Assembly (NCBI GenBank): GCA_028874365.1
Contig: JAPPJZ010000044.1
Location: 1-64,000 of the forward strand
Length of the DNA: 64,000 nucleotides
From: Chloroflexota bacterium
Lineage (GTDB): Bacteria; Chloroflexota; Dehalococcoidia; Bin125
Direction: 5' to 3'
Part shown: positions 1-64,000 of the stretch, piece by piece
How the letters are laid out: each line of letters opens with the position of its first letter
Numbering within the stretch: position 1 is the first letter of the stretch
Translations under genes and position numbers: made by a program
Notes under the pieces: model-generated
What the model saw: the letters and a program-made list of their open reading frames with translations, nothing else
What the model was told of the DNA's origin: nothing
The model's database searches: none

Positions 1-485
1 CCCCCACCTCATACCTCCACGCGCCCCCCCCTACTCGCCCGGCCGCGGGCGCTGGGGCGCCGCTGGCCGGTGGTGTGGGGGGGGGGGGGGCCCCCACTCC
101 CACTCGCCCCCCGCCGGTGAGGCGGGGGAGATGTCTCGTAGAAGCCTGCCCCGCACTTGATGCGGGGACAGAGGGGCGCTCCCCGCCTGTCACAGTCCGA
201 TGCCCCGTACTTGATGCGGGGACAGAGGAGGGCTCCCCACCTACCACAGCCCGACGCCCCGCACTTGATGCGGGGACAGAGGAGGGCTCCCCACCTACCA
301 CAGCCCGACGCCCCGCACTTGATGCGGGGCCCAGACCCCGATCGCCGCACTCCCGTTCCCCGACTCGATCGGCAACCCGCTCCGATCTCCGATCCCGTCT
401 GCCTCTGGGCGTGGGCTAGCGTGAGGGTTCCGCCGTGCCTGAACGCGTTCTCTATCCTGATCCTCTGACCGGATCGAGGTGAACC
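1..485. repeat. Gene-free start of window with 54-bp tandem repeats
   Basis: No convincing gene lies before 486. Four units with a 54-bp period occur at about 139-330; the shared core ACTTGATGCGGGG starts at 155, 209, 263 and 317, and units 2-4 are nearly identical. Each unit carries the small hairpin CCCCGCACTTGATGCGGGG. The open frames running through it (75-419 and 157-468) are products of the 18-codon period and are not believable proteins. The same core recurs at 4830 and twice at 18101-18190, so it is a dispersed family. The stretch around 80-90 is a G homopolymer. TATCCT at 451-456 is a possible -10 box for the following gene. Confidence 0.85.
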
Positions 486-1634
486 ATGCCCGTCGAGTTC
501 CTGGGAATGATCGGCGTCAAGCCGTCCGAGTCCAACGCCGCCATGCACATCATTGGCGGCGGCATCGACCACGACTACCTCTGTCGATTCACCAGGGCCC
601 ACGAAGACTCCGACTTCGACGGCGTCCTCGTCGGCTATACCTCCGGCGCCGCCGACGGCCTCCACGTCGCCCAGGCCGCCGCTGCCTGCAGCGAGCGCAT
701 CAAGTTCCTCATCGCCCACCGGCCCGGATTCGTCGCCCCCACCCTCGCCGCCCGCAAGTTCGCCACCCTCGACTTCTTCACCAACGGCCGCGTCTCCGTC
801 CACATCATCACCGGCGGACACGATGTCGAGCAGCGCCGCGACGGCGACTGGAAGGACCACGACGAGCGCTACCGCCGCACCGACGAGTACCTCAGCATCC
901 TCCGCCGCACGCTGGAGCACGACGCCCACGGCCGCGAGCCCTTCGACTTCGACGGCGAGTTCTACCAGGTCGTCGGCCAGAACCCCGAGGTCACGCCAAT
1001 CCAGCCGGACGGCATTCCGCTCTACTTCGGCGGCGCGTCCGACATCGCATTCGAAATCGGCGTCAAGCACGCCGACGTCTACATGATGTGGGGCGAACCC
1101 CGCGCCTCGATCGCCTCGACCATCGAGCGCGTCCACGAAGGCGCCGCCCGGCATGACCGCAAGCCCAGACTCTCCGTCTCCTTCCGCCCGATCATCGCCC
1201 CGACCGAGGAGCAGGCCTGGGAGAAGGCCCACAACTATCTCGCCGCGGTGCAAAAGCTGTCCAAGCAACCGCTCGACTTCCGCCCGCAGTCGCGCGGCTC
1301 GCAGCGCCTGCTCGAGTTCGCCGCCCAGGGCGAAATCCACGACGAGCGCCTCTGGATGCCCATCGCCGGAGCCACCGGCGCCGCCGGCAACAGCACCGCC
1401 CTCGTCGGCACGCCCGAGCAGGTCGCCGAAGTCCTGCTCAAGTACATCGACCTCGGCGTCACCACCATCCTCATCCGAGGCTTCGAACCCCTCCCCGACG
1501 CCATCGACTACGGCAAGGAACTCATCCCCATGGTCAAAGCCGAAGTCGCCCGCCGCGACTCAGAATCCCGCTCCTCCTCGCAGGGGGAGCTGCCGAAGGC
1601 TGAGGGGGTCCCTTCCGCAGCGGTCGCGGACTGA
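486..1634 (+). CDS. LLM-class flavin-dependent monooxygenase, SsuD-like
   Basis: A 382-residue bacterial luciferase-like (TIM-barrel) monooxygenase. It resembles alkanesulfonate monooxygenase SsuD, which uses reduced FMN and O2 to desulfonate alkanesulfonates. The strongest evidence is residues 107-130, where HIITGGHDVEQRRDGDWKDH followed by DERY matches the SsuD signature after the barrel strand. Start ATG 486 is preceded by GAGGTG at 476-481. No SsuE reductase or sulfonate transporter is nearby, so the true substrate is uncertain. The last ~22 residues (from about 1566) are encoded by a dispersed repeat, shown by the peptide SSSQGELPKAEG, and are probably not part of the original fold. The M28-like gene follows 11 bp downstream, so the two may be cotranscribed. 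Confidence 0.85.
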   Translation: MPVEFLGMIGVKPSESNAAMHIIGGGIDHDYLCRFTRAHEDSDFDGVLVGYTSGAADGLHVAQAAAACSERIKFLIAHRPGFVAPTLAARKFATLDFFTNGRVSVHIITGGHDVEQRRDGDWKDHDERYRRTDEYLSILRRTLEHDAHGREPFDFDGEFYQVVGQNPEVTPIQPDGIPLYFGGASDIAFEIGVKHADVYMMWGEPRASIASTIERVHEGAARHDRKPRLSVSFRPIIAPTEEQAWEKAHNYLAAVQKLSKQPLDFRPQSRGSQRLLEFAAQGEIHDERLWMPIAGATGAAGNSTALVGTPEQVAEVLLKYIDLGVTTILIRGFEPLPDAIDYGKELIPMVKAEVARRDSESRSSSQGELPKAEGVPSAAVAD

Positions 1635-1645
1635 GTGGCCTAACC

Positions 1646-2776
1646 GTGAACGACGCCGAACGACGCATCCGCGCCTATGAGGAGATGGGCATCCACCGCA
1701 CCGGCCGCGAGGCCGACAACGCGACGACCTGGTGGATGATCGAAGAGCTGCGCAAGCTCGTCGTTGACGCCGCCTGGCAGACCTGGCGCTTCCCCCGCGT
1801 CGAAATCCACGACGCCTCAATCCGCTTCGGCCCCTGGGACATTCCCGCCGTCCCGACTTTCGACAGCGCCTTCACCGACCACAACGGCCTCACCGGAACA
1901 CTTCGCACCGACAACGGCCCCGGAATCGTCGTCTGGGAGTTCGGTCACGACGACCAGGAGCGCATGGCCGCCGGCATCTACTCGTCCTTCGAACTCGCCC
2001 GCCAGGACGGCGCAGACGGCGTCATCCTCGTCATGGGCGACCCCGACGGCCATCCCGTCCTGCGCAATGCCGAGCGCCCCCTCGACCCCATCGAGCTACC
2101 GGTCCTCCAGGTCGCCCCAATCGACGCCGGACCTCTCCTCGACGCTGTCGGTTCCGAAATCACCATGATCAGCGACGGCGGACGCGTTGACGCGCCCGCC
2201 GACAACGTGACCGCAACGATTCCCGGCACCGATCCCGACGCTTCACCCGTCGTCCTGATGACGCCCAAGTCAGGCTGGTACACCTGCGCCGCCGAGCGCG
2301 GCGGCGGCATCGCCGTCTGGCTCGAAGTCGCCGGACGGATCGCCGCCAATCCCGGCCGACGCACCCTCAATCTCGTCGCCTCCAGTGGACACGAACTCCA
2401 CCACCTCGGCCTCGACCACTACATCCAAGAGCTCGGCGACGCCGCCCACGACGTCCACGCGTGGCTGCATCTCGGAGCGTCCATCGGCTCACGCAACGGC
2501 AATCCCAGCTACGCCGCCTCCGACGACGAACTCTTCAACGTCGCCACCGACGCCCTCAACGCCCACGGCCTCGAACGCCGAGCCTTCCCCGTCGGCAACG
2601 CCGGCTTCGGAGAGGCCCGCAACATCGGAGAAATCAACGGCCGCTTCGCCTCCATCCTCGGCGGTCACCCCTACTTCCACAGCCCCCAAGACACTTACGA
2701 CCGCTGCATCGACCCCGAATCCTTGGCCAAACACACCGACGCGGTTGAAGCCATCGTGCGATCAATGATCGGCTAG
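1646..2776 (+). CDS. M28-family-like metallopeptidase homologue
   Basis: A 376-residue soluble protein with the overall plan of M28 aminopeptidases: an inserted apical/PA-like part near 80-180 and a peptidase-like core from about 200. Recognisable stretches are SSGHELHHLGLDHY (247-259) and GGHPYFHSPQDTYDRC (339-354), the latter matching the final His region of M28 enzymes. The usual first ligand pair (HxD) is not seen; the corresponding place reads MTPKSGWYTCAAERGG, so catalysis is uncertain. Start is GTG 1646, 11 bp after the SsuD-like gene, suggesting one transcript. It converges with the methyltransferase gene, whose stop lies 5 bp beyond this one. Confidence 0.65.
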   Translation: MNDAERRIRAYEEMGIHRTGREADNATTWWMIEELRKLVVDAAWQTWRFPRVEIHDASIRFGPWDIPAVPTFDSAFTDHNGLTGTLRTDNGPGIVVWEFGHDDQERMAAGIYSSFELARQDGADGVILVMGDPDGHPVLRNAERPLDPIELPVLQVAPIDAGPLLDAVGSEITMISDGGRVDAPADNVTATIPGTDPDASPVVLMTPKSGWYTCAAERGGGIAVWLEVAGRIAANPGRRTLNLVASSGHELHHLGLDHYIQELGDAAHDVHAWLHLGASIGSRNGNPSYAASDDELFNVATDALNAHGLERRAFPVGNAGFGEARNIGEINGRFASILGGHPYFHSPQDTYDRCIDPESLAKHTDAVEAIVRSMIG

Positions 2777-2781
2777 ACCGC

Positions 2782-3516
2782 TCAAGCGACGTCAGCGCTC
2801 AACGCAATCAGCGGCGGCGACGCAAGGAAGTCATCCCAGAACGGATCGCTCCGACTGTCCGGTGCGAGTTGCAGGTCCACCCATTCGACGTTCACGAATC
2901 CAGCGTCGCTGAGCGCGTGGTGGTACGTCTCGGGCTCGAGGTAGTAGTTGTCGAACGTGAAGTCCTCACCGCGTTGCGTCGTAAACCGGTAGCGGATCGG
3001 AGCTCCCTCGCGCAATGCACCCACGAGCGTGCGATCGAATCCGTACTTGGCCCAGACGCCGGCCCGGGCAGTCGGCGGATTGAAGCAGTTGTCATTGACC
3101 GCGACCAGTCGTCCGCCCGGGCGAAGCGCTCCCCGCGCTGCCTGACACATGCGCAGCAGTTGCGCCGGTGTGCTCGCATAGTTGAACAGGTACACCGCCG
3201 TGACGATGTCCGCGGGTTCCTCCGGCGCAAACTCGGCGGCGTCCTGACAGACATAGCGGCAACCGAGCGGCTCACGCCGTTCAGCCTCTCGCGCGAGTTC
3301 AACCATTTCGGCCGAGATATCAACTCCGGTCACCGCGGTGGCCCCGGCCTGCTTGATCCGTCGGGTATAGAAGCCGTCGCCGCAGGCGAGATCGTAGACC
3401 GCCGCTCCCCCGATGTCGCCGAGCAGCTGGAAGAGCGTGTACCCCTCCAGCGCCCCGCGGAACGGCAACTGTTTCGATTCCCGGTACTCACTGGCGATGG
3501 CGTCGTAGACCTCCAC
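2782..3516 (-). CDS. Class I SAM-dependent methyltransferase
   Basis: A 244-residue methyltransferase. SAM motif I is VYDLACGDGFYTRRI, followed by an acidic motif (VTGVDISAEMVELA) and motif IV-like DIVTAVYLFNYAS, giving a standard Rossmann methyltransferase of the ubiE/small-molecule type. The open frame extends upstream to 3648, but the GTG at 3516 is the likely start: AGGAG lies 8-12 nt before it, and the upstream part overlaps the 3' end of the CoA-transferase gene. That gene ends at 3531 on the same strand, so the two form a likely operon with a 14-bp gap. The substrate cannot be told from sequence. Confidence 0.85.
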   Translation of the reverse strand: MEVYDAIASEYRESKQLPFRGALEGYTLFQLLGDIGGAAVYDLACGDGFYTRRIKQAGATAVTGVDISAEMVELAREAERREPLGCRYVCQDAAEFAPEEPADIVTAVYLFNYASTPAQLLRMCQAARGALRPGGRLVAVNDNCFNPPTARAGVWAKYGFDRTLVGALREGAPIRYRFTTQRGEDFTFDNYYLEPETYHHALSDAGFVNVEWVDLQLAPDSRSDPFWDDFLASPPLIALSADVA

Positions 3517-3530
3517 GTCGAGCGCTCCTC

Positions 3531-4739
3531 TCAGATCACACGCGCGCGTCGCAGGCGTGCCAACTGCGGTCTCGACGACTGGCACAGTTCGCTCAGGACG
3601 TGCTCCGTATGCTCGCCCAGGCGCGGCGGCGGACGCCGAATCGCCCACGGACTCCCACTCAGCTGGTACGGCGCGCCCGGCAGCCTGACCGGCTCCTCGA
3701 ACTCAGGGTGTTCGATCTCCGTCCAGAACTCCCTCGCCGCCAGATGCTCCGATTCTGCCACCTCGCCAATCGTATGCACCGGCTGAAACGAGATATGGTT
3801 CTCGCCGAACAGCTCCATCAACTCGGCCCTGGTCCGTTCCTTCATCCACGGATGCCAGAATGCATCGAGCTCCTCCGTGTGCTGGAATGCCAGCCAGCGG
3901 TTCTTCAGCCGCTCATCGTGCTGCCAGTCGGGATCGCCTAGCAGCTCCATGAAGCGGTTCCACTGACGGTCGACCATCGTGATCACTTCGTAGTAGCCGT
4001 CTCTGACCGGCGTCACCTGCCACGGATAAAACGCGTTCATGTGCGTCCCCGCCCGACCGCGCGCTTGCCCCGTAAACACGAACGGTGCCACCCCCGCACC
4101 CGCCATCACGTTGCTGATGATGTCCACAATCGAGAGCCAGGCGTGCTGGCCCAGCCCATCCTCGCGCGTCGCTCGACGAGCCAGTATGGCGGCGATCGCG
4201 GCGTGGATCCCCCCCTGGAACTGCGGCGCGTCGTACGGCAACCCCAGCGGCGGGCGATCCGGATCGCCGATCTTGAACGAAATCCCACTGGCCAGCGAAG
4301 CAATCAACGACTCCGCCTGCCAGTCCTCCCGCTGAGTCCCGATGCCAAAGACGGTGATCGTGACCTGGTTGAAATCTGGGGCGTCCGCCGACAGGTCCTC
4401 CCAGGTCAAGCCGAGCGCTCGTTGCTCAGCGATGTGGCGTGACGTGATCACCAACCCGCAGCGCTGCGCCAGATCGCGGTACAGCCGGCGACCGGCCGCA
4501 CACTCCACGTTCAACGTCACACTGCGCTTGTTCGTGTCCAGAAACAGGTGCAGCCCGCTGCGTTCGCGCCCCGGCTCATCCGCCGGGAACGGAGACTTCC
4601 GCCGAACCTCGTCACCACCAGGTGCCTCAACCTTGATCACGTCCGCCCCAAGCTCCGCCAACAACTTGCCCGCATAGGAGGCGGCGATCCCACCGCCGTC
4701 CTCAAGCACCGCGAATCCGTCCAAAGCAGCCTCAGCCAT
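3531..4739 (-). CDS. CaiB/BaiF family (class III) CoA-transferase
   Basis: A 402-residue family III CoA-transferase, which swaps CoA between acyl-CoA and free acid. Family marks are the N-terminal AGKLLAELGADVIKVEAPGG, the NKRSVTLNV stretch, and the proposed catalytic Asp in LPYDAPQFQGGIHAA, which aligns without gaps to the Asp of the other two CoA-transferases in this window. Start ATG 4739 is chosen because upstream codons fall in a dispersed hairpin repeat. A TAGCCT hexamer lies 7 nt before the ATG with no ribosome-binding site, suggesting a leaderless message. The methyltransferase gene follows 14 bp downstream. The acid substrate is unknown. Confidence 0.85.
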   Translation of the reverse strand: MAEAALDGFAVLEDGGGIAASYAGKLLAELGADVIKVEAPGGDEVRRKSPFPADEPGRERSGLHLFLDTNKRSVTLNVECAAGRRLYRDLAQRCGLVITSRHIAEQRALGLTWEDLSADAPDFNQVTITVFGIGTQREDWQAESLIASLASGISFKIGDPDRPPLGLPYDAPQFQGGIHAAIAAILARRATREDGLGQHAWLSIVDIISNVMAGAGVAPFVFTGQARGRAGTHMNAFYPWQVTPVRDGYYEVITMVDRQWNRFMELLGDPDWQHDERLKNRWLAFQHTEELDAFWHPWMKERTRAELMELFGENHISFQPVHTIGEVAESEHLAAREFWTEIEHPEFEEPVRLPGAPYQLSGSPWAIRRPPPRLGEHTEHVLSELCQSSRPQLARLRRARVI

Positions 4740-4746
4740 GCGGGTC

Positions 4747-4752
4747 AGGCTA
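4747..4752 (-). promoter_or_regulatory. Putative -10 box of a leaderless transcript
   Basis: On the minus strand TAGCCT ends 7 nt before the ATG at 4739, and no Shine-Dalgarno sequence lies between. The same arrangement appears at 22484-22489 and 30889-30894. No good -35 element is visible. This is inference from spacing only. Confidence 0.35.
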
Positions 4753-4778
4753 CCCTCTCCTTCGAGTGTGGCAGTTCT

Positions 4779-4867
4779 GGTCCCCTCTCCCACTGGGAGA
4801 GGGCTAGAGCCTGCCCCCGCGAAGCCTGCCCCGCACTCGATGCGGGGGCGGGGGGTGAGCGCTCCCC
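4779..4867. repeat. Dispersed hairpin (REP-like) repeat
   Basis: It begins with CCCCTCTCCCACTGGGAGAG, which folds on itself, continues through a GCCCCCGCGAAG part and ends with the CTCGATGCGGGGG core that is also found in the tandem array at 139-330. It therefore joins two repeat families seen elsewhere in the window. It lies between two divergent genes. Confidence 0.8.
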
Positions 4868-4888
4868 ACTCTGCGATGGAGGCATCCG

Positions 4889-5710
4889 ATGGACAACCTG
4901 AGCGGCAAGGTCGCGCTGATCACCGGCGCAGGATCGGGAATCGGACGCGGTATCGCACTCGCCTGCGCCGACGAGGGCATGCACGTCATCCTCGCCGATG
5001 TCCAGGAAGGCACCGCGCAAGCGGTGGCGGCAGAGGTCGAAGCCAGGGAAGTCCAGGCCCTGCCCGTCGACCTCGACGTCACCGACACCGTCGGCTACGA
5101 ATGGCTCGCCGAGCAGGTCTACGCCGAGTTCGGCGAACTCAACCTGCTCGTCAACAACGCCGGCGTCCTCACCGGCGGAGTCGTCAGCGAGGCAACCCAG
5201 GCCGATTGGGACTGGACCTTCTCGGTCAACATGTACGGCATCGTCAACGGCGTCCAGACCTTCCTCCCCCGCATGCGTGCCCAGGACGGCGAAGCGCACA
5301 TCGTCAATACCGTCTCAATGGCCGGGCTGCGGCTCAACGAGGTCATCCCACTCGGCGTCTACAGCGCCAGCAAGCACGCCGCCTTCGCCTACTCCGAATC
5401 CCTGCGCGACGAACTGGCGGCCGAGGGCATCGGCGTCTCCGCCCTCTGCCCCGGCGGCGTCGACACCCTCATCGGCGAAGCCGGCCGCAACCGTCCCGAC
5501 CAGTACGGCGGCGCAACCGACGGCGCAGCGCGAGGATTCAGCCCCGGCGCCATGTCTCAGCAAATGGACCCGGAAGACGTCGGCCGCATCGTCATCAAGG
5601 GAGTCAAGGCCAACCGCTGGCTGATCTTCTCCCACCCCGAGCTGCGTCCCCATGTCGAGCGCCGCTACCAGCGCATCATGGACGACTTCGACTTCTTCGC
5701 CAACTCCTGA
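4889..5710 (+). CDS. Short-chain dehydrogenase/reductase (SDR)
   Basis: A 273-residue classical SDR that oxidises or reduces an alcohol/ketone with NAD(P). The cofactor motif TGAGSGIG is at about 12-19, followed by LVNNAG near 87, the catalytic Ser in NTVSMAGL and the catalytic YSASK near 157-161, all in the normal order and spacing. Length is typical. Start ATG 4889 follows GGAGGCATCC, a reasonable ribosome-binding site. It is followed by a short hairpin repeat (5716-5751) and a metallo-beta-lactamase-fold gene on the same strand. The substrate is not predictable. Confidence 0.92.
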   Translation: MDNLSGKVALITGAGSGIGRGIALACADEGMHVILADVQEGTAQAVAAEVEAREVQALPVDLDVTDTVGYEWLAEQVYAEFGELNLLVNNAGVLTGGVVSEATQADWDWTFSVNMYGIVNGVQTFLPRMRAQDGEAHIVNTVSMAGLRLNEVIPLGVYSASKHAAFAYSESLRDELAAEGIGVSALCPGGVDTLIGEAGRNRPDQYGGATDGAARGFSPGAMSQQMDPEDVGRIVIKGVKANRWLIFSHPELRPHVERRYQRIMDDFDFFANS

Positions 5711-5715
5711 CCGCT

Positions 5716-5751
5716 GGTCCCCTCTCCCCCTGGGAGAGGGTTAGGGTGAGA
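5716..5751. repeat. Dispersed hairpin (REP-like) repeat
   Basis: CCCTCTCCCCCTGGGAGAGG is followed by GTTAGGGTGAG. It is a short copy of the family at 4779, 6763, 27211, 32960 and 43132, placed between two same-strand genes. It could act as a terminator or mRNA-stabilising hairpin, but there is no T run. Confidence 0.8.
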
Positions 5752-5788
5752 GCGCTAGCAGCAATGGCGCAGGAACGAGCAATCTGGA

Positions 5789-6739
5789 ATGAGCACCGAA
5801 CACACCGCCCCGACCGACATCCTCCCCGATCCCGAGGTCGTCGAAGTCTCCGCCGGCATCTACGCCTACATCCAACACGATGGATCCTGGTGCCTGAACA
5901 ATCCGGCCTTCATCGACGTGGGCGACCAGGTAGTCGCCATCGACGCCTGCGCCAACGAGCGCCGCACCAGACTCTTCCGCGAGGCCATCGCCGAGGTCTC
6001 CAGCAATCCGGTGCGGACTCTGGTCAACACGCACTCGCACATGGACCACACGTATGGCAACTGCCTCTTCGCCGACGATGCAGTGATCATCGGACACAGG
6101 AACTGCCGCGGCGACATCCTGCGCGACGCGCCCAATCAGCGCGAGCGCGTGTCGGTGATGTTCCCCACGGTCGAGTGGGGTGAAGTCACGCCCGTCGCCC
6201 CAAACGTCGTCTTCGACGACACGATGACGCTCTACGCCGGAGACCTCGAACTGCAACTGATTTACGTCTCACCCGCGCACACAATGACCGATGCCGTCGT
6301 CTGGATCCCCGAACGCCGGATCCTGATCGCCGGCGACATCATCTTCAACCAGGGAACCCCGTTCGCGTTGATGGGCTCGGTCGCGGGCTGGCGCGCGGCC
6401 CTCGAACGACTGAAGCAACTCCCGATCGAGACGGTCATCGCCGGCCACGGTCCGGTCGCCGGCGCGTCCGTCCTCGACGAGGTCGACGCATACCTGGAGT
6501 TCGTCCAGGACTCCGCCAGAGCCGCATTCGACGCCGGAGTCGATCCGCTGCAAGCCGCCCGCGACCTCGACCTCGGCCGCTTCGGCGAATGGACCGACGA
6601 GGAGCGAATCGTCGGCAACCTCCACCGCGCCTACAGCGAACTCCGCGGCGAGGAATGGGGAGCCGAGATCGACATGGCCACCGCCTTTGGCCAGATGATT
6701 GAGTTCAACGGCGGCCAACCGCTCCGGTGTTTGGCGTAG
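5789..6739 (+). CDS. MBL-fold metallo-hydrolase
   Basis: A 316-residue metallo-beta-lactamase-fold hydrolase. The binuclear zinc motif is NTHSHMDHTYGN (HxHxDH, residues 82-87), a third ligand region is SPAHTMTDAVVW, the bridging Asp is in LIAGDIIFN, and the last His is in VIAGHGPVAG. The arrangement resembles the SoxH/cyclase-like group of MBL proteins annotated as quinoprotein relay or alkylsulfatase-like hydrolases. Start ATG 5789; the ribosome-binding site is weak. It follows the SDR gene with a repeat between. The substrate is unknown. Confidence 0.88.
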   Translation: MSTEHTAPTDILPDPEVVEVSAGIYAYIQHDGSWCLNNPAFIDVGDQVVAIDACANERRTRLFREAIAEVSSNPVRTLVNTHSHMDHTYGNCLFADDAVIIGHRNCRGDILRDAPNQRERVSVMFPTVEWGEVTPVAPNVVFDDTMTLYAGDLELQLIYVSPAHTMTDAVVWIPERRILIAGDIIFNQGTPFALMGSVAGWRAALERLKQLPIETVIAGHGPVAGASVLDEVDAYLEFVQDSARAAFDAGVDPLQAARDLDLGRFGEWTDEERIVGNLHRAYSELRGEEWGAEIDMATAFGQMIEFNGGQPLRCLA

Positions 6740-6762
6740 GTAGCGCGCCAACCTCCCACTCC

Positions 6763-6799
6763 GTTCCGCTCTCCCCGCGGGAGAGGGTTAGGGTGAGGG
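6763..6799. repeat. Dispersed hairpin (REP-like) repeat
   Basis: CTCTCCCCGCGGGAGAG followed by GGTTAGGGTGAGGG. It lies between the convergent ends of the MBL-fold gene and the first diiron paralogue, where the hairpin could act as a bidirectional transcription block. Confidence 0.8.
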
Positions 6800-6832
6800 C
6801 CCAATGCCGTCCCGGTCAGCGAGACTCCAGAA

Positions 6833-7927
6833 CTAGACCGGGATCTTCTCCTCTTCCTCCAGTTCGACCATCCCGGCCCACTTCCGCAGTTCCTCGTTCA
6901 GCCGGTCATCCCGATCGCCCAGGTGGCACTGCCTCAGATAGCCGAGGTACGTCTCGACCTGCTCGCGCCGCAGCTCCGCCACATCCGCCATCGCCTCTTC
7001 GGCGCCTTCGCGGCCGTCGCCCATCACCACGGCCAGCGCGCTGTAGAGCGTGTCGTCGCCGTCCTTGGCCAGGTACCACTCGGCCTTGTTCAGGTACCGA
7101 TGGATCTCTTCCCGCCGAATCGGCTCCTTCAGCATCAGGTAACGCATGTGATCGACGAAGTACGCCAGGTGCCGTTCGATGTCCTGCTGGCAGAGCTCGT
7201 AGATTGTCCGCTCCGCGTCCGTCTGAGCCAGTTGCTCACCGTGACGCAGCAACGCGATCAACATCGCATCGTGCATGATCGACGCGACGCAGAACTCGCT
7301 GAACGTGTACGACTGCGTCAGCGGCAGGAACTTCCAGTTGCGCCCGCCCCGGCCGAGTCCGCCGCCATTCGCCAGGGCCCGCTTGCGCCAGACCTCGTAC
7401 AGCCGCGCCGCATCGAAGACGACCGTGCCGAGGAACAACTTGACTTCGATGTAGCCATAGGAAATCTCCTGCAGCCAGCGACCAGTCGTCTGTGCCTTGG
7501 TCCAGCCGTACTCCGACATCAAGGTCGCAATCTGGCAGACCGCGCGCTCCAGGTCCGAGCCGATCGGCTCTAGTGACTCCCAGGGAATGTCGGCCGATGA
7601 GTTCCAGCGATCGGCAATGGCATCCTCATACAGCCCTGCGCAGAGATCCGACCAGACTTCAGACTTGTTGAAGATCGAGTACCCCATCTGCTCGGTGCGC
7701 GTGTCGGGAATCGCGCCGCGCGGGATCTCCGTGTTGTTCTCCCAGTACTCCGGCACTTCACCGTAGACATCGACGTTCAGGTACTCGAAACGCAGGCCGC
7801 CGTTCTCCGGCGTCGCCTGCTCCTTCGCCTTGACCCCCCAGTGCACCGGCGTGTCCAGCCAATCCGAGGGCAACCCCGACGCTTCAAGGCGTTCCTTGGC
7901 CGCAGCGACAACATCGTTCTCAGACAT
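6833..7927 (-). CDS. Ferritin-like diiron protein paralogue lacking metal ligands
   Basis: A 364-residue protein homologous along its length to the product of the neighbouring gene at 8000-9067; both contain RKRALANGGG in the same place. The neighbour keeps a diiron site. In this copy DEARH has become DAARL (172-176), the Glu of helix 3 is Asp220, and QDESRH reads QDIERH (I250), so at least three or four of the six usual ligands are gone. The fold is probably kept. This suggests a pseudoenzyme or regulatory/structural subunit of a heteromer. ATG 7927 is preceded by AGAGGAG. A strong hairpin separates it from the upstream paralogue. Confidence 0.75.
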   Translation of the reverse strand: MSENDVVAAAKERLEASGLPSDWLDTPVHWGVKAKEQATPENGGLRFEYLNVDVYGEVPEYWENNTEIPRGAIPDTRTEQMGYSIFNKSEVWSDLCAGLYEDAIADRWNSSADIPWESLEPIGSDLERAVCQIATLMSEYGWTKAQTTGRWLQEISYGYIEVKLFLGTVVFDAARLYEVWRKRALANGGGLGRGGRNWKFLPLTQSYTFSEFCVASIMHDAMLIALLRHGEQLAQTDAERTIYELCQQDIERHLAYFVDHMRYLMLKEPIRREEIHRYLNKAEWYLAKDGDDTLYSALAVVMGDGREGAEEAMADVAELRREQVETYLGYLRQCHLGDRDDRLNEELRKWAGMVELEEEEKIPV

Positions 7928-7949
7928 GTCCGTTCTCCTCTGCAGACAA

Positions 7950-7979
7950 AAGCGGCGCGGGCCTCAACCCGCGCCGCTT
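7950..7979 (-). terminator. Intrinsic terminator/attenuator between the diiron paralogues
   Basis: A perfect 12-bp stem, AAGCGGCGCGGG with CCCGCGCCGCTT, closes a 6-nt loop. Read on the minus strand the stem runs directly into TTTTG. It lies 22 bp before the start of the second paralogue, so it could limit readthrough and set unequal levels of the two proteins. Confidence 0.75.
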
Positions 7980-7999
7980 GCCAACTCCGATGGCTGGTC

Positions 8000-9067
8000 C
8001 TAGTTCTCGTCGAGCGCACCCACCAGGGCCGGATGCAACCGACCGCTCTCGAGCCGGCCGCCCAGTCCCGCCACGTCGAGGCGGTGCAGGTACTCCAGCA
8101 CCTGCTTGCGCCGCACGTGCCAGAACAGCCGCCAGCCCTCGTCTACGTCGCCGTCACCGAGCAGGTAAACCAGCGCTCCGGCGAGTCCCGGGTTGGCCTG
8201 GTCCGGGTCGACGATCGTGTTCTCGAACATGTCGAGCGTCCAGTGGACTTCCTCGGCCTTGTCCGGTTGGTTGTCCAGTGTGTACTTCAGGTGCGTCACG
8301 CCGAACGCCACGTGCCGCGACTCGTCCTGCGCGGCCAGCCGGAAAATCCGCTTCTCGGCCTCGTTGTGCGCAATCAGCTCGCCCAGGCGGAACAACGACT
8401 GCACGAAGCCCTCGCCCAGGATGTGCAGCATCGAGGACATCTGCGTGAAGTCTTCGGCCTCGAGGATCTGGCGCAGACCGCCGCCGCCGCCCTGCAGCAA
8501 GAGCCCGCCGCCGTTGGCCAGCGCGCGCTTGCGGAAGACGTCCGTGTGACGCGCCTCGTCCATCACCTGCGACATCAGGAACAGGCCCGACTCGAAGTGG
8601 TCGGCTGCGATCCGCGGCAGCCACTTGCCCGGCACGTCGCCCGCGATGAACTCGACCTCGGTCAGCGAGGTGCAGAGCTGCGCCATCGCCCGCTCGATGT
8701 CCTCCGGCAGTTCGTCCAGCGTGTCCCACGGGATGTCCGTCGCCGACGACCACTGCCGCGACACGGCCTCGTCGTACAGCAACCCGGCCGACTCGGAGAA
8801 CGTCTCCGTCGCCTCGCCCAGCACCCACGGGGTCATTCGCGGAGTCGCGCCCTCGGGCGGAGCCGCGCCGCGCGGTCGCGCGGAGCTGTCCTCTGAGGTC
8901 GCCGGGATGTCGCCGTACAGCGTCTTGTTGATCTGCTGCAGGGTCAGACCCTTGCGGCCAGGTTCGGCATTGACGCCCCATTCCGTGTCAAGGTTCAACC
9001 AGGAGAGGTCAAGCTCCGGAACCTCCGGCTCAAGTTGCAGTTCGTCCAGCTTGTCGGCAGTCACCAT
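8000..9067 (-). CDS. Ferritin-like (R2-like) diiron oxidase
   Basis: A 355-residue helical protein of the ribonucleotide-reductase R2/ferritin-like superfamily. Candidate iron ligands, numbered from ATG 9067, are a Glu in LTEVEF (~139), E171 and H174 in MDEARH, E219 in ILGEGF, and E249 and H252 in QDESRHVAFG. Members bind two irons and activate O2 for oxidation of small molecules, lipids or a protein radical. The substrate is not evident, and no nrdA-like large subunit is nearby. The start at 9067 is chosen because GAGGAG lies about 8 nt upstream. It lies upstream of the ligand-less paralogue on the same strand. Confidence 0.8.
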   Translation of the reverse strand: MVTADKLDELQLEPEVPELDLSWLNLDTEWGVNAEPGRKGLTLQQINKTLYGDIPATSEDSSARPRGAAPPEGATPRMTPWVLGEATETFSESAGLLYDEAVSRQWSSATDIPWDTLDELPEDIERAMAQLCTSLTEVEFIAGDVPGKWLPRIAADHFESGLFLMSQVMDEARHTDVFRKRALANGGGLLLQGGGGGLRQILEAEDFTQMSSMLHILGEGFVQSLFRLGELIAHNEAEKRIFRLAAQDESRHVAFGVTHLKYTLDNQPDKAEEVHWTLDMFENTIVDPDQANPGLAGALVYLLGDGDVDEGWRLFWHVRRKQVLEYLHRLDVAGLGGRLESGRLHPALVGALDEN

Positions 9068-9189
9068 CGTCGGACTCCTCAGGGCAGTCACGGGCTGTCC
9101 CGCACGGGCAAATGTCTACTCGAATACAAGATAGTAGGTCGCCCGCCAGATTGTCGAGACTCCGTTGACAGCGAAGGATCCGTGCTCGG

Positions 9190-11226
9190 TTAGTCCGTCC
9201 GATACACATACCGAACGTCCCAGATCCCATACAACGTCGGCGTCGTGTTACCGAATACGTTCCGCACAGCCGTCAGACGCTCCGCATGTGACGTGTAGAT
9301 CAGCGGCAGGTTCTCCGCCACGATCTCCTGCGCCCGGTGATAGAGCCCGAACCGCAGCTCGCGATCCAGCTCCTGGCTGGCGCGCACGTAGAGGTCGTCC
9401 AACTCTGCCTCCCAGTCCGTCGCCGGCTCATCCTGATTCGGGTACCAGAGGTGCAGATTCTCCGAGCTGTGCCAGAGCACGATCCCGCCGTACGGGTCAG
9501 GGCCGCCGGTGAAGCCAATCACGATCGCGTCCCAGTCGTAGGACGCGGTCAGCTGTCCAACCAGCACGCCGAAGTCAACCACCTGGAAATCGACATTCAG
9601 GCCAATCTCGGTCATGCCCTGATGGATGATCTCCGTCACCTGTTCGCGAACCTCGTTGCCCTCGTTGGTCGCCATCACAAACGCGATCGCATTGCCTCGG
9701 TCGTCCTCGCGGAACCCGTCGCCGTCACCGTCGGTCCAGCCGAGCTCATCGAGGATGGCGCTCGCCCGGGCCAGGTCGTACTCGTAGGTCGCGACATCGG
9801 GATTGTGGAATCCACCGGCAGCCGGACTAATCGGCGACCACTGCGGATAGCCAAGTCCGTGCTGGACCTGCTCGATGATCGCGTCCTTGTCGACGACGTG
9901 AGCCACCGCGCGCCGGAACTCCAGGTTGCCAAACCAGTACAGCTTCTCCTCCGAGAGATACGCCTCACCCGTGGCCGGGTTCACGCCCTGATTCTGGTTG
10001 AACGCAAGAAACGTCGAGCCAAAATTCGGTCCCCGGCGGTGAATGGTGAAGTTCTCCTCCTCCTGCAGCGGCTCCAGGTCCGCGAACTCGCGGCCCAGCA
10101 CGCCGTGAACGTCCGCAACGCCACCCCGGAACGCTTCGAGTTCGCTCTCCAGGTCCGGTACGACCACCTGCACGATTCGGTCGAGGTACGGCAGGTGGTT
10201 CCCCTCCGCGTCGGTCCTCCAGTAGTCGGGATTGCGCCGGAACACAACTCGTTCCCCGGCGATGTACTGGTCGATAAGGAACGGCCCGGTGCCGATGATC
10301 TCGGAGGGATCCGTGCTCAGATCCCAGACCTCGTTGAATGTGCCCGCGTCGACGTACGGTTGCAGGATGTGCTGCGGATAGATCGCCGTCGCCATCGAGC
10401 GCAGGAACGGTGCGAACGAGACCGGCAACACGAACTGAACCGTGTAGTCGTCAATCGCCTCCACCGTCATCGGCGCCACCTGCCACTCGCCGTTCTCGTC
10501 CAGCAGGCGGAAGTTGAATGCCGCGCGCGTTGAGGTCGGAATGTCCGCGTTGTAGATGATCTGATTGAACGTGAACTCCACATCGCGGGCGGTAAACGGC
10601 TCACCGTCGTGCCAGCGGACGTCGCGGCGCAAGTAGAACGTCCAGGCCAGGCCGTCGGCCGACACATCCCATGACTCCGCCAGGTTCGGTTCCGGCTCCC
10701 CGCTCAGCCAGGAGATGTCGGTCAGACCTTCAAACAGGTATCCAAGCACGCCCGAGGACCCGGCATCGTTGGCCAACGCCAGGTTGAAGGTCAAGGGTTC
10801 CGAGATCGTCGCGAACGTCAGCTCGCCGCCGAACTCGCCGATCTCATACTCAAACGCGTCGGCGCTGGCCCTGAGCAGCGAGACCGTGTCGCCTCGGACT
10901 GCTTCCTCTTGCTGATCCTCTTGAGCCTCCTCGACCTCATCTGCTTGCTCAGCCTCCTGCGATTGCTGTGCATCCTGCACGTCCTCCGCCTGCTGCTCCT
11001 CCTCTACTTGCTGGACTGCCTCAGCCTCTTGCTCTACCTCAACATCTTCAACATCCTCAGCCTCCTCGACGGCTTCGGCGCTCGGCTGCGCCTCGTCCTG
11101 GTCGGCGCCGTCCTGCTGCGTGACACTCGGTTGCGGCGGCTCTGGCGTCTCGTCGCCGCAGCCGACCAGCAACGCCGCCAGCAGCAGCAGCGCCAACAAT
11201 CCTCCGAGCTGCCAGGCACGTGTCAC
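9190..11226 (-). CDS. Family 5 solute-binding lipoprotein (peptide/nickel ABC transporter)
   Basis: A 678-residue extracellular solute-binding protein of the DppA/OppA cluster. The N-terminus is a lipoprotein signal ending in the lipobox LLVGC (Cys23). The core begins around 120 (GGELTFATISEPLTFN) and has family motifs such as AESWDVSADGLAWTFYLR and LRRDVRWHDGEPFTARDVEF. Between Cys23 and the core lie roughly 85 residues made almost only of E, Q, A, D and V, an unusually long acidic tether that explains the excess length over the usual 530-600. No permease or ATPase genes are adjacent, so it is an orphan receptor. Start is GTG 11226. Confidence 0.88.
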   Translation of the reverse strand: MTRAWQLGGLLALLLLAALLVGCGDETPEPPQPSVTQQDGADQDEAQPSAEAVEEAEDVEDVEVEQEAEAVQQVEEEQQAEDVQDAQQSQEAEQADEVEEAQEDQQEEAVRGDTVSLLRASADAFEYEIGEFGGELTFATISEPLTFNLALANDAGSSGVLGYLFEGLTDISWLSGEPEPNLAESWDVSADGLAWTFYLRRDVRWHDGEPFTARDVEFTFNQIIYNADIPTSTRAAFNFRLLDENGEWQVAPMTVEAIDDYTVQFVLPVSFAPFLRSMATAIYPQHILQPYVDAGTFNEVWDLSTDPSEIIGTGPFLIDQYIAGERVVFRRNPDYWRTDAEGNHLPYLDRIVQVVVPDLESELEAFRGGVADVHGVLGREFADLEPLQEEENFTIHRRGPNFGSTFLAFNQNQGVNPATGEAYLSEEKLYWFGNLEFRRAVAHVVDKDAIIEQVQHGLGYPQWSPISPAAGGFHNPDVATYEYDLARASAILDELGWTDGDGDGFREDDRGNAIAFVMATNEGNEVREQVTEIIHQGMTEIGLNVDFQVVDFGVLVGQLTASYDWDAIVIGFTGGPDPYGGIVLWHSSENLHLWYPNQDEPATDWEAELDDLYVRASQELDRELRFGLYHRAQEIVAENLPLIYTSHAERLTAVRNVFGNTTPTLYGIWDVRYVYRTD

Positions 11227-11410
11227 GATGATGCTCCGTCTCTTGGCAGATTTGAGCCAAGCGTACCAGCGAGTCGGAAGCTCCTCCGACGTGCCGCGCG
11301 GCTGCTGCGGGCCACGGAGTCACCGCGCTCCTGTTCGCTGGAGAACGTCGGATACGATTGGAGCGACCTGCAACGAACTCCCTGGAGACCAACCCCCTGG
11401 AGACCAACCA

Positions 11411-12301
11411 ATGTCCCTCCCAACCTTCGAGAATGTCCTGCTCGAGCGCACCGGCACGGACGACCGCATCGGCGTGCTCACGCTCAATCGACCCGAGAAA
11501 ATGAACGCGCTCTCGCAAGAGCTGATCTACGACTTCCGCGACGCCTGCGAGCACTTCGAGGCCGACGACGATGTGCGTGTGATCATCGTCAAGGGCGCGG
11601 GCCGCACCTTCTCGGCCGGCTACGACCTGACCCCTGCCGGTGGCTACGGCGCCGACGCCGTCCACCGACGCTTCCGCACCGTCGACGACGACGGCAACCG
11701 CCTGATCATGGGCATCCGCGGCGGCATGGCCCGCGTCACCGACATCTGGCTCTACTTCTGGAACATGCAAAAGATCACCATCGCCCAGCTGCATGGCTAC
11801 GCGATCGCCGGCGGCTTCGAGCTCTCGATGATGGCCGACCTCGTCGTCGCCGCCGAGGACACGCAGATCGGCCACCCCGGCCTGCGTTTCGCCGGCTCCC
11901 GCACCTCGGCCATCCTGCCGCTGCTGACCAACATGCGCAAGGCCAAGGAACTCTTCTACACCGGCGACCCGATCCGCGCGACCGAGGCGGCCGAACTCAA
12001 CCTGATCAACTACGCCGTCCCGCGAGACGAACTCGAAGAGAAGACGATGGCTCTGGCCGAGCGCGTCTCCAACCTGCCCGCCGACCACCTGGCCCAGCTC
12101 AAGGTCCACGTCAACCGCTTCTACGAGAACATGGGCATCTACTCCTCGCTGCGCTCCTCCACCGACCTCGACGCCGTCGGCACCTTCACCAGCCAGCACT
12201 ACGAGTGGTCCCGCCGGATGCGAGACGAAGGCCTCAAGGGAGCCCTCGCCTGGCGAGACGGCCCCTTCGGCGACTACTCCCAGGCCCCCCGCAACCGCTA
12301 G
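11411..12301 (+). CDS. Enoyl-CoA hydratase/isomerase family protein
   Basis: A 296-residue crotonase-fold protein. Family signs are the N-terminal GVLTLNRPEKMNALS, the oxyanion-hole segment GAGRTFSAGYDL, and the second CoA/oxyanion segment around KITIAQLHGYAIAGGFELSM. It probably hydrates or isomerises an acyl-CoA in fatty or aromatic acid breakdown. ATG 11411 is chosen because family homology starts here; the frame remains open upstream. Two direct copies of CCTGGAGACCAACC sit at about 11381-11410 immediately before the start, and the GGAGA in them may serve as ribosome-binding site. A 23-nt GC-rich hairpin follows the gene. Confidence 0.88.
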   Translation: MSLPTFENVLLERTGTDDRIGVLTLNRPEKMNALSQELIYDFRDACEHFEADDDVRVIIVKGAGRTFSAGYDLTPAGGYGADAVHRRFRTVDDDGNRLIMGIRGGMARVTDIWLYFWNMQKITIAQLHGYAIAGGFELSMMADLVVAAEDTQIGHPGLRFAGSRTSAILPLLTNMRKAKELFYTGDPIRATEAAELNLINYAVPRDELEEKTMALAERVSNLPADHLAQLKVHVNRFYENMGIYSSLRSSTDLDAVGTFTSQHYEWSRRMRDEGLKGALAWRDGPFGDYSQAPRNR

Positions 12302-12313
12302 ATACGCTGCGTC

Positions 12314-12336
12314 ATACCCGCGCTCGCCGCGGGTAT
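12314..12336. terminator. Hairpin after enoyl-CoA hydratase gene
   Basis: ATACCCGCG and CGCGGGTAT flank a 5-nt loop, giving a 9-bp perfect stem 12 bp after the stop codon. No T run follows on the plus strand, so termination is plausible but not shown. Confidence 0.45.
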
Positions 12337-12362
12337 CTCGCCAAGAGCAGCACAGCCACACC

Positions 12363-13298
12363 GTGCCAACCTTCATCGGCCTCGACCTCGCCTGGACCAC
12401 GAAGAACGACAGCGGCATCTGCTGGCTCGAAGGAGATTCCAAGGAGAACTTGCGGTGCACGCGTATTGAGGTTGCCCCTCGCGAAACGGAGCTCCTCGCT
12501 GAGGAAGTAGCAGTAGCAAACCCTGCGATCGTCACGATTGATGCTCCAGTTCGCTATACGCCAGATCGTTGGGCCGAGAGCGAGATTGCCCGCCGTTTCA
12601 ACAAGTACAAGTGCCCTGCTCACTCGTCGCACATGGCTTACGCCAACGGGTTCACGGCCGGTATCGATTTGGGCGTAGCACTGGAGTCTCGTGGCTTCAG
12701 CAGCGATCCGGAGCCATTACTGCGGGGCGAGGAGCCTGAGCACTCTGCCATTGAGGTCTACCCGCACACACTCCACGTACGCCTTTTCGGTCTATCGGAG
12801 CGGCTGCCTTACAAACGTAAGAAAGGTCGTGACACACCGTTTCTGCAGCGCGCGATGCAGGAATACCAGAGACATCTGCGCGCCCTGATTGAGCGTGAGT
12901 GTCCGTTGGTGCTCGAGCACCAAGAAGTCCAACACGCTCTCGATCCCGCCAATGCTCAGCGTGCAGTGGGCCGATCGCTGAAGCGCCTCGACGACGCTCT
13001 GGACGGCCTCACTTGCGCCCTTGCGGCCTGGCTGATGTGGGATCGACCTGAGCAGTGGGAAGCGTTGGGCGACGACAGCGGGTACATCGTTGTGCCCGTG
13101 GAGTCGGTCACCCCCGTACAGACCACGAGTGAAGTGATCGGTTCCCCACTTGACTCGAAGACGTTGATTCGCAGCGAGGCACCAGGTGTGGAGGTCCAGG
13201 TGTCCAAGTCGGGCGACGGCTCAACCTGGGAAATCCGGGTGCGACTTGAGGGCGATGATCTGTCGCGTGTGATCACCGTCGTGGAACGCCTGGAATAG
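12363..13298 (+). CDS. DUF429 domain protein
   Basis: A 311-residue protein with the DUF429 pattern: N-terminal FIGLDLAWTTKNDSG, central TIDAPVRYT, a conserved EVYPHTLHVRLFG stretch and DDALDGLTCALAAWL near 215-230. The fold is RNase H-like and the function is unknown. The usual domain ends near 245; the last 60-65 residues are extra, and the last 78 bp overlap the DinB gene on the other strand. GC is somewhat lower (about 58% in sampled lines) than its neighbours, suggesting acquisition. Start is GTG 12363, without an obvious ribosome-binding site. Confidence 0.75.
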   Translation: MPTFIGLDLAWTTKNDSGICWLEGDSKENLRCTRIEVAPRETELLAEEVAVANPAIVTIDAPVRYTPDRWAESEIARRFNKYKCPAHSSHMAYANGFTAGIDLGVALESRGFSSDPEPLLRGEEPEHSAIEVYPHTLHVRLFGLSERLPYKRKKGRDTPFLQRAMQEYQRHLRALIERECPLVLEHQEVQHALDPANAQRAVGRSLKRLDDALDGLTCALAAWLMWDRPEQWEALGDDSGYIVVPVESVTPVQTTSEVIGSPLDSKTLIRSEAPGVEVQVSKSGDGSTWEIRVRLEGDDLSRVITVVERLE

Positions 13299-13766
13299 CG
13301 GCCACGCCATCGACGGCAGATCCCCGAAGAACGCGTGCGGCACCGTCGTCTCGTTGTCAACCTCCTCGGGCAGCGCGTTCCCCACGCTCAGCAACCGCTC
13401 ACTCACCGACGTCACCTGCAACCGAAGATCATCCACATCCGACGCCGGCGCGACAATCTGCCCCGGTGGCCCCTTCACAACGGTCGTACCGTTCGCCGTC
13501 GCCGCGATGATCTCCGCGATATTCGGCGACGCTGTGATCACATGCCGCATCACTTCGCCTATCGACCAGGTCGACTCATCCTCAGCGTCCATCGCGCCCG
13601 GCGTCCAGTCCGCCTGCTCCTGACTCACGCCCTGAATCGCGTCGATTAACGCGAACCGAGCATTCGCCATCCGCAGCCAGATCTCGTCCCACGGCAGATT
13701 CGCGGCGCCGTCGAGAAACTCCGCCCGCATCCGCTCGCGGAAATCCTGACTGCGCAGATCGGCCAT
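13221..13766 (-). CDS. DinB-like four-helix protein
   Basis: A 181-residue protein of the DinB/YfiT-like superfamily. Helices carry the metal-type histidines in GEVMRHVITAS and FQAFHDGDHTRQI, with an intervening STWSIGEV segment typical of the group. Such proteins are often thiol-dependent transferases or simple metal-binding bundles; no specific role is assigned. Its C-terminal 78 bp overlap the 3' end of the convergent DUF429 gene. It follows the LLM oxidoreductase gene by 24 bp on the same strand, so both are probably cotranscribed. Confidence 0.75.
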   Translation of the reverse strand: MADLRSQDFRERMRAEFLDGAANLPWDEIWLRMANARFALIDAIQGVSQEQADWTPGAMDAEDESTWSIGEVMRHVITASPNIAEIIAATANGTTVVKGPPGQIVAPASDVDDLRLQVTSVSERLLSVGNALPEEVDNETTVPHAFFGDLPSMAWPLFQAFHDGDHTRQIIALKSHPDFPG

Positions 13767-13790
13767 TCGTCGAGACTCCTCTCAGCTGCT

Positions 13791-14702
13791 TCAGCGAAAC
13801 TCCGGCGCAATCTCCTCGATGAACCGATCCATCTGCTCCGTCCGCTGGAACGCATTCGATCCCAGCGTGAAGTCGGGCAGAATAATCTCGTCGACGCCCG
13901 CCTCGATGTAAGCCTGCACCGTCTGCTTGATCTTGTCGTTCGACCCGCCCAGCACCGGTCGACCGCTGGCCCACGCAGGTTCGAGGATCTCCTCGTTCTC
14001 GGTCATCATCAGCAGCATGCACGCCGAGCGCTCGATCTCGGCCGGATCGCGGCCGACGTCCGCGCAGTGCGCGTCAAGCACCGACTGCTTGTGAATCAGC
14101 GTCTCCGGCGTGCCCCAGACGTTCCACTCGTTCGCATACTGCGCCGCGATCCGCAGCGTGCGCCGTTCCCCGCCGCCGCCGATCATCAGCGGCAACGGCG
14201 TCTGGATCGGCTTCGGCTCCAGCGGAGCGTCAACAAGCTGATAGTGCTCGCCCGTGAAGTTCGTCTTCTCGTACCGGAACATCTCCGTGATCAGCTGGCA
14301 GGCCTCCTCGAAACGATCCATCCGCTCCTTCAGCGTGCCGAAATGGATCCCATAGGCATGATGCTCGTTCTCCTGCCAGGCCGCCCCCAGCCCGAGGACG
14401 AAGCGACCGCCCGAGATGATGTCGATCTGTGCCGCCATCTTCGCCGTCACCGTCGGGTGCCGGTACGTGTTACCCGACACCATGTGGCCCATCCGAACCC
14501 GCGGAATCCGCGACGCAAACGCGGCCAGCGTCGTCCACGACTCGTGCACCAGTTCGTCCGAGGCGTCCTCGCCGACCGGCTTGTTCGGCATGAAGTGGTC
14601 GGCGAACCAGATCCGGTCCCAACCCGTGCGCTCCGCGTGACGCGCCACGGTCAAGACTTCGGCCCAGGGATTGGAGGCGCCCGCCCAGAATCCAAATCGC
14701 AT
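13791..14702 (-). CDS. LLM-class F420-type oxidoreductase
   Basis: A 303-residue luciferase-like TIM-barrel protein. The N-terminal GFWAGASNPWAEVLTVARHA and WDRIWFADHFMPN, then RMGHMVSGNTYRHPTVTAKM and GRFVLGLGAAWQENEH, are standard for the F420-dependent branch (TIGR036xx-type) rather than for SsuD. It probably reduces or oxidises a small organic substrate with F420 or FMN. ATG 14702 is preceded by GAAAGAAGG. A TAGCCT hexamer lies about 33 nt upstream. It is divergent from the phosphate response regulator, with 117 bp between them. Confidence 0.87.
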   Translation of the reverse strand: MRFGFWAGASNPWAEVLTVARHAERTGWDRIWFADHFMPNKPVGEDASDELVHESWTTLAAFASRIPRVRMGHMVSGNTYRHPTVTAKMAAQIDIISGGRFVLGLGAAWQENEHHAYGIHFGTLKERMDRFEEACQLITEMFRYEKTNFTGEHYQLVDAPLEPKPIQTPLPLMIGGGGERRTLRIAAQYANEWNVWGTPETLIHKQSVLDAHCADVGRDPAEIERSACMLLMMTENEEILEPAWASGRPVLGGSNDKIKQTVQAYIEAGVDEIILPDFTLGSNAFQRTEQMDRFIEEIAPEFR

Positions 14703-14819
14703 GTTGGCCTTCTTTCAGATTTGGCGTCGTGGAGGCAGGCTAGCGAAGGTCGTGTGTACCGGATCGCATCCGGTTGATCGGCGGCGTCGATAGACTGAGT
14801 TCGAGTTGAGGAGGCCTCC

Positions 14820-15512
<693 letters not shown>

Positions 15513-15514
15513 CC

Positions 15515-16795
15515 GTGCGTACGCTCGCCGTCGGTGTTGTCGCGCTGTTACTCGGAGTCGGGCTGCTTGCCGCCGAGCTGTCGCTCGCCGGTGGCATCAT
15601 CGCGCTCGTCGCCGGTGCCGCCCTGTGCGGATCCGGCGTGTGGATCTCAGCGCAGGCAGCCGCGCGGCTGCGGGAACGACTGACCAGCCAGTCGCTCGAC
15701 GCTGAACGCTCGCAGGAGCAGCTCGCCTCCCGCACCGCCGAGCGCGATCAGCTCCAGCGCGCGCTGGCCTCGACCGGCGACATGGTGATCGCGCTCGACC
15801 GCGACGCGCGGATTCGATACGTCAACCCTGCGGCCGAGCTCATCCTCCGCTCCGGCGACCGCGACATACTCGGCGCGCCGCTCCTGGAAGCGGTCGAGGA
15901 TCCCGACCTCTACGACGCCGTCCGTCTCGCGATCGAGGACGGCACGCCGGCGGTGCTCGTCGTCCTGCGGGCGGAACGACGATTTCGGACGGTGGTCGCG
16001 CCGGTCTCATCGATCGCCGAGAGCGGACCCTGGTCGGTCGTCCTGGCCATGCACGACCTCTCAGACCTGTATGAGGCCGAAATCGCCCGACGCGATTTCT
16101 TCATCAATGCTTCGCACGAGCTACGCACCCCGCTGGCCTCGATCTCGGCCGCCGCCGAGACGCTCGAAGTGGTCAGCAAGCCGCAGGACTCGGAGCGCTT
16201 CCGCGCGATCATCCAGTCCGAGGCCGAGCGTATGAGCCAGCTCGTCGAGGAGATGCTCGCGCTGGCCAGGCTGGAGTCGGGCCTGACCGAGCCGCAGATG
16301 GAAGTCGTCGGCTTGGAGTCGCTGCTCACGGACGCCGTCGACAGCATCCGTCCCCAAGCCGAGCGCGAGGGACTCTCGCTGCGCTATGCCGGGCTCGATG
16401 ACGCGCGCGAAGGCGATCCCGAGACGATGATCATGGCCGATCCCGAGCTGGTCAAACGCGCCGTGCTCAACCTACTGCACAATGCGGTCAAGTTCACCGA
16501 CGAGGGCGGCACAATCGAAGTGCTGTGCGAGTTCGGCGATGCGGCGGATCCGGCGCCGATGGTCTGGATCCGAGTGCGCGATGCCGGCATCGGGATCGAG
16601 CCGGCCGAGCAGAGCCGCATATTCCAGCGCTTCTACCGAGTCGACCGCGCCAGGCAGTCCGGCGGCGGAACCGGTCTCGGCCTCGCCGTTGTGCGCCACA
16701 TCGCCGAGGTCCACGGCGGGGCGGTGTCGCTGGAGAGCGAGCCCGGCCAGGGCTCCACCTTCGGCTTCAGCGTGCCGCTCGCGCAACAGACCTGA
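15515..16795 (+). CDS. phoR: PhoR-type sensor histidine kinase
   Basis: A 426-residue membrane kinase. Two hydrophobic segments (about 5-25 and 27-47) have almost no outside loop, as in PhoR, which senses through the Pst complex rather than an external ligand. A coiled stretch and a PAS domain (roughly 80-160, with DGDxxx-like MVIALDRDARIRYVNPAAE) precede the H-box NASHELRTPLASI. The ATPase domain has NLLHNAVKFTDEG, DAGIGIEP and GGGTGLGLAVV. GTG 15515 starts 2 bp after the regulator stop, so translation is probably coupled. PstS follows 106 bp later. Confidence 0.9.
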   Translation: MRTLAVGVVALLLGVGLLAAELSLAGGIIALVAGAALCGSGVWISAQAAARLRERLTSQSLDAERSQEQLASRTAERDQLQRALASTGDMVIALDRDARIRYVNPAAELILRSGDRDILGAPLLEAVEDPDLYDAVRLAIEDGTPAVLVVLRAERRFRTVVAPVSSIAESGPWSVVLAMHDLSDLYEAEIARRDFFINASHELRTPLASISAAAETLEVVSKPQDSERFRAIIQSEAERMSQLVEEMLALARLESGLTEPQMEVVGLESLLTDAVDSIRPQAEREGLSLRYAGLDDAREGDPETMIMADPELVKRAVLNLLHNAVKFTDEGGTIEVLCEFGDAADPAPMVWIRVRDAGIGIEPAEQSRIFQRFYRVDRARQSGGGTGLGLAVVRHIAEVHGGAVSLESEPGQGSTFGFSVPLAQQT

Positions 16796-16823
16796 TCCCC
16801 CCCACGCGAGCAATAACCCGCTC

Positions 16824-16860
16824 TTAACGAGCCGTTAGCCGCATCGTTAACGCTCTTACG
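16824..16860 (+). promoter_or_regulatory. Pho-box-like direct repeats before pstS
   Basis: TTA cores begin at 16824, 16835, 16847 and 16856, within CTTAACG, GTTAGCC, GTTAACG and CTTACGG. Spacing of 11, 12 and 9 nt is close to the helical turn used by PhoB/PhoP dimers, which bind direct repeats of a TTAACA-like or CTGTCAT-like half-site in other phyla. The position, just upstream of pstS and downstream of a PhoB/PhoR pair, supports the call. Confidence 0.55.
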
Positions 16861-16901
16861 GCTGACTCGCCGAACCTGATTGGGAGGAGTTCAAAGATCC
16901 G

Positions 16902-18008
16902 GTGAAGTTCCTCTACGACCGACTGAGCTCTTGGGGCCTACCACTCGTGATCGCGGTCCTGCTGGCCGTAGCTGTCTTGGTCTCCCTTCGCGGCGACGAG
17001 CAACCCGCCGCTGACGAACAACAGAGCGTCAGTCAGGCCGAGCAAGCGCCCGCGGTACCACAGCAACTCGACGCGCTGACGGGGGAGATCCAGGTCGACG
17101 GGTCATCAACCGTCTTCCCGATCACCGAGGCGATAGCTGAAGAGTTCGGCACGCTCACCGACCGCGCCGTCCGCGTCACCGTTGGCGTATCCGGCACCGG
17201 CGGCGGCTTCAAGCGCTTCTGCGCTGGCGAGACCGACATCTCCGACGCGTCTCGCCCAATCAAGGACTCGGAAGTTGAACTCTGCGCCGAGAACGGCATC
17301 AGCTTCGTCGAGGTCCCGGTCGCCTTCGACGGCCTGACCGTCGTGATCAACCCCGACAACGACTGGGTCGACTTCCTCACCGTCGATGAGATAAACCACA
17401 TCTTCCGACCCGACGACTTCGCCATCTCCTGGGCCGACGTCCGCGACGGCTTCCCCGACATCGAAATCGCGGTCTACGCCCCGGGCGCCGACAGCGGTAC
17501 CTTCGACTACTTCACCGAGGCGATCAACGGCGACAACGGCGTCCACCGCTCCGACAACACCACATTCTCTGAGGACGACAATGTCCTCGTTCAAGGCGTC
17601 TCGAACGACCGCGGCGGAATCGGCTACTTCGGCTTCAGCTACTACGCCAACAACGCCAACCTGCTCAAGGCCGTCCCCGTAGTCAACGACGCCGGCGAGG
17701 CCATCCTCGCGTCCAACGAGACGATCAACGACGGCACCTACAACCCGCTCTCGCGGCCGCTGTTCATCTACGTCTCGGTCACCTCACTCGAACGTGCGGA
17801 AGTCGCCGCCTTCGTCCAGTACTTCCTCACCGACGGAACCTGGCTGGTCGATACGCCCGAGGTCGGCTACGTCCAACTCCCCGAGGCGATCTACGCCGCC
17901 GTCCTCTCCCGCGTGCAGAACACCGTGACCGGCTCTGCCATGGCAACAGCCGAGGAGGGGCAAGGCCTCGGCGACATCTTCGGCCACGTGCGCCCGACGG
18001 AGGGTTGA
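16902..18008 (+). CDS. pstS: Phosphate ABC transporter substrate-binding protein
   Basis: A 368-residue PstS. Phosphate-binding motifs are VDGSSTVFPITEAIAEEF, GVSGTGGGFKRFCAGETDIS and APGADSGTFDYF, each in the expected order. The N-terminus is a hydrophobic signal/anchor (about 14-30) without a lipobox Cys, so it is anchored by an uncleaved helix or released by signal peptidase I; a Q/E/A-rich linker follows. It catches phosphate outside the membrane and hands it to PstCA. Start GTG 16902 follows GGGAGGAG at 16882-16889. It heads the pst cluster; a 367-bp repeat-bearing gap separates it from pstC. Confidence 0.95.
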   Translation: MKFLYDRLSSWGLPLVIAVLLAVAVLVSLRGDEQPAADEQQSVSQAEQAPAVPQQLDALTGEIQVDGSSTVFPITEAIAEEFGTLTDRAVRVTVGVSGTGGGFKRFCAGETDISDASRPIKDSEVELCAENGISFVEVPVAFDGLTVVINPDNDWVDFLTVDEINHIFRPDDFAISWADVRDGFPDIEIAVYAPGADSGTFDYFTEAINGDNGVHRSDNTTFSEDDNVLVQGVSNDRGGIGYFGFSYYANNANLLKAVPVVNDAGEAILASNETINDGTYNPLSRPLFIYVSVTSLERAEVAAFVQYFLTDGTWLVDTPEVGYVQLPEAIYAAVLSRVQNTVTGSAMATAEEGQGLGDIFGHVRPTEG

Positions 18009-18375
18009 TCGGAGATGGACGTGGGACGGTTCCGAAGCTCCCCACACACCTCGAGTGCCCCGACCTACCCGCCAATGCCCCGCACACACCCTCCGATGCC
18101 CCGCACTTGATGCGGGGCCCAGAGCACCCAAATTCGCCCAAAGCGCACTCCGCACTCCCCCTCCGATGCCCCGCACTTGATGCGGGGCCCAGAGCACCCA
18201 AACCTCGACTACAGCGCACCCACCGCACCCACCGCGTGCGCCAGTTGTCAGAGCACCCCGACGGCTTACGGGTCGTTAACCGCCATGTTCGAGCGAACTC
18301 ATAGGTTTCCCACATAACGATTCCGCAGCGCCGTAGACGATCAATCGTCCGGCGTAACGGCCGAGGCAATCTGAC
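18009..18375. repeat. Gene-free gap with two 70-bp-spaced repeat copies
   Basis: No gene is seen. Two nearly identical segments beginning CTCCGATGCCCCGCACTTGA lie at about 18091-18132 and 18161-18202, 70 bp apart. They share the core of the tandem array at 139-330 but continue with CCCAGAGCACCCAA instead. The right part (18266-18290) contains a candidate Pho box. The repeat insertion has probably separated pstS from the rest of the operon and brought in a second promoter. Confidence 0.8.
18266..18290 (+). promoter_or_regulatory. Pho-box-like direct repeats before pstC
   Basis: CTTACGG, GTTAACC and GTTCGAG follow one another with TTA/TTC cores at 18266, 18276 and 18288. They resemble the array before pstS and lie about 90 bp before the pstC start, so pstCAB-phoU may have its own phosphate-responsive promoter. 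Confidence 0.45.
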
Positions 18376-19359
18376 GTGGCAGCACAAGCGCCCGACGGAC
18401 CGCAACAGGACACCGTCCGCTCGCTGCTGGCCGAGCTCTGGCGCGACAGGTTGCAACCGTCGCGACCAGGCAGCGGTCGCGAGACGCCCACCGGCCGGAT
18501 CATGCACGGCGCGCTGTTCCTCACGGCGACCCTCTCCGCCTTCGTCACTATCGGCATCGTCCTGGTCCTGATTTTCGAGACTGTCGAGTTCTTCCGCGAA
18601 GTCCCGTTCATCGATTTCTTCGGTTCGACCAAGTGGTCTGCGCTCTTCGCCGAGAAGCAGTTCGGCGTCTGGGCGCTGGTCTGGGGCACCGGCATGATCG
18701 CCCTGATCGGTCTCGCGGTGGCGATTCCCCTCGGCCTGATGGCGGCGATCTTCCTGAGTGAGTACTCCCCCCCGCGTCTCCGCGCGATCGTCAAGCCGAT
18801 CCTCGAGATCCTCGCCGGCGTCCCAACCGTCGTCTTCGGCTACTTCGCCCTGGTCTCGGTCTCTCCCGTCATCCGCGACATCTTCGGCGAGGACGTCGGC
18901 ATCTACAACGCGCTCTCGGCCGGCATCGTCGTCGGATTGATGATCGTCCCGATCATCGCCTCACTCTCCGAGGACGCGATGCGCGCCGTCCCCCGCTCGC
19001 TGCGCGAAGGCGCGTACGCGCTCGGCTCCACCCGCATGGAGGTTTCGCTCCGCGTCGTCCTGCCGGCCGCCTTCTCCGGCGTCGTCGCCTCGATCATTCT
19101 GGCCGCCTCGCGAGCCGTCGGCGAGACCATGGCCGTCACCATCGCCGGCGGCGGCAACCCGCAGTTCGGCGTCAACCCGCTCGAAGCGGTGCAGACCATG
19201 ACCGCGATGATCGTCCAGCTCTCGCTGGGCGACACGCCGACCACCTCAATCGAATTCAAGGTCCTGTTCGCCGTCGCGATGACCCTCTTCGTGCTCACCC
19301 TGGCGATGAACATCGTCGCCCAGTGGGTCTCGCGACGCTTCCGCGAGGAGTACGAATGA
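18376..19359 (+). CDS. pstC: Phosphate ABC transporter permease PstC
   Basis: A 327-residue membrane permease. Six hydrophobic segments and the binding-protein-dependent transport loop around [20 protein letters not shown] identify it; the [15 protein letters not shown]-like segment is [19 protein letters not shown]. It forms the phosphate channel with PstA. GTG 18376 is taken as the start because the preceding sequence has no alternative with better support; the ribosome-binding site is weak. Its stop overlaps the pstA start in ATGA (19356-19359), which indicates translational coupling. Confidence 0.95.
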
Positions 19360-20735
19360 GCCGAGTAAGCGCGGTCGCTCCGTCCGCCCAGCTCACCGCC
19401 TTCTCGCCCAGGGTGCGCATCCGCCGCGGCGTCTCCGTCGCCTTCATGGTCGCCGCCTTGCTGGCGATCGCCATCTCGATGATCATGCTCGGCGCGCTGA
19501 TCGTCGAGATCGCCGTCGACGGCGCCGCTCGCCTCTTCACCGACGGCTCCGCCGTCGGCCGCGAAGCGCGCGGCGGCGGCTTCATCACCGACCGGCCCAC
19601 TCCTGACGGCATGCGCTGGATGACCTGGGCCGTACCGGTCGCCATCCTCCTGCCATTTGCCGGACCGAGGCTGGTCAACGCCCTCGTGCCGGGACTCCCG
19701 CAGATCGCCGAACGCACAATCGGCCTGATCGTTGCTGCCCCGGCCGCGATCTTCATCCACATCCTCTACGTCCGCTTCGAGTCCGCCTACTTCGTCGAGT
19801 ACGCCAGGTCGGTCGGTATCGATGGCGCAAGCGGCAATCTCTTCCAGGTCCTCGGCGAAGCCTCCGGCTTCCAGATCGTGCGACTGCTTGTGGTCGGCAT
19901 CCTCGTTCCCCTCGCGATCGTCGCGGCGAGCTGGTTTTGGGCTCAGCGCATGCGCCGACCCAGCCTGATCATCCCCGCGATCATGATCGCCGGCTGGGTC
20001 GTCTACCTCTTCATGGACCCCTGGTTCCTCTCCTCCTTCCCCTCGCGCACCCCGGCCGAGGCCGGCATCTTCTCGGCCGTCACCGGCACCCTCTACATGA
20101 TGGTGATCACCGCCGCCGTCGCCTTCCCGCTCGGGGTCGGCGCCGCCATCTATCTCGAGGAATACGCCCGACGCAACTGGTTCTCGCGCATGATCCAGGT
20201 CAACATCTCCAACCTCGCCGGTGTCCCCTCGATCATCTACGGACTGCTCGGCCTGCAAGTCTTCGTCCGCGTACTCGAGTTCGAGCGCTCCGTCCTCGCC
20301 GGAGCCTGCACGATGGCCCTCCTGGTCATGCCGATCATCATCGTCTCCGCCCAGGAAGCGCTGCGCACCGTCCCGCCCTCCATGCGCGAGGCCGCCTACG
20401 CCGTCGGCGCGACCCGCTGGCAGGTGATCCGCTACCACGTCCTGCCCTACGCCTTCGGCGGCATGCTGACCGGCAACATCCTCGCCATGTCCCGCGCCAT
20501 CGGCGAGACCGCCCCCCTGATCGCCATTGGCGCCCTCACCTTCATCGCCTTCCTCGCCGATTCCCCCACCGACGACTTCACCGTCCTGCCGATCCAGATC
20601 TTCAACTGGGTCGCCCGACCGCAAGCCGGATTCCACGAGATCGCCGCCTCCGCGATCATCGTGCTGATGGTCATCTTGCTGCTCATGAACGCCGCCGCGA
20701 TCATCATGCGACAGCGAACCCGAACCGACTGGTAG
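19356..20735 (+). CDS. pstA: Phosphate ABC transporter permease PstA, extended
   Basis: A 459-residue permease, about 160 residues longer than ordinary PstA. The canonical part starts near 245 with [20 protein letters not shown] and includes [16 protein letters not shown] and the coupling loop [15 protein letters not shown]. The N-terminal part adds several hydrophobic segments (around 30-55, 85-102, 120-140, 165-192 and 205-225), so the total may be 10-11 helices instead of six. It shares ATGA with pstC. Its role is the second half of the phosphate pore; the purpose of the extra helices is unknown. Confidence 0.92.
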
Positions 20736-20765
20736 ATACACTGAGCCAGACCGAGGGAGCCGCAC

Positions 20766-21707
20766 ATGGCACGCAACTTCTTCACCCTGATGCGCTCCAG
20801 CGCACCGGCGGCGACCGACGTTCCCGGCGCGACCCGTTCCGAGCGCGCGACCCCGCCGCCGCCCAACATGAACGATGATGCGCCCGTCGGCGTCCACCTC
20901 GACCCTTCCCTCGACGCCGTCCGACACGAGATTACCGAACCGGTCGACATGGCGCTGCAACTGCGCAACGTCTCCGCCTTCTACGGGACCTTCCAGGCCA
21001 TCGACCGCATGACGATGCCCATTCCCCAGAACCGCGTCACCGCGCTGATCGGACCCTCCGGCTGCGGCAAGTCGACCCTGCTGCGCTGCTGCAACCGCAT
21101 GAACGACCTGATCCCCGGCGCCCGCATGGACGGTGAGATCGAGTTCGAAGGACGCAACCTGCTCGACCCCAACATCGACGCCGTCGAGGTCCGCCGCCGG
21201 ATCGGCATGGTCTTCCAGAAGCCCAACCCGTTCCCCAAGTCGATCTACGAGAACGTCGCCTTCGGCGCGCGGATCAACGGCTACTCCGGCGACATGGACC
21301 GCCTCGTCGAGGACGCGCTGCGCCGCGCCGCGCTCTGGGACGAGGTCAAGGACGAGCTCGACAAGTCCGGCCTCGCGCTCTCTGGTGGCCAGCAGCAGCG
21401 GCTCTGCATCGCCCGCGCGATCGCCGTCGAGCCCGAGATCATCCTCATGGACGAGCCCGCCTCCGCCCTCGACCCGGTTGCCACGCTCAAGATCGAAGAC
21501 CTGATGCGCGAGCTGGCCGAGCACTACACGATCGTCGTCGTCACCCACAACATGCAGCAGGCCGGACGGGTCTCCGACTACACGGCTTTCCTCCTCGCCG
21601 GCGAGGAGCGCGTCGGCCGCCTCGTCGAATTCGGCCCGACGCAGGAGATCTTCACCAACCCGCTCGACCAGCGGACGGAAGACTACATTACCGGCAGGTA
21701 TGGCTAA
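20766..21707 (+). CDS. pstB: Phosphate ABC transporter ATP-binding protein PstB
   Basis: A 313-residue ATPase. Walker A is [14 protein letters not shown], the Q-loop is [16 protein letters not shown], the signature is [15 protein letters not shown], and Walker B is [13 protein letters not shown], all diagnostic of PstB. About 60 residues rich in Pro, Ala and Asp precede the domain; ATG 20766 with GAGGGA upstream is accepted, though an internal Met at residue 62 would give the usual length. It powers PstCA and lies 30 bp after pstA. Confidence 0.95.
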
Positions 21708-21755
21708 CCTGCGAAGCACAGTGCGTAGCCGTTTCACCCGGACAGCGAGGCGCGG

Positions 21756-22448
21756 ATGTCGACCGTCAGGCTGACATACTCCGCCGACAGGGCAGACATC
21801 CTCGATCGACTCAGGCTGCAGCATGCCCGCGCCGACCGCTCCATCGTCGACTCGATGCAAGCCCTGCTGCGCCGCGACCTCGTGCTCGCCCGCCGCGTCT
21901 GCGAGGCCGACGAGGAAGCCAAGCAGGTGCGCTACGCGATTGAAGAGGCCGTCACCACGATCATCGCGCTGCAGCAGCCCGTCGCCGGCGACCTGCGCGA
22001 GCTGATGTCGATCGTCCCCATCACCCTCAATCTCGAGCGCATTTCCGAACACGCCGAGGGCATCGCGCGCAACGCCATCTTCCTTGAAGACAACCCGGTC
22101 GCCGCGACCGAACCGGACCTCTGGCGCATGGCCGATGTCGTCCGCGAGATGCTGCAATCGGCGACCCGGTCCTTCCTCAAGCGCGATCAACGCCTCGCAC
22201 GGCTGACCATCGATCAGGACGACGAGGTTGATGAGCTGTACAGCGACATTCATGAGCGGCTGATCCGCCGCCTCGCCGCCGCCGAGGGCAACCCTGAGGA
22301 GTCGGACGCGATCACCCACGTCCTCTGGTGCTCGCACAACCTGGAGCGGATCGGCGACCGCGCGCTCAACATCTGCGAGCGCACCATCTTCCAGGTCACC
22401 GGCCGCTTCGAGCGCCAGCACGGCATCGACAACGGCACCGACCTCTGA
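21756..22448 (+). CDS. phoU: Phosphate signalling protein PhoU
   Basis: A 230-residue helical protein of the PhoU family. The two repeated three-helix bundles are visible: the first contains LRELMSIVPITLNLERISEH and the second the related THVLWCSHNLERIGDRALNI. PhoU links the Pst transporter with the PhoR kinase and represses the regulon when phosphate is plentiful. ATG 21756 is 48 bp after pstB. It is the last gene of the phosphate cluster, as in many bacteria. Confidence 0.93.
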   Translation: MSTVRLTYSADRADILDRLRLQHARADRSIVDSMQALLRRDLVLARRVCEADEEAKQVRYAIEEAVTTIIALQQPVAGDLRELMSIVPITLNLERISEHAEGIARNAIFLEDNPVAATEPDLWRMADVVREMLQSATRSFLKRDQRLARLTIDQDDEVDELYSDIHERLIRRLAAAEGNPEESDAITHVLWCSHNLERIGDRALNICERTIFQVTGRFERQHGIDNGTDL

Positions 22449-22483
22449 TCCCCTCTCCCCCCGCACGCCCAATCCTCTCGCTC

Positions 22484-22489
22484 TAGCCT
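22484..22489 (+). promoter_or_regulatory. Putative -10 box of a leaderless transcript
   Basis: TAGCCT ends 6 nt before ATG 22496, with only CCTCCC between and no Shine-Dalgarno sequence. It has the same geometry as the sites at 4747 and 30889. Confidence 0.35.
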
Positions 22490-22495
22490 CCTCCC

Positions 22496-23068
22496 ATGGA
22501 AGCCCTCGTCATCGCCCTGATTCGCGTTGCCGGATCCCTGCCCGTCCTTCGCTGGGCCTTCGTCGGCGGACTGATCGCCGTCTTCATCGACCTCTCCGAC
22601 CTGTTCCTGCGGCAGGCCATCGACCTGGGTGGACTGTCCAACTACCAGGAGTGGGACAAGTGGGTCGACCAGGTCTACATATGGCTGTTCCTCATCGTCG
22701 CCCTGCGCTGGGGCGGTTGGGAGCGGCGCGTGGCCGTGGGCCTGTTCGCCTGGCGGCTGATCGGCTTCATCGCCTTCACGGCCGGCGCCGGTCGCGGCAT
22801 CCTGATCTACTTCCCGCACGTGTTCGAGTTCTGGTTCCTGTTCGTCGCCGCCCGTCCACACTGGCCTGCGCGGCTGCGACCCGGCTGGGCCGAGGCCGAT
22901 GACGGAACCCCGGCGCCGCTCCGAGGGGCCGAGGCCGCGCGCTGGCTGCTCTTCCTCGCGGCCCTGAAGATCTTCCACGAGTACACCCTGCACACCGGCC
23001 AGTGGTTCGACAAGTGCGCCCCAATCGAGTTCATCGAGAACATTTCGAAGTGCATCGGCCCGGCCTGA
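22496..23068 (+). CDS. Small polytopic membrane protein, unknown function
   Basis: A 190-residue protein I cannot assign to a named family. Hydrophobic segments at about 18-40, 60-75, 82-100, 105-122 and 145-158 suggest four or five membrane helices. Conserved-looking polar patches are YQEWDKWVDQVYIW and LKIFHEYTLHTGQWFDK, the latter near the C-terminus. It lies 47 bp after phoU but probably has its own leaderless promoter, so a link to phosphate uptake is not implied. Both ends look natural. Confidence 0.6.
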   Translation: MEALVIALIRVAGSLPVLRWAFVGGLIAVFIDLSDLFLRQAIDLGGLSNYQEWDKWVDQVYIWLFLIVALRWGGWERRVAVGLFAWRLIGFIAFTAGAGRGILIYFPHVFEFWFLFVAARPHWPARLRPGWAEADDGTPAPLRGAEAARWLLFLAALKIFHEYTLHTGQWFDKCAPIEFIENISKCIGPA

Positions 23069-23208
23069 CAACCGCGCCGCTTCGGAGCCTCCGGTTCGTT
23101 GCGGGTGTGCTGGGAAAAAAACGAGGCCAGCCTGAGGCTTGGTGTGTTGGGTGTGTTGGGTGAGGTGGGTGTGGCGGATTTGTCAGTTGCGATCATGGGG
23201 TCTACTAT

Positions 23209-23226
23209 AGCGAACATTTGTTTGCT
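23209..23226. promoter_or_regulatory. LexA (SOS) box-like palindrome
   Basis: AGCGAACATTTGTTTGCT is an 18-nt palindrome with one mismatch. Its centre, CGAACATTTGTTTG, is close to the Gram-positive/Cheo-type LexA site CGAAC-N4-GTTYG. It is in a locally AT-rich patch (TCTACTATAG before, TAGGATAG after) 50 bp upstream of the terminase pair, where an operator would be expected. Confidence 0.5.
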
Positions 23227-23275
23227 AGGATAGTTGTTCAGGATGCAGGGGCGTGGTGGTGGAGGAGGTGCGGAG

Positions 23276-23629
23276 ATGTCATTTCCACTGACGTACCAGA
23301 CGACGATGACGATGGCGGCGGAGTTGGTGCTGGACTCGAACACGGCAGCGTATGTGCGCGAACGGGCGCTGCGCACGCTGATCCGTGAGCTGTCGCCGCT
23401 GAACGAGCGTCACCTGGAGGTGAAGCAGGAGCTGGGGATCGAGGACGGTCCGGCGGCGGCGAGGATCGACGTGGGCGCGGAATCGCGGGCCTACATGCAG
23501 GGTGTGCGCGACGGGATGGAGCGGGCGGAGGCGGCTGGGTCGACTGCGTCGGCTGAGGCGGTTGAAGGGGAGGACGAGGATGAGGGAGACGAGAGTTCGG
23601 ACGGGGCAGCGGAAGACGAACCACCATAA
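23276..23629 (+). CDS. Small terminase-like protein partner
   Basis: A 117-residue protein. The N-terminal 60 residues are helical (LTYQTTMTMAAELVLDSNTA, RERALRTLIRELSPLNERHL) and the last 30 are highly acidic (E, D, S). Position, size and an acidic tail are compatible with a small terminase subunit or a terminase-associated regulator, but no helix-turn-helix is clear. ATG 23276 is chosen for GGAGGAGG 10-15 nt upstream rather than earlier starts at 23234 or 23243. Its end overlaps the start of the large terminase gene by 50 bp. Confidence 0.5.
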   Translation: MSFPLTYQTTMTMAAELVLDSNTAAYVRERALRTLIRELSPLNERHLEVKQELGIEDGPAAARIDVGAESRAYMQGVRDGMERAEAAGSTASAEAVEGEDEDEGDESSDGAAEDEPP

Positions 23630-25001
23630 TCCCGGGGTTCTGCCGGCGCATGCTCGGCGCGGATTCAGACCCACGGATCGACAACAGGAGATCCACGATC
23701 TGCTGCTGGACGGCTCGGCCTCGAGTCTGACGTTGGTCGGGTACGGCGGGGCGATGGGCGGGGGCAAGACGCGGGCGATCGTCGAGTTGGCGATCGATGC
23801 GGCGCTGATGCATCCGGGCAACAACGTGCTGGTGGCGCGGCAGCATTACACCGATCTGTCGACGACCACGATGAAGGAGTTCGCTCGGGTTTGCCCGGAG
23901 CGCTACATCCGCCGACGTCAGGCGGCGCCGACTCCGCTGGTGCGGCTGGGCGAGCCGGGCTGCGCGTCGGCGGACTGGTCGACGGTGAACTTCCGCCATC
24001 TGACGGACTGGTCGGGGCTGGGCTCGCAGGAGTACGGGGCGGTGCTGATCGACGAGGCGGGCGAGGTGGCCGAGGAGGCTGCGCAGATGCTGTTGACCCG
24101 GCTGCGGCATCCGGCCCAGCTCCGGCGCTGGTTCGTGGCGGCGTCGAATCCGTGGCCGGGGTGGTTCGAGCGCTGGTTCGCGAAGCGTGAGCTGGACGAG
24201 GAGGCGCTGGGGCAGGCCGATGGTCGGGTGGTGTTCGTGCCAGCGCGGATCGAGGACAACCCGCACCTGCCCGAGCGGTACGCGGATCAGCAACGGGCGC
24301 TGCATCGGGGCGACTGGGTGGAGCGATTCATCGAGGGTCGGTTCGATGCGTTCGCGGGTCAGATCTACCCGCAGTTCGACGCGAAGGTGCACTTCTGGAG
24401 CGGGCCGCTGCCGCCCTTCGCGCGCTACGCCGGCGGGCTCGACTTCGGCGGTCTGTCGGAGGATGGCCACTGCACGGCGGGCGTGGTGGCGGGGATCACG
24501 GATCGACGGGCTCCGTGCGGCCCCAACGTGTTGATCCGACTGGACGAGTTCGAGGAACGCGGGGCGGATGCGATCCAGCGACTGGAGGCGTGGCAGCGGC
24601 GCTGGATCGGCCAGGTGGGACGGATTCGCTGGTGCGCCGACCGCACGCAGAGCGCCTGGATCGACCACCAGCGGCGCCAAGGGATGAACGTGGTTGCGAG
24701 CCGCGGCGGTGAGGGTTCGGTGTCCTGGGGCATCTCGCTGGTGCAGGAAGGGCTCGCGGCCGAGCCGCCGCGCTCGTTCTACACGGCGAACCTAAGGCGG
24801 TTCCCGGGTCGGATGCGGGAGTACCGCTGGGAGAGCAACGCGGGTGGGAACCCCAAACCGGTCAAGCGAAACGACGACCTGCTTGATGCCGACCGTTACA
24901 TGCACGAACTGCTGCAGCAGGTTCCGCGCTCCACGAGCGGGCCGGAAATCGTGATCCTCAACGGTCCGAGGGGCAAGATGGCCCACTGGCCAGGGCGATG
25001 A
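23580..25001 (+). CDS. Phage terminase large subunit (TerL)
   Basis: A 473-residue phage DNA-packaging motor. Walker A is GYGGAMGGGKTRAIV (about 53-67), Walker B is YGAVLIDEAGEV, and a coupling motif is VAASNPWPGW. The nuclease half starts at AGGLDFGG and ends with the acidic NDDLLDADRYMHE, so both ATPase and RNase H-like nuclease parts look complete. ATG 23580 has GGGGAGG upstream. No portal, protease, capsid or tail gene follows, so this is a stranded terminase: a prophage relic, satellite component or domesticated packaging gene. Codon choice is G-rich like the rest of the right side. Confidence 0.85.
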   Translation: MRETRVRTGQRKTNHHNPGVLPAHARRGFRPTDRQQEIHDLLLDGSASSLTLVGYGGAMGGGKTRAIVELAIDAALMHPGNNVLVARQHYTDLSTTTMKEFARVCPERYIRRRQAAPTPLVRLGEPGCASADWSTVNFRHLTDWSGLGSQEYGAVLIDEAGEVAEEAAQMLLTRLRHPAQLRRWFVAASNPWPGWFERWFAKRELDEEALGQADGRVVFVPARIEDNPHLPERYADQQRALHRGDWVERFIEGRFDAFAGQIYPQFDAKVHFWSGPLPPFARYAGGLDFGGLSEDGHCTAGVVAGITDRRAPCGPNVLIRLDEFEERGADAIQRLEAWQRRWIGQVGRIRWCADRTQSAWIDHQRRQGMNVVASRGGEGSVSWGISLVQEGLAAEPPRSFYTANLRRFPGRMREYRWESNAGGNPKPVKRNDDLLDADRYMHELLQQVPRSTSGPEIVILNGPRGKMAHWPGR

Positions 25002-25138
25002 ACCTTGATCGGGCCGTTCCCGCTCCCCGACTTGATCGGGGACCAGCCCGGGCTTGGCCCGTTGAGCGGAACTCGGGGTATCCTGCTCTTGTTGTGCATT
25101 TGACGCTGCCGAATTCCTGCGAGACCCCGAGGTAACCC

Positions 25139-26083
25139 ATGACGACCAGTGCGGCGGTCCCGCCGATTCGTCCCGACGAGATGTTGGCCGAGCAGCACGT
25201 CATCTGCCGCGACCTGTTCAAGATCTACAAGATCGCCGACCTCGAAGTGGTGGCCCTGCGCGGGCTCGATCTGACCGTCGGGCGGGGCGAGGTGCTGGCG
25301 ATCGTCGGCGCGTCCGGGTCGGGCAAGTCGACGCTGCTCAACGTGCTTGCCGGTCTCGACGTGCCGTCGGCCGGTCAGGCCTACGTCAACAAGGCCGACC
25401 TGCTCGCGCTGACCGAACAGGAACTGGTCGACTACCGGCGGGAAGAAGTCGGATTCGTCTGGCAGCAGACCGGCCGCAACCTGATTCCCTACCTCAATGC
25501 GCAGCAGAACATCGAAGTGCCGATGATCCTCGCCGGGCGCTCGCGCAAGCACGCGCGCGAGCGGGCGATGCAGTTGCTGCAGGCGGTGCAGCTACTGGAC
25601 AAGCGCAAGCAGCGGCCTGACCAGCTCTCGGGCGGTGAGCAGCAGCGCGTGTCGATCGGCGTTGCGCTGGCCAACGATCCGCCGCTGCTGCTGGCCGACG
25701 AGCCGACCGGTGAGTTGGACACGCACACGTCGGAGGAAATCTTCCACCTCTTCCGCAGTCTCTCGAATCAGTTCGGGCTGACGATCATCATCGTTACTCA
25801 CGACCCGGCGATCGCCGCCCGCGTCGACCGCGTGGTCGCGATTCGCGACGGCACGATCGCGACGGAGACGGTGCGTCGGGTGGAGAATCCGGGCACCGAG
25901 ATCGCCGAAGTCGTGCACGAAGAGTTCGCCGTGGTCGACGGCGCCGGCCGGCTGCAGATTCCCAAACCGCTGCTCGACCAGGTTGCCCTGGGTCGGCGCG
26001 CGTACGTCGATTCGCGGGAGGGCCGGATTGTGATCACGCCGGCCCACGAAGCCGACGCGGGAGATGAAGAGGCGGAGCGATGA
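25139..26083 (+). CDS. ABC transporter ATP-binding protein, LolD/MacB type
   Basis: A 314-residue ATPase. Walker A is VGASGSGKSTLLNV, the signature LSGGEQQRVSIGVA, and Walker B LLLADEPTGELD; the DEPTGELD form is typical of the MacB/LolD/FtsE group that works with FtsX-like permeases. The variant QQTGRNLIPYLNAQQN replaces the usual Q-loop FQ. About 75 extra C-terminal residues follow the domain. Start ATG 25139. It shares ATGA with the next ATPase gene. No permease is adjacent. Confidence 0.88.
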   Translation: MTTSAAVPPIRPDEMLAEQHVICRDLFKIYKIADLEVVALRGLDLTVGRGEVLAIVGASGSGKSTLLNVLAGLDVPSAGQAYVNKADLLALTEQELVDYRREEVGFVWQQTGRNLIPYLNAQQNIEVPMILAGRSRKHARERAMQLLQAVQLLDKRKQRPDQLSGGEQQRVSIGVALANDPPLLLADEPTGELDTHTSEEIFHLFRSLSNQFGLTIIIVTHDPAIAARVDRVVAIRDGTIATETVRRVENPGTEIAEVVHEEFAVVDGAGRLQIPKPLLDQVALGRRAYVDSREGRIVITPAHEADAGDEEAER

Positions 26084-27207
26084 CCACTGTCCGCACGATT
26101 AACGGCGTCACCCCCCGCGGCGAGCAGGACCTCGTCGTTGACGTCCATGGCGTTTCGCGGCGATTCGTGGTCGGGGGCGAGGAGATCTGGGCGGTCCGCG
26201 ACGTCTCGCTGCAGGTCGCGCCGGGCGAGTTCGTCGCGCTGATTGGTCGCTCGGGCTCGGGCAAGACCACGTTGCTCAACCTGATCGCGGGGCTCGACGC
26301 ACCGACTTCGGGCCACGTCATGATCGACGGCGAGAACATCACCGAGTACTCCGAGCGCCAACTCACGCAGCTGCGGCGGCATCGGGTGGGGTTCGTCTTC
26401 CAGTCGTTCGGCCTGCTGCCATTGCTCTCGGCCTATGAGAACGTTGAGCTGTCGCTCAGGATCGCGGGCGCGGGCATCCGCGAGCGGCGCCGACGCGCCG
26501 ATGAGCTGCTTGAGGCGGTCGGTCTCGCCGGTCGCGCCCGCCACCGTCCGTACGAACTGTCCGGCGGCGAACAGCAGCGCGTCGCGATTGCGCGGGCGCT
26601 GGCCAACTCGCCGGCGCTGATCCTGGCCGACGAGCCGACCGGAGAGCTGGACTCGACCACCGCCGTCTCGATCTTCCGGCTGCTGCACGACCTCGTGGTC
26701 GAGCAGGGCGTGACGATCATCACGACGACCCACGACCGCACGGTGATGGAGCTGGTGCCGCGGGTTGAGGAGATGAAGGACGGACGGCTGCTCGAACCGG
26801 AAGAGCAGGAACTGTTCCGCTATACGGTGCGCGACGAGCGATCGCGCTTCGCGGCCGAGCTGCCAACGGATGTGCAGGACGAGGTCTCGGCCGTGCGCAC
26901 GCACGCCGCTGATTTCGCGCCGACCATGGACGAACGGATCGCCGCCGAACGCGCCGCCCACCCCGAACTGACCGAGGAGCAGGCGCGACAGGTGTTCGGC
27001 GGCGCTCGCTCCGCGCCCTCGGAGCCGGAACCGGAGGCGGTTGCGGCTTCCGTGGCGAGCGAGGCGCAGGAATCGGGCGACGACGCTGGGGATGAGACCT
27101 GGCGTCCGCAGATTCCGGACGCGGAGCCGCCGTCAGAGGAAGAGGCGACCTTCGCGCCGCCCGCCGGGGTCGAGCGCCCAACCTGGGCGCGTCCGCGCGA
27201 TGAGTAG
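26080..27207 (+). CDS. ABC transporter ATP-binding protein, LolD/MacB type
   Basis: A 375-residue ATPase. Walker A is IGRSGSGKTTLLNL, Q-loop VGFVFQSFGLLPLL, signature LSGGEQQRVAIARA, Walker B LILADEPTGELD. After the ATPase domain (to about 245) is a 130-residue tail, first mixed-charge helical and then a disordered stretch rich in E, P, S and A. It starts within the previous gene (ATGA at 26080-26083), so the two subunits are probably made in equal amounts and form a heterodimer. The FtsX-like membrane partner must be elsewhere or lost. Confidence 0.87.
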   Translation: MTTVRTINGVTPRGEQDLVVDVHGVSRRFVVGGEEIWAVRDVSLQVAPGEFVALIGRSGSGKTTLLNLIAGLDAPTSGHVMIDGENITEYSERQLTQLRRHRVGFVFQSFGLLPLLSAYENVELSLRIAGAGIRERRRRADELLEAVGLAGRARHRPYELSGGEQQRVAIARALANSPALILADEPTGELDSTTAVSIFRLLHDLVVEQGVTIITTTHDRTVMELVPRVEEMKDGRLLEPEEQELFRYTVRDERSRFAAELPTDVQDEVSAVRTHAADFAPTMDERIAAERAAHPELTEEQARQVFGGARSAPSEPEPEAVAASVASEAQESGDDAGDETWRPQIPDAEPPSEEEATFAPPAGVERPTWARPRDE

Positions 27208-27210
27208 CGG

Positions 27211-27271
27211 ACCCTCACCCCCCGCCTTCGCGGGGGCAGGCTCTAACCCTCTCCCTGAGGGAGAAGGGATT
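27211..27271. repeat. Dispersed hairpin (REP-like) repeat
   Basis: CCCCCCGCCTTCGCGGGGGC is followed by AGGCTCTAACCCTCTCCCTG and a closing GAGGGAGAAGG: two hairpins in a row. It fills the whole gap between the convergent ATPase and lipoprotein genes and may work as a bidirectional terminator. Confidence 0.85.
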
Positions 27272-27274
27272 GGA

Positions 27275-28066
27275 CTACGGTTCGGTTTCGATCCGGGTGA
27301 GGATGAATCGGCGGGGCTGCTGGTCCCAGCGAATCAGCCGATGCGGCGGGTCGATCTCGTACCAGGCGCGCGAGACCTCGACCCCGGGCGTCGCCACGAC
27401 CTGCCAGACCACGACGTCGCCATCGGGTCCGCGCAGCGTGTCCTGACCACGCACGGCGACCTGGACCAACTGGCTGCGCCGCTGGACGACGTTGACCGAG
27501 CGGTAGGTCAGCTCGAGGTCCTGCTCGAAGGCCAGCGTCCGCCAGAGCCAGGCCGACGAGTCGTTATCGAAGGCGAACACGCCCGCCTCGACCGTCTCCT
27601 CGGTCACCTCGCCATCGTCATCGAGAACGACGTACGCTGACACCTCGCCGTCGCCATCGGCGCGGTACTCGGCCTCGGCGATGACCGTCTTCTCCGAAGA
27701 CTCCGCGTGGCGTTCATAGCGAATCGGCTGGAGCGATTCGGCGTCAACCCAGACGGTTACGTCGTCCGTCACGACCTCGCCCGATTCGGTGTCAAGGCGG
27801 AAGCGCAGGGAGAGCAGGTAGACGTCGTCCTGGCGGATGGTCTCCAGCACCAGGGTGCCGCGCAGGACGTCGGTCTGGTCGAGGATGTTGTAGTGGAGCC
27901 GCTCGAAGTCGGGCCAGGCGATCTGCGCGACGGGGTCCTCGGGGTCGTCGAAGTTGCTCTCGGAGCCGCAGGCGGCGACGAGCACGGCGAGGCTCGCCAC
28001 GACCAGGAGGAGGAAGGCGCGGGATTCCCGCCTGCGCGGGAAAGACGGAGTTGGGGGACGCGTCAC
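27275..28066 (-). CDS. Lipoprotein with DUF3108/LolA-like beta-rich domain
   Basis: A 263-residue secreted lipoprotein. The signal is hydrophobic FLLLVVASLAVLVAAC with lipobox VAAC. The mature part is rich in beta strands with repeats such as TVWVDAESLQPIRYERHAE and RAWYEIDPPHRLIRWDQQ, which resembles DUF3108/LolA-type lipid- or cofactor-binding proteins; I cannot confirm. Start GTG 28066 overlaps the threonine aldolase stop in GTGA. The first 16 residues include PSFPRRRESR, the usual translation of a dispersed repeat, so the positively charged n-region of the signal peptide comes from a repeat. It converges with the orphan ATPases, which may be its partners. Confidence 0.65.
   Translation of the reverse strand: MTRPPTPSFPRRRESRAFLLLVVASLAVLVAACGSESNFDDPEDPVAQIAWPDFERLHYNILDQTDVLRGTLVLETIRQDDVYLLSLRFRLDTESGEVVTDDVTVWVDAESLQPIRYERHAESSEKTVIAEAEYRADGDGEVSAYVVLDDDGEVTEETVEAGVFAFDNDSSAWLWRTLAFEQDLELTYRSVNVVQRRSQLVQVAVRGQDTLRGPDGDVVVWQVVATPGVEVSRAWYEIDPPHRLIRWDQQPRRFILTRIETEP
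28020..28051. repeat. Dispersed FPRRRESR-type hairpin repeat inside a coding region
   Basis: GGATTCCCGCCTGCGCGGGA plus flanks. Hairpins of this kind, translating as SFPRRRESR, are widespread in bacterial genomes. Here it lies in frame between the start codon and the signal-peptide core of the lipoprotein gene. Confidence 0.8.
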
Positions 28067-29151
28067 GAGGCGCGCGGGCCGATTTCAGCCTCAGCCATGC
28101 GGCGCAGCGCCTCGGCGCAGTCTTCGCTGGACAAGTCGGCGTGGGTGACGAGTCGAATCTTGGTTCGGTCCGGGGTCGTGACCAGCACGCCGATCTGTTT
28201 GAGCTGCGCCTGGAGCCTGGGCGAGGGCGTTGGGTCGTGAGCCGTGTCGAGCTGGACGATGACAATGTTGGTCTGGACGCTCTCGGGGTTGATGTTGAAG
28301 CCGAGCTCGGCCAGTCCGCGTGCGAGCTGGCGCGCGTTGGCGTGGTCGTCGTGGAGGCGGTCGACCATCTGATCGAGGGCGACGAGTCCGGCTGCGGCGA
28401 TGATTCCGGCCTGGCGCATGCCGCCGCCGACGAGCTTGCGCGTGCGCCGGGCCTCGGCGATGAAGGGCTCGTCGCCGCAGATCAGCGAGCCGACGGGCGC
28501 GCCGAGTCCCTTGGAGAGGCAGAAGGCGACGCTGTCGGCGGGGGCGGCGAGTTCGGCGACGCTGTGGCCCGAGGCGGCGGCTGCATTGAAGATGCGCGCG
28601 CCGTCGAGGTGGACGCGCAGACCGTGCTCGCGGGCGGCGTCGGCGATCTCCTGGGTGCGCTCGAGCGAAACGACGGTACCGCCGCAGAAGTTGTGCGTGT
28701 TCTCAAGCGCCAGCAGCGTCGTGCGCGGTTGGTGCATGTCGTCGGGGCGGACGGCGGCGGGAATGAGGTCGGGGTCGAGTCCGCCGTCGGGCTGGTTCGG
28801 CAGGGTCGTGGCGAGGACGCCGCCGAGGCGCGAGACGCCGCCGGCTTCTGCGCGGACGATGTGGGCGCGGTCGCCGACGAGGAGTTCGTCGCCGGCGCGG
28901 GTCTGGGAGAGCAGCGAGACGAGATTGGCCATGGTGCCGCTGGAGACGAAGAGGGCCGCGTCTTTGCCGGTGCGTTCAGCGGCGGTCTCTTCGAGCTTCG
29001 TGATCGTTGGATCCTCGCCGAAGACGTCGTCTCCGACATCGGCCTCGAACATCGCCTGGCGCATGGCCGGCGTCGGCCTGGTCACGGTGTCGGAGCGCAG
29101 ATCGATCAGGGGCAAATCGGCGTTCTGGTCGGAATTGTGGTTGGCGGTCAC
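28063..29151 (-). CDS. ltaE: Low-specificity L-threonine aldolase / beta-eliminating lyase
   Basis: A 362-residue PLP enzyme of fold type I. It starts with IDLRSDTVTRPTPAMRQAM, a hallmark of threonine aldolases, and contains ALFVSSGTMANLVSL, LENTHNFCGGTV, VHLDGARIFNAA and the PLP-lysine motif CLSKGLGAPVGS. It cleaves L-threonine or allo-threonine to glycine and acetaldehyde. The start is GTG 29151, overlapping the upstream gene stop in GTGA; its own stop overlaps the lipoprotein start in the same way, so three genes are translationally linked. The link to the small protein and lipoprotein is not understood. Confidence 0.92.
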   Translation of the reverse strand: MTANHNSDQNADLPLIDLRSDTVTRPTPAMRQAMFEADVGDDVFGEDPTITKLEETAAERTGKDAALFVSSGTMANLVSLLSQTRAGDELLVGDRAHIVRAEAGGVSRLGGVLATTLPNQPDGGLDPDLIPAAVRPDDMHQPRTTLLALENTHNFCGGTVVSLERTQEIADAAREHGLRVHLDGARIFNAAAASGHSVAELAAPADSVAFCLSKGLGAPVGSLICGDEPFIAEARRTRKLVGGGMRQAGIIAAAGLVALDQMVDRLHDDHANARQLARGLAELGFNINPESVQTNIVIVQLDTAHDPTPSPRLQAQLKQIGVLVTTPDRTKIRLVTHADLSSEDCAEALRRMAEAEIGPRAS

Positions 29152-29594
29152 TCGGCTGGTCCGTTCGATCGTTCCCAGATGGTGCGGAAGCCCTCGCCGC
29201 CGGTAATGGCGGCGATCGTGACGGCGCGTTCGCCATCGAGGAGTTGCTGTTGGATGCTCTGGATGTGGTCGGGGTCGGCGCCGAGGCTGACGAGGCGCTC
29301 GGCGATCTTCTCCCAGATGCCGGACTCGTCGAACGCACGGACAGCGCGGGGCCAGGGGAAGGAGAGGATGCGCTCGGGGAGCGGGAGTTTGGGGCGCAGC
29401 GACTTGAGGTGGCGGAAGCGCTCCTCGGCGGAGTTGACGCGATCGACGAGCTGGATGATCGGCGTATCGGGCGGGTCGGCGCGGAAGTCGACGAGCAGAC
29501 GCGGTTCGAGCACTTCGAAGCGCACGATCAGGACCGCGGCGCGGTCGATGACGCGCAGGATTTCGTCGAGGTCGACGCCGTAGTCGTCGCTCAT
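29148..29594 (-). CDS. Conserved-looking protein of unknown function
   Basis: A 148-residue soluble protein I do not recognise. Visible features are an N-terminal acidic helix (DDYGVDLDEILRVIDRAA), a strand pair VLIVRFEVLEPRLLVDFR, and PPDTPIIQLVDRVNSAEERF in the middle. No Cys pairs or membrane segments. ATG 29594. Its stop overlaps the start of the threonine aldolase gene (GTGA), so it is expressed with it. The balanced composition and coupling support a real gene. Confidence 0.6.
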   Translation of the reverse strand: MSDDYGVDLDEILRVIDRAAVLIVRFEVLEPRLLVDFRADPPDTPIIQLVDRVNSAEERFRHLKSLRPKLPLPERILSFPWPRAVRAFDESGIWEKIAERLVSLGADPDHIQSIQQQLLDGERAVTIAAITGGEGFRTIWERSNGPAE

Positions 29595-29611
29595 CGGGGG
29601 TCCGGTTCTGG

Positions 29612-29899
29612 CTAGCCGGATTCGTGGTCTGCTGTGTCTGAGTCTATGGACGCGGCGGGAGAGCGTCCAATGAGTCCGCCGGTCGGGCCGGCGGGGAGGG
29701 CGCCGATGCCGAGGAGGGCGTCGCGGGCGGCGTCGTAGCGCTGTTTGGCGCGGGCTTCGCGGTTGAGCAGGCCCTTGAGTTTGGGCGGCTCGAGCGGCTC
29801 GCCGTCGAGGAAGATGTCGTGCAGGCGGGAGAGCTGTTTCTGCCAGGCGTCGTAGGCGTCGCGATAGTCGGCCTGGCGTTGGGGATCGACTCGGACCAT
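29612..29899 (-). CDS. Small helical protein of unknown function
   Basis: A 95-residue protein with charged helical sequence (RQADYRDAYDAWQKQLSRLH and LKGLLNREARAKQRYDAARD), probably a helical hairpin or short coiled coil, followed by a Gly/Pro/Ser tail. The frame is open far upstream, but that part is Pro/Arg-rich and antisense to mobA. ATG 29899 is the first sensible start. It lies 17 bp before the next small gene of the same strand and 28 bp after the previous one, consistent with one operon running from mobA to the lipoprotein. Confidence 0.5.
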   Translation of the reverse strand: MVRVDPQRQADYRDAYDAWQKQLSRLHDIFLDGEPLEPPKLKGLLNREARAKQRYDAARDALLGIGALPAGPTGGLIGRSPAASIDSDTADHESG

Positions 29900-29927
29900 G
29901 GTTGTGCTGTTCTCAATCAGATCGGGT

Positions 29928-30239
29928 TCAGACGAGGTTGCGGTAGATGTTGATCTCGGCGGAGTCGAAGACCATGGCCTCGCGGACGGCACGACGGAGC
30001 TTGGCGAACTCCTGGTCCTGGGCGGCGAGCTCCTCGAACAGTTCGAGTTCTCGGAGGTCTTCGAACTCGGCGACGATCTCGACGGTCGAGGCTTGGCCGG
30101 TGATCGCATCCCAGACGGAGAACTGGGCTTCGATCCCCCGGGCGGCCTGGTAGTCGAGCGCGGCCTCGACGGCGCGGAGGAACTCTCCGTGCTTGCCCGG
30201 CGCGACGCGGCCGGAGAGGACTCGTCGGAACATCGGCAT
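29928..30239 (-). CDS. Small dimeric alpha/beta-barrel-like protein (ABM/NIPSNAP type)
   Basis: A 103-residue protein with the pattern of dimeric ferredoxin-like barrels: first strand MFRRVLSGRVAPGKHGEFLR, then a helix and IEAQFSVWDAITGQASTVEI, then a long helix ELELFEELAAQDQEFAKLRR and a final strand. Such folds include antibiotic-biosynthesis monooxygenase-like and NIPSNAP proteins; no catalytic prediction is possible. ATG 30239 is preceded by GAAGGGA. It follows mobA by 19 bp on the same strand. Confidence 0.55.
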   Translation of the reverse strand: MPMFRRVLSGRVAPGKHGEFLRAVEAALDYQAARGIEAQFSVWDAITGQASTVEIVAEFEDLRELELFEELAAQDQEFAKLRRAVREAMVFDSAEINIYRNLV

Positions 30240-30258
30240 CGGATCGTCCCTTCGCTGT

Positions 30259-30882
30259 TCAGACTGGTTCGGCTGAGTTCTTCAGGTTGAGGAGCTGTTC
30301 CACCGTGTCGAGGTCTTGCTGGTGGTTGACGTTGGTGAACGATTTGAGTTGTGGGTCGTGGGGGCGGAGTTGGTCGGCTTCGAGGATGCGGTGCTCGACG
30401 AGAGGGAGCAGGGCACGGATTCGGCCGTCGCCGTCGTCCAGCAGATGGGTCGCGTGGGGGACGATGGATGGTCGGTAGGCGGCGAGTAGGGGTTGGGCGA
30501 CGCCGTCGATGCGGGGCATGGCGATCTGCACGGCGTCGCAGGCTGCGGCGACGGCGCGCAGGAGTTCGGGTTGGAGGAAGGGCATGTCGCAGGCGACGGC
30601 GACGGCGAGGTCGTGGTCGACCAGTGGGAGCGCGGCCTCGAGTCCGGCGAGCGGGCCGCGGTCGTGGCGGTGATCGACGGCCTCGCGCCAGTCGACGCCG
30701 GGCAACGGCAGGAACTGCTGGTCGGGTCTTCGGGCGACGACGATGTCGTCGGTGACTTCGAAGGCGGCGAGGGCGCTCCAGTGCAGGAGCGGGCGTCCGC
30801 CGGCGTCGGTGGTCGCCTTGTCGCGGCCCAGGCGGCGGCCGAATCCGCCGGCGAGGATGATGACGGAGAAGGATTCGCTCAT
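30259..30882 (-). CDS. mobA: Molybdenum cofactor guanylyltransferase
   Basis: A 207-residue nucleotidyltransferase. The N-terminal IILAGGFGRRLGRDKA is the GTP-binding signature of MobA, followed by DHRHDRGPLAGLEAAL and the metal-binding AVACDMPFLQPELL. The end NVNHQQDLDTVEQL matches the conserved NVNTxxDL tail. It attaches GMP to molybdopterin, or acts as a CTP-using MocA-like enzyme for molybdenum hydroxylases. ATG 30882 has TAAACT six nt upstream and no ribosome-binding site. It is divergent from yqeC with only 34 bp between, linking both to molybdo-enzyme maturation. Confidence 0.88.
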   Translation of the reverse strand: MSESFSVIILAGGFGRRLGRDKATTDAGGRPLLHWSALAAFEVTDDIVVARRPDQQFLPLPGVDWREAVDHRHDRGPLAGLEAALPLVDHDLAVAVACDMPFLQPELLRAVAAACDAVQIAMPRIDGVAQPLLAAYRPSIVPHATHLLDDGDGRIRALLPLVEHRILEADQLRPHDPQLKSFTNVNHQQDLDTVEQLLNLKNSAEPV

Positions 30883-30888
30883 GGGTTG

Positions 30889-30894
30889 AGTTTA
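30889..30894 (-). promoter_or_regulatory. Putative -10 box of a leaderless transcript
   Basis: On the minus strand TAAACT ends 6 nt before the mobA ATG, without a Shine-Dalgarno site. The 34-bp divergent gap to yqeC leaves little room for a longer leader. Confidence 0.35.
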
Positions 30895-30916
30895 GGCTGC
30901 GGGCTGGAGGCGACGC

Positions 30917-31657
30917 GTGGATCTGCCCTTGCATGAGGCGTTGGGGATTACGCGGCCGGCGGTATTCGCGACGGTCGGCGGCGGGGGCAAGACGACGGTG
31001 CTGTTCGCGCTGGCGGCCGAGTGGGAAGCGGCGGGCGGTGAAGGTCTTACGGTCCTGACGACGACGACGAGGATGACCATTCCTCGGGAGGGCCGGACGA
31101 TGCCATTGGCGATCGGCCGGGACGACGCGTTTCGCGCCGGCGCCCTGGACGACATTCGCTCGCGGGGGTTGTCCTCAGCCGTGGTTGGATCGGGTCGCGG
31201 GGACCGCGAGCGGGTGCTGGCGGTCGAGCCGTCCTGGCCTCGTCAGGCGGTAGATGCGGGGCTGGCGAGCCTGGTTGGGGCCGAGGCCGACGGCTCGCGC
31301 GGGCGGCCGTTCAAGGCTCCGGCGCTGCACGAACCGATCATCCCGGAGCGGGTTGACGTGGTTGCTGCGGTGATCGGAGCCGGTGTGCTGGGTCGGCCGC
31401 TGGACGAGCGGTCGGTGCATCGGCCGGAGATCGTGGCGCGGATCGCGGGAGCGGAGATTGGCGATGAGGTGACGCCTGAGCTGGCGGCGAAGGTGTTGAC
31501 GTCGGCGGATGGCGGTCGGAAGGGGGTGCCGGAGTCGACGGAGTTCGTGGTGCTGGTGTCGGGGGCGGGGCGGGACCTGGAGGGGTCGAGGGCGTTGGCG
31601 TCGGCGGTGGGGGGTCGGGTGGTGTTGTGGGATGTGGGGTCGGGGTTGTTGGAATAG
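30917..31657 (+). CDS. yqeC: YqeC-like molybdenum-hydroxylase accessory protein
   Basis: A 246-residue P-loop-like protein. VGGGGKTTVLFALAAEW is the nucleotide motif; LTTTTRM, GAEADGSRGRPFKAPA and HEPIIPERVDVV are signature stretches of the YqeC group, known as an accessory factor of selenium-dependent molybdenum hydroxylases. GTG 30917 has GGAGG at 30906-30910. Divergent pairing with mobA supports a joint role in maturing a molybdenum hydroxylase, but no such enzyme is in the window. The 3' end is unusually G-rich. Confidence 0.85.
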   Translation: MDLPLHEALGITRPAVFATVGGGGKTTVLFALAAEWEAAGGEGLTVLTTTTRMTIPREGRTMPLAIGRDDAFRAGALDDIRSRGLSSAVVGSGRGDRERVLAVEPSWPRQAVDAGLASLVGAEADGSRGRPFKAPALHEPIIPERVDVVAAVIGAGVLGRPLDERSVHRPEIVARIAGAEIGDEVTPELAAKVLTSADGGRKGVPESTEFVVLVSGAGRDLEGSRALASAVGGRVVLWDVGSGLLE

Positions 31658-31729
31658 CCAGATACCGATGGCCAACTCCCGCTCTTCCATATTTGCTGAC
31701 CGACACGAGCCAAGGTTTGCGACTAGCAT

Positions 31730-32767
31730 CTACCCTTGATCTGGAACAAACGCCTGCGGCTCACCATTGGGAACTTCAACCATCGAAAAGTTGCTCTTGT
31801 CAACGAACTGCTCGAAGGCTCGAGCGTATGCATCGTTGGTCGTCGGGCTGACTACGCGGGACAGCTCTCTGCCGGCACGCGTAAGCGCAACCCCGTTGAC
31901 CTTAAACTCGTCGGAATACTGCCTTCCCCTGATGGGCGACAACACCCAGTACCGCTTGCGAAACAAGAAGGGAATGCGTACAGCGATGTCCCCGGTGTTG
32001 GGCACCCGGCTGCAGTTGGTGTAGGGATACCACGAGTCGAAGTCTGTGATTATCAGGCCGTACTCGCAGAGTAGATTGAGAGAGTCGAACGACAAGCCAT
32101 AGGGTTGCAAAGCGTTCGCGCTGGCTCGTCCGCCGAGTGATGGAACTCTCGCATCTAGATATTGCTTTCCATCTCCAGGAACTATCACACAGAGGGAACA
32201 AAGCTGCTCAAACACCTTGGCTACGTTGACATCCATGTCCTTTAGAATCGAAAGCGTTCTGAGTGAGGTGCTGCCTGGCTGAACCACCTCTCCAGCCAGT
32301 ATCTCTGCCCACAAGTCTTGTAACTCGTCGGCGGAGATGTCTTGAGCGTGGTTGGAGAAGGGTGACGTCCAACTTGGGTCGGGCTCGTGGTTCCCAACTT
32401 CTTTGTCTTGCAGGACATCAGCTGCCTTGCTGAAGATAGTCCCCGTGTTGGACTGCTTTCTGTCAATCTGGATGTTGACGCTATGGCTGATACTCTCTGC
32501 GACCTCGATGTTGCTTGATATAGAGACGTCCGCGTTGTCCAAGATCCCGGATATGGCGTTGCCGTCCTCTAGAAGCGCGGGTAAGGATTCACTGAGGCCC
32601 TCGAACATGGTCTTTGTGGCCTCAACTGTGCCCTGAGCTTCTATCTGCTTGGCGTGGGATTCCTGTGCTGCCGTCCAAGAAGCAAGTTTCGCCCTAGCGA
32701 CGTTAGGCAAGCAGCTTCCCAGATATCGGGCCAAGACAGACAGCGCGGGTATCGTTACTGGATCCAT
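31730..32767 (-). CDS. DUF2806 domain protein, low GC
   Basis: A 345-residue protein. DISADELQDLWAEILAGEV, PGSTSLRTLSILKDMDVNVA and the following helix match the DUF2806 core, which in other genomes is common in defence and other accessory islands. The N-terminal half is helical with IDRKQSNTGTIFSKAADV; the C-terminal half contains GVALTRAGRELSRVV, a pattern like a winged-helix end. GC is about 50-58% in sampled lines against 65-70% around it, with few repeats inside, so it is probably recent. Start ATG 32767; the ribosome-binding site is weak. A role in phage defence is possible but unproven. Confidence 0.7.
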   Translation of the reverse strand: MDPVTIPALSVLARYLGSCLPNVARAKLASWTAAQESHAKQIEAQGTVEATKTMFEGLSESLPALLEDGNAISGILDNADVSISSNIEVAESISHSVNIQIDRKQSNTGTIFSKAADVLQDKEVGNHEPDPSWTSPFSNHAQDISADELQDLWAEILAGEVVQPGSTSLRTLSILKDMDVNVAKVFEQLCSLCVIVPGDGKQYLDARVPSLGGRASANALQPYGLSFDSLNLLCEYGLIITDFDSWYPYTNCSRVPNTGDIAVRIPFLFRKRYWVLSPIRGRQYSDEFKVNGVALTRAGRELSRVVSPTTNDAYARAFEQFVDKSNFSMVEVPNGEPQAFVPDQG

Positions 32768-33115
32768 TAGATCTCTTCAGTTCGTTGTGCAAATCGCGTG
32801 GTGTAGTGGTCGGAATATCGTAGCGTGGTCCTGTCCCAGCGAAAGGCTGGCATCGGCGACGACCGGTGTTAAGGCCACGCTCGAGCTTGCTTGCTGTGGT
32901 GTTCGATGCAGAGTATCTAGCGGGATGCTGTGCACAACGTGGCGCGAAGGGGAGCCGGAACCCTCACCCCCCGCCTTCGCGGGGGCAGGCTCTAGCCCTC
33001 TCCCAGAGGGAGAGGGGATTTTCGGAGCTGGCCGCGTGTCGCGTGGGAGGGCCGGGTCTGCCCTTGGCGGAGCGCGTAGGCTCTGAGCACGAAGCGGCAA
33101 CCGATGGAGATTCCC
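32768..33115. repeat. Gene-free gap with a REP-like repeat
   Basis: No gene is seen. At 32960-33019 is a full copy of the dispersed repeat with the CCCGCCTTCGCGGG hairpin and the CTCTCCCAGAGGGAGAG hairpin. A TAGGCT hexamer at 33077-33082 may be the -10 box of the hydrolase gene that follows. The left 190 bp, next to the DUF2806 gene, hold nothing I can name. Confidence 0.75.
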
Positions 33116-33901
33116 ATGGCCAAGAGTGTTGAGGTCACGGGCGGGACGTTGGTGTATGACGAGTTCGGGGTTGGGGCGGGGACGATTGTCTTTGTGCACG
33201 ATGCTGGAGGGAATCGCCTGAGCTGGTGGCAGCAGATTCCAGCGTTTCGGGACAGGTTTCGGTGCGTGACTTACGAGGTTCGCGGCTGGGGGCGAAGTCA
33301 GGATTTGTCGGGTGAAGGGGTGACGGCGTTCTCGCGTGATCTCGGCGAGCTGATGGACGGGCTTCAGATTGACAACGCGACGCTGGTTGGTCAGTCGATG
33401 GGCGGGTTCACGGTGATGCCGTATGCGGCGCGCAACCCTGATCGTGTTGACGCTTTGATGATGGCCGACACGGTGGTCGGGATTGGCGATGCCGCGATTC
33501 TTGCTGGACTAGAGGACTCGCTGGAGGCGGCCGGTTCGGCGACACCGGAGGAATGGGAGACTCAGATGTTTGGATCTGCCTACGTCGTGCGCTCGCCCGA
33601 GGGGGTGTTTCTCTACAACCAGATCCGCGCGCTCAACTCGCCGCCGGAGAGCTTCGCCGGGTACGGAGTTGAGCAGGGCGCCGCCAGCAACGACGAACTT
33701 GCCAACCTGACGATGCCGGTCGTCTTCGTCGCCGGCTCTGAAGACGCGCTGATCCCGGCGTCGCTGATCGAACAGGCCGCTGACCTGATTCCCCATGCGA
33801 AGTACGTCGAGGTTCCGACCTGCGGACACTCGGTGTACTGGGAACTGCCCGATCGGTTCAATGGGATCCTGGAAAAGCTGCTGGTCGAGGCGTACGGCTA
33901 G
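33116..33901 (+). CDS. Alpha/beta hydrolase
   Basis: A 261-residue hydrolase. The oxyanion/HG-like segment is IVFVHDAGGNRLSWWQQ, the nucleophile elbow LVGQSMGGFTV, the acid DAL in VAGSEDALIPASL, and the catalytic His in VPTCGHSVYWE, so the triad is complete. ATG 33116 is preferred over ATG 33104 because GGAG lies 8 nt before it. Family members hydrolyse esters, lactones or C-C bonds. It is followed by a second hydrolase 32 bp downstream on the same strand. Confidence 0.87.
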   Translation: MAKSVEVTGGTLVYDEFGVGAGTIVFVHDAGGNRLSWWQQIPAFRDRFRCVTYEVRGWGRSQDLSGEGVTAFSRDLGELMDGLQIDNATLVGQSMGGFTVMPYAARNPDRVDALMMADTVVGIGDAAILAGLEDSLEAAGSATPEEWETQMFGSAYVVRSPEGVFLYNQIRALNSPPESFAGYGVEQGAASNDELANLTMPVVFVAGSEDALIPASLIEQAADLIPHAKYVEVPTCGHSVYWELPDRFNGILEKLLVEAYG

Positions 33902-33933
33902 CCGCTTTGCGGACCGCTGGTCAGGAGCGGGTG

Positions 33934-34974
33934 ATGAGTCGGATGATGGAGGATCCTCGGATTGACCCTCGGTTGAAGGCGGTGTTTGGGGGGTTGGCCG
34001 CGTTTCCGTTGCCGAACTTTGATACTCGGGAGGAGTTGATTGCGGCGATGAACCGGCCGGAAGTGCTGGAGGGTCTGCGCGCGACGCAGCTGTTCACGGA
34101 GGAGGAAGCGGAGGTGGTTGCGCCGTCTGCGGGGTTGACGATTACGACGGAGCGCTTCGTCTCGGCGCCGGACGGGAACACAATCCTGGTGTCGCTGATG
34201 CGGCCCCGTACAGACGGGCAGTTGGACGATCCGGCGCCCTGCGTGTACCACATTCACGGCGGAGGGATGGCGGTCACGTCGGCCTTCGATGCGGGCTACC
34301 AGGCATTGGGGCGGATGATCGCGAACCAGGGCGTGGCGGTGGCGATGGTCGACTTTCGCAACTGCGTGGTGCCGTCGTCGGCGCCGGAGATTGCGCCGTA
34401 TCCGGCGGGTTTGAACGACTGTGTGTCGGGATTGAAGTGGCTGATCTCGAGGGCGGATGAGTGGGGCATTGACACCAATCGGATCGTGGTTTCGGGTTCG
34501 AGCGGGGGCGGCAATCTGGCGTTGGCGCTGGGACTGCGGCTGACCCGCGAAGGCGATGCGGGACTGATCAGGGGGCTGTACGCGATGTGCCCCGACATCG
34601 CCGGGAGCAGGCCGCGCGACGACCTGCCGTCGTCGATTGAGAACAACGACGTGTGGCTCGATTCGCACAGCAACTTCAGCAGATTGGGCTACGGGATTGA
34701 GACGTTCGAGGCGCGGGATCCTGAGGCCTGGCCGCTGTTCGCGAACGAGGAGCATGTCCAGGGGTTTCCGGAGACGGTGATCAGTGTGAACGAGTGCGAC
34801 CCGCTGCGGGACGAGGGGATTGCGTTCTATCGCTTGCTGCTGCGGGCGGGTCAGCAGGCTCGGTGTCGGCAGGTGATGGGGACGATCCACGGCGGCGACA
34901 ACATGGTGCTGCCGTGTACCGATCTGGCGTTGGCGACGGCGCGGGACATTGCGGCGTTTTGTCGGGGGGACTAG
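33934..34974 (+). CDS. Hormone-sensitive-lipase-like esterase
   Basis: A 346-residue alpha/beta hydrolase of the HSL (family IV) type. The oxyanion-hole motif is YHIHGGGMAVTSA, the nucleophile VVSGSSGGGNLALALG, the acid VNECDPLRDEG, and the His MGTIHGGDNMVL. An N-terminal cap of about 75 residues precedes the core. ATG 33934 has AGGAGCGG upstream. It probably hydrolyses short acyl esters. Its stop overlaps the stop of the convergent CoA-transferase in CTAG. Confidence 0.88.
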   Translation: MSRMMEDPRIDPRLKAVFGGLAAFPLPNFDTREELIAAMNRPEVLEGLRATQLFTEEEAEVVAPSAGLTITTERFVSAPDGNTILVSLMRPRTDGQLDDPAPCVYHIHGGGMAVTSAFDAGYQALGRMIANQGVAVAMVDFRNCVVPSSAPEIAPYPAGLNDCVSGLKWLISRADEWGIDTNRIVVSGSSGGGNLALALGLRLTREGDAGLIRGLYAMCPDIAGSRPRDDLPSSIENNDVWLDSHSNFSRLGYGIETFEARDPEAWPLFANEEHVQGFPETVISVNECDPLRDEGIAFYRLLLRAGQQARCRQVMGTIHGGDNMVLPCTDLALATARDIAAFCRGD

Positions 34975-36242
34975 GCTCTTCGCGCTCGGCCGCGGCGGGA
35001 CATTGGTTGGCGCGGGTTTTTCTGTGATTGGACTTCGGTGATCTGCTCGGCGTTGAAGCCGAGTTCGGACATTATCTCGGCGGTGTGCTGGCCGAGTTCG
35101 GGGAACCAGGGCTTGGCGCTGGGCGGGGTCTTGCTGAACTGGGCGAAGTTGCCGGCCATTGGGCGCTTGCCGACGCCGGGGACGTCTTTCTCGACGATGT
35201 AGCCGTTCTCGAGGGCTTGCGGGTCGGCGATGACGTCCTCGTAGTCGAAGACGCGCTGGTACATGATGTGCTCGCGGCGCTCGTCGAAGAACTGCTCCCA
35301 CTCGTCGGTGGTCCGGTTCTTCATGGCGCGGGCCATGTGCGGGCGTAGGAGTTTGGACTGCTCGAGCCAGCGGAAGTCGCTGAGGGGCGAACGTTTCTGG
35401 CTGGCGTCCCAGCGCGGATCAGTGGCAATTTCGGGGATGCCGCCGAACTCGCAGAAGTCCTGCCAGGCTTCGTCGCCCTGGACGTCGACGTGGAAGGCTC
35501 CGCCGTCGGCGGTGAGGTAGGTGCCGGCGCTGCCCGGGACGTTGGGGTGATGCGGTCCTTCGCGTGAGAGCAGGGTGCCGGAGATCGAGGAGTGGTTGAG
35601 CTCCCAGGCCTGCATCCAGACCATGACTCCGTAGGCTGAGGTGCGCACCTTTTGTCCGATGCCGTGGAGCTCCCGGGCGGCGAGGGCGGTCATGATGGCG
35701 AGGGTGAGGCCCATCGCGCCGGAGGTGTCGCCGATCACGCTGCCTGCGATCATCGGTTGGGTTTCGGGGTCGCCGACCATGTTGGCGATGCCGCTGCGGA
35801 CCTGGGCGTATTGGTCGGTCATGCGCTTGTTGCGGTCGGGACCCTCGTGGCCGAAACCGTTGGCGATCCCTTAGACCAGCCGCTCGTTGCGCTTCGCCAG
35901 CTCGTCGTAGCCGAGGCCCATGCGCTCGAGCGAGTCCTCGCGGAAGTTGCTGACGAATACGTCGGCGCGGTCGACGAGGCGCATCAGGACTTCGCGGCCG
36001 ATGTCGGTGTGGACGTCGAGCGCGATCGAGCGTTTGCCGTGTGAGACGGAGAGGAACTGCGCGCCGGGTGTCTCGGGCGGCGCGGTCCAGTTGACGCCGG
36101 TGTGCCAGCGATTAGGGTCGCCGCCGGGCGGTTCGACCTTGACGACGTCGGCGCCCATGTCGGCGAGGAATCCGCCGACCAACGGTCCCTGGATGGCGAT
36201 CGCGAATTCGACGACGCGCAGGCCCTGGAGCGGTTCGGGCAT
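34971..36242 (-). pseudogene. CaiB/BaiF CoA-transferase interrupted by one in-frame stop
   Basis: A family III CoA-transferase of 424 codons with a single TAA at 35871-35873. Upstream (36242-35874) are the N-terminal motifs LADMGADVVKVEPPGGDPNR and HGKRSIALDV, ending NERLV; downstream, in the same frame, come GIANGFGHEGPDRNKRM, the Asp segment IGDTSGAMGLTLAI and an intact C-terminus. In related proteins the stop position is normally Tyr (LIYA/LVYG-xx-GFG), so TAT or TAC has become TAA. The rest shows no decay, so this is a very recent mutation, a strain variant or a sequencing error. Its end overlaps the esterase stop. Confidence 0.85.
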
Positions 36243-36392
36243 CGTTCACCTCGGCTTTCCGTGGCGATCATAGGCAGGCGCAGGTCGTGGCGTCGGACGC
36301 GTTGTCCCCCTCTCGCTCGAAGAGAAGGGACTTGAGGTTGGGGCTCTTATCCTGTCTGGGTGCAGCCGGCTGGCGTTTGAGGATTACGGACC

Positions 36393-39300
36393 ATGACCTT
36401 TTCCTGGGAGCTGTGGCAGTTCACGCAGGGCGTGCGCTGGCGGATTGCGTTGTCGGTATCGGTTGGGCTGCTGGCGGTGGCGGCGGGGGTGGCCCGGCTG
36501 GCGTTGCTGGGTTGGATGGGGGCGCGGATTTTCGAGGGGGACAGCTTCGGTGATCTGGTTCCGTTGATCATTGCGACGGCAGCGTCGATCGCGGCGCGGT
36601 CCGTCTTCCTCTACGCGAAGGAAGAGGTCGCGAACGGGACGGCGCTGCAGGTGCAGTTCTCGCTGCGGCAACGGCTATTCGACCAGGTCGTGCGGCTGGG
36701 GCCGTCGCACTTTGATCGCAAGCGGACTGGCGATGTGACGGTGGGGGTGATCGAGGGGGTTGAACAACTGGAGACGTTTTTCGGGCAGTACCTGCCGCAG
36801 TTGATCGTGGCGGCGCTGGCGCCGATCGGGATTTTCATCTTCATGGGCTGGCTCGACCTGCCGGTGGCGGCGATCTACTTCGGCTTTGCGCTGGTCACAC
36901 TCGTGCTGCCGCAGTTGCTGAAGCAGAAGAACGCGGAGGCGTCGCTGCGGCGGCGGGACGCATACGGCTCGTTCGCGGCGGACTTCCTCGACTCGGTGCA
37001 GGGTCTGGCGACGCTGAAGGCGTTTGGTCAGAGTGGTCGGCGCGGGGCGGAGTTGGCGGAGCGGGCGCAGGTGGTGTTCCGGACGACGATGGGCGTGCTG
37101 TTCCACAATGCGATCGCGCAGGGTCTGACGATCCTGGCGATCACGGTGGGAGCGGCGGTGGCGCTGTACGTTGGGGCGCTGCGGGTCGAGTCGGGGGCGA
37201 TGGAGCTGGCGGAGCTGCTGGTGGTGCTGATGTTGGGGGTCGAGGTGTTCCGTCCGCTGCGAGAGTTGAGCCAGCTCTTCCACCAGGGGCTGCTGGGCAT
37301 GGCGGCGACGGAGAGCGTGCTGGACATCGAGCAGGCCCAGCCGCTGACGCCGGACGCCGAGGCGGCGCCGACCGAGGTGGTTGAGCCGCGGATCGAGTTT
37401 GAGCACGTGACGTTCAGCTACCCGACCGGGCGTCGGCCGGCGTTGGAGGATGTCAGCTTTAGCGTTGAGCCGGGCAAGCGGATCGGCGTGGTTGGACGCT
37501 CCGGATCGGGCAAGTCGACGCTGGTCTGGCTGCTGCAGCGTCTGTACACGCCGCAGGAGGGGACGATTCGGCTGGGCGGGCGCGATGTCAACGAGTTGCG
37601 CTTCGCCGACATTCGCTCGCAGATGGCGGTGGTGTTGCAGGACACGTATCTCTTCCACGGGTCGGTGTTGGCCAACCTGCGGTTCGCGAAGCCCGATGCG
37701 ACGGAGGACGAGATCCGCGCGGCGGCGGAGGCGGCGAACGCGCACGGGTTCATCAACTCGTTGCCCGAGGGCTACGGGACGGTGATCGGCGAGCGCGGGC
37801 ACCGGCTGTCGGGCGGGGAGCGGCAGCGGATCGCGATTGCGCGAGCGTTGCTGCGCGATGCGCCGATGCTGATCCTGGACGAGGCGCTGTCGAGCGTCGA
37901 TGCGGAGAACGAGGCGACGATCCAGGCGGCGCTGGATCGGCTGATGCAGGGCCGGACGACGCTGATCATGGCTCACCGGCTGTCGAGCGTGCGCGACTGC
38001 GATGAGATCCTGGTGTTGGATGAGGGACGGCTGGTCGAGCGCGGCGACCACGAGACGCTGCTGCGTGAAGGCGGGGTCTACGACTGGTTGATGCAGGGGC
38101 AGATGACCGATCCGAGTCTCGATGGGTTCGTCGATGATGCTCCGCCGGCGGAGCGGGCGGCGGCGGTCGGCGCGAGTGGTTCGCTGGCGATGCGCGACTA
38201 CGGCGGTGGGGCGACCGAGGCGATCATTCGCGCGGAGGGCATGGGCTGGCGAGAAACGTCGGCGCGGTTGCTGGCGATGGCTGCGCCGTACTGGTTCAAG
38301 ACCAGCCTGTCGTTCGGGACAGGGGTGGCGCACTTCTTTGGCGCGATTGCGGTTGGCGTGATCGGCGCGTTCATGGTCGCCAATGTGCGGGACGGGGAGT
38401 CGATCACGCTGCTGGCGGCGCTGTTGATCGTGGTGGCGGTGCTGACCGGTCTGTTCCGCTTCCTGGAGAACTGGGTCTCGCATGACATGGCGTTCCGGTT
38501 GCTGGCGGATATGCGGATCGCGTTGTTCCGCAAGCTGGATCAGATCGCGCCGGCGTACCTGTTGCGGCGCCGATCGGGCGACCTCGTGTCGATGGCGACT
38601 CAGGATGTGGAGACGGTCGAATACTTTTTCGCGCACACGATTGCCAATGCGTTTGTCAGCGTGGTGATTCCGGGCGCGGCGCTGATCACGCTGTTCGTTG
38701 TCGACTGGCGGCTGGGCATCGGGCTCGCGCCGCTGCTGATCCTGGCGGGGCTAAGCCCGCTGTTTACGCGGCGGATTGTCGACCGGCTGGGGTCTCGCTC
38801 GCGCGACCACCTTGGCGCGCTTAATGCGCACATGGTCGACACGCTGCAGGGTCTGCGCGAGGTGACGGCGTTCCAGCGCGAGCCGGAGCGCAAGACCGAG
38901 TTTGAGGGTCTGATGCGGGAGTACATGCCGATCCGGGGCGGATTCAACCGGCAGATCTCGGCGCAACGCACGTTGTTGGAGGGCCTGACCGGCTACGGCG
39001 GTCTCGCGGTGCTGACGATTGGCGGTGTGCTGGCCGTGCGTGGTGATATCGACTCGGCGCTGGCGCCGCTGCTGACGCTGCTGGCGATGGGCGCCTTCAT
39101 GCCTGTGGCGGAGCTCGCGCAGGTCGGGCGTCGGCTGGGCGACACGCTGGGCGCGACGAGGCGCCTGACGGCCGTGCATAGCGAGCCGGTTGCGGTGCTG
39201 GACGGCCCCGGGGCGTCGGCGAACGGCGGCGACCGGGATGGGGCGGGCGTGTCCGAGGGCGCGTTTGCATCGGTCGGGTTCACGTACGAGGACACGCCTC

Positions 39301-39989
39301 GGGCGGCGCTGGATGAGGTCTCGTTCGACCTCAAGCCGGGCGGCACGGTGGCGCTGGTCGGTCCGTCGGGCGCGGGCAAGACGACGGCTGCTCATTTGCT
39401 GCTCCGCTTCTGGGATCCTCAGGACGGCAAGATCACGCTGGAGGACTCGGACCTGCGCACGTATCGGCTCGATGAGCTACGTGGGCAGGTGGCGCTGGTC
39501 GCGCAGGACACGTACCTGTTCAACGCGTCGATTCGGGCCAACCTCCAGGTGGCGAAGCCGGATGCGACTGAGGACGAACTGCTGCTGGCGATCGAGCGGG
39601 CCGGGTTGTCGGATTTCGTTGAGTCCCTACCGGAAGGGCTCGACACACCGGTCGGTGAGCGCGGCGCGCAGCTCTCGGGCGGGCAGCGTCAGCGCGTCGC
39701 GATTGGGCGGGCGCTGCTCAAGGATGCGCCGGTGCTGATCCTCGACGAGGCCACGTCTCATCTCGACGGCCTGAATGAGCGGCTGGTCCGGGATGCGCTG
39801 GACGAGCTGATGTCGGATCGGACGACGCTGGTGATCGCGCACCGGCTCTCGACGGTCAGGGACGCGGATCAGATCGTGGTGCTGGACGAGGGTCGGGTGG
39901 TCGAGATTGGGAAGCATGAGGATCTGGCGTCGGAGGATGGGCTGTATTCGCGGCTGGTGCGTCGGCAGTTGTCGGCGGCTCGACGGTGA
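36393..39989 (+). CDS. Full-length fused ABC exporter (two TMD-NBD halves)
   Basis: A 1198-residue type IV ABC exporter with both halves in one chain. Half 1: membrane part to about 300, Walker A VGRSGSGKSTLVWLL, signature LSGGERQRIAIARALL, Walker B LILDEALSSVD. Half 2: membrane part about 610-900, Walker A VGPSGAGKTTAAHLL, signature LSGGQRQRVAIGRALL, Walker B LILDEATSHLD. Bacterial exporters of this kind are mostly half-transporters or CydDC/LmrCD-like pairs; a covalent full transporter is less common. The Glu after Walker B is present in both halves, so both sites may be active. The substrate is unknown. The restriction-modification gene starts 1 bp after its stop. Confidence 0.9.
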   Translation: MTFSWELWQFTQGVRWRIALSVSVGLLAVAAGVARLALLGWMGARIFEGDSFGDLVPLIIATAASIAARSVFLYAKEEVANGTALQVQFSLRQRLFDQVVRLGPSHFDRKRTGDVTVGVIEGVEQLETFFGQYLPQLIVAALAPIGIFIFMGWLDLPVAAIYFGFALVTLVLPQLLKQKNAEASLRRRDAYGSFAADFLDSVQGLATLKAFGQSGRRGAELAERAQVVFRTTMGVLFHNAIAQGLTILAITVGAAVALYVGALRVESGAMELAELLVVLMLGVEVFRPLRELSQLFHQGLLGMAATESVLDIEQAQPLTPDAEAAPTEVVEPRIEFEHVTFSYPTGRRPALEDVSFSVEPGKRIGVVGRSGSGKSTLVWLLQRLYTPQEGTIRLGGRDVNELRFADIRSQMAVVLQDTYLFHGSVLANLRFAKPDATEDEIRAAAEAANAHGFINSLPEGYGTVIGERGHRLSGGERQRIAIARALLRDAPMLILDEALSSVDAENEATIQAALDRLMQGRTTLIMAHRLSSVRDCDEILVLDEGRLVERGDHETLLREGGVYDWLMQGQMTDPSLDGFVDDAPPAERAAAVGASGSLAMRDYGGGATEAIIRAEGMGWRETSARLLAMAAPYWFKTSLSFGTGVAHFFGAIAVGVIGAFMVANVRDGESITLLAALLIVVAVLTGLFRFLENWVSHDMAFRLLADMRIALFRKLDQIAPAYLLRRRSGDLVSMATQDVETVEYFFAHTIANAFVSVVIPGAALITLFVVDWRLGIGLAPLLILAGLSPLFTRRIVDRLGSRSRDHLGALNAHMVDTLQGLREVTAFQREPERKTEFEGLMREYMPIRGGFNRQISAQRTLLEGLTGYGGLAVLTIGGVLAVRGDIDSALAPLLTLLAMGAFMPVAELAQVGRRLGDTLGATRRLTAVHSEPVAVLDGPGASANGGDRDGAGVSEGAFASVGFTYEDTPRAALDEVSFDLKPGGTVALVGPSGAGKTTAAHLLLRFWDPQDGKITLEDSDLRTYRLDELRGQVALVAQDTYLFNASIRANLQVAKPDATEDELLLAIERAGLSDFVESLPEGLDTPVGERGAQLSGGQRQRVAIGRALLKDAPVLILDEATSHLDGLNERLVRDALDELMSDRTTLVIAHRLSTVRDADQIVVLDEGRVVEIGKHEDLASEDGLYSRLVRRQLSAARR

Positions 39990-39990
39990 G

Positions 39991-42900
39991 ATGAGCGGTT
40001 CGCTGTCCGCTGCCGAGTTCGCCGCCAAATGGCGGGAGAACGCCAGGCGTGAGAGCGCCTCTTCGCAGGAACATTTCATCGACCTCTGCCGGCTGCTCAA
40101 CGTGCCGACGCCTGCTGAAGCCGACCCTTCGGGCGAGTCCTACACCTTCGAGGCCGGGGTCGAGAAGCTGGGTGGCGGTCAAGGCTGGGCCGACGTGTGG
40201 AAGCGCGGGCACTTCGGCTGGGAGTACAAGGGCAACCGCGCCGACCTGGCCGCCGCCTACCGCCAGTTGCTCGACTACCGCGAGGACCTCGAGAATCCGC
40301 CCGCGCTGGTGGTCAGCGACATGGATCGGATCGAGGTCCACACCAACTTCACCAACACCCGACCACGGGTGTACGAGATCACACTCGATGGACTCGCGGG
40401 CGGCGGGGATACGACTGCGGAGGCGCTGCGCATCCTGCGCGGCGTGATGGTCGAGCCGGAGGAGCTGCGGCCGCGCCAGACGCCGGACGAAGTCACGCAG
40501 GCCGCCGCCTCGCGCTTCGCCGACCTCGCCCGCTCGATGCAGGAGCGCGGACACGAGCCCGAGACGGTCGCGCACTTCCTCAATCGCGTGCTGTTCTGCC
40601 TGTTCGCCGAGGATGTCGGCCTGCTGCCGCGACGCCTGATGACCGACCTGATCGAATCGCGCACGGACGACCCCGAGGCCTTCACCAGCGGGCTCGCCGA
40701 TCTCTTCCGGCTGATGTCGGACCGCGAGTCGGGGCGATTCTTCGGCACCCAGCGGATCGAGTGGTTCAACGGCGGACTGTTCGACGACGATTCCGTGCTG
40801 CCCTTCAACAGCGACGAATTGCGCACCGTCGCCGACGCCTCCAATCTCGACTGGTCGCAGGTCGAGCCCGCCATCCTCGGCACCCTCTTCGAGCGCGGGC
40901 TCGACCCGGACAAGCGCGGACAGCTTGGCGCGCACTACACCGACCGCGAGAAGATCCTGATGGTCGTGGAGCCGGTCGTGATGACACCGCTGCGCCGGGA
41001 GTTCGCCGCGATGCAGGCATGCGTCGCTGAACTGATGAAGGATCGCCAGCCCAGCCCGCTCACGCGCGACGGATTGCGTCGCGCCAACCTGCCCAAATGG
41101 GAGCGGGACGCAGAGGCCGAGTGGCGCGGATTCCTCAAGCGCCTGCGCGACGTGCGCGTGCTCGACCCCGCCTGCGGCTCCGGTAACTTCCTGTACGTCA
41201 CCCTGCGCCTGCTCAAGGACCTCGAACAGCAGGCCATCCGCTGGGGCGCCGAGCGGCTGCGCATCAGCGGCGAGTTCCCGCGCGTCGACCCGCACAACGT
41301 GCTCGGCATCGAGATCAACCCCTACGCCAAAGAACTGGCCGGCGTCGCCATCTGGATCGGCCATATCCAGTGGATGCTCGACCACGGCTACGGCTTCCCT
41401 CGAGACCCCGTCCTGCAACCGCTCGACAACATCGAACTCCGGGACGCCATCCTCGCCTACGACGAAGAAGGCAAACCCATCCCCGCCACCTGGCCGAATG
41501 CCGAGTTCATCGTCGGTAATCCGCCGTTCTTGGGGACCAAACTGATGAGGTTGTCCTTGGGAGACCATTACGTCGAAGCTCTGTTTGGAGCCTGGCGCGA
41601 GGCGGTGGCACAGGAGTCGGATCTGGCTTGCTACTGGCACGAAAAGGCACGCGTGCAGATTGCAGCGGGCACGTCAAGACGTGCCGGGCTGCTAGCTACC
41701 AACTCAATACGAGGCGGAGCGAATCGCAGAGTTTTGGACGCTGTAAAGGAGAGCGGAGACATCTTTGTCGCGTGGTCTGATCAGCCGTGGGTCGTGGACG
41801 GCGCGGCAGTTCGAGTATCGATTGTGGCTCAGGACAATGGAAGTGAAGAGATTCACCTGCTGGACGGCGAGATTGTAGGGGCAATCCACGCGGACTTAAG
41901 TGGTGGACTTGACCTCACCAATGCCAGGGGTCTTCCCGAGAACGTGGGCATCTCGTACATGGGTGACACAAAGGCAGGGGCCTTCGAGATATCGGGCAAA
42001 CTCGGCCGCGAAATGCTAAAGCTCCCTTCTAACATCAATGGTCGGACGAATGCTGACGTTGTCGTTCCTTGGATCAACGGCATGGACATCACGCGGCGAC
42101 CTCGCGATATGTTCATTGTCGACTTCGGCACCAACATGTCGGAGGCGGAAGCTGCCAGTTATGAAGTGCCATTCGAACATGTCAGGGAGCATGTATACCC
42201 AGTGCGATCCAACAACAGGCGAAAGGCCTATAGGGAGCGCTGGTGGATTCACGCCGAGGCTCGGCCCGCTATGCGCGAAGCACTGGCGCCTTTGAAGCGA
42301 TACATCGGAACCTCAATGGTTGCGAAGCACAGGGCATTTGTTTGGCTTCACGTGGCAACCAACCCGCACAATGTCGTGATCGTCATCGCCCGAGAAGACG
42401 ACTACGCCTTCGGCGTACTCCACTCTCAAGCTCACGAACTCTGGTCGCTGCGAATGGGCACCTGGCTCGGAGTAGGCAACGACCCCCGCTACACGCCGAC
42501 CACCACCTTCGAGACATTCCCTTTCCCCTGGCCACTCAACACGCACGACGACGCCCTGACGCCGGAACAGCACAAGCACCGCGACGCCATCGGCGCGGCA
42601 GCCAAGGAGCTGGATGAGAAGCGGCGGCTCTGGCTCAACCCGCCGGAGTGGGTCCGCGAGGTTGCCGACGTGATCCCTTCGCTGCCGCCGCGTCTGCTGC
42701 CGGTCGATGAGGAGGCCGCGGAGCAACTGAAGCGGCGCACGCTGACCAATCTCTACAACCAGCGGCCGACGTGGCTCGACAACCTGCACCGCACGCTCGA
42801 TGCTGCGGTCTTTGCGGCCTACGGCTGGCCGGCTGATATCGGCGACGAGGAGATGCTGGAGCGGTTGCTCAGTCTCAACCTGGAGCGGGCGTCGGGGTAG
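39991..42900 (+). CDS. MmeI-type (Type IIL) restriction-modification enzyme
   Basis: A 969-residue single-chain restriction enzyme and DNA methyltransferase. The N-terminal nuclease motif D68-X9-E78-x-K80 (ADVWKRGHFGWEYKG) has the same spacing as MmeI. A helical spacer follows, then SAM motif I VLDPACGSGNFLYVTL (~390) and the adenine-methylase motif GNPPF (~509-513). The 500-800 region holds the end of the methylase and the target-recognition part; the C-terminal helices end near 969. Such enzymes methylate one strand and cut ~20 bp away. The part from about 41540 to 42380 has lower GC (53-57% in sampled lines) than the first half (63-73%). Start ATG 39991 directly follows the ABC gene. Confidence 0.85.
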   Translation: MSGSLSAAEFAAKWRENARRESASSQEHFIDLCRLLNVPTPAEADPSGESYTFEAGVEKLGGGQGWADVWKRGHFGWEYKGNRADLAAAYRQLLDYREDLENPPALVVSDMDRIEVHTNFTNTRPRVYEITLDGLAGGGDTTAEALRILRGVMVEPEELRPRQTPDEVTQAAASRFADLARSMQERGHEPETVAHFLNRVLFCLFAEDVGLLPRRLMTDLIESRTDDPEAFTSGLADLFRLMSDRESGRFFGTQRIEWFNGGLFDDDSVLPFNSDELRTVADASNLDWSQVEPAILGTLFERGLDPDKRGQLGAHYTDREKILMVVEPVVMTPLRREFAAMQACVAELMKDRQPSPLTRDGLRRANLPKWERDAEAEWRGFLKRLRDVRVLDPACGSGNFLYVTLRLLKDLEQQAIRWGAERLRISGEFPRVDPHNVLGIEINPYAKELAGVAIWIGHIQWMLDHGYGFPRDPVLQPLDNIELRDAILAYDEEGKPIPATWPNAEFIVGNPPFLGTKLMRLSLGDHYVEALFGAWREAVAQESDLACYWHEKARVQIAAGTSRRAGLLATNSIRGGANRRVLDAVKESGDIFVAWSDQPWVVDGAAVRVSIVAQDNGSEEIHLLDGEIVGAIHADLSGGLDLTNARGLPENVGISYMGDTKAGAFEISGKLGREMLKLPSNINGRTNADVVVPWINGMDITRRPRDMFIVDFGTNMSEAEAASYEVPFEHVREHVYPVRSNNRRKAYRERWWIHAEARPAMREALAPLKRYIGTSMVAKHRAFVWLHVATNPHNVVIVIAREDDYAFGVLHSQAHELWSLRMGTWLGVGNDPRYTPTTTFETFPFPWPLNTHDDALTPEQHKHRDAIGAAAKELDEKRRLWLNPPEWVREVADVIPSLPPRLLPVDEEAAEQLKRRTLTNLYNQRPTWLDNLHRTLDAAVFAAYGWPADIGDEEMLERLLSLNLERASG

Positions 42901-43351
42901 CGACGGATCGAGTTGTAGCTCCAAGTGGGACAGATTGAAAGTGCCACATTCAATCTGCATGCCTGTTTTCGCCGTTCTCGGCCGCAACACGCCCGAATTC
43001 GCCCGTTTTGACAGACTCGAGTCCGGAAAGTCGTGCAGATTGAAGACGGCACTTTCAATCAGCACGTTGGGGCTCCGGCCTGCGTGGGCCGCCGCCTGCG
43101 CGGGGGCGACATTGTTGGGGGACGCGGAAGGGCCCTCACCCCCCGCCTTCGCGGGGGCAGGCTCTAACCCTCTCCCTCAGGGAGAGGGGATCAGAAGGGA
43201 ACCTCGGTGTAGGGGCCGTCACCCCCCTTCGCGGGGTACGCTCTCACCCTCGGGGAGAGGGGCCGGACGGGGAGTTGGCGGACCCGGTTTCGGTTCGAAC
43301 CGGGGCGCAGCGTCGATGTGACGACGTGGACCGGGGTACCTTCGGTGGTGC
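42901..43351. repeat. Gene-free gap with REPIN-like pair and two REP-like repeats
   Basis: No gene is seen. 42931-42957 and 43036-43062 are two 27-nt imperfect palindromes (each GATTGAA...TTCAATC) in opposite orientation, 78 bp apart. At 43132-43190 is a full dispersed repeat with CCCGCCTTCGCGGG and CTCTCCCTCAGGGAGAG hairpins; at 43216-43263 is a shorter, altered second copy. The gap separates the restriction enzyme from unrelated genes. Confidence 0.8.
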
Positions 43352-45226
43352 GTGAATAGAGCCTCGGCGTCTGGGTTTGGCCTGGTGTGGTTGCTGGTTT
43401 CGGCGCTGGCGGTTGTTGGTGGGTTGCAGCTTCTGCGGAGCCTGGTGTCGGGGCTTTCGGTGCACCTGGGGCAGGTTCGGGATGTCCCGCCGGCGGAACT
43501 GGCGATCCTGATCTTCGCGATTTTCGCGTCGGCGTTTGCTGCTCCGCTGGCGCGGCGGGTGCTGGGGACTCGTTGGGCGTACGCGGGTCTTACCGGGGCG
43601 CTGGCGCTCTTGCGGCTGGCGGAGCAGTTTACGTCGGACGTCGATGCTCGACTGGCGATTGCGATCGCCGGGGTAGTGGTCTGGCTGTGGTTCATGCCGC
43701 TGTTGTTCGCGCGCGGTTTCGAGGATGAGTCGCGGGTGGGGCCTACGGGCGTGTTCGCGCTGCTGGTGGGGCTCACCGTGGATACGGCGATTAAGGGTGC
43801 GTTTGGCACGCTCGACCTGGGCTCGGCGCCTGGACTTGCGCCTCAGCTCACGACGGTTGCTCTGACGGTTGCTTTGCTCGCATTGGTGGTCTGGTTGGCT
43901 CGCTCTTCGGACGACGTGCCCGATCGCGGCTCGGAGCCGAGGTTGGCGTTCGTGATTGGGCCGGCGATCGCGTTGCATCTGTTGATCTTCCAGAATCTGG
44001 GCCACCATGCAGCGCTGATCGGCTGGTCGTTGCCGGCGGTGTTCGCCTGGACGACGCTGGCGAACCTGGCGGCGCTGTGGGTCGTGGTTGGATGTGGACG
44101 GTCCGGTATCGGACGGTTCCGCTGGATGCGCTTCGCTGCGGCGGCAGTGCTGATCGTGGCGGTTGCTCCGACACCTCCGGCCTGGCTGGCGGCGCTGGGC
44201 GCGCTGCTTGGGCCGACCGCGATCTCCGTCCTGTGGATGGCTTCTCTTGGCGGACCTGACGGTCGTCGTGCGGGTGGGTTGATTCTGCCGCTTGGCCTGA
44301 TGGCGATTCCGATTGTGCTGTTCGGTTGGTATGCGCACTACGAGATCGAGATAGCGATTCCTCAGTGGGTGATACCGGTTGCGGCGGCGGTCGTCATCGC
44401 TGTGCCCGCGCTGGCGCCGGCGCGTGAGATTCCGACATCTCGTTGGTCCGGCGCAAGATCCGTCGCCGTTGCATCACTCGTGCTGCTCTTGCTTCCGTTG
44501 CATCAGTTTCTGAACTGGAACGAGCCAGATGACCCACCCAACAGCGATGGGTTGCGGGTCGCGACGTACAACATTCACCAAGGATTCGACCTGTACGGCC
44601 GGCACGATCTGGAGGGAATCGCGCTCGCGATCGAGGAGGCGCAGGTTGAGGTTGTTGCGCTGCAAGAAGTGCCGCGCGGCTGGGTGGTGAACGGGTCTGT
44701 CGATGCGCTCGGCTGGTTGGCTCAACGTCTGCGGATGCATTGGGCGTGGGGACCCGCGGCGGACCCAAACTGGGGCAACGCGATTCTGAGCCGGCATCCG
44801 ATTCTCGATGTTGTCAATCGACCGATGCCCAACAACGAGGATCTGCTGTTCGACCGCGCGTACATGGTGGCCACGATTGATCTGGGTGATCGACGGGTGC
44901 AGGTTGTGGCGACTCACCTGCACCACATTGAGCGTGAGTCGCGCCATCGGCTGCCCCAGGTGCGGGCGTTGCTTGATAGCGTCGACTGGAGTCAGCCGAC
45001 GATCCTGCTTGGCGATCTCAACGCCCAGCCGCATCATGAGGAGCTTCGGCTGCTGCGGTCGGCCGGGCTGTCGACGGTTCAGCCGCCGGTGGCCACCTAC
45101 CCGGCGGACCGACCTAGGCGTCAGATCGACTACGTGTTGACGACCGATCATTTCGCGTTCGTCGATGTGTATGCGCCTGAGACGACGGCGAGCGATCACC
45201 TGCCGCTCGTTGCGACGCTTGAGTAG
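43352..45226 (+). CDS. Multi-helix membrane protein with EEP-type phosphodiesterase domain
   Basis: A 624-residue protein. The first ~395 residues contain about ten to twelve hydrophobic helices with short loops. The C-terminal domain (about 405-624) is an endonuclease/exonuclease/phosphatase fold: VATYNIHQGFDLYGRHD, VVALQEVPRG, TILLGDLNAQPHHEE, RQIDYVLTT and the final SDHLPLVATL carry the catalytic Asn, Glu, Asp/Asn and His residues. Related proteins cleave phosphodiesters of lipids or nucleic acids; with a membrane anchor, a GPI-lipid or phospholipid-like substrate is a fair guess. GTG 43352 is used; the ribosome-binding site is poor. Confidence 0.82.
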   Translation: MNRASASGFGLVWLLVSALAVVGGLQLLRSLVSGLSVHLGQVRDVPPAELAILIFAIFASAFAAPLARRVLGTRWAYAGLTGALALLRLAEQFTSDVDARLAIAIAGVVVWLWFMPLLFARGFEDESRVGPTGVFALLVGLTVDTAIKGAFGTLDLGSAPGLAPQLTTVALTVALLALVVWLARSSDDVPDRGSEPRLAFVIGPAIALHLLIFQNLGHHAALIGWSLPAVFAWTTLANLAALWVVVGCGRSGIGRFRWMRFAAAAVLIVAVAPTPPAWLAALGALLGPTAISVLWMASLGGPDGRRAGGLILPLGLMAIPIVLFGWYAHYEIEIAIPQWVIPVAAAVVIAVPALAPAREIPTSRWSGARSVAVASLVLLLLPLHQFLNWNEPDDPPNSDGLRVATYNIHQGFDLYGRHDLEGIALAIEEAQVEVVALQEVPRGWVVNGSVDALGWLAQRLRMHWAWGPAADPNWGNAILSRHPILDVVNRPMPNNEDLLFDRAYMVATIDLGDRRVQVVATHLHHIERESRHRLPQVRALLDSVDWSQPTILLGDLNAQPHHEELRLLRSAGLSTVQPPVATYPADRPRRQIDYVLTTDHFAFVDVYAPETTASDHLPLVATLE

Positions 45227-45313
45227 CCCGTGTTCGATTGCAATTGCCCATACTGATCGGCAGAATCGACGTCGTTTCAGAGTCGGAGCGACGGACGGGA
45301 CGGGAGGGCAGTG

Positions 45314-46225
45314 ATGGTGTTCGGCAGCGGACGGCGAGCGACGATTGCGGCCTTGAACGCTGCGTCCGAGGTGGTCGAGACGGCGCGTGGACCGGTCGAG
45401 TTCGCTCGTCACGGCGAGGCGCCGTATGTGCTGATCATGCACGGCACGCCGCAGGGCCACAACGCGAGTTTCATCGGAGCACCGTTGGAGGCAGCGGGTT
45501 TCGGCACGATCACGCCGTCGCGGCCGGGATATCTGCGGACTCCGCTGGCCAGCGGCCGGACGTTTGCCGAACAGGCGGACGCGGCGGCGGCGCTGCTGGA
45601 TGAGCTGGGCATCGACGAGGTCGCCGTCTACGGGATCTCGGGCGGGGGACCGAGCAGCATTGAGTTTGCGGCGCGGCATCCTGAGCGAACCAGGGCACTG
45701 ATGCTCGAGGTCGCGATTTCGCAGCGATACACGCCGGAGGTCTCTGATCTAACCGTTGCGCTGACGATGAACTCGTTCGTGTTCTGGCTGCAGGGTCTGC
45801 TGTTGCGGTTCGCGCCACGATTCACGGTGCGTCAGTTCCTCAAGATTGAGAGCACGCTCGACTCGGCGGATCAGTCGCGCATCGCGGACGATGTGGTCGG
45901 CAGCCCCGCCAAGATGGAGCTTCTGCGGGAGTTGTCTGCGAATGCGCCCTTCGATCTGTTGCGCGCCGGATTTGAGAACGATATGGAGCAGTTCGCCGCG
46001 ATCGATCGACTGCCGCTCGACGAGGTGCGTTGTCCCACGCTGATTGTGCACGGCACGCACGACGGCGACGTGCCGTATCGGCACGCTGAAGACGCCGCTC
46101 GCGAGATTCCGGGGGCGGAGTTGTTCACGGTGGAGAAGGGCTGGCATCTGCTTGCGCTGAGCGACGGCGACGGCGCCTATCGGCGTGCTGAGATTGACTT
46201 CCTGAAAGAGCATTTCGTCGCGTAG
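45314..46225 (+). CDS. Alpha/beta hydrolase
   Basis: A 303-residue alpha/beta hydrolase. Core marks are VLIMHGTPQGHNASF (oxyanion side), TPSRPGYLRTPL, the nucleophile AVYGISGGGPSSIEF, the acid in LIVHGTHDGDVPYRHA and the His in VEKGWHLLALS. A lid of about 90 residues sits between nucleophile and acid. ATG 45314 follows GGGAGGGC. It probably acts on a small ester, epoxide or lactone. The MFS exporter follows after 69 bp on the same strand. Confidence 0.85.
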   Translation: MVFGSGRRATIAALNAASEVVETARGPVEFARHGEAPYVLIMHGTPQGHNASFIGAPLEAAGFGTITPSRPGYLRTPLASGRTFAEQADAAAALLDELGIDEVAVYGISGGGPSSIEFAARHPERTRALMLEVAISQRYTPEVSDLTVALTMNSFVFWLQGLLLRFAPRFTVRQFLKIESTLDSADQSRIADDVVGSPAKMELLRELSANAPFDLLRAGFENDMEQFAAIDRLPLDEVRCPTLIVHGTHDGDVPYRHAEDAAREIPGAELFTVEKGWHLLALSDGDGAYRRAEIDFLKEHFVA

Positions 46226-46294
46226 GCAACTCGCTGCGGTGATATCGTGGGCGATGGTCCTGGCCCTGCCGGGGCCGTTTCGTTGGATTCCCTG

Positions 46295-47998
46295 ATGAGC
46301 CACGCCGATCCTTACGCTCCAACTGCCGCGACGGTTGGATTTGCGCTGCCGCATCGCACCAAGATGCTGATCCTCGGCAGCGCGGTCGTGGCGATGTTCC
46401 TGTCGGCCGTGCAGCACTCGATCGTCGCGACAGCGACGCCGGTGCTCGCTGCCGACCTGGGCCGCTTCGACTTGATTGCGTTCATGGAGTCGGCCTTCAT
46501 GGCGACGTCGATGCCGGCAGTGGCGATCGCGGGTCGGCTGTCGGATGTGTACGGGCGCAAGCCGTTCCTGTTGGCGGGACTGGTGATCTTCGCCGTGGCG
46601 ACCGCGCTGGCCGGTTTTGCCACGTCGATGGAGATGCTGATCGGTTTCCGCGCGCTGCAGGGCATCGGTGGTGGGATCCTGATGGGTAACTCGTTCTCCA
46701 TCTCCGGGGACCTGTTTCCGCCGGTGGAGCGGGCGAAGTACATGGGCATCTTCGCCGCGGTCTTCGGAGTCGGAGGTCTGGTCGGTCCGCTGCTGGGCGG
46801 GCTGATCGTCGATGCGTTGAACTGGCGCTGGGTGTTCTGGTCGATCCTGCCGCTCGCGGCGCTGGCGTTCGCGTCGATCGCGTTCATCATGCCGTGGCTG
46901 CGGCCGCCGCCGCGCAGGGTGGCGATCGACTGGTTGGGCATCGGCGCGATGCTCTTGATGCTGATGCCGGCGATGCTGGCGCTGGCGCTGGTCTCGACGG
47001 GGACGGCGTGGCTCGACACCAAGACGCTGGTGCTGTTCGGGGTCTCGATCGTCGGAGTGCTGGCCTTCATCGCCGCGGAGCGTGCCGCCAAGGAACCGAT
47101 CCTGCCGGGAGAGTTGTTCCGCGATCACACGTTCCGGGTGGCGGCGATCGTGATGATGGCGACTGGTGGTGGCCTGTTTGGGGTGTCGTTCTTCCTGGCG
47201 TACTTCATGCAGGGTGTGCTGGGTTACACGCCAACGGCCTCGGGCCTGCTGCTCAGCACCGAGATCGTGTCGATGGTGGTCATGGCCTCGCTCGCCGGCC
47301 AGGTCATGTCGCGTACCGGTCGGTACAAGATGCTCGCGATCATCGCGAGCGTGGTGATTGCCGTCGGGGCCTGGCTGATGACGCAGCTCAGCGCCGACTC
47401 GGGCGCCGTTGACGTGGTCTGGCGGCTGGTGCTGTTTGGCAGCGGGCTGGGATTGCTCTTCCCCTCAATCATGACCGCGGCACAGAACGCGCTGCCGCAG
47501 AGGATGCTGGGCACGATCTCGGGGGCGACCCAGTTCTTCCAGGAGATCGGCGGGATCATCGGCGTCACGCTGATCGGCGCGCTGGTCACCGGGCGTCTGA
47601 CGAGCGAGTTGGCGGCGCGACTACCGGCCGACCTGGCCGCACGCGCCGACCCGACGCAGCTCTTGAATGAGGAAGCGAGGGCCGGTCTGCTGGCGGAGAT
47701 TGGCGAAGCTGGTCTGATCCAGATCCTGACCACGCTGCCCGAGGCGCTGGCGGTAGCGATCACCAACAACTTCTGGATCTCGGTTGGGGTCGGGGTGATC
47801 GCACTCTTCGCCGTCCTGACCTTGCGGGAGAAACGGCTGCGTACCGGGGAGCACGACTTGCCCGAAGTGCCGGAGGGTGCGCTGGGACCAGCACCGGCAG
47901 CAACGGCGAGCGCCAATGGGGCGAACGCGAACGGTGCACTTCGCGCCGGTTGGACGGACGACCCGACGCCGGTCGCTCGGATCCGGCCACAGCGCTGA
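46295..47998 (+). CDS. MFS multidrug exporter, DHA2 (14-helix) family
   Basis: A 567-residue proton-coupled exporter of the EmrB/QacA type. Fourteen hydrophobic segments are countable; motif A is AGRLSDVYGRKPFLL, the start of TM4 is FRALQGIGGGILMGNSFSIS, and motif C-like GVGGLVGPLLGGLIVD follows. The end is a hydrophilic, Ala/Asn-rich tail. ATG 46295 is chosen since family homology begins just after it; an earlier start at 46247 would add 16 residues without support. It probably exports drugs or metabolites. Confidence 0.9.
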   Translation: MSHADPYAPTAATVGFALPHRTKMLILGSAVVAMFLSAVQHSIVATATPVLAADLGRFDLIAFMESAFMATSMPAVAIAGRLSDVYGRKPFLLAGLVIFAVATALAGFATSMEMLIGFRALQGIGGGILMGNSFSISGDLFPPVERAKYMGIFAAVFGVGGLVGPLLGGLIVDALNWRWVFWSILPLAALAFASIAFIMPWLRPPPRRVAIDWLGIGAMLLMLMPAMLALALVSTGTAWLDTKTLVLFGVSIVGVLAFIAAERAAKEPILPGELFRDHTFRVAAIVMMATGGGLFGVSFFLAYFMQGVLGYTPTASGLLLSTEIVSMVVMASLAGQVMSRTGRYKMLAIIASVVIAVGAWLMTQLSADSGAVDVVWRLVLFGSGLGLLFPSIMTAAQNALPQRMLGTISGATQFFQEIGGIIGVTLIGALVTGRLTSELAARLPADLAARADPTQLLNEEARAGLLAEIGEAGLIQILTTLPEALAVAITNNFWISVGVGVIALFAVLTLREKRLRTGEHDLPEVPEGALGPAPAATASANGANANGALRAGWTDDPTPVARIRPQR

Positions 47999-48111
47999 CG
48001 ACCGGAGACGGGCATTCGGTACATTGTGGTTGCTGGGCGATTACTGGGCGGTTACTGGGCGGTCATCCGGCGGTCATGGGGTCGCCGACCTGGGAGTGAG
48101 GGCTTTGACCG

Positions 48112-48996
48112 ATGACGCAACGCAGCAACGCTTACCCCGAACTTGAACGCGACCTGCGTTTCTTTCCCCTGGGCGTCGACGAGCCGACCCACCTGACGTC
48201 CGCGCAGATTGAGCAGTACAACGACAAGGGCTACGTCTTTCCGGTTGACATCTTCTCGCAGTCGGAGATCGAGTCGATCCGCGGCTACTTCGATGAGCTG
48301 CTGCCTAAAGCGCTTGAGGCGGGCTGGAACAGCTATGAGCTGACCAACTGGCACAAGCACTGCCAGGGTGTGTGGGACATCGTCACCGACAGCCGGATCC
48401 TCGACATCATGGAGGACATGCTGGGCGAGACGGTGATCCTGCGACACAGCCACTTCTTCGCCAAGCTGCCCGGCGACGGAATGCGGGTGAGTTGGCACCA
48501 GGACGCGTCCTATTGGCCGATCACGCCCAGCAAGGTCGTCTCCGCCTGGCTGGCGATCGACGACTCGGATGTCGGCAATGGGGCGATGCAGGTGATTCCC
48601 GGCTCGCACCTCAAGGCGCAGGTCGAATTCCGCGACAGCGATGCCGACGAGCACAACGTGTTGAACCAAACCGTTGAAGATCCGGAGCAGCACGGCGATC
48701 CACCGGTGGCACTGGAGTTGAAGGCCGGGCAGATCTCATTACACAGCGACTGGGTCCTGCACGGCTCGGACCCGAACGAGTCGAACCGTCGGCGCTGCGG
48801 TCTGGCAATGCGTTACCTGTCGAAGGATGTGCGCGCCTACAACGGATGGAACGAGAATTCGATCGTCTGTCGGGGCAGCGAACCGACGGGCCACTGGGCC
48901 AATCATCCGCGTCCGGACGGCGAGTTGATTCCGATCAAGGAAGGCGTCGAGGATCCGACCTCGGTGAGCATGGAACAGCGAAACGGCGACGACTAG
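48112..48996 (+). CDS. Phytanoyl-CoA dioxygenase (PhyH) family protein
   Basis: A 294-residue Fe(II)/2-oxoglutarate dioxygenase. The iron facial triad is in VSWHQDASYWP (HxD) and in SDWVLHGSDPNESNRRR (distal His, followed by the Arg that binds 2-oxoglutarate); AMQVIPGSHLKAQ is the conserved strand between them. The family hydroxylates small molecules, often at a carbon next to a carboxyl, CoA or phosphonate group. ATG 48112. Its stop codon overlaps that of the convergent Gfo/Idh gene in CTAG. Confidence 0.88.
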   Translation: MTQRSNAYPELERDLRFFPLGVDEPTHLTSAQIEQYNDKGYVFPVDIFSQSEIESIRGYFDELLPKALEAGWNSYELTNWHKHCQGVWDIVTDSRILDIMEDMLGETVILRHSHFFAKLPGDGMRVSWHQDASYWPITPSKVVSAWLAIDDSDVGNGAMQVIPGSHLKAQVEFRDSDADEHNVLNQTVEDPEQHGDPPVALELKAGQISLHSDWVLHGSDPNESNRRRCGLAMRYLSKDVRAYNGWNENSIVCRGSEPTGHWANHPRPDGELIPIKEGVEDPTSVSMEQRNGDD

Positions 48997-50048
48997 GCGA
49001 GTCGAACGGCCCGTCCGGTTCTGTTGGACTCCCGCATCGCCTCGATCGCGATCTGCGATTGCAATCCGTCCACGAAGTTCGGCGACGGTGAGTGGCCACT
49101 GTCGATGCCCTGGGCGAACGCCTCGATCAGCCGAGCGGATGCGGTGATCGCTCCCCCTGCGCCGACCTCGGCCTGATCGGTCGGCGGCTCGACCCTGGTC
49201 AGGCGGTCTTCGCCCGCTCGGGCCAACGATACTTCTCCCTCCGAGAGCATGCTGCCGGGTGAGGTCGCCAGGATGGTCCCTTCAGAGCCGGCGATGACGA
49301 TGCGCATTCCCAGGGGCGGGTCGGTGACCCAGGACATCGAGAGGGTCGCGACGCCGCCGTTGACGAAATCGAAGGTGGCGCTGATGTGGTCTTCGCTGGT
49401 GAACTGGGGATCCAATTCCTCCTCAGGAAATGAGGCCATCCGCGCCGATACGGCGGCCAGGTCTCCGAACCACTGTCTGAGCCGATCGATGGCGTGCGAG
49501 CCGAGTTCGTTGAGCAGTCCTCCGCCGTGCGCGGGATCGAGCCGCCAGGGTCGCTCGAACTCCAGCATCGGGTTGGTCGTCTGCAGGTCGAGGCTGACGT
49601 GTCGGACGTCGCCGATTTCGCCATCGGCGATCAGGCGCTCGACCTGTTGGCGCAGCGGTGCGAAACGGAACTCGTAGTTGACCATTGCCGTGAGTGCGGA
49701 CGCGTCGGCTGCCTGGAGCATCGCTTCCGCGTCGGGGATGTTGGTGGCGAACGGTTTGTCGCAGAGCACGTGCTTGCCGGCGGCGAAGGCGGCACGGCAG
49801 AGGTCGAGGTGCATGTGCGGTGGTGTGTGGATCGCGACGGCGTCGATTTCGGGTCGGTCGATCAGCGCCTGGGCATCGCCGGTCGAGTAGGGAATCTCGA
49901 GTCGCTCGGCAAAGTGGGTCGCGCGATCGGGGCGGCGGCTCCAGAGCCCGGCCACCTCCCAGCCGGCTTCGCGGAAGGCGGGCACAGAGACGCGCGTGCC
50001 CCAGCCTGTCCCGAACATGCCGACTCGCTTGATTCGCTCGGTTGTCAT
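48993..50048 (-). CDS. Gfo/Idh/MocA family NAD(P)-dependent oxidoreductase
   Basis: A 351-residue dehydrogenase. The N-terminal Rossmann motif is VGMFGTGWGTRVSVPAF, followed by AIHTPPHMHLDLCRAAFAAG and the conserved KHVLCDKPFATN (family EKP, here DKP). The C-terminal domain has LLNELGSHAIDRLRQWFG with the usual catalytic His region. Members act on sugars, inositols or their derivatives. ATG 50048; TATACT about 30 nt upstream may be its -10 box. It is divergent from the first amidohydrolase and shares CTAG with the PhyH gene. Confidence 0.9.
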   Translation of the reverse strand: MTTERIKRVGMFGTGWGTRVSVPAFREAGWEVAGLWSRRPDRATHFAERLEIPYSTGDAQALIDRPEIDAVAIHTPPHMHLDLCRAAFAAGKHVLCDKPFATNIPDAEAMLQAADASALTAMVNYEFRFAPLRQQVERLIADGEIGDVRHVSLDLQTTNPMLEFERPWRLDPAHGGGLLNELGSHAIDRLRQWFGDLAAVSARMASFPEEELDPQFTSEDHISATFDFVNGGVATLSMSWVTDPPLGMRIVIAGSEGTILATSPGSMLSEGEVSLARAGEDRLTRVEPPTDQAEVGAGGAITASARLIEAFAQGIDSGHSPSPNFVDGLQSQIAIEAMRESNRTGRAVRLA

Positions 50049-50119
50049 TGGATTCCAGGGCCGCCAATCGGCGCGAGTATAGGGCTGCCGCCGCCCTCGG
50101 ATCTCCGGCCTGCTGAGAG

Positions 50120-50134
50120 CGTTAGCCTCGGATG
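50120..50134 (+). promoter_or_regulatory. Shared upstream element of amidohydrolase copies (copy A)
   Basis: GTTAGCCTCGGATGG lies about 30-45 nt before the start. Copy C has GTTAGCCTCTGACGG at 57424-57438, at almost the same distance. The TAGCCT inside may be the -10 box; the conserved right part could be a binding site or the transcribed start. Confidence 0.45.
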
Positions 50135-50163
50135 GCGCGAAGAGCGTCTAGGAGGAGCCGAAC

Positions 50164-51780
50164 ATGGAATTGCTATTCACCGGTGGACGAGTGTTGACGA
50201 TCGATGCCATGGATCGGATCGCCTCCGGTGTCGCGGTGCGCGACGGGAGGATCGTGGCGGTCGGCGACAGCGCCGACGTTCACAATGCAGTCGGCCCCGA
50301 TGCCACTCACGTCGATCTGCGCGGTCGCGCACTTGTACCGGGGTTCTGCGACCCGCACAATCACTTCTCGATGACTACGTTTGAGCCGCGCTCGGTCGAC
50401 TGCCGCAGGCCGCCACTGGCGAGCAAGTCGGCGGTGCTCGACGCAATCGCGGCGGCCGCGTCCGGCAGCCCCGCCGGACAGTGGATCTGGGGGCTGGGCT
50501 TCTCGCAGAGCGAACCGGGCATCGTGACCGACGACATGCTGTTTCGCGATGAGCTGGACGAGGTCGCTCCGAACAACCCGGTGTGTGTGATGGATTCGTC
50601 GTATCACGCCTGCTACGCCAACTCGGCTGCGCTGGCGATGGTGGGGATCGACCGCGACACGCCCGATCCGCGGGGTGGGAACATCCTGCACGACGACAGC
50701 GGGGAGCCGAACGGCGTGCTCTGGGAGCGGGCGATGGACCCGGTTCATCACGCGACGATGCGTTCGTACATCGACACGTTCGGTCCCGACGTGGTGGCCG
50801 GACTGGTGGAACAGAACGCCCTGCGCCATCTTTCGCACGGGATCACGAGCGTCGGCGACGCCCTGGTGATGCCCGAGAGCGCGGAGATCTACCGGCTGAC
50901 CGACGAGCGCGGACGGTTGCCGATCGCGATTCACCAGATGCGCGGCGGCCCCGGATTCTTCGCGGCGCCCGAGGACGCTGCTGCCGGCGCCTACATGGAC
51001 GATGACGTCTCCGACCGCCTGCGCGGCGGGATTGTCAAGATCTTCATGGATCCGGTCTGGCCCTCTCCAGCAATGGAGCTCTGCCATCCCGACGGCACGA
51101 CCGAGCCGGTCGGCGAGCCGTACTACGGGCAGGAGGAAGTCGACCACCTGGTGCTCGATGCGGCGTCGCACGGACTGCAGGTGGCGATTCACTGCATCGG
51201 CAACCGGGCGGTGGAACAGGGGTTGAACGAATTCGAGCGCGCGCTGCGCGAGACCCCCGGCGACGATCGCCGCTTCCGGATTGAACACTTCATGTTCGCC
51301 ACGAGTGAGCAGATCGAGCGTGCGCAGTCGCTCGGGGTGATGATCTCGCACCAGCCGCCGTTCCTGCATTTGCTTGGCGACTATTTTGAGCAGGCCACCG
51401 CTCAGCCGGGGATTGACGCGGTTCCGATGCCGTATCGCTCGATGTTGGATGCTGGCGTCCACGTGGCATCAGGGTCCGATTTCCCCTGTGCGCCGGTGCC
51501 TCCTCTACTTGGCCTGTATGGACTGACCACGCGAACGTCGCGCGATGGCACGGTGATTGCCGCCGACGAGGCGATCCATCCGCTGGAGGCGCTGCGCACG
51601 TACACGCTCAACTCGGCCGCGGCGATGTTCCGCGACCACGAGGTGGGCTCAGTCGAGGTCGGGAAGCGCGCCGATCTTGCGGTGCTGAGCCACGATCCGA
51701 CGCTCGTTGACTCGACCTACATCCGCGAGATCGTAGTGCAGCAGACGTACGTGGACGGGGAGTTGCTGTACTCGGTCTAG
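50164..51780 (+). CDS. YtcJ-type amidohydrolase, copy A
   Basis: A 538-residue metal-dependent amidohydrolase (amidohydrolase 3/YtcJ group). Metal ligands are H65 and H67 in GFCDPHNHFSM, a His in QVAIHCIGNRAVE, another in RIEHFMFAT, and the Asp in ASGSDFPCAPVPP; a Lys in GGIVKIFMDPVW may be carbamylated. The group hydrolyses amide or formamide bonds of cyclic or N-substituted compounds. ATG 50164 follows AGGAGGAGCC. A GTTAGCCTCGGATGG element at about 50120-50134 also precedes copy C. It is closely similar over its whole length to 57469-59076. Its stop overlaps the sterol-methyltransferase stop in CTAG. Confidence 0.9.
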   Translation: MELLFTGGRVLTIDAMDRIASGVAVRDGRIVAVGDSADVHNAVGPDATHVDLRGRALVPGFCDPHNHFSMTTFEPRSVDCRRPPLASKSAVLDAIAAAASGSPAGQWIWGLGFSQSEPGIVTDDMLFRDELDEVAPNNPVCVMDSSYHACYANSAALAMVGIDRDTPDPRGGNILHDDSGEPNGVLWERAMDPVHHATMRSYIDTFGPDVVAGLVEQNALRHLSHGITSVGDALVMPESAEIYRLTDERGRLPIAIHQMRGGPGFFAAPEDAAAGAYMDDDVSDRLRGGIVKIFMDPVWPSPAMELCHPDGTTEPVGEPYYGQEEVDHLVLDAASHGLQVAIHCIGNRAVEQGLNEFERALRETPGDDRRFRIEHFMFATSEQIERAQSLGVMISHQPPFLHLLGDYFEQATAQPGIDAVPMPYRSMLDAGVHVASGSDFPCAPVPPLLGLYGLTTRTSRDGTVIAADEAIHPLEALRTYTLNSAAAMFRDHEVGSVEVGKRADLAVLSHDPTLVDSTYIREIVVQQTYVDGELLYSV

Positions 51781-52793
51781 GGGGTTGGTTTGCGGGCGTG
51801 GACGAGGAAGCTGGGGGTGAAGATTTCCAGTTCGCCGGCTTCGACCAGGGCATCGGCGGCGATGTTGAGGAACGTGGCGGTCTCGCCGGTGCCCGCCGGG
51901 ACGATGCGCAGCAGCTCGAGGAACTTCGTCACTGTCTCCGTGAAGCGCCGTCCAGTCGGAGTTCGGGCCCATGAAGACAGCGAGAAATCGCGTCCCTGGA
52001 GCGCCATGTACCACGGGGTTAGCGGGTTGCCGTTCTCGGCCTGCTGATCGATCGCCTGGATGATCTCGAAGCCGGCCTGTTGAACGGTCTCTACCTGTTG
52101 CCCCGTGGTGAGCAGGTCCGGCGTCGCGTTATTGGTCTCGATGCGTCTGCGAAGGTCCTGATGACGGGCGTCGTTGGCGTCGAACTTGTCGGTGAAGCAC
52201 CAATCGACGATGGCGATCTCGCCGCCGGGCTTGACCAGGCGGTACAGCTCCTGGAAGAGGAGCAGGTTGTTGGGGGCGTGACAGACCGCCTCGAAGGAAT
52301 AGATGGCGTCGAATGTCTCATCTTCCAGCGGTACGTCCATGAAGTTGGCATAGAGGAACTGGCAGGTGTCGTTGAGGCCCGCCTTGGCTACGAATCGCTC
52401 GCCTCGGGCGATCTGCAAGGGGCTGAAGTTGATCCCAGTGATGCTGGCGCCGGTGGCTTGCGCAATGGTGATCATTGGCCCGGCGACGCCGCAACCGATG
52501 TCTGCGACTTTCATGCCCGGTTTGAGACGCAGGATCTCGCCGATCTCGCGGTCGTGCCGTCGTTGAGACTCGGCGAGGTTCTCCCCGGGACGACGCGGCG
52601 AGAAGTGGAAGGTGGTGCCCCAGCCGAACTCGTAGAACCGCGTGACGGCGTCGTAGAAGCGGCTGACGAGTTTCGGCTGCTGCTCGATCCGGGCGGCGTC
52701 CTCCTGCGATTCGCTCAGTTGCTGAATCTGGTGGTAGTCGCGCAGTGCCTGGCGAGGATTGCCGCTGCGTTGTTCGTCTACGTCAGTTGGCAC
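51777..52793 (-). CDS. Sterol C-24 methyltransferase homologue (SMT/Erg6-like)
   Basis: A 338-residue SAM methyltransferase with all the regions known from Erg6/SMT: region I VTRFYEFGWGTTFHFSPR (family YEYGWG), the SAM motif ADIGCGVAGPMITIA (family LDVGCGVGGP), region III IYSFEAVCHAPNN (family IEATCHAP), a TDKFDANDARH stretch, and the C-terminal sterol-methyltransferase part NPLTPWYMALQGRD through LEIFTPSFLVHARKP. It should transfer a methyl group to a sterol or other isoprenoid side chain. No squalene epoxidase or cyclase is in the window. It is 46 bp after DUF1330 copy A on the same strand, in an apparent operon NCS2-DUF1330-SMT. Confidence 0.82.
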   Translation of the reverse strand: MPTDVDEQRSGNPRQALRDYHQIQQLSESQEDAARIEQQPKLVSRFYDAVTRFYEFGWGTTFHFSPRRPGENLAESQRRHDREIGEILRLKPGMKVADIGCGVAGPMITIAQATGASITGINFSPLQIARGERFVAKAGLNDTCQFLYANFMDVPLEDETFDAIYSFEAVCHAPNNLLLFQELYRLVKPGGEIAIVDWCFTDKFDANDARHQDLRRRIETNNATPDLLTTGQQVETVQQAGFEIIQAIDQQAENGNPLTPWYMALQGRDFSLSSWARTPTGRRFTETVTKFLELLRIVPAGTGETATFLNIAADALVEAGELEIFTPSFLVHARKPTP

Positions 52794-52839
52794 GGCGTCA
52801 CCTGGCCTCTCAGAAGGCGCCCGGAATCTGCGGTCTGTA

Positions 52840-53133
52840 TCAGCCGTCGTAGCCGTCGACGACGACGAGTTGTGACGTCAACGCTCGGTGGCGAAGCTCG
52901 TCGAGAGATCGAAAGTCGTCGGACTCGATGAATGCGACGGCAGCGTCACGGCTGTCGAACTCCATGATCACGAGTCGCTCGGGCGACCAATCACCTTCGA
53001 GCACCGCGACGTTGCCGCCCCGCACGAGGAAGCGGCCGCCGTGTGCGGCGAGGGCCTCGCCAACCGGTCCGACGAATTCCGAGAATGCCTCCTGGTCGAT
53101 CACTTCGTTGTCGATGACGACGTAGCCCTTCAT
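52840..53133 (-). CDS. DUF1330 family protein, copy A
   Basis: A 97-residue ferredoxin-like fold protein. KGYVVIDNEVIDQEAFSEF, GGRFLVRGGNVAVLEGDW, ERLVIMEFDSRDAAVAFIES and the end are typical DUF1330. Such proteins form dimers; their function is unknown, although they are often found beside catabolic genes. Copy B at 55166-55459 has the same length and clear similarity. It lies 75 bp downstream of the NCS2 transporter start side gene and 46 bp before the methyltransferase. Confidence 0.85.
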   Translation of the reverse strand: MKGYVVIDNEVIDQEAFSEFVGPVGEALAAHGGRFLVRGGNVAVLEGDWSPERLVIMEFDSRDAAVAFIESDDFRSLDELRHRALTSQLVVVDGYDG

Positions 53134-53208
53134 GGCAGCCTTTCCTCTCGTGTGAACCCGCGCGGCCGTTGCGTAGGGTAACTGGCGGGGATGTTGCGGC
53201 GGGCGGAG

Positions 53209-54945
53209 TCATTTGCGCGTTCCCTCAACTTCGACCGTCACGATGTCGATGCCGTAGTACTTGCGATGCCGGACGGCGCTGGCATAGAGGCCGAGCAGGC
53301 GGAACGAGAGATCGTTCACCTCGGGCGTCTCGGTCTGCTCACTGATGTACGCGATTCGATCCTCAATGTTCTCCTCGGAGAAGAGGGCGAGGAACTCCAG
53401 CTCCACCGAACCGGAGCCCGGACGCGCGTTGAGCACGACGCGCGGGGGCTGCTCGGCCTCGTGGTCCTCGCGCAACTGCATCATCGCCGAGAGGGTCTCC
53501 TCGCCGGCGGCGTGCAGACGGTCGATTGATGCCTGGTTCCATCGCAGACCGGAGCCGAGTTTGCGCAGGAAGGCCTCGATGTCGGGCAGGGCCGACAGGT
53601 CGAGGACCGTCTCCAGCCGCCGACGCCGCGCGCCGGTCAGTTCCAGCACGAGGGTCAGCAGGACCGCGAGCAACACGCCGACGAGTACGCCGTTGCTCAG
53701 CACACCGACCCAGGCGCCGCCGATGGAGTCCAGCAAGCCGGTCTGACTCTGCAGGCCGAAGCAGGCCGCGAGCGGCAGACCGGCGATGAACGCGCGCTGC
53801 CGGTTGAGCCCCTCGCGTGTCACGCTGCGCATGCCCTCGGCGAAGAGCAACCCCATGATCACCATGAGCAACGCTCCGCTGACCGGACGGGGGATGGTGA
53901 GCAGCATGGCCACCGCCTTGGGCAGCAGCGCCAGTACGACCAGGATGACGCCCATGACGATGCCGACTCGCCGCGAGGCCACCCCGGTGAAGCTGAACAG
54001 GGGGAGCGTCGAGGCCGTGTAGGGGATCGCGGGCGGGGTACCCGCCAGTCCGGAGCACAGCACGGCCACACCGCAGACGTTGAGCGTGCGCTGCACGCCG
54101 CGGAAGTCGACGGTCCGAGGTATGCGCACGGAGGCCTGCTGAATCGTGGCGCTCTCGCCGCTGGCTCGGACGGAGAGCACGAGATTGATAATGAGGAAGA
54201 CGAGCAGCAAGGCCCAGAAGTCCTCGCTCAAGACCGAGGCGAAGCCGGGCCAGCCGCCGACCTCGGGCAGATCCATCCAGGCAGCGTCCCGAACTCGTTG
54301 CACGTCGTAGACACCGAGCGCTACCGCCACGATGCAGCCGCCGACGGTGGCGATCGGCAGCGCCCAGAGGCTCCAGAGGCCGGTCCCGCGCAAGATCAGC
54401 AACGCCGTCAGAGCCAGGGTCGCCAGGCCCACTGCAGGTCCGGCGATGTCGGAAGCGCCTTCAGGTACGTCGTTCAGCCGCTCGAGCGCGATCGGCATCG
54501 CCGTGAGCGCGATCATCATCAACGCGGCGCCGGAGACGACCGGCGTTATCAGGCGCCTCAGGCGCGCCAGCCAGGCGGCGACGGCGAACTGGATCAGCGA
54601 TGAGACCACGACCAGGCTCGACATCAACGCCAGGCCGCCCGCTTCGACGGCGAGCACGCAGACGGCAAGAAAGGTGACGCCCGGACCCAGCATCAGGAGG
54701 TGGCCCGGCCCGACTCGACCCAGCCGCGACGCGTGTAGCGCCGTGGCGAGCCCGGCGACGATCAGCGAGCCAACGATCGCCCAGGCGGCGTAGCTGCCAT
54801 CGTCGTTGAAGGCCGCAGAGAAAATCACCACGAACGTGACCGTGGTCGTGACGGCGAGGACTGCGCCCTGAAAGGCCACGTTGAGCGTCAAGAGCCGCGG
54901 CGCCGGCTCGTCCGGTTCGTAGCGGATGTGCTCGTTCGCCGCCAT
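53209..54945 (-). CDS. NCS2-type transporter with C-terminal GHKL/RsbW-like domain, copy A
   Basis: A 578-residue protein. Residues 1-445 form a transporter of about 12-14 helices of the nucleobase-cation symporter 2 kind: LRRLITPVVSGAALMMIALT and GTPPAIPYTASTLPLFSF plus TGVASRRVG fit NCS2. The usual acidic residue of TM8 is not evident, so the substrate may differ from xanthine or uracil. The last ~125 residues are soluble; IDRLHAAGEETLSAMMQL, a strand VELEFLALFSEENIEDR and FRLLGLYASAVRHRKYYG recall a degenerate HATPase/RsbW fold. It is followed by DUF1330 and SMT. Copy B is 55537-57273. Confidence 0.75.
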   Translation of the reverse strand: MAANEHIRYEPDEPAPRLLTLNVAFQGAVLAVTTTVTFVVIFSAAFNDDGSYAAWAIVGSLIVAGLATALHASRLGRVGPGHLLMLGPGVTFLAVCVLAVEAGGLALMSSLVVVSSLIQFAVAAWLARLRRLITPVVSGAALMMIALTAMPIALERLNDVPEGASDIAGPAVGLATLALTALLILRGTGLWSLWALPIATVGGCIVAVALGVYDVQRVRDAAWMDLPEVGGWPGFASVLSEDFWALLLVFLIINLVLSVRASGESATIQQASVRIPRTVDFRGVQRTLNVCGVAVLCSGLAGTPPAIPYTASTLPLFSFTGVASRRVGIVMGVILVVLALLPKAVAMLLTIPRPVSGALLMVIMGLLFAEGMRSVTREGLNRQRAFIAGLPLAACFGLQSQTGLLDSIGGAWVGVLSNGVLVGVLLAVLLTLVLELTGARRRRLETVLDLSALPDIEAFLRKLGSGLRWNQASIDRLHAAGEETLSAMMQLREDHEAEQPPRVVLNARPGSGSVELEFLALFSEENIEDRIAYISEQTETPEVNDLSFRLLGLYASAVRHRKYYGIDIVTVEVEGTRK

Positions 54946-54999
54946 CTCGTTCGACCCGTGATTTGTCAGCTGTCGCCGTCAGCCGGTGGCTGCGTTCCA

Positions 55000-55107
55000 G
55001 TGCAGGTGCTGCCGGCCTCTGATCCGAGGCTGGTCGGCATGATCTGGACTCGCGAGATCGTAGTGCAACGGACCTTCGCGGGTGGGGAGCTGCTGTACTC
55101 GGTGTGA
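55000..55107 (+). pseudogene. C-terminal remnant of a third YtcJ-type amidohydrolase
   Basis: Translation from about 55000 reads VQVLPASDPRLV, then MIWTREIVVQRTFAGGELLY and SV-stop. The intact copies end DPTLVDSTYIREIVVQQTY and DGELLYSV-stop, so the match is clear to the last codon. Nothing similar lies before 55000. Only the last ~36 codons remain, between NCS2 copy A and DUF1330 copy B, exactly where an amidohydrolase would stand if the cassette were complete. The front ~500 codons were deleted. Confidence 0.85.
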
Positions 55108-55165
55108 TTGCCCGTTCGTTGCGGGAGGACAGCTCAGGGTGTCGTAGCAGGAACGCGCAGGTGCT

Positions 55166-55459
55166 CTAGCCTTTGAAGCCGGCGGCCACCACGACGCTTG
55201 ATCGCACCGCCCGCAGGCGAAGCTGATCGAGCGCTGTGTACTGGGTTGAGCGGACAAATTCGGCGGCGCCGTCGTCGCTGTCGAAGCTCATGATCACGAG
55301 GCGCTGCGGCGTCCAGTCGCCCTCAATGACATCCAGGTCGCTGCCTCGCACCAGGAACGTGCCGCCCCGAGCGATGACGGCATCGTAGATCTTCACTGCG
55401 AACTCTGAGAACGCGTCCTCGTCGATCACTTCGGTGTCGATGACCAGGTAGCTACTCAT
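55166..55459 (-). CDS. DUF1330 family protein, copy B
   Basis: A 97-residue DUF1330 protein, identical in length to copy A and similar along it: SSYLVIDTEVIDEDAFSEF, GGTFLVRGSDLDVIEGDW and RLVIMSFDSDDGAAEFVRS align without gaps. ATG 55459 is used, because the longer frame to 55483 lacks matching sequence in copy A. It lies 77 bp downstream of NCS2 copy B, as copy A does from its transporter (75 bp), so the gene pair was duplicated as a unit. Confidence 0.85.
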   Translation of the reverse strand: MSSYLVIDTEVIDEDAFSEFAVKIYDAVIARGGTFLVRGSDLDVIEGDWTPQRLVIMSFDSDDGAAEFVRSTQYTALDQLRLRAVRSSVVVAAGFKG

Positions 55460-55536
55460 CTCGGCGAGTCCTCTCTGCTGCATCAGGGCTCGTTGCCCGG
55501 TGTTGAACTGATGAGATCACAAACGGGTCGCATTCA

Positions 55537-57273
55537 CTATCGCGAACCCTCGACCTCGACCGTCACGATATCAACACCGTAGTACTTGCGATGCCGCACC
55601 GACGACGCATAGAAGCGCAACAAGCGGAACGAGATGTCGCCTACGTCTGGCTCCTCGGCCTGCTCGCTCAGGTATGCGACGCGGTCCTCAAGGTTCTCTT
55701 CGGAGAACAGCGCAAGAAACTCCAGCTCGACCGATTCACCGCCGGGTCGTGCGATCAGCACGAGCCGGGGCGGCTCGTCTGACTCGTAGTCGTCGCGCAG
55801 GTTCAGCATGGCTGAAAGTGTTTCCTCGCCGGCCGCGTGCAGACGGTCGATCGATTGCTGGTTCCAACGCAAATCGGCGCCGAGCTTGCGCAGGAACGCC
55901 TCGATCTCGGGCAAGGCCGATACGTCGAGTTCAGTTTCCAGACGCCGTGGCCGAGGACGGGAACCGGCGAGCTCGAGCACCACGGTCATCAGCACGGCGG
56001 CGGACACCCCGAAGACAACGCCATTGCCGAGCGTCGCTCCCCAGGTGCCGCCGATCACGTCGGCCAGGATGTTCTGGCTCTGAAGGCCGACTGCGATCGA
56101 GAGCGAGGTCCCGACAATCGCCGCTCGCTGGCGGTTGAGTCCGTCTCGCAAGACGGTGCGCATGCCTTCGACGAACAGCAGCCCCATGATCACCAACAAC
56201 AACGCGCCGCTGACGGGTCGTGGAATCGTGAGCAGCATCGCGACGATCTTGGGCAGCAAGGCGGCCACGACCAGCATCACGCCGATCGTGATCCCGACGC
56301 GCCGGGCCGCGACGCCGGTGAACTGGAACAGCGAAATGGTCGACGGGAGGTAGGCGATCGTCGGCGGCGTTCCGGCGATCCCGGAGAGTAGGATGGCGAT
56401 CCCGCCCACATTCAGGGTCCGCTGCACCCCGCGAAAGTCGATGCTGCGGGGCTCGCGCCGGGAGGCTTGTTGGATCGCTGCTCCCTCGCTGCTGGAGCGG
56501 ACCGCGACGACCGCGCTGACGACGAGGAAGACCAGCAACAGGGCCCAGAAATCCTCGTCGAGCACCGAGCCGAATCCGGGCCAGCCGGCGACCTGGGGCA
56601 GGTCGAACCAGGGCGCGTCGATCGCTCGTTGGATGTCGTACACGCCCAGCGGCACCGCGATCGCACAGCCTCCGATCAGTGCGATCGGCAGGGCCCAGAG
56701 GCGCCAGAGTCCGGTCCCGAGCAGCATCAGCAGCGCGGTGATGGCCAAGGTCGCCACTCCCACGCCAGGACCGGCCGCGTCGCTGACGCCCGCGGGGACG
56801 TCGTTGAGCCGTGCGAGCGCAATCGGCATGGCGGAGAGGGCAATCATCATGAAGGCGACGCCGGAGACGACCGGCGTGATCAATCGGCGTAGCTGGGCGA
56901 GGCGAGCGGCCACGACGAACTGGATCAACGAGGACGCGATCACGAGGCTCGACATCAACGCCAGTCCGCCCTGTTCCACCGCTAGCACGCAGGCCGCCAG
57001 AAAGGGGACGCCGGAACCCATCAGGAGGACGTGTCCCGGTCCCAGGCGGCCAATCTTCGAGGCGTGCAGCGCCGTGGAGACGCCGGCCACGATCAGCGCG
57101 CCGACGATGGCCCAGGCCATGTAACTACCGTCGTCGTTGAACGCCGCCGAGAAGATGACCACGAACGTGACCACGTTGGAGACGATCAGGACCATGCCCT
57201 GAACGGCAACGTTGAGCGTCAGCAGCGGCGGAACAGGCTCGTCCGGTTCGCAGCGGATGTGGTCGTTGGCCAC
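55537..57273 (-). CDS. NCS2-type transporter with C-terminal GHKL/RsbW-like domain, copy B
   Basis: A 578-residue paralogue of copy A, exactly the same length and similar in both the membrane part and the soluble tail. The start MANDHIRCEPDEPVPPLLTL matches MAANEHIRYEPDEPAPRLLT of copy A; RRLITPVVSGVAFMMIALSA and GTPPTIAYLPSTISLFQF mark the NCS2 core. The tail keeps IDRLHAAGEETLSAMLNL and LLRFYASSVRHRKYYGVDIV almost unchanged, which suggests the extra domain is under selection. It is divergent from amidohydrolase copy C with 195 bp between them. Confidence 0.75.
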   Translation of the reverse strand: MANDHIRCEPDEPVPPLLTLNVAVQGMVLIVSNVVTFVVIFSAAFNDDGSYMAWAIVGALIVAGVSTALHASKIGRLGPGHVLLMGSGVPFLAACVLAVEQGGLALMSSLVIASSLIQFVVAARLAQLRRLITPVVSGVAFMMIALSAMPIALARLNDVPAGVSDAAGPGVGVATLAITALLMLLGTGLWRLWALPIALIGGCAIAVPLGVYDIQRAIDAPWFDLPQVAGWPGFGSVLDEDFWALLLVFLVVSAVVAVRSSSEGAAIQQASRREPRSIDFRGVQRTLNVGGIAILLSGIAGTPPTIAYLPSTISLFQFTGVAARRVGITIGVMLVVAALLPKIVAMLLTIPRPVSGALLLVIMGLLFVEGMRTVLRDGLNRQRAAIVGTSLSIAVGLQSQNILADVIGGTWGATLGNGVVFGVSAAVLMTVVLELAGSRPRPRRLETELDVSALPEIEAFLRKLGADLRWNQQSIDRLHAAGEETLSAMLNLRDDYESDEPPRLVLIARPGGESVELEFLALFSEENLEDRVAYLSEQAEEPDVGDISFRLLRFYASSVRHRKYYGVDIVTVEVEGSR

Positions 57274-57423
57274 TGCCGTCGCCTGTCCAGTACCTCTCCG
57301 GCAGCGGCAATCAATCCGAGAGTTTGCATCCGCCGGGAACGAGCGCGGTTCGCTTCTCGGAACCGAACCGCCGCATCAGGCTACGGCCTTGGACCGGGAG
57401 TCACGGCGTCGCGGAGCAGGTTC

Positions 57424-57438
57424 GTTAGCCTCTGACGG
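57424..57438 (+). promoter_or_regulatory. Shared upstream element of amidohydrolase copies (copy C)
   Basis: GTTAGCCTCTGACGG, with 13 of 15 bases the same as in the element before copy A and the same distance from the start codon. It lies in the divergent region between transporter and amidohydrolase. Confidence 0.45.
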
Positions 57439-57468
57439 ATCCAGAGTCCGTTCTACGAGGAGGCCGAG

Positions 57469-59076
57469 ATGGAACAGTTGTTCACCGGTGGTCGGGTACT
57501 GACGATGGACGGACTCGATCGAATCGCGTCAGGAGTCGCCGTGCGCGACGGCAAGATCATCGCGGTCGGCGACAGCGATGAGGTACGGAGGCAAGTCGGC
57601 CCCGAGGCGACTCACGTTGACCTGCGCGGCCGCGCATTGATTCCCGGCTTCTGCGATCCGCACAACCACTTCTCGATGACGACGTTCGAGCCGCGCTCGG
57701 TCGATTGCCGGATCCCGCCTCTGGCCGGCAAACCGGCAGTGCTCGACGCCATCGCCGCCGCGGCGGAAGCCGCTCCCATTGGCCAGTGGGTCTGGGGGCT
57801 CGGTTACAGCGCCCGACACGCCAACGGCGGCTGGCTGACGCGGGACGAACTGGACGACGTGGCGCCCGACAATCCGATCTGTGTGATGGACTACTCCTAC
57901 CACGCCAGTTACGCCAACTCGGCCGCGATGTCGATCGCCGGGATCAACTTCGAAACGCCCGATCCGCGCGGCGGCCAGATCTTGCGCGACGAGAGTGGCG
58001 AGGCGACAGGGATGCTCTATGAGCGGGCTTCGGATCTCGTGCATCAGGCGTCGATGCGCGCGCACATCGACACGCTCGGTCCGGAGATCGTGGCCGACTT
58101 GGTAGAGCAGAACGCGCTGCGTCACCTCTCGCACGGTGTGACCAGCGTCGGCGACGCGGTCGTGATGCCGGAGAGCGCCGAGATGTACCGCTACGCGGAC
58201 GACCGCGGCAAGCTGCCGATCGTGATCCACCAGATGCGCGGCGGCAACGGCTTCTTCGCGGCGCCCGAGGCCGCCGCCAATGGCGCATTCCTGCAGGACG
58301 ACGTCTCCGATCGGCTGCGTGGGGGGATCGTGAAGCTGTTCATGGACCCGGTGTATCCATCGAACGCGCTGCGCAAGTGCCACGCCGACGGCACGTTCGA
58401 GGATGTCGGCGAGCCCTACTACAACCAGGACGAGGTCGATCAGCTCGTGCTCAACGCGGCCTCGCACGGGCTGCAGACGGCGATTCACTGTCTTGGCAAC
58501 CGCGCGATCGAGCAGGCGCTCAATACCTACGAGCGCGTCCAGCGCGAGATCCCTCGCAGCGACGCCCGCTACCGGATCGAGCACTTCTTCTTCGCCGACC
58601 CGGGCCAGATGGAGCGCGCCGCCTCGCTGGGCGTGATCATCTCGCACCAGCCTGCCTTCCTCTACTCAGTCGGGCAGGGCTTCGTCGACTTCATCGCCGA
58701 GGCCGGCCTGACGATCCCGCCGCTGCCCTACCGCTCGTTCCTCGACGCGGGCGTCACGGTGGCCTCCGGTTCCGACTTCCCCTGCGCGCCGGTCGAGCCG
58801 CTGATTGGGCTGTACGGCCTCACCGCTCGCCGCTCTCGGGAGGGTGACGTCATCGCGGAGGAAGAGACGCTCTCAGCACTCGAAGCGTTGCGCACGCAGA
58901 CGATCAACTCGGCGGTCGCGATGTTCCGCGACGATGAGGTTGGTTCGATTGAGGTCGGCAAGCGGGCTGATTTGGTCGTGCTGAGTCATGATCCAACGCT
59001 CGTCGATCCGGAGTCGATTCGCGACATCGTGGTGCAGCAGACGTATGTGGATGGGAAGTTGTTGTATTCGGTCTAG
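57469..59076 (+). CDS. YtcJ-type amidohydrolase, copy C
   Basis: A 535-residue paralogue of 50164-51780, with the same metal motifs: GFCDPHNHFSMTTFEPRSVD, TAIHCLGNRAIE, RIEHFFFAD and ASGSDFPCAPVEPL. The main difference is around residues 105-120, where this copy reads YSARHANGGWLTRDELD instead of the FSQSEPGIVTDDML type, so the substrate pockets may differ. ATG 57469 follows GAGGAGGCC. It is divergent from NCS2 copy B. Its stop shares CTAG with the VOC gene. Confidence 0.9.
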   Translation: MEQLFTGGRVLTMDGLDRIASGVAVRDGKIIAVGDSDEVRRQVGPEATHVDLRGRALIPGFCDPHNHFSMTTFEPRSVDCRIPPLAGKPAVLDAIAAAAEAAPIGQWVWGLGYSARHANGGWLTRDELDDVAPDNPICVMDYSYHASYANSAAMSIAGINFETPDPRGGQILRDESGEATGMLYERASDLVHQASMRAHIDTLGPEIVADLVEQNALRHLSHGVTSVGDAVVMPESAEMYRYADDRGKLPIVIHQMRGGNGFFAAPEAAANGAFLQDDVSDRLRGGIVKLFMDPVYPSNALRKCHADGTFEDVGEPYYNQDEVDQLVLNAASHGLQTAIHCLGNRAIEQALNTYERVQREIPRSDARYRIEHFFFADPGQMERAASLGVIISHQPAFLYSVGQGFVDFIAEAGLTIPPLPYRSFLDAGVTVASGSDFPCAPVEPLIGLYGLTARRSREGDVIAEEETLSALEALRTQTINSAVAMFRDDEVGSIEVGKRADLVVLSHDPTLVDPESIRDIVVQQTYVDGKLLYSV

Positions 59077-59540
59077 CGGGCCGCATCGCTGGCCGCTCGA
59101 CGCAGCGGCTCGATCTCGATCTTCTCCATCCGTAGCAGCGCGTCCATCACGGGGACCGGCGCCGCTTCCATCAGCTCTGACAGTTGGGTCGGCACGATTT
59201 GCCAGGACAGACCGTAGGGGTCCTTGAGCCAGCCGCATTGTTGCTGCTCTCCGCCCTCGGAAAGACCGTTCCAGTAGTGGTCGATCTCATCCTGGGTCTG
59301 GCACGAGACGACGAACGAGACCGCTTCAGTGAACCTGAACGTCGGCCCACCGTCGAACGCGGTCATGCGTTGACCGTCCAACCCGAAGTTCACGATGGCG
59401 CCGTCCTCGCCGGGACCGGAGGGAATCAGTTCGGTGCTGATGACCCTGGAGTTGGGAAACAGCGAGACATACAGGTCGACTGCTGCCTGGGCGTCGTGGT
59501 CGTACCAGAGGTGTGGCGTGATCTTCTGCAACTCGGTCAT
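59073..59540 (-). CDS. VOC/PhnB-like family protein
   Basis: A 155-residue PhnB-like (3-dmu-9_3-mt) member of the glyoxalase/VOC fold. KITPHLWYDHDAQAAVDLYV, SLFPNSRVIS, EAVSFVVSCQTQDEIDHYW and CGWLKDPYGLSWQIVPT are the family marks. No enzymatic role is certain for this group. ATG 59540 is chosen because family homology starts there; the frame upstream to 59636 is unrelated. Convergent with amidohydrolase copy C through CTAG. Confidence 0.85.
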   Translation of the reverse strand: MTELQKITPHLWYDHDAQAAVDLYVSLFPNSRVISTELIPSGPGEDGAIVNFGLDGQRMTAFDGGPTFRFTEAVSFVVSCQTQDEIDHYWNGLSEGGEQQQCGWLKDPYGLSWQIVPTQLSELMEAAPVPVMDALLRMEKIEIEPLRRAASDAAR

Positions 59541-59699
59541 GGCTGAGGCCGTTTCGAAATCTGGTTGGGGTTCGTCTCGCGATTGTCGCTGATCGTAAAA
59601 CGTCCTGGCGCCGCATCGGGAACGGATCCGAAACATCGGCAGCGGCGTACATTGAGTTGGTTGGCGCGGGAGGGTCTGGCGGTCGCGGAGCAGTCAGTC

Positions 59700-60293
59700 G
59701 TGGGTTTGCGCATCCTGTTGCTCGTGTCGATGATTGGGCTCTGGTTCGTTGTGACGCCGGCGAGCACCTACGCCTGCTCGTGCGCGCCTCCGGGGACGCC
59801 GGCGGAAGCGCTGGCGGAGTCGGAACTGGTCTTTCGAGGCACAGTGACGTCGATCGGGCCGTCCGATGCAGTAGGCTTGCTCAAGGTCGACTTCGATGTC
59901 GAGACGATATGGAAGGGTCCGGAGGCGGAGACGATCTCGTTGACCACGCAGCAGGACACGGCGGCCTGCGGTTACCCGTTCGAGGAGCGCGTCGAGTACG
60001 TGGTCTACTCCTGGAACGGTGTTGATGTCGCCCGCTGCGGACGGACCGCGCCGGTCGAGTTTGCCGGCGAGGACCTGGCCGCGTTCGCAGCCGGCGCGCA
60101 GACCGGAGGCGGCATCGGCTTGCCGAATACGGGCAGTGGTGGTCTCGTCGAGGCTGAGTCGCCCGAGGACCGGCTGGCGGCAATTGCGGTGGTTGTCGTC
60201 GTTGGCGCGATGCTGGTTGGGTTGCTCGGAGCGCGGCTGTACGTTCGTCGACAGGACGCAAGGCGGCGGCGGGTTAGGGTGGATCGCACCTGA
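59700..60293 (+). CDS. Secreted TIMP/NTR-like protein with LPNTG cell-surface signal
   Basis: A 197-residue exported protein. Signal peptide GLRILLLVSMIGLWFVVTPA then STYA directly before CSC; a Cys-x-Cys at the very mature N-terminus followed by AESELVFRGTVTSI is the pattern of TIMP/NTR domains. Two further Cys are in TAACGYPF and VARCGR. After a Gly-rich linker comes LPNTGSGG, then a hydrophobic helix and an Arg-rich tail, as in sortase-anchored proteins, though 16-18 residues separate the motif from the helix. Start GTG 59700 is the best fit to the signal peptide. A function in protease inhibition or surface binding is possible. Confidence 0.65.
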   Translation: MGLRILLLVSMIGLWFVVTPASTYACSCAPPGTPAEALAESELVFRGTVTSIGPSDAVGLLKVDFDVETIWKGPEAETISLTTQQDTAACGYPFEERVEYVVYSWNGVDVARCGRTAPVEFAGEDLAAFAAGAQTGGGIGLPNTGSGGLVEAESPEDRLAAIAVVVVVGAMLVGLLGARLYVRRQDARRRRVRVDRT

Positions 60294-60313
60294 GTCGTCA
60301 GTTCGGAGGCGAT

Positions 60314-60745
60314 GTGGCGGCGACCAACGACCGTGGGTTACGGAATGCGGAGTCGACCCAGCGGCTGCGGTCGCTCGTCGCACGCCTTGGAGACGCGGAT
60401 CTGGAGCGCTCGCTCGGCGGCGGCTGGACGGTCGCGTTTGCGCTGGCGCACCTGGCGTTCTGGGACGCCCGGCAGGTCGCGGCCTTGCAGCGATTCGGGC
60501 GTGGCGAAGCGTTCCCCGCTGAGGATCTCGCAACGAACGCCGCGCTGGAAGCGATCGCCGACGCGTTCGATCCGGACACCATCGGGCAAGCGGCGGTCAG
60601 CGCGGCGCAGCAGCTCGACGCCGTCTTCGAGACGCTGACGGCCGAGCAAGTCGACGCACTCACAGGTTCCGGCAAGACCTACGCCATCGAGCGTGCGCCT
60701 CATCGCAACGAGCACATGCGGCAGATCGAGGACGTGGTCGGCTGA
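60314..60745 (+). CDS. DinB/maleylpyruvate-isomerase-like helical protein
   Basis: A 143-residue helical-bundle protein. WTVAFALAHLAFWDARQVAA carries the first His and a conserved WD as in DinB/YfiT proteins, and the last helix has APHRNEHMRQIEDVV with further His residues. This is the size and pattern of single-domain thiol-dependent transferase relatives. GTG 60314 starts 20 bp after the surface-protein gene. It converges on the DUF7002 gene, whose true end is 13 bp beyond its stop. Confidence 0.7.
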   Translation: MAATNDRGLRNAESTQRLRSLVARLGDADLERSLGGGWTVAFALAHLAFWDARQVAALQRFGRGEAFPAEDLATNAALEAIADAFDPDTIGQAAVSAAQQLDAVFETLTAEQVDALTGSGKTYAIERAPHRNEHMRQIEDVVG

Positions 60746-60758
60746 GCGTTCGAGGCAC

Positions 60759-61421
60759 TCACGGTCGCCAGATCGTGCGCAGACACTGCTTGCCGCGCCA
60801 TGACTCGACGGATGTGACGAAACGCCAGGCGTCCGGCGCGGCGTAGTCCACGGTGAGTTCGGCGAGGCCGCTCAGGCCTTCAGTGCTGGCGCGTCGCTCG
60901 ATGGTCTAGAAGGTCTCGAATGAGCGGCTGGTCACCTTGCCGAACATGGGCATGGCGAACCCCGAGTTGATCGGGCAGACCTTAATCCGCTCCAGATACT
61001 CGCCGATGAAGGCCCGCGTATCCAGCGTCAGAACGTCGTGCGCCGCGTTGCGGTATGGGGCGGCGTTGAGCATGCGCTTCAGGCGCTGCTCAGAGAGCCA
61101 GAGGAACGTCCGTCGGTTGAGAAACTTGTACCACTGCTGCGGAGAAACGCCGTCCAATCCCTTGGCCAGGTGTTCGGGTGGCATCGGCCACTGATCGCGG
61201 ATCATCGCCGTCCCATGGGTCGGATGGCTGATTGGCACGCCCTCCGGACGCCACTGTGACTCGATCTCGCGCCGCTTCGGACCATCAATCTCGAACAGGT
61301 CCAGGAGCGCAGACGTGCTCAGTAGCCCGTGCTCACGGACACTTGCCCAGCTGCCCGACTCGGCCATGTGATAGAGGCACGGGTAGAGCTTCGTGAATCG
61401 ATCCAGCAGGTCGGGTGTCAA
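60759..61421 (-). pseudogene. DUF7002-like gene interrupted by an in-frame TAG
   Basis: The N-terminal 171 residues are open: LYHMAESGSWASVREHGLLS, TSALLDLFEIDGPKRREI, NRRTFLWLSEQRLKRMLN and HDVLTLDTRAFIGEYLERI, recalling DUF7002 proteins and, in the first part, DarT/ART-like folds. TAG at 60906-60908 then stops the frame after FETF. The next 48 codons, in the same frame, read TIERRASTEGLSGLAELTVD, YAAPDAWRFVTSVESW and KQCLRTIWRP before TGA at 60759, which looks like the normal C-terminus. The total of 220 codons also fits the packed convergent gap. Either a recent nonsense mutation, a readthrough or a sequencing error. Confidence 0.7.
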
Positions 61422-61455
61422 TGCTGTGGCTTCGACCGCACAAGCGTTCGTTTCA

Positions 61456-61857
61456 TCAAAGGCCTCGTTGCCAAGCGGGATCGATGTCGGTCAACGCAAA
61501 GTCATCGCCCTTGAAGAACAGCGGTTCGCCAATCGTCGCAGCGAGACCATAGACGACGCAGTCGCCGAAGTTGAGGTTCGCTTCGTGGTTCTTCTTTCCG
61601 AAGCGGCGCCACGCTTGGCGAGCGACCTGGATCTGATCGAGTGTGACAGGCACGAACTCCACGTCCAGCTCGGCGAGCAAAGGCTCGAGTAGTTCTTCGG
61701 CATCTGGGCCGCCCCGATTGTTGAGCGCGATTGTTGTCTCCAGCAGCGACATCACCGACATGCGACAATCCGACGTTGTCATCAAGACTCTTGAGAATTC
61801 GTCCGCTTCTGGCTCTCCCAGCAGAATCGCAACGATTACGGATGTATCGACAATCAA
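61456..61857 (-). CDS. vapC: VapC-type PIN-domain toxin
   Basis: A 133-residue PIN RNase. The acidic residues are D4 in MIVDTSVIVAILLGEPEADE, the Glu in SLLETTIAL, and the Asp in NLNFGDCVVYGLA, with a final acidic DIDPAW: the usual Mg-binding set. VapC toxins cut tRNA or rRNA. It starts at TTG 61857 inside the TTGA that also gives the vapB stop, so toxin translation depends on the antitoxin. Both are on the minus strand. Confidence 0.9.
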   Translation of the reverse strand: MIVDTSVIVAILLGEPEADEFSRVLMTTSDCRMSVMSLLETTIALNNRGGPDAEELLEPLLAELDVEFVPVTLDQIQVARQAWRRFGKKNHEANLNFGDCVVYGLAATIGEPLFFKGDDFALTDIDPAWQRGL

Positions 61858-62114
61858 TGTGGCAATCCCTCGTCGTCGTAGAGGAAGTCATTCATCTCTT
61901 CAGATGTCATCAGCTGGGTATCCCTTGCCTCCGCGAGAGCCCGAGCCTTCGAGGCAAGGGCCCTGACTCGTCCAATCTTCGCCTGGATCTCGCGCTCGCG
62001 TTCAACCGCGAGGTTCACCGCCGTGGCCAGCGCCTCCTCAGGAGAGGCGCTGGTGAGTTCACCAAGCTCAATCAGCAGTCGGCAGGTCTCTTCGTTTTCG
62101 ATGGTGAGAGGCAT
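61854..62114 (-). CDS. vapB: VapB-type antitoxin
   Basis: An 86-residue antitoxin of the Rv0623/PSK type: PLTIENEETCRLLIELGELT then SPEEALATAVNLAVERER in the ribbon-helix-helix part, and an acidic C-terminal tail SEEMNDFLYDDEGLPH that would bind the toxin. ATG 62114 is chosen because GAGGAG lies about 12 nt upstream and family homology begins there. It overlaps vapC by four bases. Confidence 0.85.
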   Translation of the reverse strand: MPLTIENEETCRLLIELGELTSASPEEALATAVNLAVEREREIQAKIGRVRALASKARALAEARDTQLMTSEEMNDFLYDDEGLPH

Positions 62115-62205
62115 GCACCGCTCGCTCTCCTCTTGTAGGGGCATTTTGAGGTTATCGCGCTCCACTAGCCTATGTGCGCTGTTCGCTATTGGTGGAGGGG
62201 TGTAC

Positions 62206-63423
62206 GTGTCTACCAAATCGCCAACCGATAGACCGCTGCTCAAGGGGCTCAAGGTCGTCGAGATGGCGACCTGGCTGTTCGGGCCGATGAGCGCCTGCAT
62301 CCTCAGCGAGATGGGCGCCGAGGTGGTCAAGGTCGAGCCTCACGAGGGCGATCCGATGCGGGGGTTGATTCACCGGTTGCATGACGGCGTCGACTGGGTC
62401 TTCGAGATTCCCAACCGCAACAAGCGCAGCGTCGCCCTCAACGTGCGAACACCGGAGGGCATCGACGCGTTGAAGCGACTATTGGCCGACGCCGACGTGT
62501 TCATCGTCAACCTGCGCCGCGGCGCGCTCGAACGGTTGGGCATCGACTATGCATCGATCAAGGCGGAGCATCCGCGTCTGATCTACGCGCACGCGACCGG
62601 TTACGGCACCGAGGGTCCCGACATCGATCGGCCGGCGTTCGACGAGCTGGCGTACTGGGCGCGCGGCGGCTTCATGGAGACCCTGGGTCCGCCGGACAGC
62701 GAACCGATCCGCCTGGTCGGCGCGATGGGCGACCTGCCCAGCGCGATGAACCTCTCGACGGCGATCTTCGCGGCGCTCTATCAGCGCGAACTGACCGGCG
62801 AAGGCCAGTTCGTCACCTGTTCGCTCTACGGCGGCGGGATCTGGGCGAACGGCTTCGCGATCCAGGGCGCGCTGGCGACCGGTGAGAACTTCCCGCGCGG
62901 TGACCGCTACAGCGCGTTCAATCCGCTCTACAACTCGTACCGCTCGTCGGACGGCAAGTGGATGCAACTGGCGATGATCCAGGAGGAGCGTTTCTGGGGA
63001 CCGTTCGCCGAGGCGATTGATCAGCCGATCCTGACCGAGGATCCGCGCTTTGCCGAAGCGTCAGTGCGTCGTAAGCACATTCGAGAAGCGGTTGAGGTGA
63101 TTGAGCAGCGAATAGGAGAGGAACCCAGGGACCACTGGGCTGCGATCTTCGACGCCCGGGATTTCCCGTGGGCGCCGGCTGCGGACTCGGTCGAGATCGC
63201 CAATGACCCGCAGGCGGCCGCCAACGGCTACGTGCGGACGATGCAGCATCGGACGGCTGGCGATTTCAAGATCTTCGGTCTGCCGTTTGAACTCGAACGT
63301 GCGCCGCTCGAGACGCGCAGCAGCGCTCCGGAGCTAGGTGAACATACCGAGGTGGTTCTGGAGGAGCTGGGCTACGACTGGGATGAAATCGCCGGAATGA
63401 AGCAATCGGGTGTGATTCCCTAG
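62206..63423 (+). CDS. CaiB/BaiF family (class III) CoA-transferase
   Basis: A 405-residue family III CoA-transferase. LLKGLKVVEMATWLFGPMSA, SEMGAEVVKVEPHEGDPM, NKRSVALNVRTPEG, LIYAHATGYGTEGPD and the catalytic-Asp segment VGAMGDLPSAMNLSTAIF are in place. GTG 62206 is chosen because GGAGGGG ends 5 nt before it. The intact LIYAHATGYGTEGP shows what the broken copy at 34971-36242 should contain. The amidohydrolase gene starts 16 bp later, so the two may act on one pathway, for example activation and ring opening of an acid. Confidence 0.9.
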   Translation: MSTKSPTDRPLLKGLKVVEMATWLFGPMSACILSEMGAEVVKVEPHEGDPMRGLIHRLHDGVDWVFEIPNRNKRSVALNVRTPEGIDALKRLLADADVFIVNLRRGALERLGIDYASIKAEHPRLIYAHATGYGTEGPDIDRPAFDELAYWARGGFMETLGPPDSEPIRLVGAMGDLPSAMNLSTAIFAALYQRELTGEGQFVTCSLYGGGIWANGFAIQGALATGENFPRGDRYSAFNPLYNSYRSSDGKWMQLAMIQEERFWGPFAEAIDQPILTEDPRFAEASVRRKHIREAVEVIEQRIGEEPRDHWAAIFDARDFPWAPAADSVEIANDPQAAANGYVRTMQHRTAGDFKIFGLPFELERAPLETRSSAPELGEHTEVVLEELGYDWDEIAGMKQSGVIP

Positions 63424-63439
63424 CAGCAATGGAGATCGA

Positions 63440-64000
63440 ATGCCAGAGATCATCGACTTCCGGATCACCCTGCCGCCGCGCGAGTACGCCGACCCATCAG
63501 GCGACGGCGACGAGCGCTTCAGCGACAGCGACTACCTGGCCAACTACAACCGAATCTATACGCGAGAGCGCGGCGGCGGTCCTGACGCCGTCGCGATGGT
63601 CGCCGCGATGTCGGAAGCGGGCATCGACCGCGCCGTGCTCCAGGCGGAGTGGGCGGCCGGCGACTACCGCGCCATGAACGACGCCGTGTATCGAATCGTC
63701 GCCGGACATTCCGACGTGCTGACCGGCTACGTCACGGTCAATCCAGCGGCCGGCGACAACATGGCGGCGGTCGTCGAGCAGGAAGTGCGCGAACGGGGCG
63801 CGCAGGGCGTCAACCTGCAGCCGTTCTCGTACCGGGTGATGGCCAACGACAAGCGCTTCTACCCGGTCTACTCCAAGTGCCAGGAGCTCGGCGTCCCGGT
63901 CACGATTCACTCGTCGATCAACTTCTCCAACGACCGCTCGATCGCCTACGGCCGTCCGCTCGTGCTTGACGAGATCGCGTGCGACTTTCCCGACCTGACG
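63440..64000 (+). CDS. Amidohydrolase family protein, cut by window end
   Basis: The first 187 codons of an amidohydrolase_2-type (TIM-barrel) hydrolase or decarboxylase: DFRITLPPREYADPSGDGDE, MSEAGIDRAVLQAEWAAGDY, VLTGYVTVNPAAGDNM, RGAQGVNLQPFSY and LGVPVTIHSSINFSND are typical of the ACMSD/2-pyrone-hydrolase group (the His in IHSS is a metal ligand). The common N-terminal HxH is not present; it reads DFRIT. ATG 63440 has GGAG 5 nt upstream. It follows the CoA-transferase by 16 bp. Confidence 0.75.
   Translation, partial: MPEIIDFRITLPPREYADPSGDGDERFSDSDYLANYNRIYTRERGGGPDAVAMVAAMSEAGIDRAVLQAEWAAGDYRAMNDAVYRIVAGHSDVLTGYVTVNPAAGDNMAAVVEQEVRERGAQGVNLQPFSYRVMANDKRFYPVYSKCQELGVPVTIHSSINFSNDRSIAYGRPLVLDEIACDFPDLT

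Follow-up and report, generated by a model that had tools for sequence, protein, structure and literature searches.

What is a phage-type DNA-packaging motor doing between host genes, behind a LexA-box-like palindrome and without genes for a shell? The question is raised by a pair of genes in the window, that is, in the whole stretch of 64,000 nucleotides that was analysed. The features of this locus are listed below (coordinates in the window, strand, feature).

23069-25072, plus strand: whole inserted cassette, as delimited against empty sites; left edge within ~10 nt around 23069-23079, right edge at 25024-25072.
23115-23121, minus strand: A7 run, a putative remnant (probably, and weakly recognised as such) of an inverted TerS-cassette end; read by eye against the T-runs that end L246-L248 and L086 and against A-runs on the left side of L033, L042 and L049.
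23180-23208, plus strand: promoter of the sigma-70 type, TTGTCA-N17-TACTAT, by direct reading of the sequence.
23209-23226, plus strand: LexA-box-like operator AGCGAACATTTGTTTGCT, with core GAAC-ATTT-GTTT at 23212-23223; in this genus, the promoters of lexA and recA have the same core.
23276-23629, plus strand: TerS-like small acidic protein, 117 aa, C-terminal EDEPP, no HTH domain seen (alignments A3, A4 and A5, and hhalign).
23580-25001, plus strand: TerL, ATPase and RuvC-like nuclease, 473 aa (Pfam, PHROG, alignment, PDB 5oe8).
23739-23771, plus strand: Walker A motif of TerL, GYGGAMGGGKT, key residues invariant in 28/28 copies.
24441-24443, 24639-24641 and 24891-24893, plus strand: nuclease Asp 1, Asp 2 and Asp 3 of TerL, invariant in 28/28 copies and aligned with PDB 5oe8.

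The earlier note had described a complete TerL and a small acidic partner standing alone between a membrane-protein gene and ABC ATPases, and the profiles, motifs and flanks agree with this description. To the left lies a membrane-protein gene (22496-23068), itself placed after phoU; to the right, two ABC ATPase genes start from 25139. The 18-nt palindrome is likewise present in operator position: 6 of its 7 arm pairs match and it lies directly 3' of TACTAT, the end of the promoter. As for the att sites and integrases that had been proposed as something to look for, the ~2-kb insert bounded by the empty sites holds two genes only, and neither an integrase nor an att site nor a replication gene was found in it. 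The ATG at 23276 is the likely start of the small gene, since it is preceded by GGAGGAGG and the homologues start with MSFP, which disfavours a start at 23234; for TerL, homologues such as L033 make the ATG at 23580 the best start. A palindromic GC-rich repeat, CCCCGACTTGATCGGGG, lies 3' of TerL (25006-25065) and recurs at the right end of L032 in the same genome, and similar repeats are scattered across relatives. ARAGORN placed a tRNA-Ser at 25656-25734, within an ABC ATPase gene, which is probably a false positive; Rfam returned two tRNAs and nothing else on 8 cassette loci.

The large gene belongs to the terminases by two independent profiles (Pfam Terminase_3, E 5.5e-10; PHROG phrog_2, E 7.8e-30). 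It carries a Walker A motif, a Walker B motif (LIDEAG) and three nuclease acids (D275, D341 and D425, numbered from 23619) that align with those of the solved TerL PDB 5oe8. All 28 aligned TerL copies (alignment A1, from which partial copies and a copy with an in-frame stop were left out) share, without exception, the three nuclease acids, the Walker A residues G, K and T and the Walker B residues D-E. Close relatives of this TerL were found in a narrow group of bacteria. TerL matches were obtained in 16 of the 61 genomes searched, that is, in 14/15 genomes of the genus, in G017 of the same family and in the distant G040 (31%). These correspond to about 30 full-length loci once split matches are merged by hand: 29 full-length or contig-split in the genus and one in G017. 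The pair does recur in related genomes, where it had been suggested to look for it. The genus genomes carry 0-4 TerL copies each and are draft assemblies, derived from metagenomes according to the record titles; their hosts might be, at a guess from the sample names, sponge symbionts. In the genome of the window there are two TerL paralogues, 73 and 68% identical in the best segment. When 84,980 species genomes, a set from which records close to that of the window may be missing, were scanned with two peptide patterns, 28 loci were retrieved, all in this group (Chloroflexota or Dehalococcoidia MAGs by record title). The cassettes are short intergenic insertions at many sites, with near-identical copies within some genomes.

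Does the palindrome mean control by DNA damage? By itself, the window palindrome is weak as a LexA box: it scores 7/8 core letters, a match of this kind within its own promoter region has a P of 0.03, and GAACN4GTTY occurs 5 times in the window against 2.8 expected. What makes it credible is that the same box stands upstream of other cassette copies. A LexA-like box was found upstream in all 27 cassettes examined, with a mean best score of 7.07/8 against 5.41 for mononucleotide shuffles and with scores of 6 or less in four (L037, L039, L040 and L050). In most of the 27, the box is directly followed by a -10-like ATACYAT; in the subclass of the window, the -10 precedes the box. The host has the matching regulator: LexA (TIGR00498, above cut-off) is encoded in 14/15 genus genomes, the own genome included, and RecA in 15/15. 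The genes for both carry the box themselves, the lexA upstreams as GAACN4GTTC with at most one core mismatch, followed by CGCACA (14/14), and the recA upstreams at 7/8 as GCAC-N4-GTTC (15/15). A strict operator pattern, GAACNNNNGTTCNNATACNATC, with one mismatch allowed, has 94 matches in the 15 genomes, none of them in 4 of these, against 0 matches for the reversed pattern. From these boxes and regulators we infer that the cassettes would be LexA-controlled and SOS-induced. Perfect GAACN4GTTC sites also lie at 57472-57483 (GAACAGTTGTTC) and 61516-61527 (GAACAGCGGTTC), in keeping with the number expected by chance in the window.

Purifying selection acts on TerL: dN/dS lies at 0.11-0.26 for eight of the pairs compared and at 0.03 for one more. 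The small gene is less tightly constrained (0.17-0.84 for five pairs). It is thus extremely unlikely that the locus is a decaying prophage fragment whose promoter was kept by chance. Terminases are indeed phage genes, and some copies are broken, either as TerL N-terminal fragments or by an in-frame TAA (L040, in G011), but such a fragment does not account for some 30 full-length loci, their selection and their conserved operators, nor for an insert that holds no other phage genes and is flanked by host genes. The suggestion that the pair might be a relic that kept its regulation is contradicted by the same copy number, selection and operators.

Several further features of the TerL copies deserve mention. 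Two copies at different sites of one genome (L055 and L056, in G013) differ by a dS of 0.30 and a dN of only 0.008, an unusually strong constraint between paralogues; a fresh duplication was rejected, given the difference at synonymous sites. The copies are mosaic, for in a sliding-window comparison the window TerL resembles L033 at the front, L031 in mid-gene and L032 at the end. Some C-terminal tails are genome-specific (window and L032; L035 and L055), and their reading as an adaptation to one portal was dropped: as other parts of the gene are equally patchy, recombination between copies is simpler. The linker of the nuclease domain contains in-frame low-complexity inserts (for instance, LPSPPA..GGDAE) at about columns 325-445 of A1 in copies such as L046, L048, L050, L052 and L055. 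They read like translated GC-rich repeats, in the manner of the palindromic elements inside Rickettsia genes.

The identity of the small partner is less direct. Neither Pfam nor PHROGs gave a TerS match, or any family, for the seven small proteins scanned. By hhalign, the A3 class (seven sequences) matches the part of a phage TerS behind the HTH over only 24 columns (probability 83, P 9e-6); the class of the window matches the A3 class weakly (probability 37, P 3.7e-4) and the phage TerS directly without significance (probability 3, P 0.014). The small proteins align solely to the portion of TerS that follows the HTH. A full TerS is encoded upstream of a related TerL on a phage contig (L125; Terminase_2, E 6.1e-25); it matches that family with residues 15-92, most of which are missing from the small proteins. 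The large gene downstream of this viral TerL was taken for the portal and has no Pfam family. Judged by these alignments, the small protein resembles a TerS minus its DNA-binding domain. The TerS of RcGTA also lacks an N-terminal DNA-binding domain, and the authors link this lack to random packaging (PMC6854486).

How did the pair arrive? Seven relatives (G011, G004, G010, G013, G007, G012 and G006) lack the segment 23069-25072 at the orthologous site, which is collinear apart from this, and the site is probably empty in an eighth, G003, whose contig starts there. By this comparison, the window pair is best described as a clean insertion of ~2 kb. The same site, referred to as the Pst site, is occupied in 7/15 genomes by different cassette versions: (i) TerS-TerL in G000, G001 and G014; (ii) a divergent form, with the right flank missing, in G008; (iii) TerS plus a truncated TerL in G009 and G005; and (iv) a TerS-only cassette in G002, where two contig ends were joined by inference alone. 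Another site, beside an enoyl-CoA-hydratase gene, is occupied in G000, G009, G011 and G013; among the 10 other genomes fetched, six have 25-195 bp between the flanks, three contain other sequence (~362 bp in G008, 614 bp in G001 and 1034 bp in G014) and the G005 contig ends. At a CoA-transferase site, G000 and G001 are empty, and flank comparison places a cassette in 11 others. In the TerL tree, the CoA-transferase copies cluster (3 changes; 0/500 shuffles as low) and the Pst copies do not (4 changes for 4 rows), which points to inheritance in place at some sites and to replacement or repeated arrival at others.

Most family members keep the TerS-like gene only. Such a gene lies behind 44 of the 94 operator sites, and something else behind the other 50. 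The 44 comprise 11 with full TerL (two of them divergent), six with an N-terminal TerL fragment, 23 without TerL, three cut by contig ends and one classed by eye, some of the classes having been corrected by hand. Six of the operators in G002 precede near-identical copies of a single TerS-only type. These copies share a left end, CCAACCAGAACACAACAACC, placed sharply ~20-28 nt before the box, and a T8 run closes them on the right in the three whose end is in view and at the Pst contig end. TerS-cassette ends are of the form CGCG-T7/8. Read by eye, other TerS-only copies have the T-run within what is left of the TerL start (RGFFxTDRQ) and therefore look like deletion derivatives. Across the 15 genomes, TerS cassettes that lack full TerL rise in number with the TerL count (Spearman 0.72, p 0.003, uncorrected for relatedness and assembly quality).

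It is possible, if unlikely, that the family is a transposon-like selfish element mobilised by TerL, with TerS-TerL as its autonomous form, TerS-only as its non-autonomous form and LexA timing the jumps. The near-identical, sharp-ended G002 copies at several places, the empty sites, the parallel between TerS-only and TerL numbers and the TerL-start remnants would all suit such an element. Its ends, nevertheless, do not: terminal inverted repeats and target duplications were not recognised, and the right ends of the two cassette types are unlike. Moreover, different types sit in the same intergenic spot, which homologous exchange explains better, and we know of no terminase that transposes DNA. 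Visual comparison of the Pst site, the enoyl-CoA-hydratase site and the near-identical G002 copies revealed neither target-site duplications nor inverted repeats; the empty spacers are too divergent to define duplications. No integrase or transposase was found with the cassettes.

The operator sites without TerS form a population of their own. Among L222-L315, 42 of these 50 sites belong to other short cassettes, which form three clusters and contain 10-bp direct repeats in arrays: ATCTGACCAA; AAATCTGGAC; and AATCGAACAA / AACCTGAAAG. In 34 members, lag-10 identity is 0.51-0.64 over 80 nt against 0.35 after shuffling; no 10-bp repeats were found in the 25 TerS cassettes measured. These iteron cassettes are possibly loading sites, regulatory RNA or peptide genes.

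Could the missing shell lie elsewhere in the genome? None of the cassette copies was seen to have a portal or capsid gene nearby; the earlier note had described the window pair as a motor without capsid genes. The families searched were the HK97-type and SPP1-type portals and the HK97 capsid, and the profile controls were positive; for Phage_portal and Phage_capsid, the positive one of the four control genomes was Caulobacter. Phage_portal (PF04860) and Phage_capsid (PF05065) each occur in 1/15 genomes and SPP1_portal (PF05133) in 0/15. Both hits lie on C209 of G003 (L062 and L063), which no other contig in the 15 genomes matches in having a portal and a capsid of HK97 type together; it is a small prophage, or a contig of a phage, within a draft assembly. 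A portal query built from the genes of two viral relatives (A6), which had no positive control, gave no match in the 15 genomes. No helper phage was identified either, the closest viral TerLs being 41-43% identical at best. A domesticated gene transfer agent whose capsid genes were missed is, on this count, very improbable. The GTA-type TerS, the conserved motor and the SOS-type control would be in keeping with one; the near absence of shell families (G003 excepted) is not, nor are the TerL copies, which are scattered and number 0-4 per genome where a GTA would have a single cluster. Of the domesticated gene-transfer machine that had been proposed, the seemingly HTH-less TerS fits and the shell does not. 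As to the damage-controlled motor without capsid genes, the absence of capsids holds, and LexA control holds as an appearance, given the box and the presence of LexA in the genus.

The sequences show the cassettes to be mobile or exchanged, multicopy, capsid-less units that bear a LexA box and are under selection. The explanation that we consider best, and hold tentatively and with less than even confidence, is that they are genus-specific LexA-box terminase cassettes whose motor packages cell DNA into capsids supplied by phages. The process would run as follows: (i) DNA damage or prophage induction would lead RecA to trigger the self-cleavage of LexA; (ii) the TerS-like protein and TerL would then be made; (iii) together they would form a packaging motor without sequence specificity; (iv) this motor would dock on procapsids from an infecting or induced phage and load cell DNA, thereby spoiling the phage burst; (v) the packaged cell DNA, cassettes included, would reach neighbours; and (vi) homologous flanks would return the cassettes to the same sites in the recipients. 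TerS-only copies would be derivatives minus TerL, working with the TerL of another cassette or of a phage. Packaging into phage capsids is preferred on the grounds that both TerL catalytic sites are kept and the sequence-recognition domain is seemingly lost.

The retention of these catalytic sites also bears on an anti-phage decoy, in which the HTH-less TerS, with or without TerL, would form dead-end complexes with a phage terminase or portal and block packaging, with no transfer of DNA. We regard it as unlikely: a TerS without HTH, many diverse copies, SOS-type control and a TerS-only majority are what such a decoy might look like, but a mere decoy would not need TerL catalytic residues that are all kept under purifying selection. 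A more far-reaching version of packaging into phage capsids, and a rather improbable one, would be an SOS-run, distributed gene-transfer network without capsids of its own, in which the scattered motors would be sequence-blind, the iteron cassettes would serve as loading sites, any resident phage would supply the shells and the cassettes would spread with the packaged DNA; in its bolder form, TerL itself would move the cassette, as the first terminase acting as a transposase.

Packaging motors are otherwise seen with capsid genes, in phages and GTAs, or in integrase-bearing satellites. The cassettes can be compared with the following systems: (i) satellites of the PICI, SaPI and PLE types are also chromosomal units tied to packaging, which they may redirect, and some have a TerS; the cassettes, in contrast, lack an integrase, an att site and genes for replication or capsid remodelling, measure ~0.5-2 kb, occur in many copies per genome, carry TerL in some cases and a seemingly HTH-less TerS, and show a LexA-type box instead of a helper-phage switch; (ii) GTAs of the RcGTA type have a TerS without N-terminal DNA-binding domain, which the small protein may resemble, and are likewise maintained in the manner of host genes, under purifying selection, but the cassettes have no linked or unlinked portal or capsid of the families tested, and several dispersed motors instead of one particle cluster; (iii) SPP1-like / phrog_2 modules (Terminase_2 TerS plus Terminase_3 TerL) share the TerL family, the motifs and the TerS-TerL order, and the cassettes probably descend from them, whereas in the phage module a portal follows and TerS has its HTH, and the cassette has neither; (iv) IS and MITEs are likewise short and multicopy, with full and gene-deleted forms and empty sites, but in the cassettes a transposase, terminal inverted repeats and target duplications were not recognised; and (v) LexA regulon genes share the GAAC-N4-GTTC core at the promoter, but here the box travels with multiplying cassettes. 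A satellite or helper-dependent element, as the earlier note had it, is the closest as a mode of working, and falls short in that the insert has no integrase, att site or replication gene and no helper was found.

The family does not qualify as a PICI, for want of an integrase, as a GTA, for want of shell genes, as a recognised IS, since neither repeats nor duplications were seen, or as a relic, given the selection; we know of no kind of genetic element that it matches. A literature search found no description of stand-alone LexA-controlled terminase cassettes in those parts of the sources that it covered. A LexA box joined to an HTH-less TerS-like gene, with or without TerL, and multiplying in one bacterial group would be a new use of a phage motor, coupling packaging to DNA damage in a unit that has no shell genes; the motor might serve to steal capsids, block phages, move cell DNA or move itself. 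Since a single genus shows the empty stage together with the TerS-only and TerS-TerL ones, the question of how GTAs and satellites begin becomes directly testable here.

Follow-up and report, generated by a model that had tools for sequence, protein, structure and literature searches.

Gene content of the array

The locus studied here occupies positions 50164-59076 of a 64,000-nucleotide stretch of DNA, which we call the window. Its host is probably a sponge-associated lineage of SAR202 type, judging from the bin names of its relatives' MAGs (Dehalococcoidia/Chloroflexi). The features of the array, with the evidence for each, are as follows.

50164-51780, + strand: AH_A, YtcJ/Amidohydro_3-type amidohydrolase, 538 aa, metal ligands intact (ORF, Pfam)
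51777-52793, - strand: SAM-dependent methyltransferase with a Sterol_MT_C domain (Sterol_MT_C/CMAS), 338 aa (Pfam 75 bits, cut-off 21.7)
52840-53133, - strand: DUF1330 A, 97 aa, lineage A (ORF, Pfam, tree, AU test)
53209-54945, - strand: NCS2_A, NAT-fold transporter with a predicted C-terminal RsbW-like domain, 578 aa, lineage A (Pfam, tree)
53212-53643, - strand: predicted RsbW/SpoIIAB-like C-terminal domain of NCS2_A (77% identity to the modelled NCS2_B domain)
55021-55107, + strand: C-terminal relic of a third amidohydrolase, 28 codons plus stop codon (repeat search, protein similarity)
55166-55459, - strand: DUF1330 B, 97 aa, lineage B (ORF, Pfam, tree)
55537-57273, - strand: NCS2_B, NAT-fold transporter with a predicted C-terminal RsbW-like domain, 578 aa, lineage B (Pfam, tree)
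55540-55971, - strand: predicted RsbW/SpoIIAB-like C-terminal domain of NCS2_B (structure model)
57469-59076, + strand: AH_B, YtcJ/Amidohydro_3-type amidohydrolase, 535 aa, metal ligands intact (ORF, Pfam)

Open reading frames and Pfam matches agree with an earlier note on this DNA in placing two amidohydrolases, two DUF1330 genes and two NCS2 transporters here. That note did not name the methyltransferase inside the array (51777-52793), which separates AH_A from DUF1330 A and has a stop codon overlapping that of AH_A. Amidohydro_3 matches AH_A and AH_B with 295-298 bits, far above the cut-off, and the DUF1330 matches are full length (97.5 and 70.6 bits vs. a cut-off of 23). DUF1330 B is 97 aa long when read from 55459; a start at 55483 gives a longer ORF of 105 aa.

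A repeat search gave DNA identities of 70–79% between AH_A and AH_B and 70–74% between the NCS2 copies, well above what chance would give, and a three-copy repeat family that takes in 55021-55103. The relic there translates as DPRLVGMIWTREIVVQRTFAGGELLYSV, in frame to a stop codon shared with the other two copies, and matches amidohydrolase C-termini with an E-value of 5e-7. Over its 87 bases it has 50–65 matches to every amidohydrolase copy, the best being AH_A of the window's genome (G000) and of G001. The third-amidohydrolase tail reported in the earlier note at 55000-55107 is thus real and in frame, but similarity starts only at 55021. The 58 bases between the relic and DUF1330 B match none of the other spacers. 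The described layout stands: a leading amidohydrolase is followed by two DUF1330(-)-NCS2(-)-amidohydrolase(+) units, in one of which the amidohydrolase has decayed. As for the noncoding signals also claimed as conserved, the intergenic gaps do measure 75 and 77 bp, but the spacer sequences are hardly alike (z 1.8), and the amidohydrolase upstream element shrinks to about 17 bases spanning the ribosome-binding site.

AH_A and AH_B match YtcJ-type Amidohydro_3 hydrolases (3igh, 3icj) over their full length and share their metal ligands: HNH, K, H, H and D are conserved in each amidohydrolase copy that covers those positions. They differ in their distance from relatives outside the genus, the best of which is 54% identical (G024) and the others 31–35%. 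Both fall far below every NCBIfam deaminase cut-off.

A divergent transporter with an RsbW-like tail

The membrane part of the window transporters is matched over its whole length by Xan_ur_permease (125 and 135 bits, cut-off 27), as expected of NCS2/NAT carriers (SLC23; UraA, XanQ), and can be aligned to UraA (3qe7) and SVCT1 (7ytw). They differ from these carriers in residues of TMS1 and TMS10 and in the extra C-terminal domain. Canonical nucleobase/ascorbate carriers are marked by NAT signature motifs, Q-H in TMS1 and [QEP]-N-x-G-x4-T-[GRK] in TMS10 (PMC5972032). The place of the TMS1 Gln-His is taken by Gln25-Gly26, invariant in 11 aligned proteins, and that of the TMS10 [QEP]-N-x-G by S-T-I-S in NCS2_B and S-T-L-P in NCS2_A. 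Glu263 is invariant in the A/B-type alignment, in which the glycine is out of register. By their signature residues, then, NCS2_A and NCS2_B are not canonical nucleobase carriers. Further divergent prokaryotic NAT branches without known function exist (PMC5972032).

On another contig (C59:12664-14325; L062) the genome encodes a further NCS2-RsbW fusion, only distantly related (27%), in which an HATPase_c_2 domain can be recognised. This paralogue reads E-T-V-G-D in the Glu263 region. By eye its neighbours resemble hopanoid genes (squalene synthase-like, squalene-hopene cyclase-like), and the neighbourhood occurs in four genomes.

The C-terminal 144 residues of the window transporters (about 435-578) matched no Pfam family. 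A model of the NCS2_B domain built from 11 sequences reached a pLDDT of 81; the full-length NCS2_B model was poor (pLDDT 51) and was not used, and the structural comparison therefore concerns the C-terminal domain only. Foldseek placed this model with RsbW/SpoIIAB (E 4e-7), and almost all of its 23 top rows belong to that family. The VIA comparison aligned it to 6m37_C over 115/115 residues (Z 15.0, 2.2 Å), against a Z of about 6.8 for the top matches that are not anti-sigma, SiaB or LvrC proteins. Sequence evidence obtained independently of the model points the same way: the C59 paralogue matches HATPase_c_2 at the same place in the protein (40.4 bits, cut-off 27.4), although hhalign connects the profiles of the A/B and C59 domains only weakly (probability 6%). 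The C-terminal part of the transporter is thus predicted to have the RsbW/SpoIIAB anti-sigma (GHKL) fold.

RsbW/SpoIIAB kinases bind nucleotide through motifs that include the N-box asparagine and DxGxG. The likeness of the window domain to these anti-sigma kinases is one of predicted fold (VIA Z 13–15); it differs from them in being fused to a transporter, with the N-box asparagine replaced and the G1 box unrecognisable. A/B-type proteins read GEETLS[AS]M at the N-box (11/11 rows) and have no DxGxG, so kinase activity of the A/B-type domain appears unlikely from its sequence.

SLC26 carriers offer a parallel: PMC6497670 describes a 7+7 membrane architecture like that of SLC23 plus a C-terminal regulatory STAS domain, and on that description the window transporters resemble SLC26/SulP in both membrane architecture and possession of a C-terminal domain. 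STAS has the anti-sigma-antagonist fold (PMC8256260). The difference is that STAS is the RsbV/SpoIIAA-type partner, whereas the window domain resembles the other partner, RsbW/SpoIIAB. STAS proteins are encoded in the window's genome (C21:77017-77301, C30:552-860) and could be candidate partners of the RsbW-like tail. On contig C21 (77017-77772) of that genome a STAS gene and an HATPase_c_2 gene are immediate neighbours, much as RsbV and RsbW are. In the open-access literature searched we found no description of an RsbW-NCS2 fusion and nothing relevant on DUF1330 function.

The locus in sister genomes and the history of its two units

Among same-genus genomes that keep the locus, only that of the window has two DUF1330-NCS2 pairs in it. 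One pair, in the order AH_A-...-DUF1330 B-NCS2_B-AH_B, is present in G001, G002, G004, G009, G010, G011 and G014. Between AH_A and DUF1330, the methyltransferase is found in G002, G004, G009, G011 and G014, a KshA-like Rieske oxygenase is often also present in the sisters, and G001 and G010 have neither gene. The methyltransferase abuts DUF1330 B in six sister genomes. G003 keeps methyltransferase-DUF1330-NCS2, with the methyltransferase beside DUF1330, and has no amidohydrolase on the NCS2 side. The next gene there resembles the usual follower of AH_B, and on the other side are just short amidohydrolase-like scraps. The main locus retains one amidohydrolase in G005, two flanking a Rieske gene, but without a transporter, in G008, and one with the methyltransferase in G013. 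These three genomes carry their DUF1330-NCS2 pairs elsewhere, at three different sites with no common neighbours and no amidohydrolase. The lineage A pair of G013 (L065:10886-11304) adjoins a tRNA-Arg gene, and a four-tRNA cluster lies about 6 kb away on the transporter's other side.

In sister genomes this methyltransferase and the KshA-like Rieske oxygenase are neighbours (L069:6360-7490). Three further paralogues of the methyltransferase (34–43%) are encoded in the window's genome. Since sterol methyltransferases have been described in bacterial sponge symbionts (PMC10070321), a sterol or hopanoid role for the window methyltransferase is possible by analogy.

Orthologues of AH_A in sister genomes are 82–94% identical and those of NCS2_B 87–94%. 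Both genes are under purifying selection between sister genomes (dN/dS about 0.02–0.03), with high dS; several pairs gave no value, probably owing to saturation. In G004, AH_A (L066:12279-13885) is in two pieces in different frames, with a stop, and is another decaying amidohydrolase. G010 also carries an amidohydrolase C-terminal relic. The sister-locus comparison, with its losses, split AH_A and relics, indicates that amidohydrolases have repeatedly been gained, lost and broken in this genus. A decayed NCS2 gene lies on contig C14 of the window's genome (135930-136475; L079:9377-9976), with its last third left and 82% identity to the full-length G009 copy.

Phylogenetic trees separate the two units. 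NCS2_A clusters with the copies that G005, G008 and G013 carry away from the main locus (support 100/99) and NCS2_B with the main-locus copies. The amidohydrolases split into an AH_A and an AH_B group, both of which include orthologues from many species. AU tests reject sisterhood of the A and B copies for NCS2 (p 6e-55), DUF1330 (p 1e-4) and the amidohydrolases (p 3e-17), so the array is not a recent duplication. As a recent event, the tandem duplication of one cassette that the earlier note proposed is not supported for any of the three families. G005, G008 and G013 are scattered in the rpoB tree (the G010 row was disregarded), and lineage A is therefore patchy. With NCS2_A just 77% identical to its closest relatives, no recent donor of lineage A is seen. 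By sequence comparison, the lineage A pair is an old separate lineage, extra at this locus.

Methyltransferase and DUF1330 are separated by 46 bases, 42–43 of which are identical between the window and its sisters, and this methyltransferase-side spacer abuts DUF1330 A in the window and DUF1330 B in the sisters. The units switch at the 3' end of DUF1330, which is conserved, and this position fits what recombination there would leave. We saw no tRNA, flanking repeats or mobile-element marks at the window site.

When 400 Chloroflexota genomes sampled across the phylum were searched with the C-terminal domain, 32 proved to carry it, mostly in 3–6 copies each and nearly always in frames long enough for the whole transporter. 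DUF1330 lies directly downstream of the fused transporter in several families, mostly 50–120 bases away, though not for every copy. On contigs reaching that far, no relative of the window amidohydrolase turned up in the 8 kb or so around these units, and the three families were seen as neighbours only within this genus. Because the pair recurs across families and the amidohydrolase link was seen in this genus only, the stable association is that of transporter and DUF1330; the amidohydrolase is not an obligate partner. The adjacency of all three families thus holds within the genus, but elsewhere in the sampled phylum only DUF1330-NCS2 keeps together. Selection of the cassette as one unit, as the earlier note suggested, finds no support in this, nor in the genus itself, where the pair has no amidohydrolase beside it in G003 and lies apart from it in G005, G008 and G013. 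Tandem pairs of NCS2-RsbW fusions occur in a distant family (G180:C2, G218:C30, G242:C210, G288:C14, G336:C210), so tandem copies of the fused carrier are not confined to the window.

Interpretation of the array

The array is a single genome's version of an often-rearranged locus, and the fused transporter is its unusual part. From gene content, predicted fold, pair conservation, trees and locus comparison, we infer how transport, regulation and chemistry at the locus may work; we give the joint reading that follows a probability of roughly 55%. On this reading the core is a conserved two-gene unit, a divergent NAT/NCS2-fold transporter with an RsbW/SpoIIAB-like C-terminal domain and DUF1330 directly after it. 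Within the genus this core is joined to YtcJ-type amidohydrolases as AH_A-(Rieske, methyltransferase)-DUF1330-NCS2-AH_B, and in the window's genome a second core unit, of older lineage, sits between the methyltransferase and the original unit, beside an amidohydrolase stub. That unit may have arrived by transfer or may be an ancestral one that other genomes lost; the spacer beside the stub, which matches no other, favours neither. The transporter may import a small organic compound other than a standard nucleobase, with the RsbW-like domain playing a regulatory or dimerising role in the cytoplasm, comparable to that of STAS in SLC26 carriers. DUF1330 might act on the imported compound or sequester it, and the amidohydrolases might hydrolyse it or a derivative. 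The sequence of the locus favours no particular substrate.

Two other accounts concern the origin of the second unit. Lineage A might be a mobile gene pair, horizontally transferred and inserted by recombination at the DUF1330 end. Its patchy presence in G000, G005, G008 and G013, scattered in the rpoB tree, is what such a pair would produce, as are three other sites sharing no neighbours, the tRNA-Arg adjoining it in G013 and a switch exactly at the DUF1330 end. The window site, however, shows neither tRNA nor flanking repeats, a two-gene insert leaves the amidohydrolase stub unexplained, and at 77% to the nearest relatives of NCS2_A no recent donor is seen; we regard transfer as a possibility to be held tentatively. 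In the earlier note's model, a DUF1330-NCS2-amidohydrolase cassette was tandemly duplicated as a functional unit of one import-and-hydrolysis pathway and one amidohydrolase then decayed: layout and stub beside DUF1330 B fit an ancestral AH-DUF-NCS2-AH-DUF-NCS2-AH, and most genus genomes with lineage B have an amidohydrolase on both sides. That account is doubtful, given that none of the three families has its A and B copies as sisters, sister genomes have one unit, the pair lacks an adjacent amidohydrolase in G003 and at the displaced sites of G005, G008 and G013, and other families keep the pair without one.

As for function, the best matches of the transporter, Xan_ur_permease in Pfam and pbuX in NCBIfam, would suit canonical purine or pyrimidine salvage, in which NCS2 imports a nucleobase that the amidohydrolase deaminates or opens. 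We consider this quite improbable: the pbuX score is 165 against a cut-off of 414, TMS10 [QEP]-N-x-G has become S/T-T-x-x and TMS1 Q-H has become Q-G in the A/B relatives (motifs as in PMC5972032), and the amidohydrolases score as no NCBIfam deaminase. The loss of these signature residues likewise weakens the earlier suggestion of a nucleobase-like compound. Within the reading we prefer, that of a conserved transporter-DUF1330 core, a more speculative and on balance unlikely extension is that the RsbW-like tail, depending on the state of transport, engages a STAS protein or a sigma factor. Nutrient import would then be tied to gene expression in a system that mirrors SLC26-STAS and has DUF1330 as its dedicated third part.

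The array displays gene birth and decay around one locus among close genomes. If the preferred reading is true, DUF1330, a family without an assigned function, would gain a testable context, and the fused carrier would suggest a new way of regulating transport.
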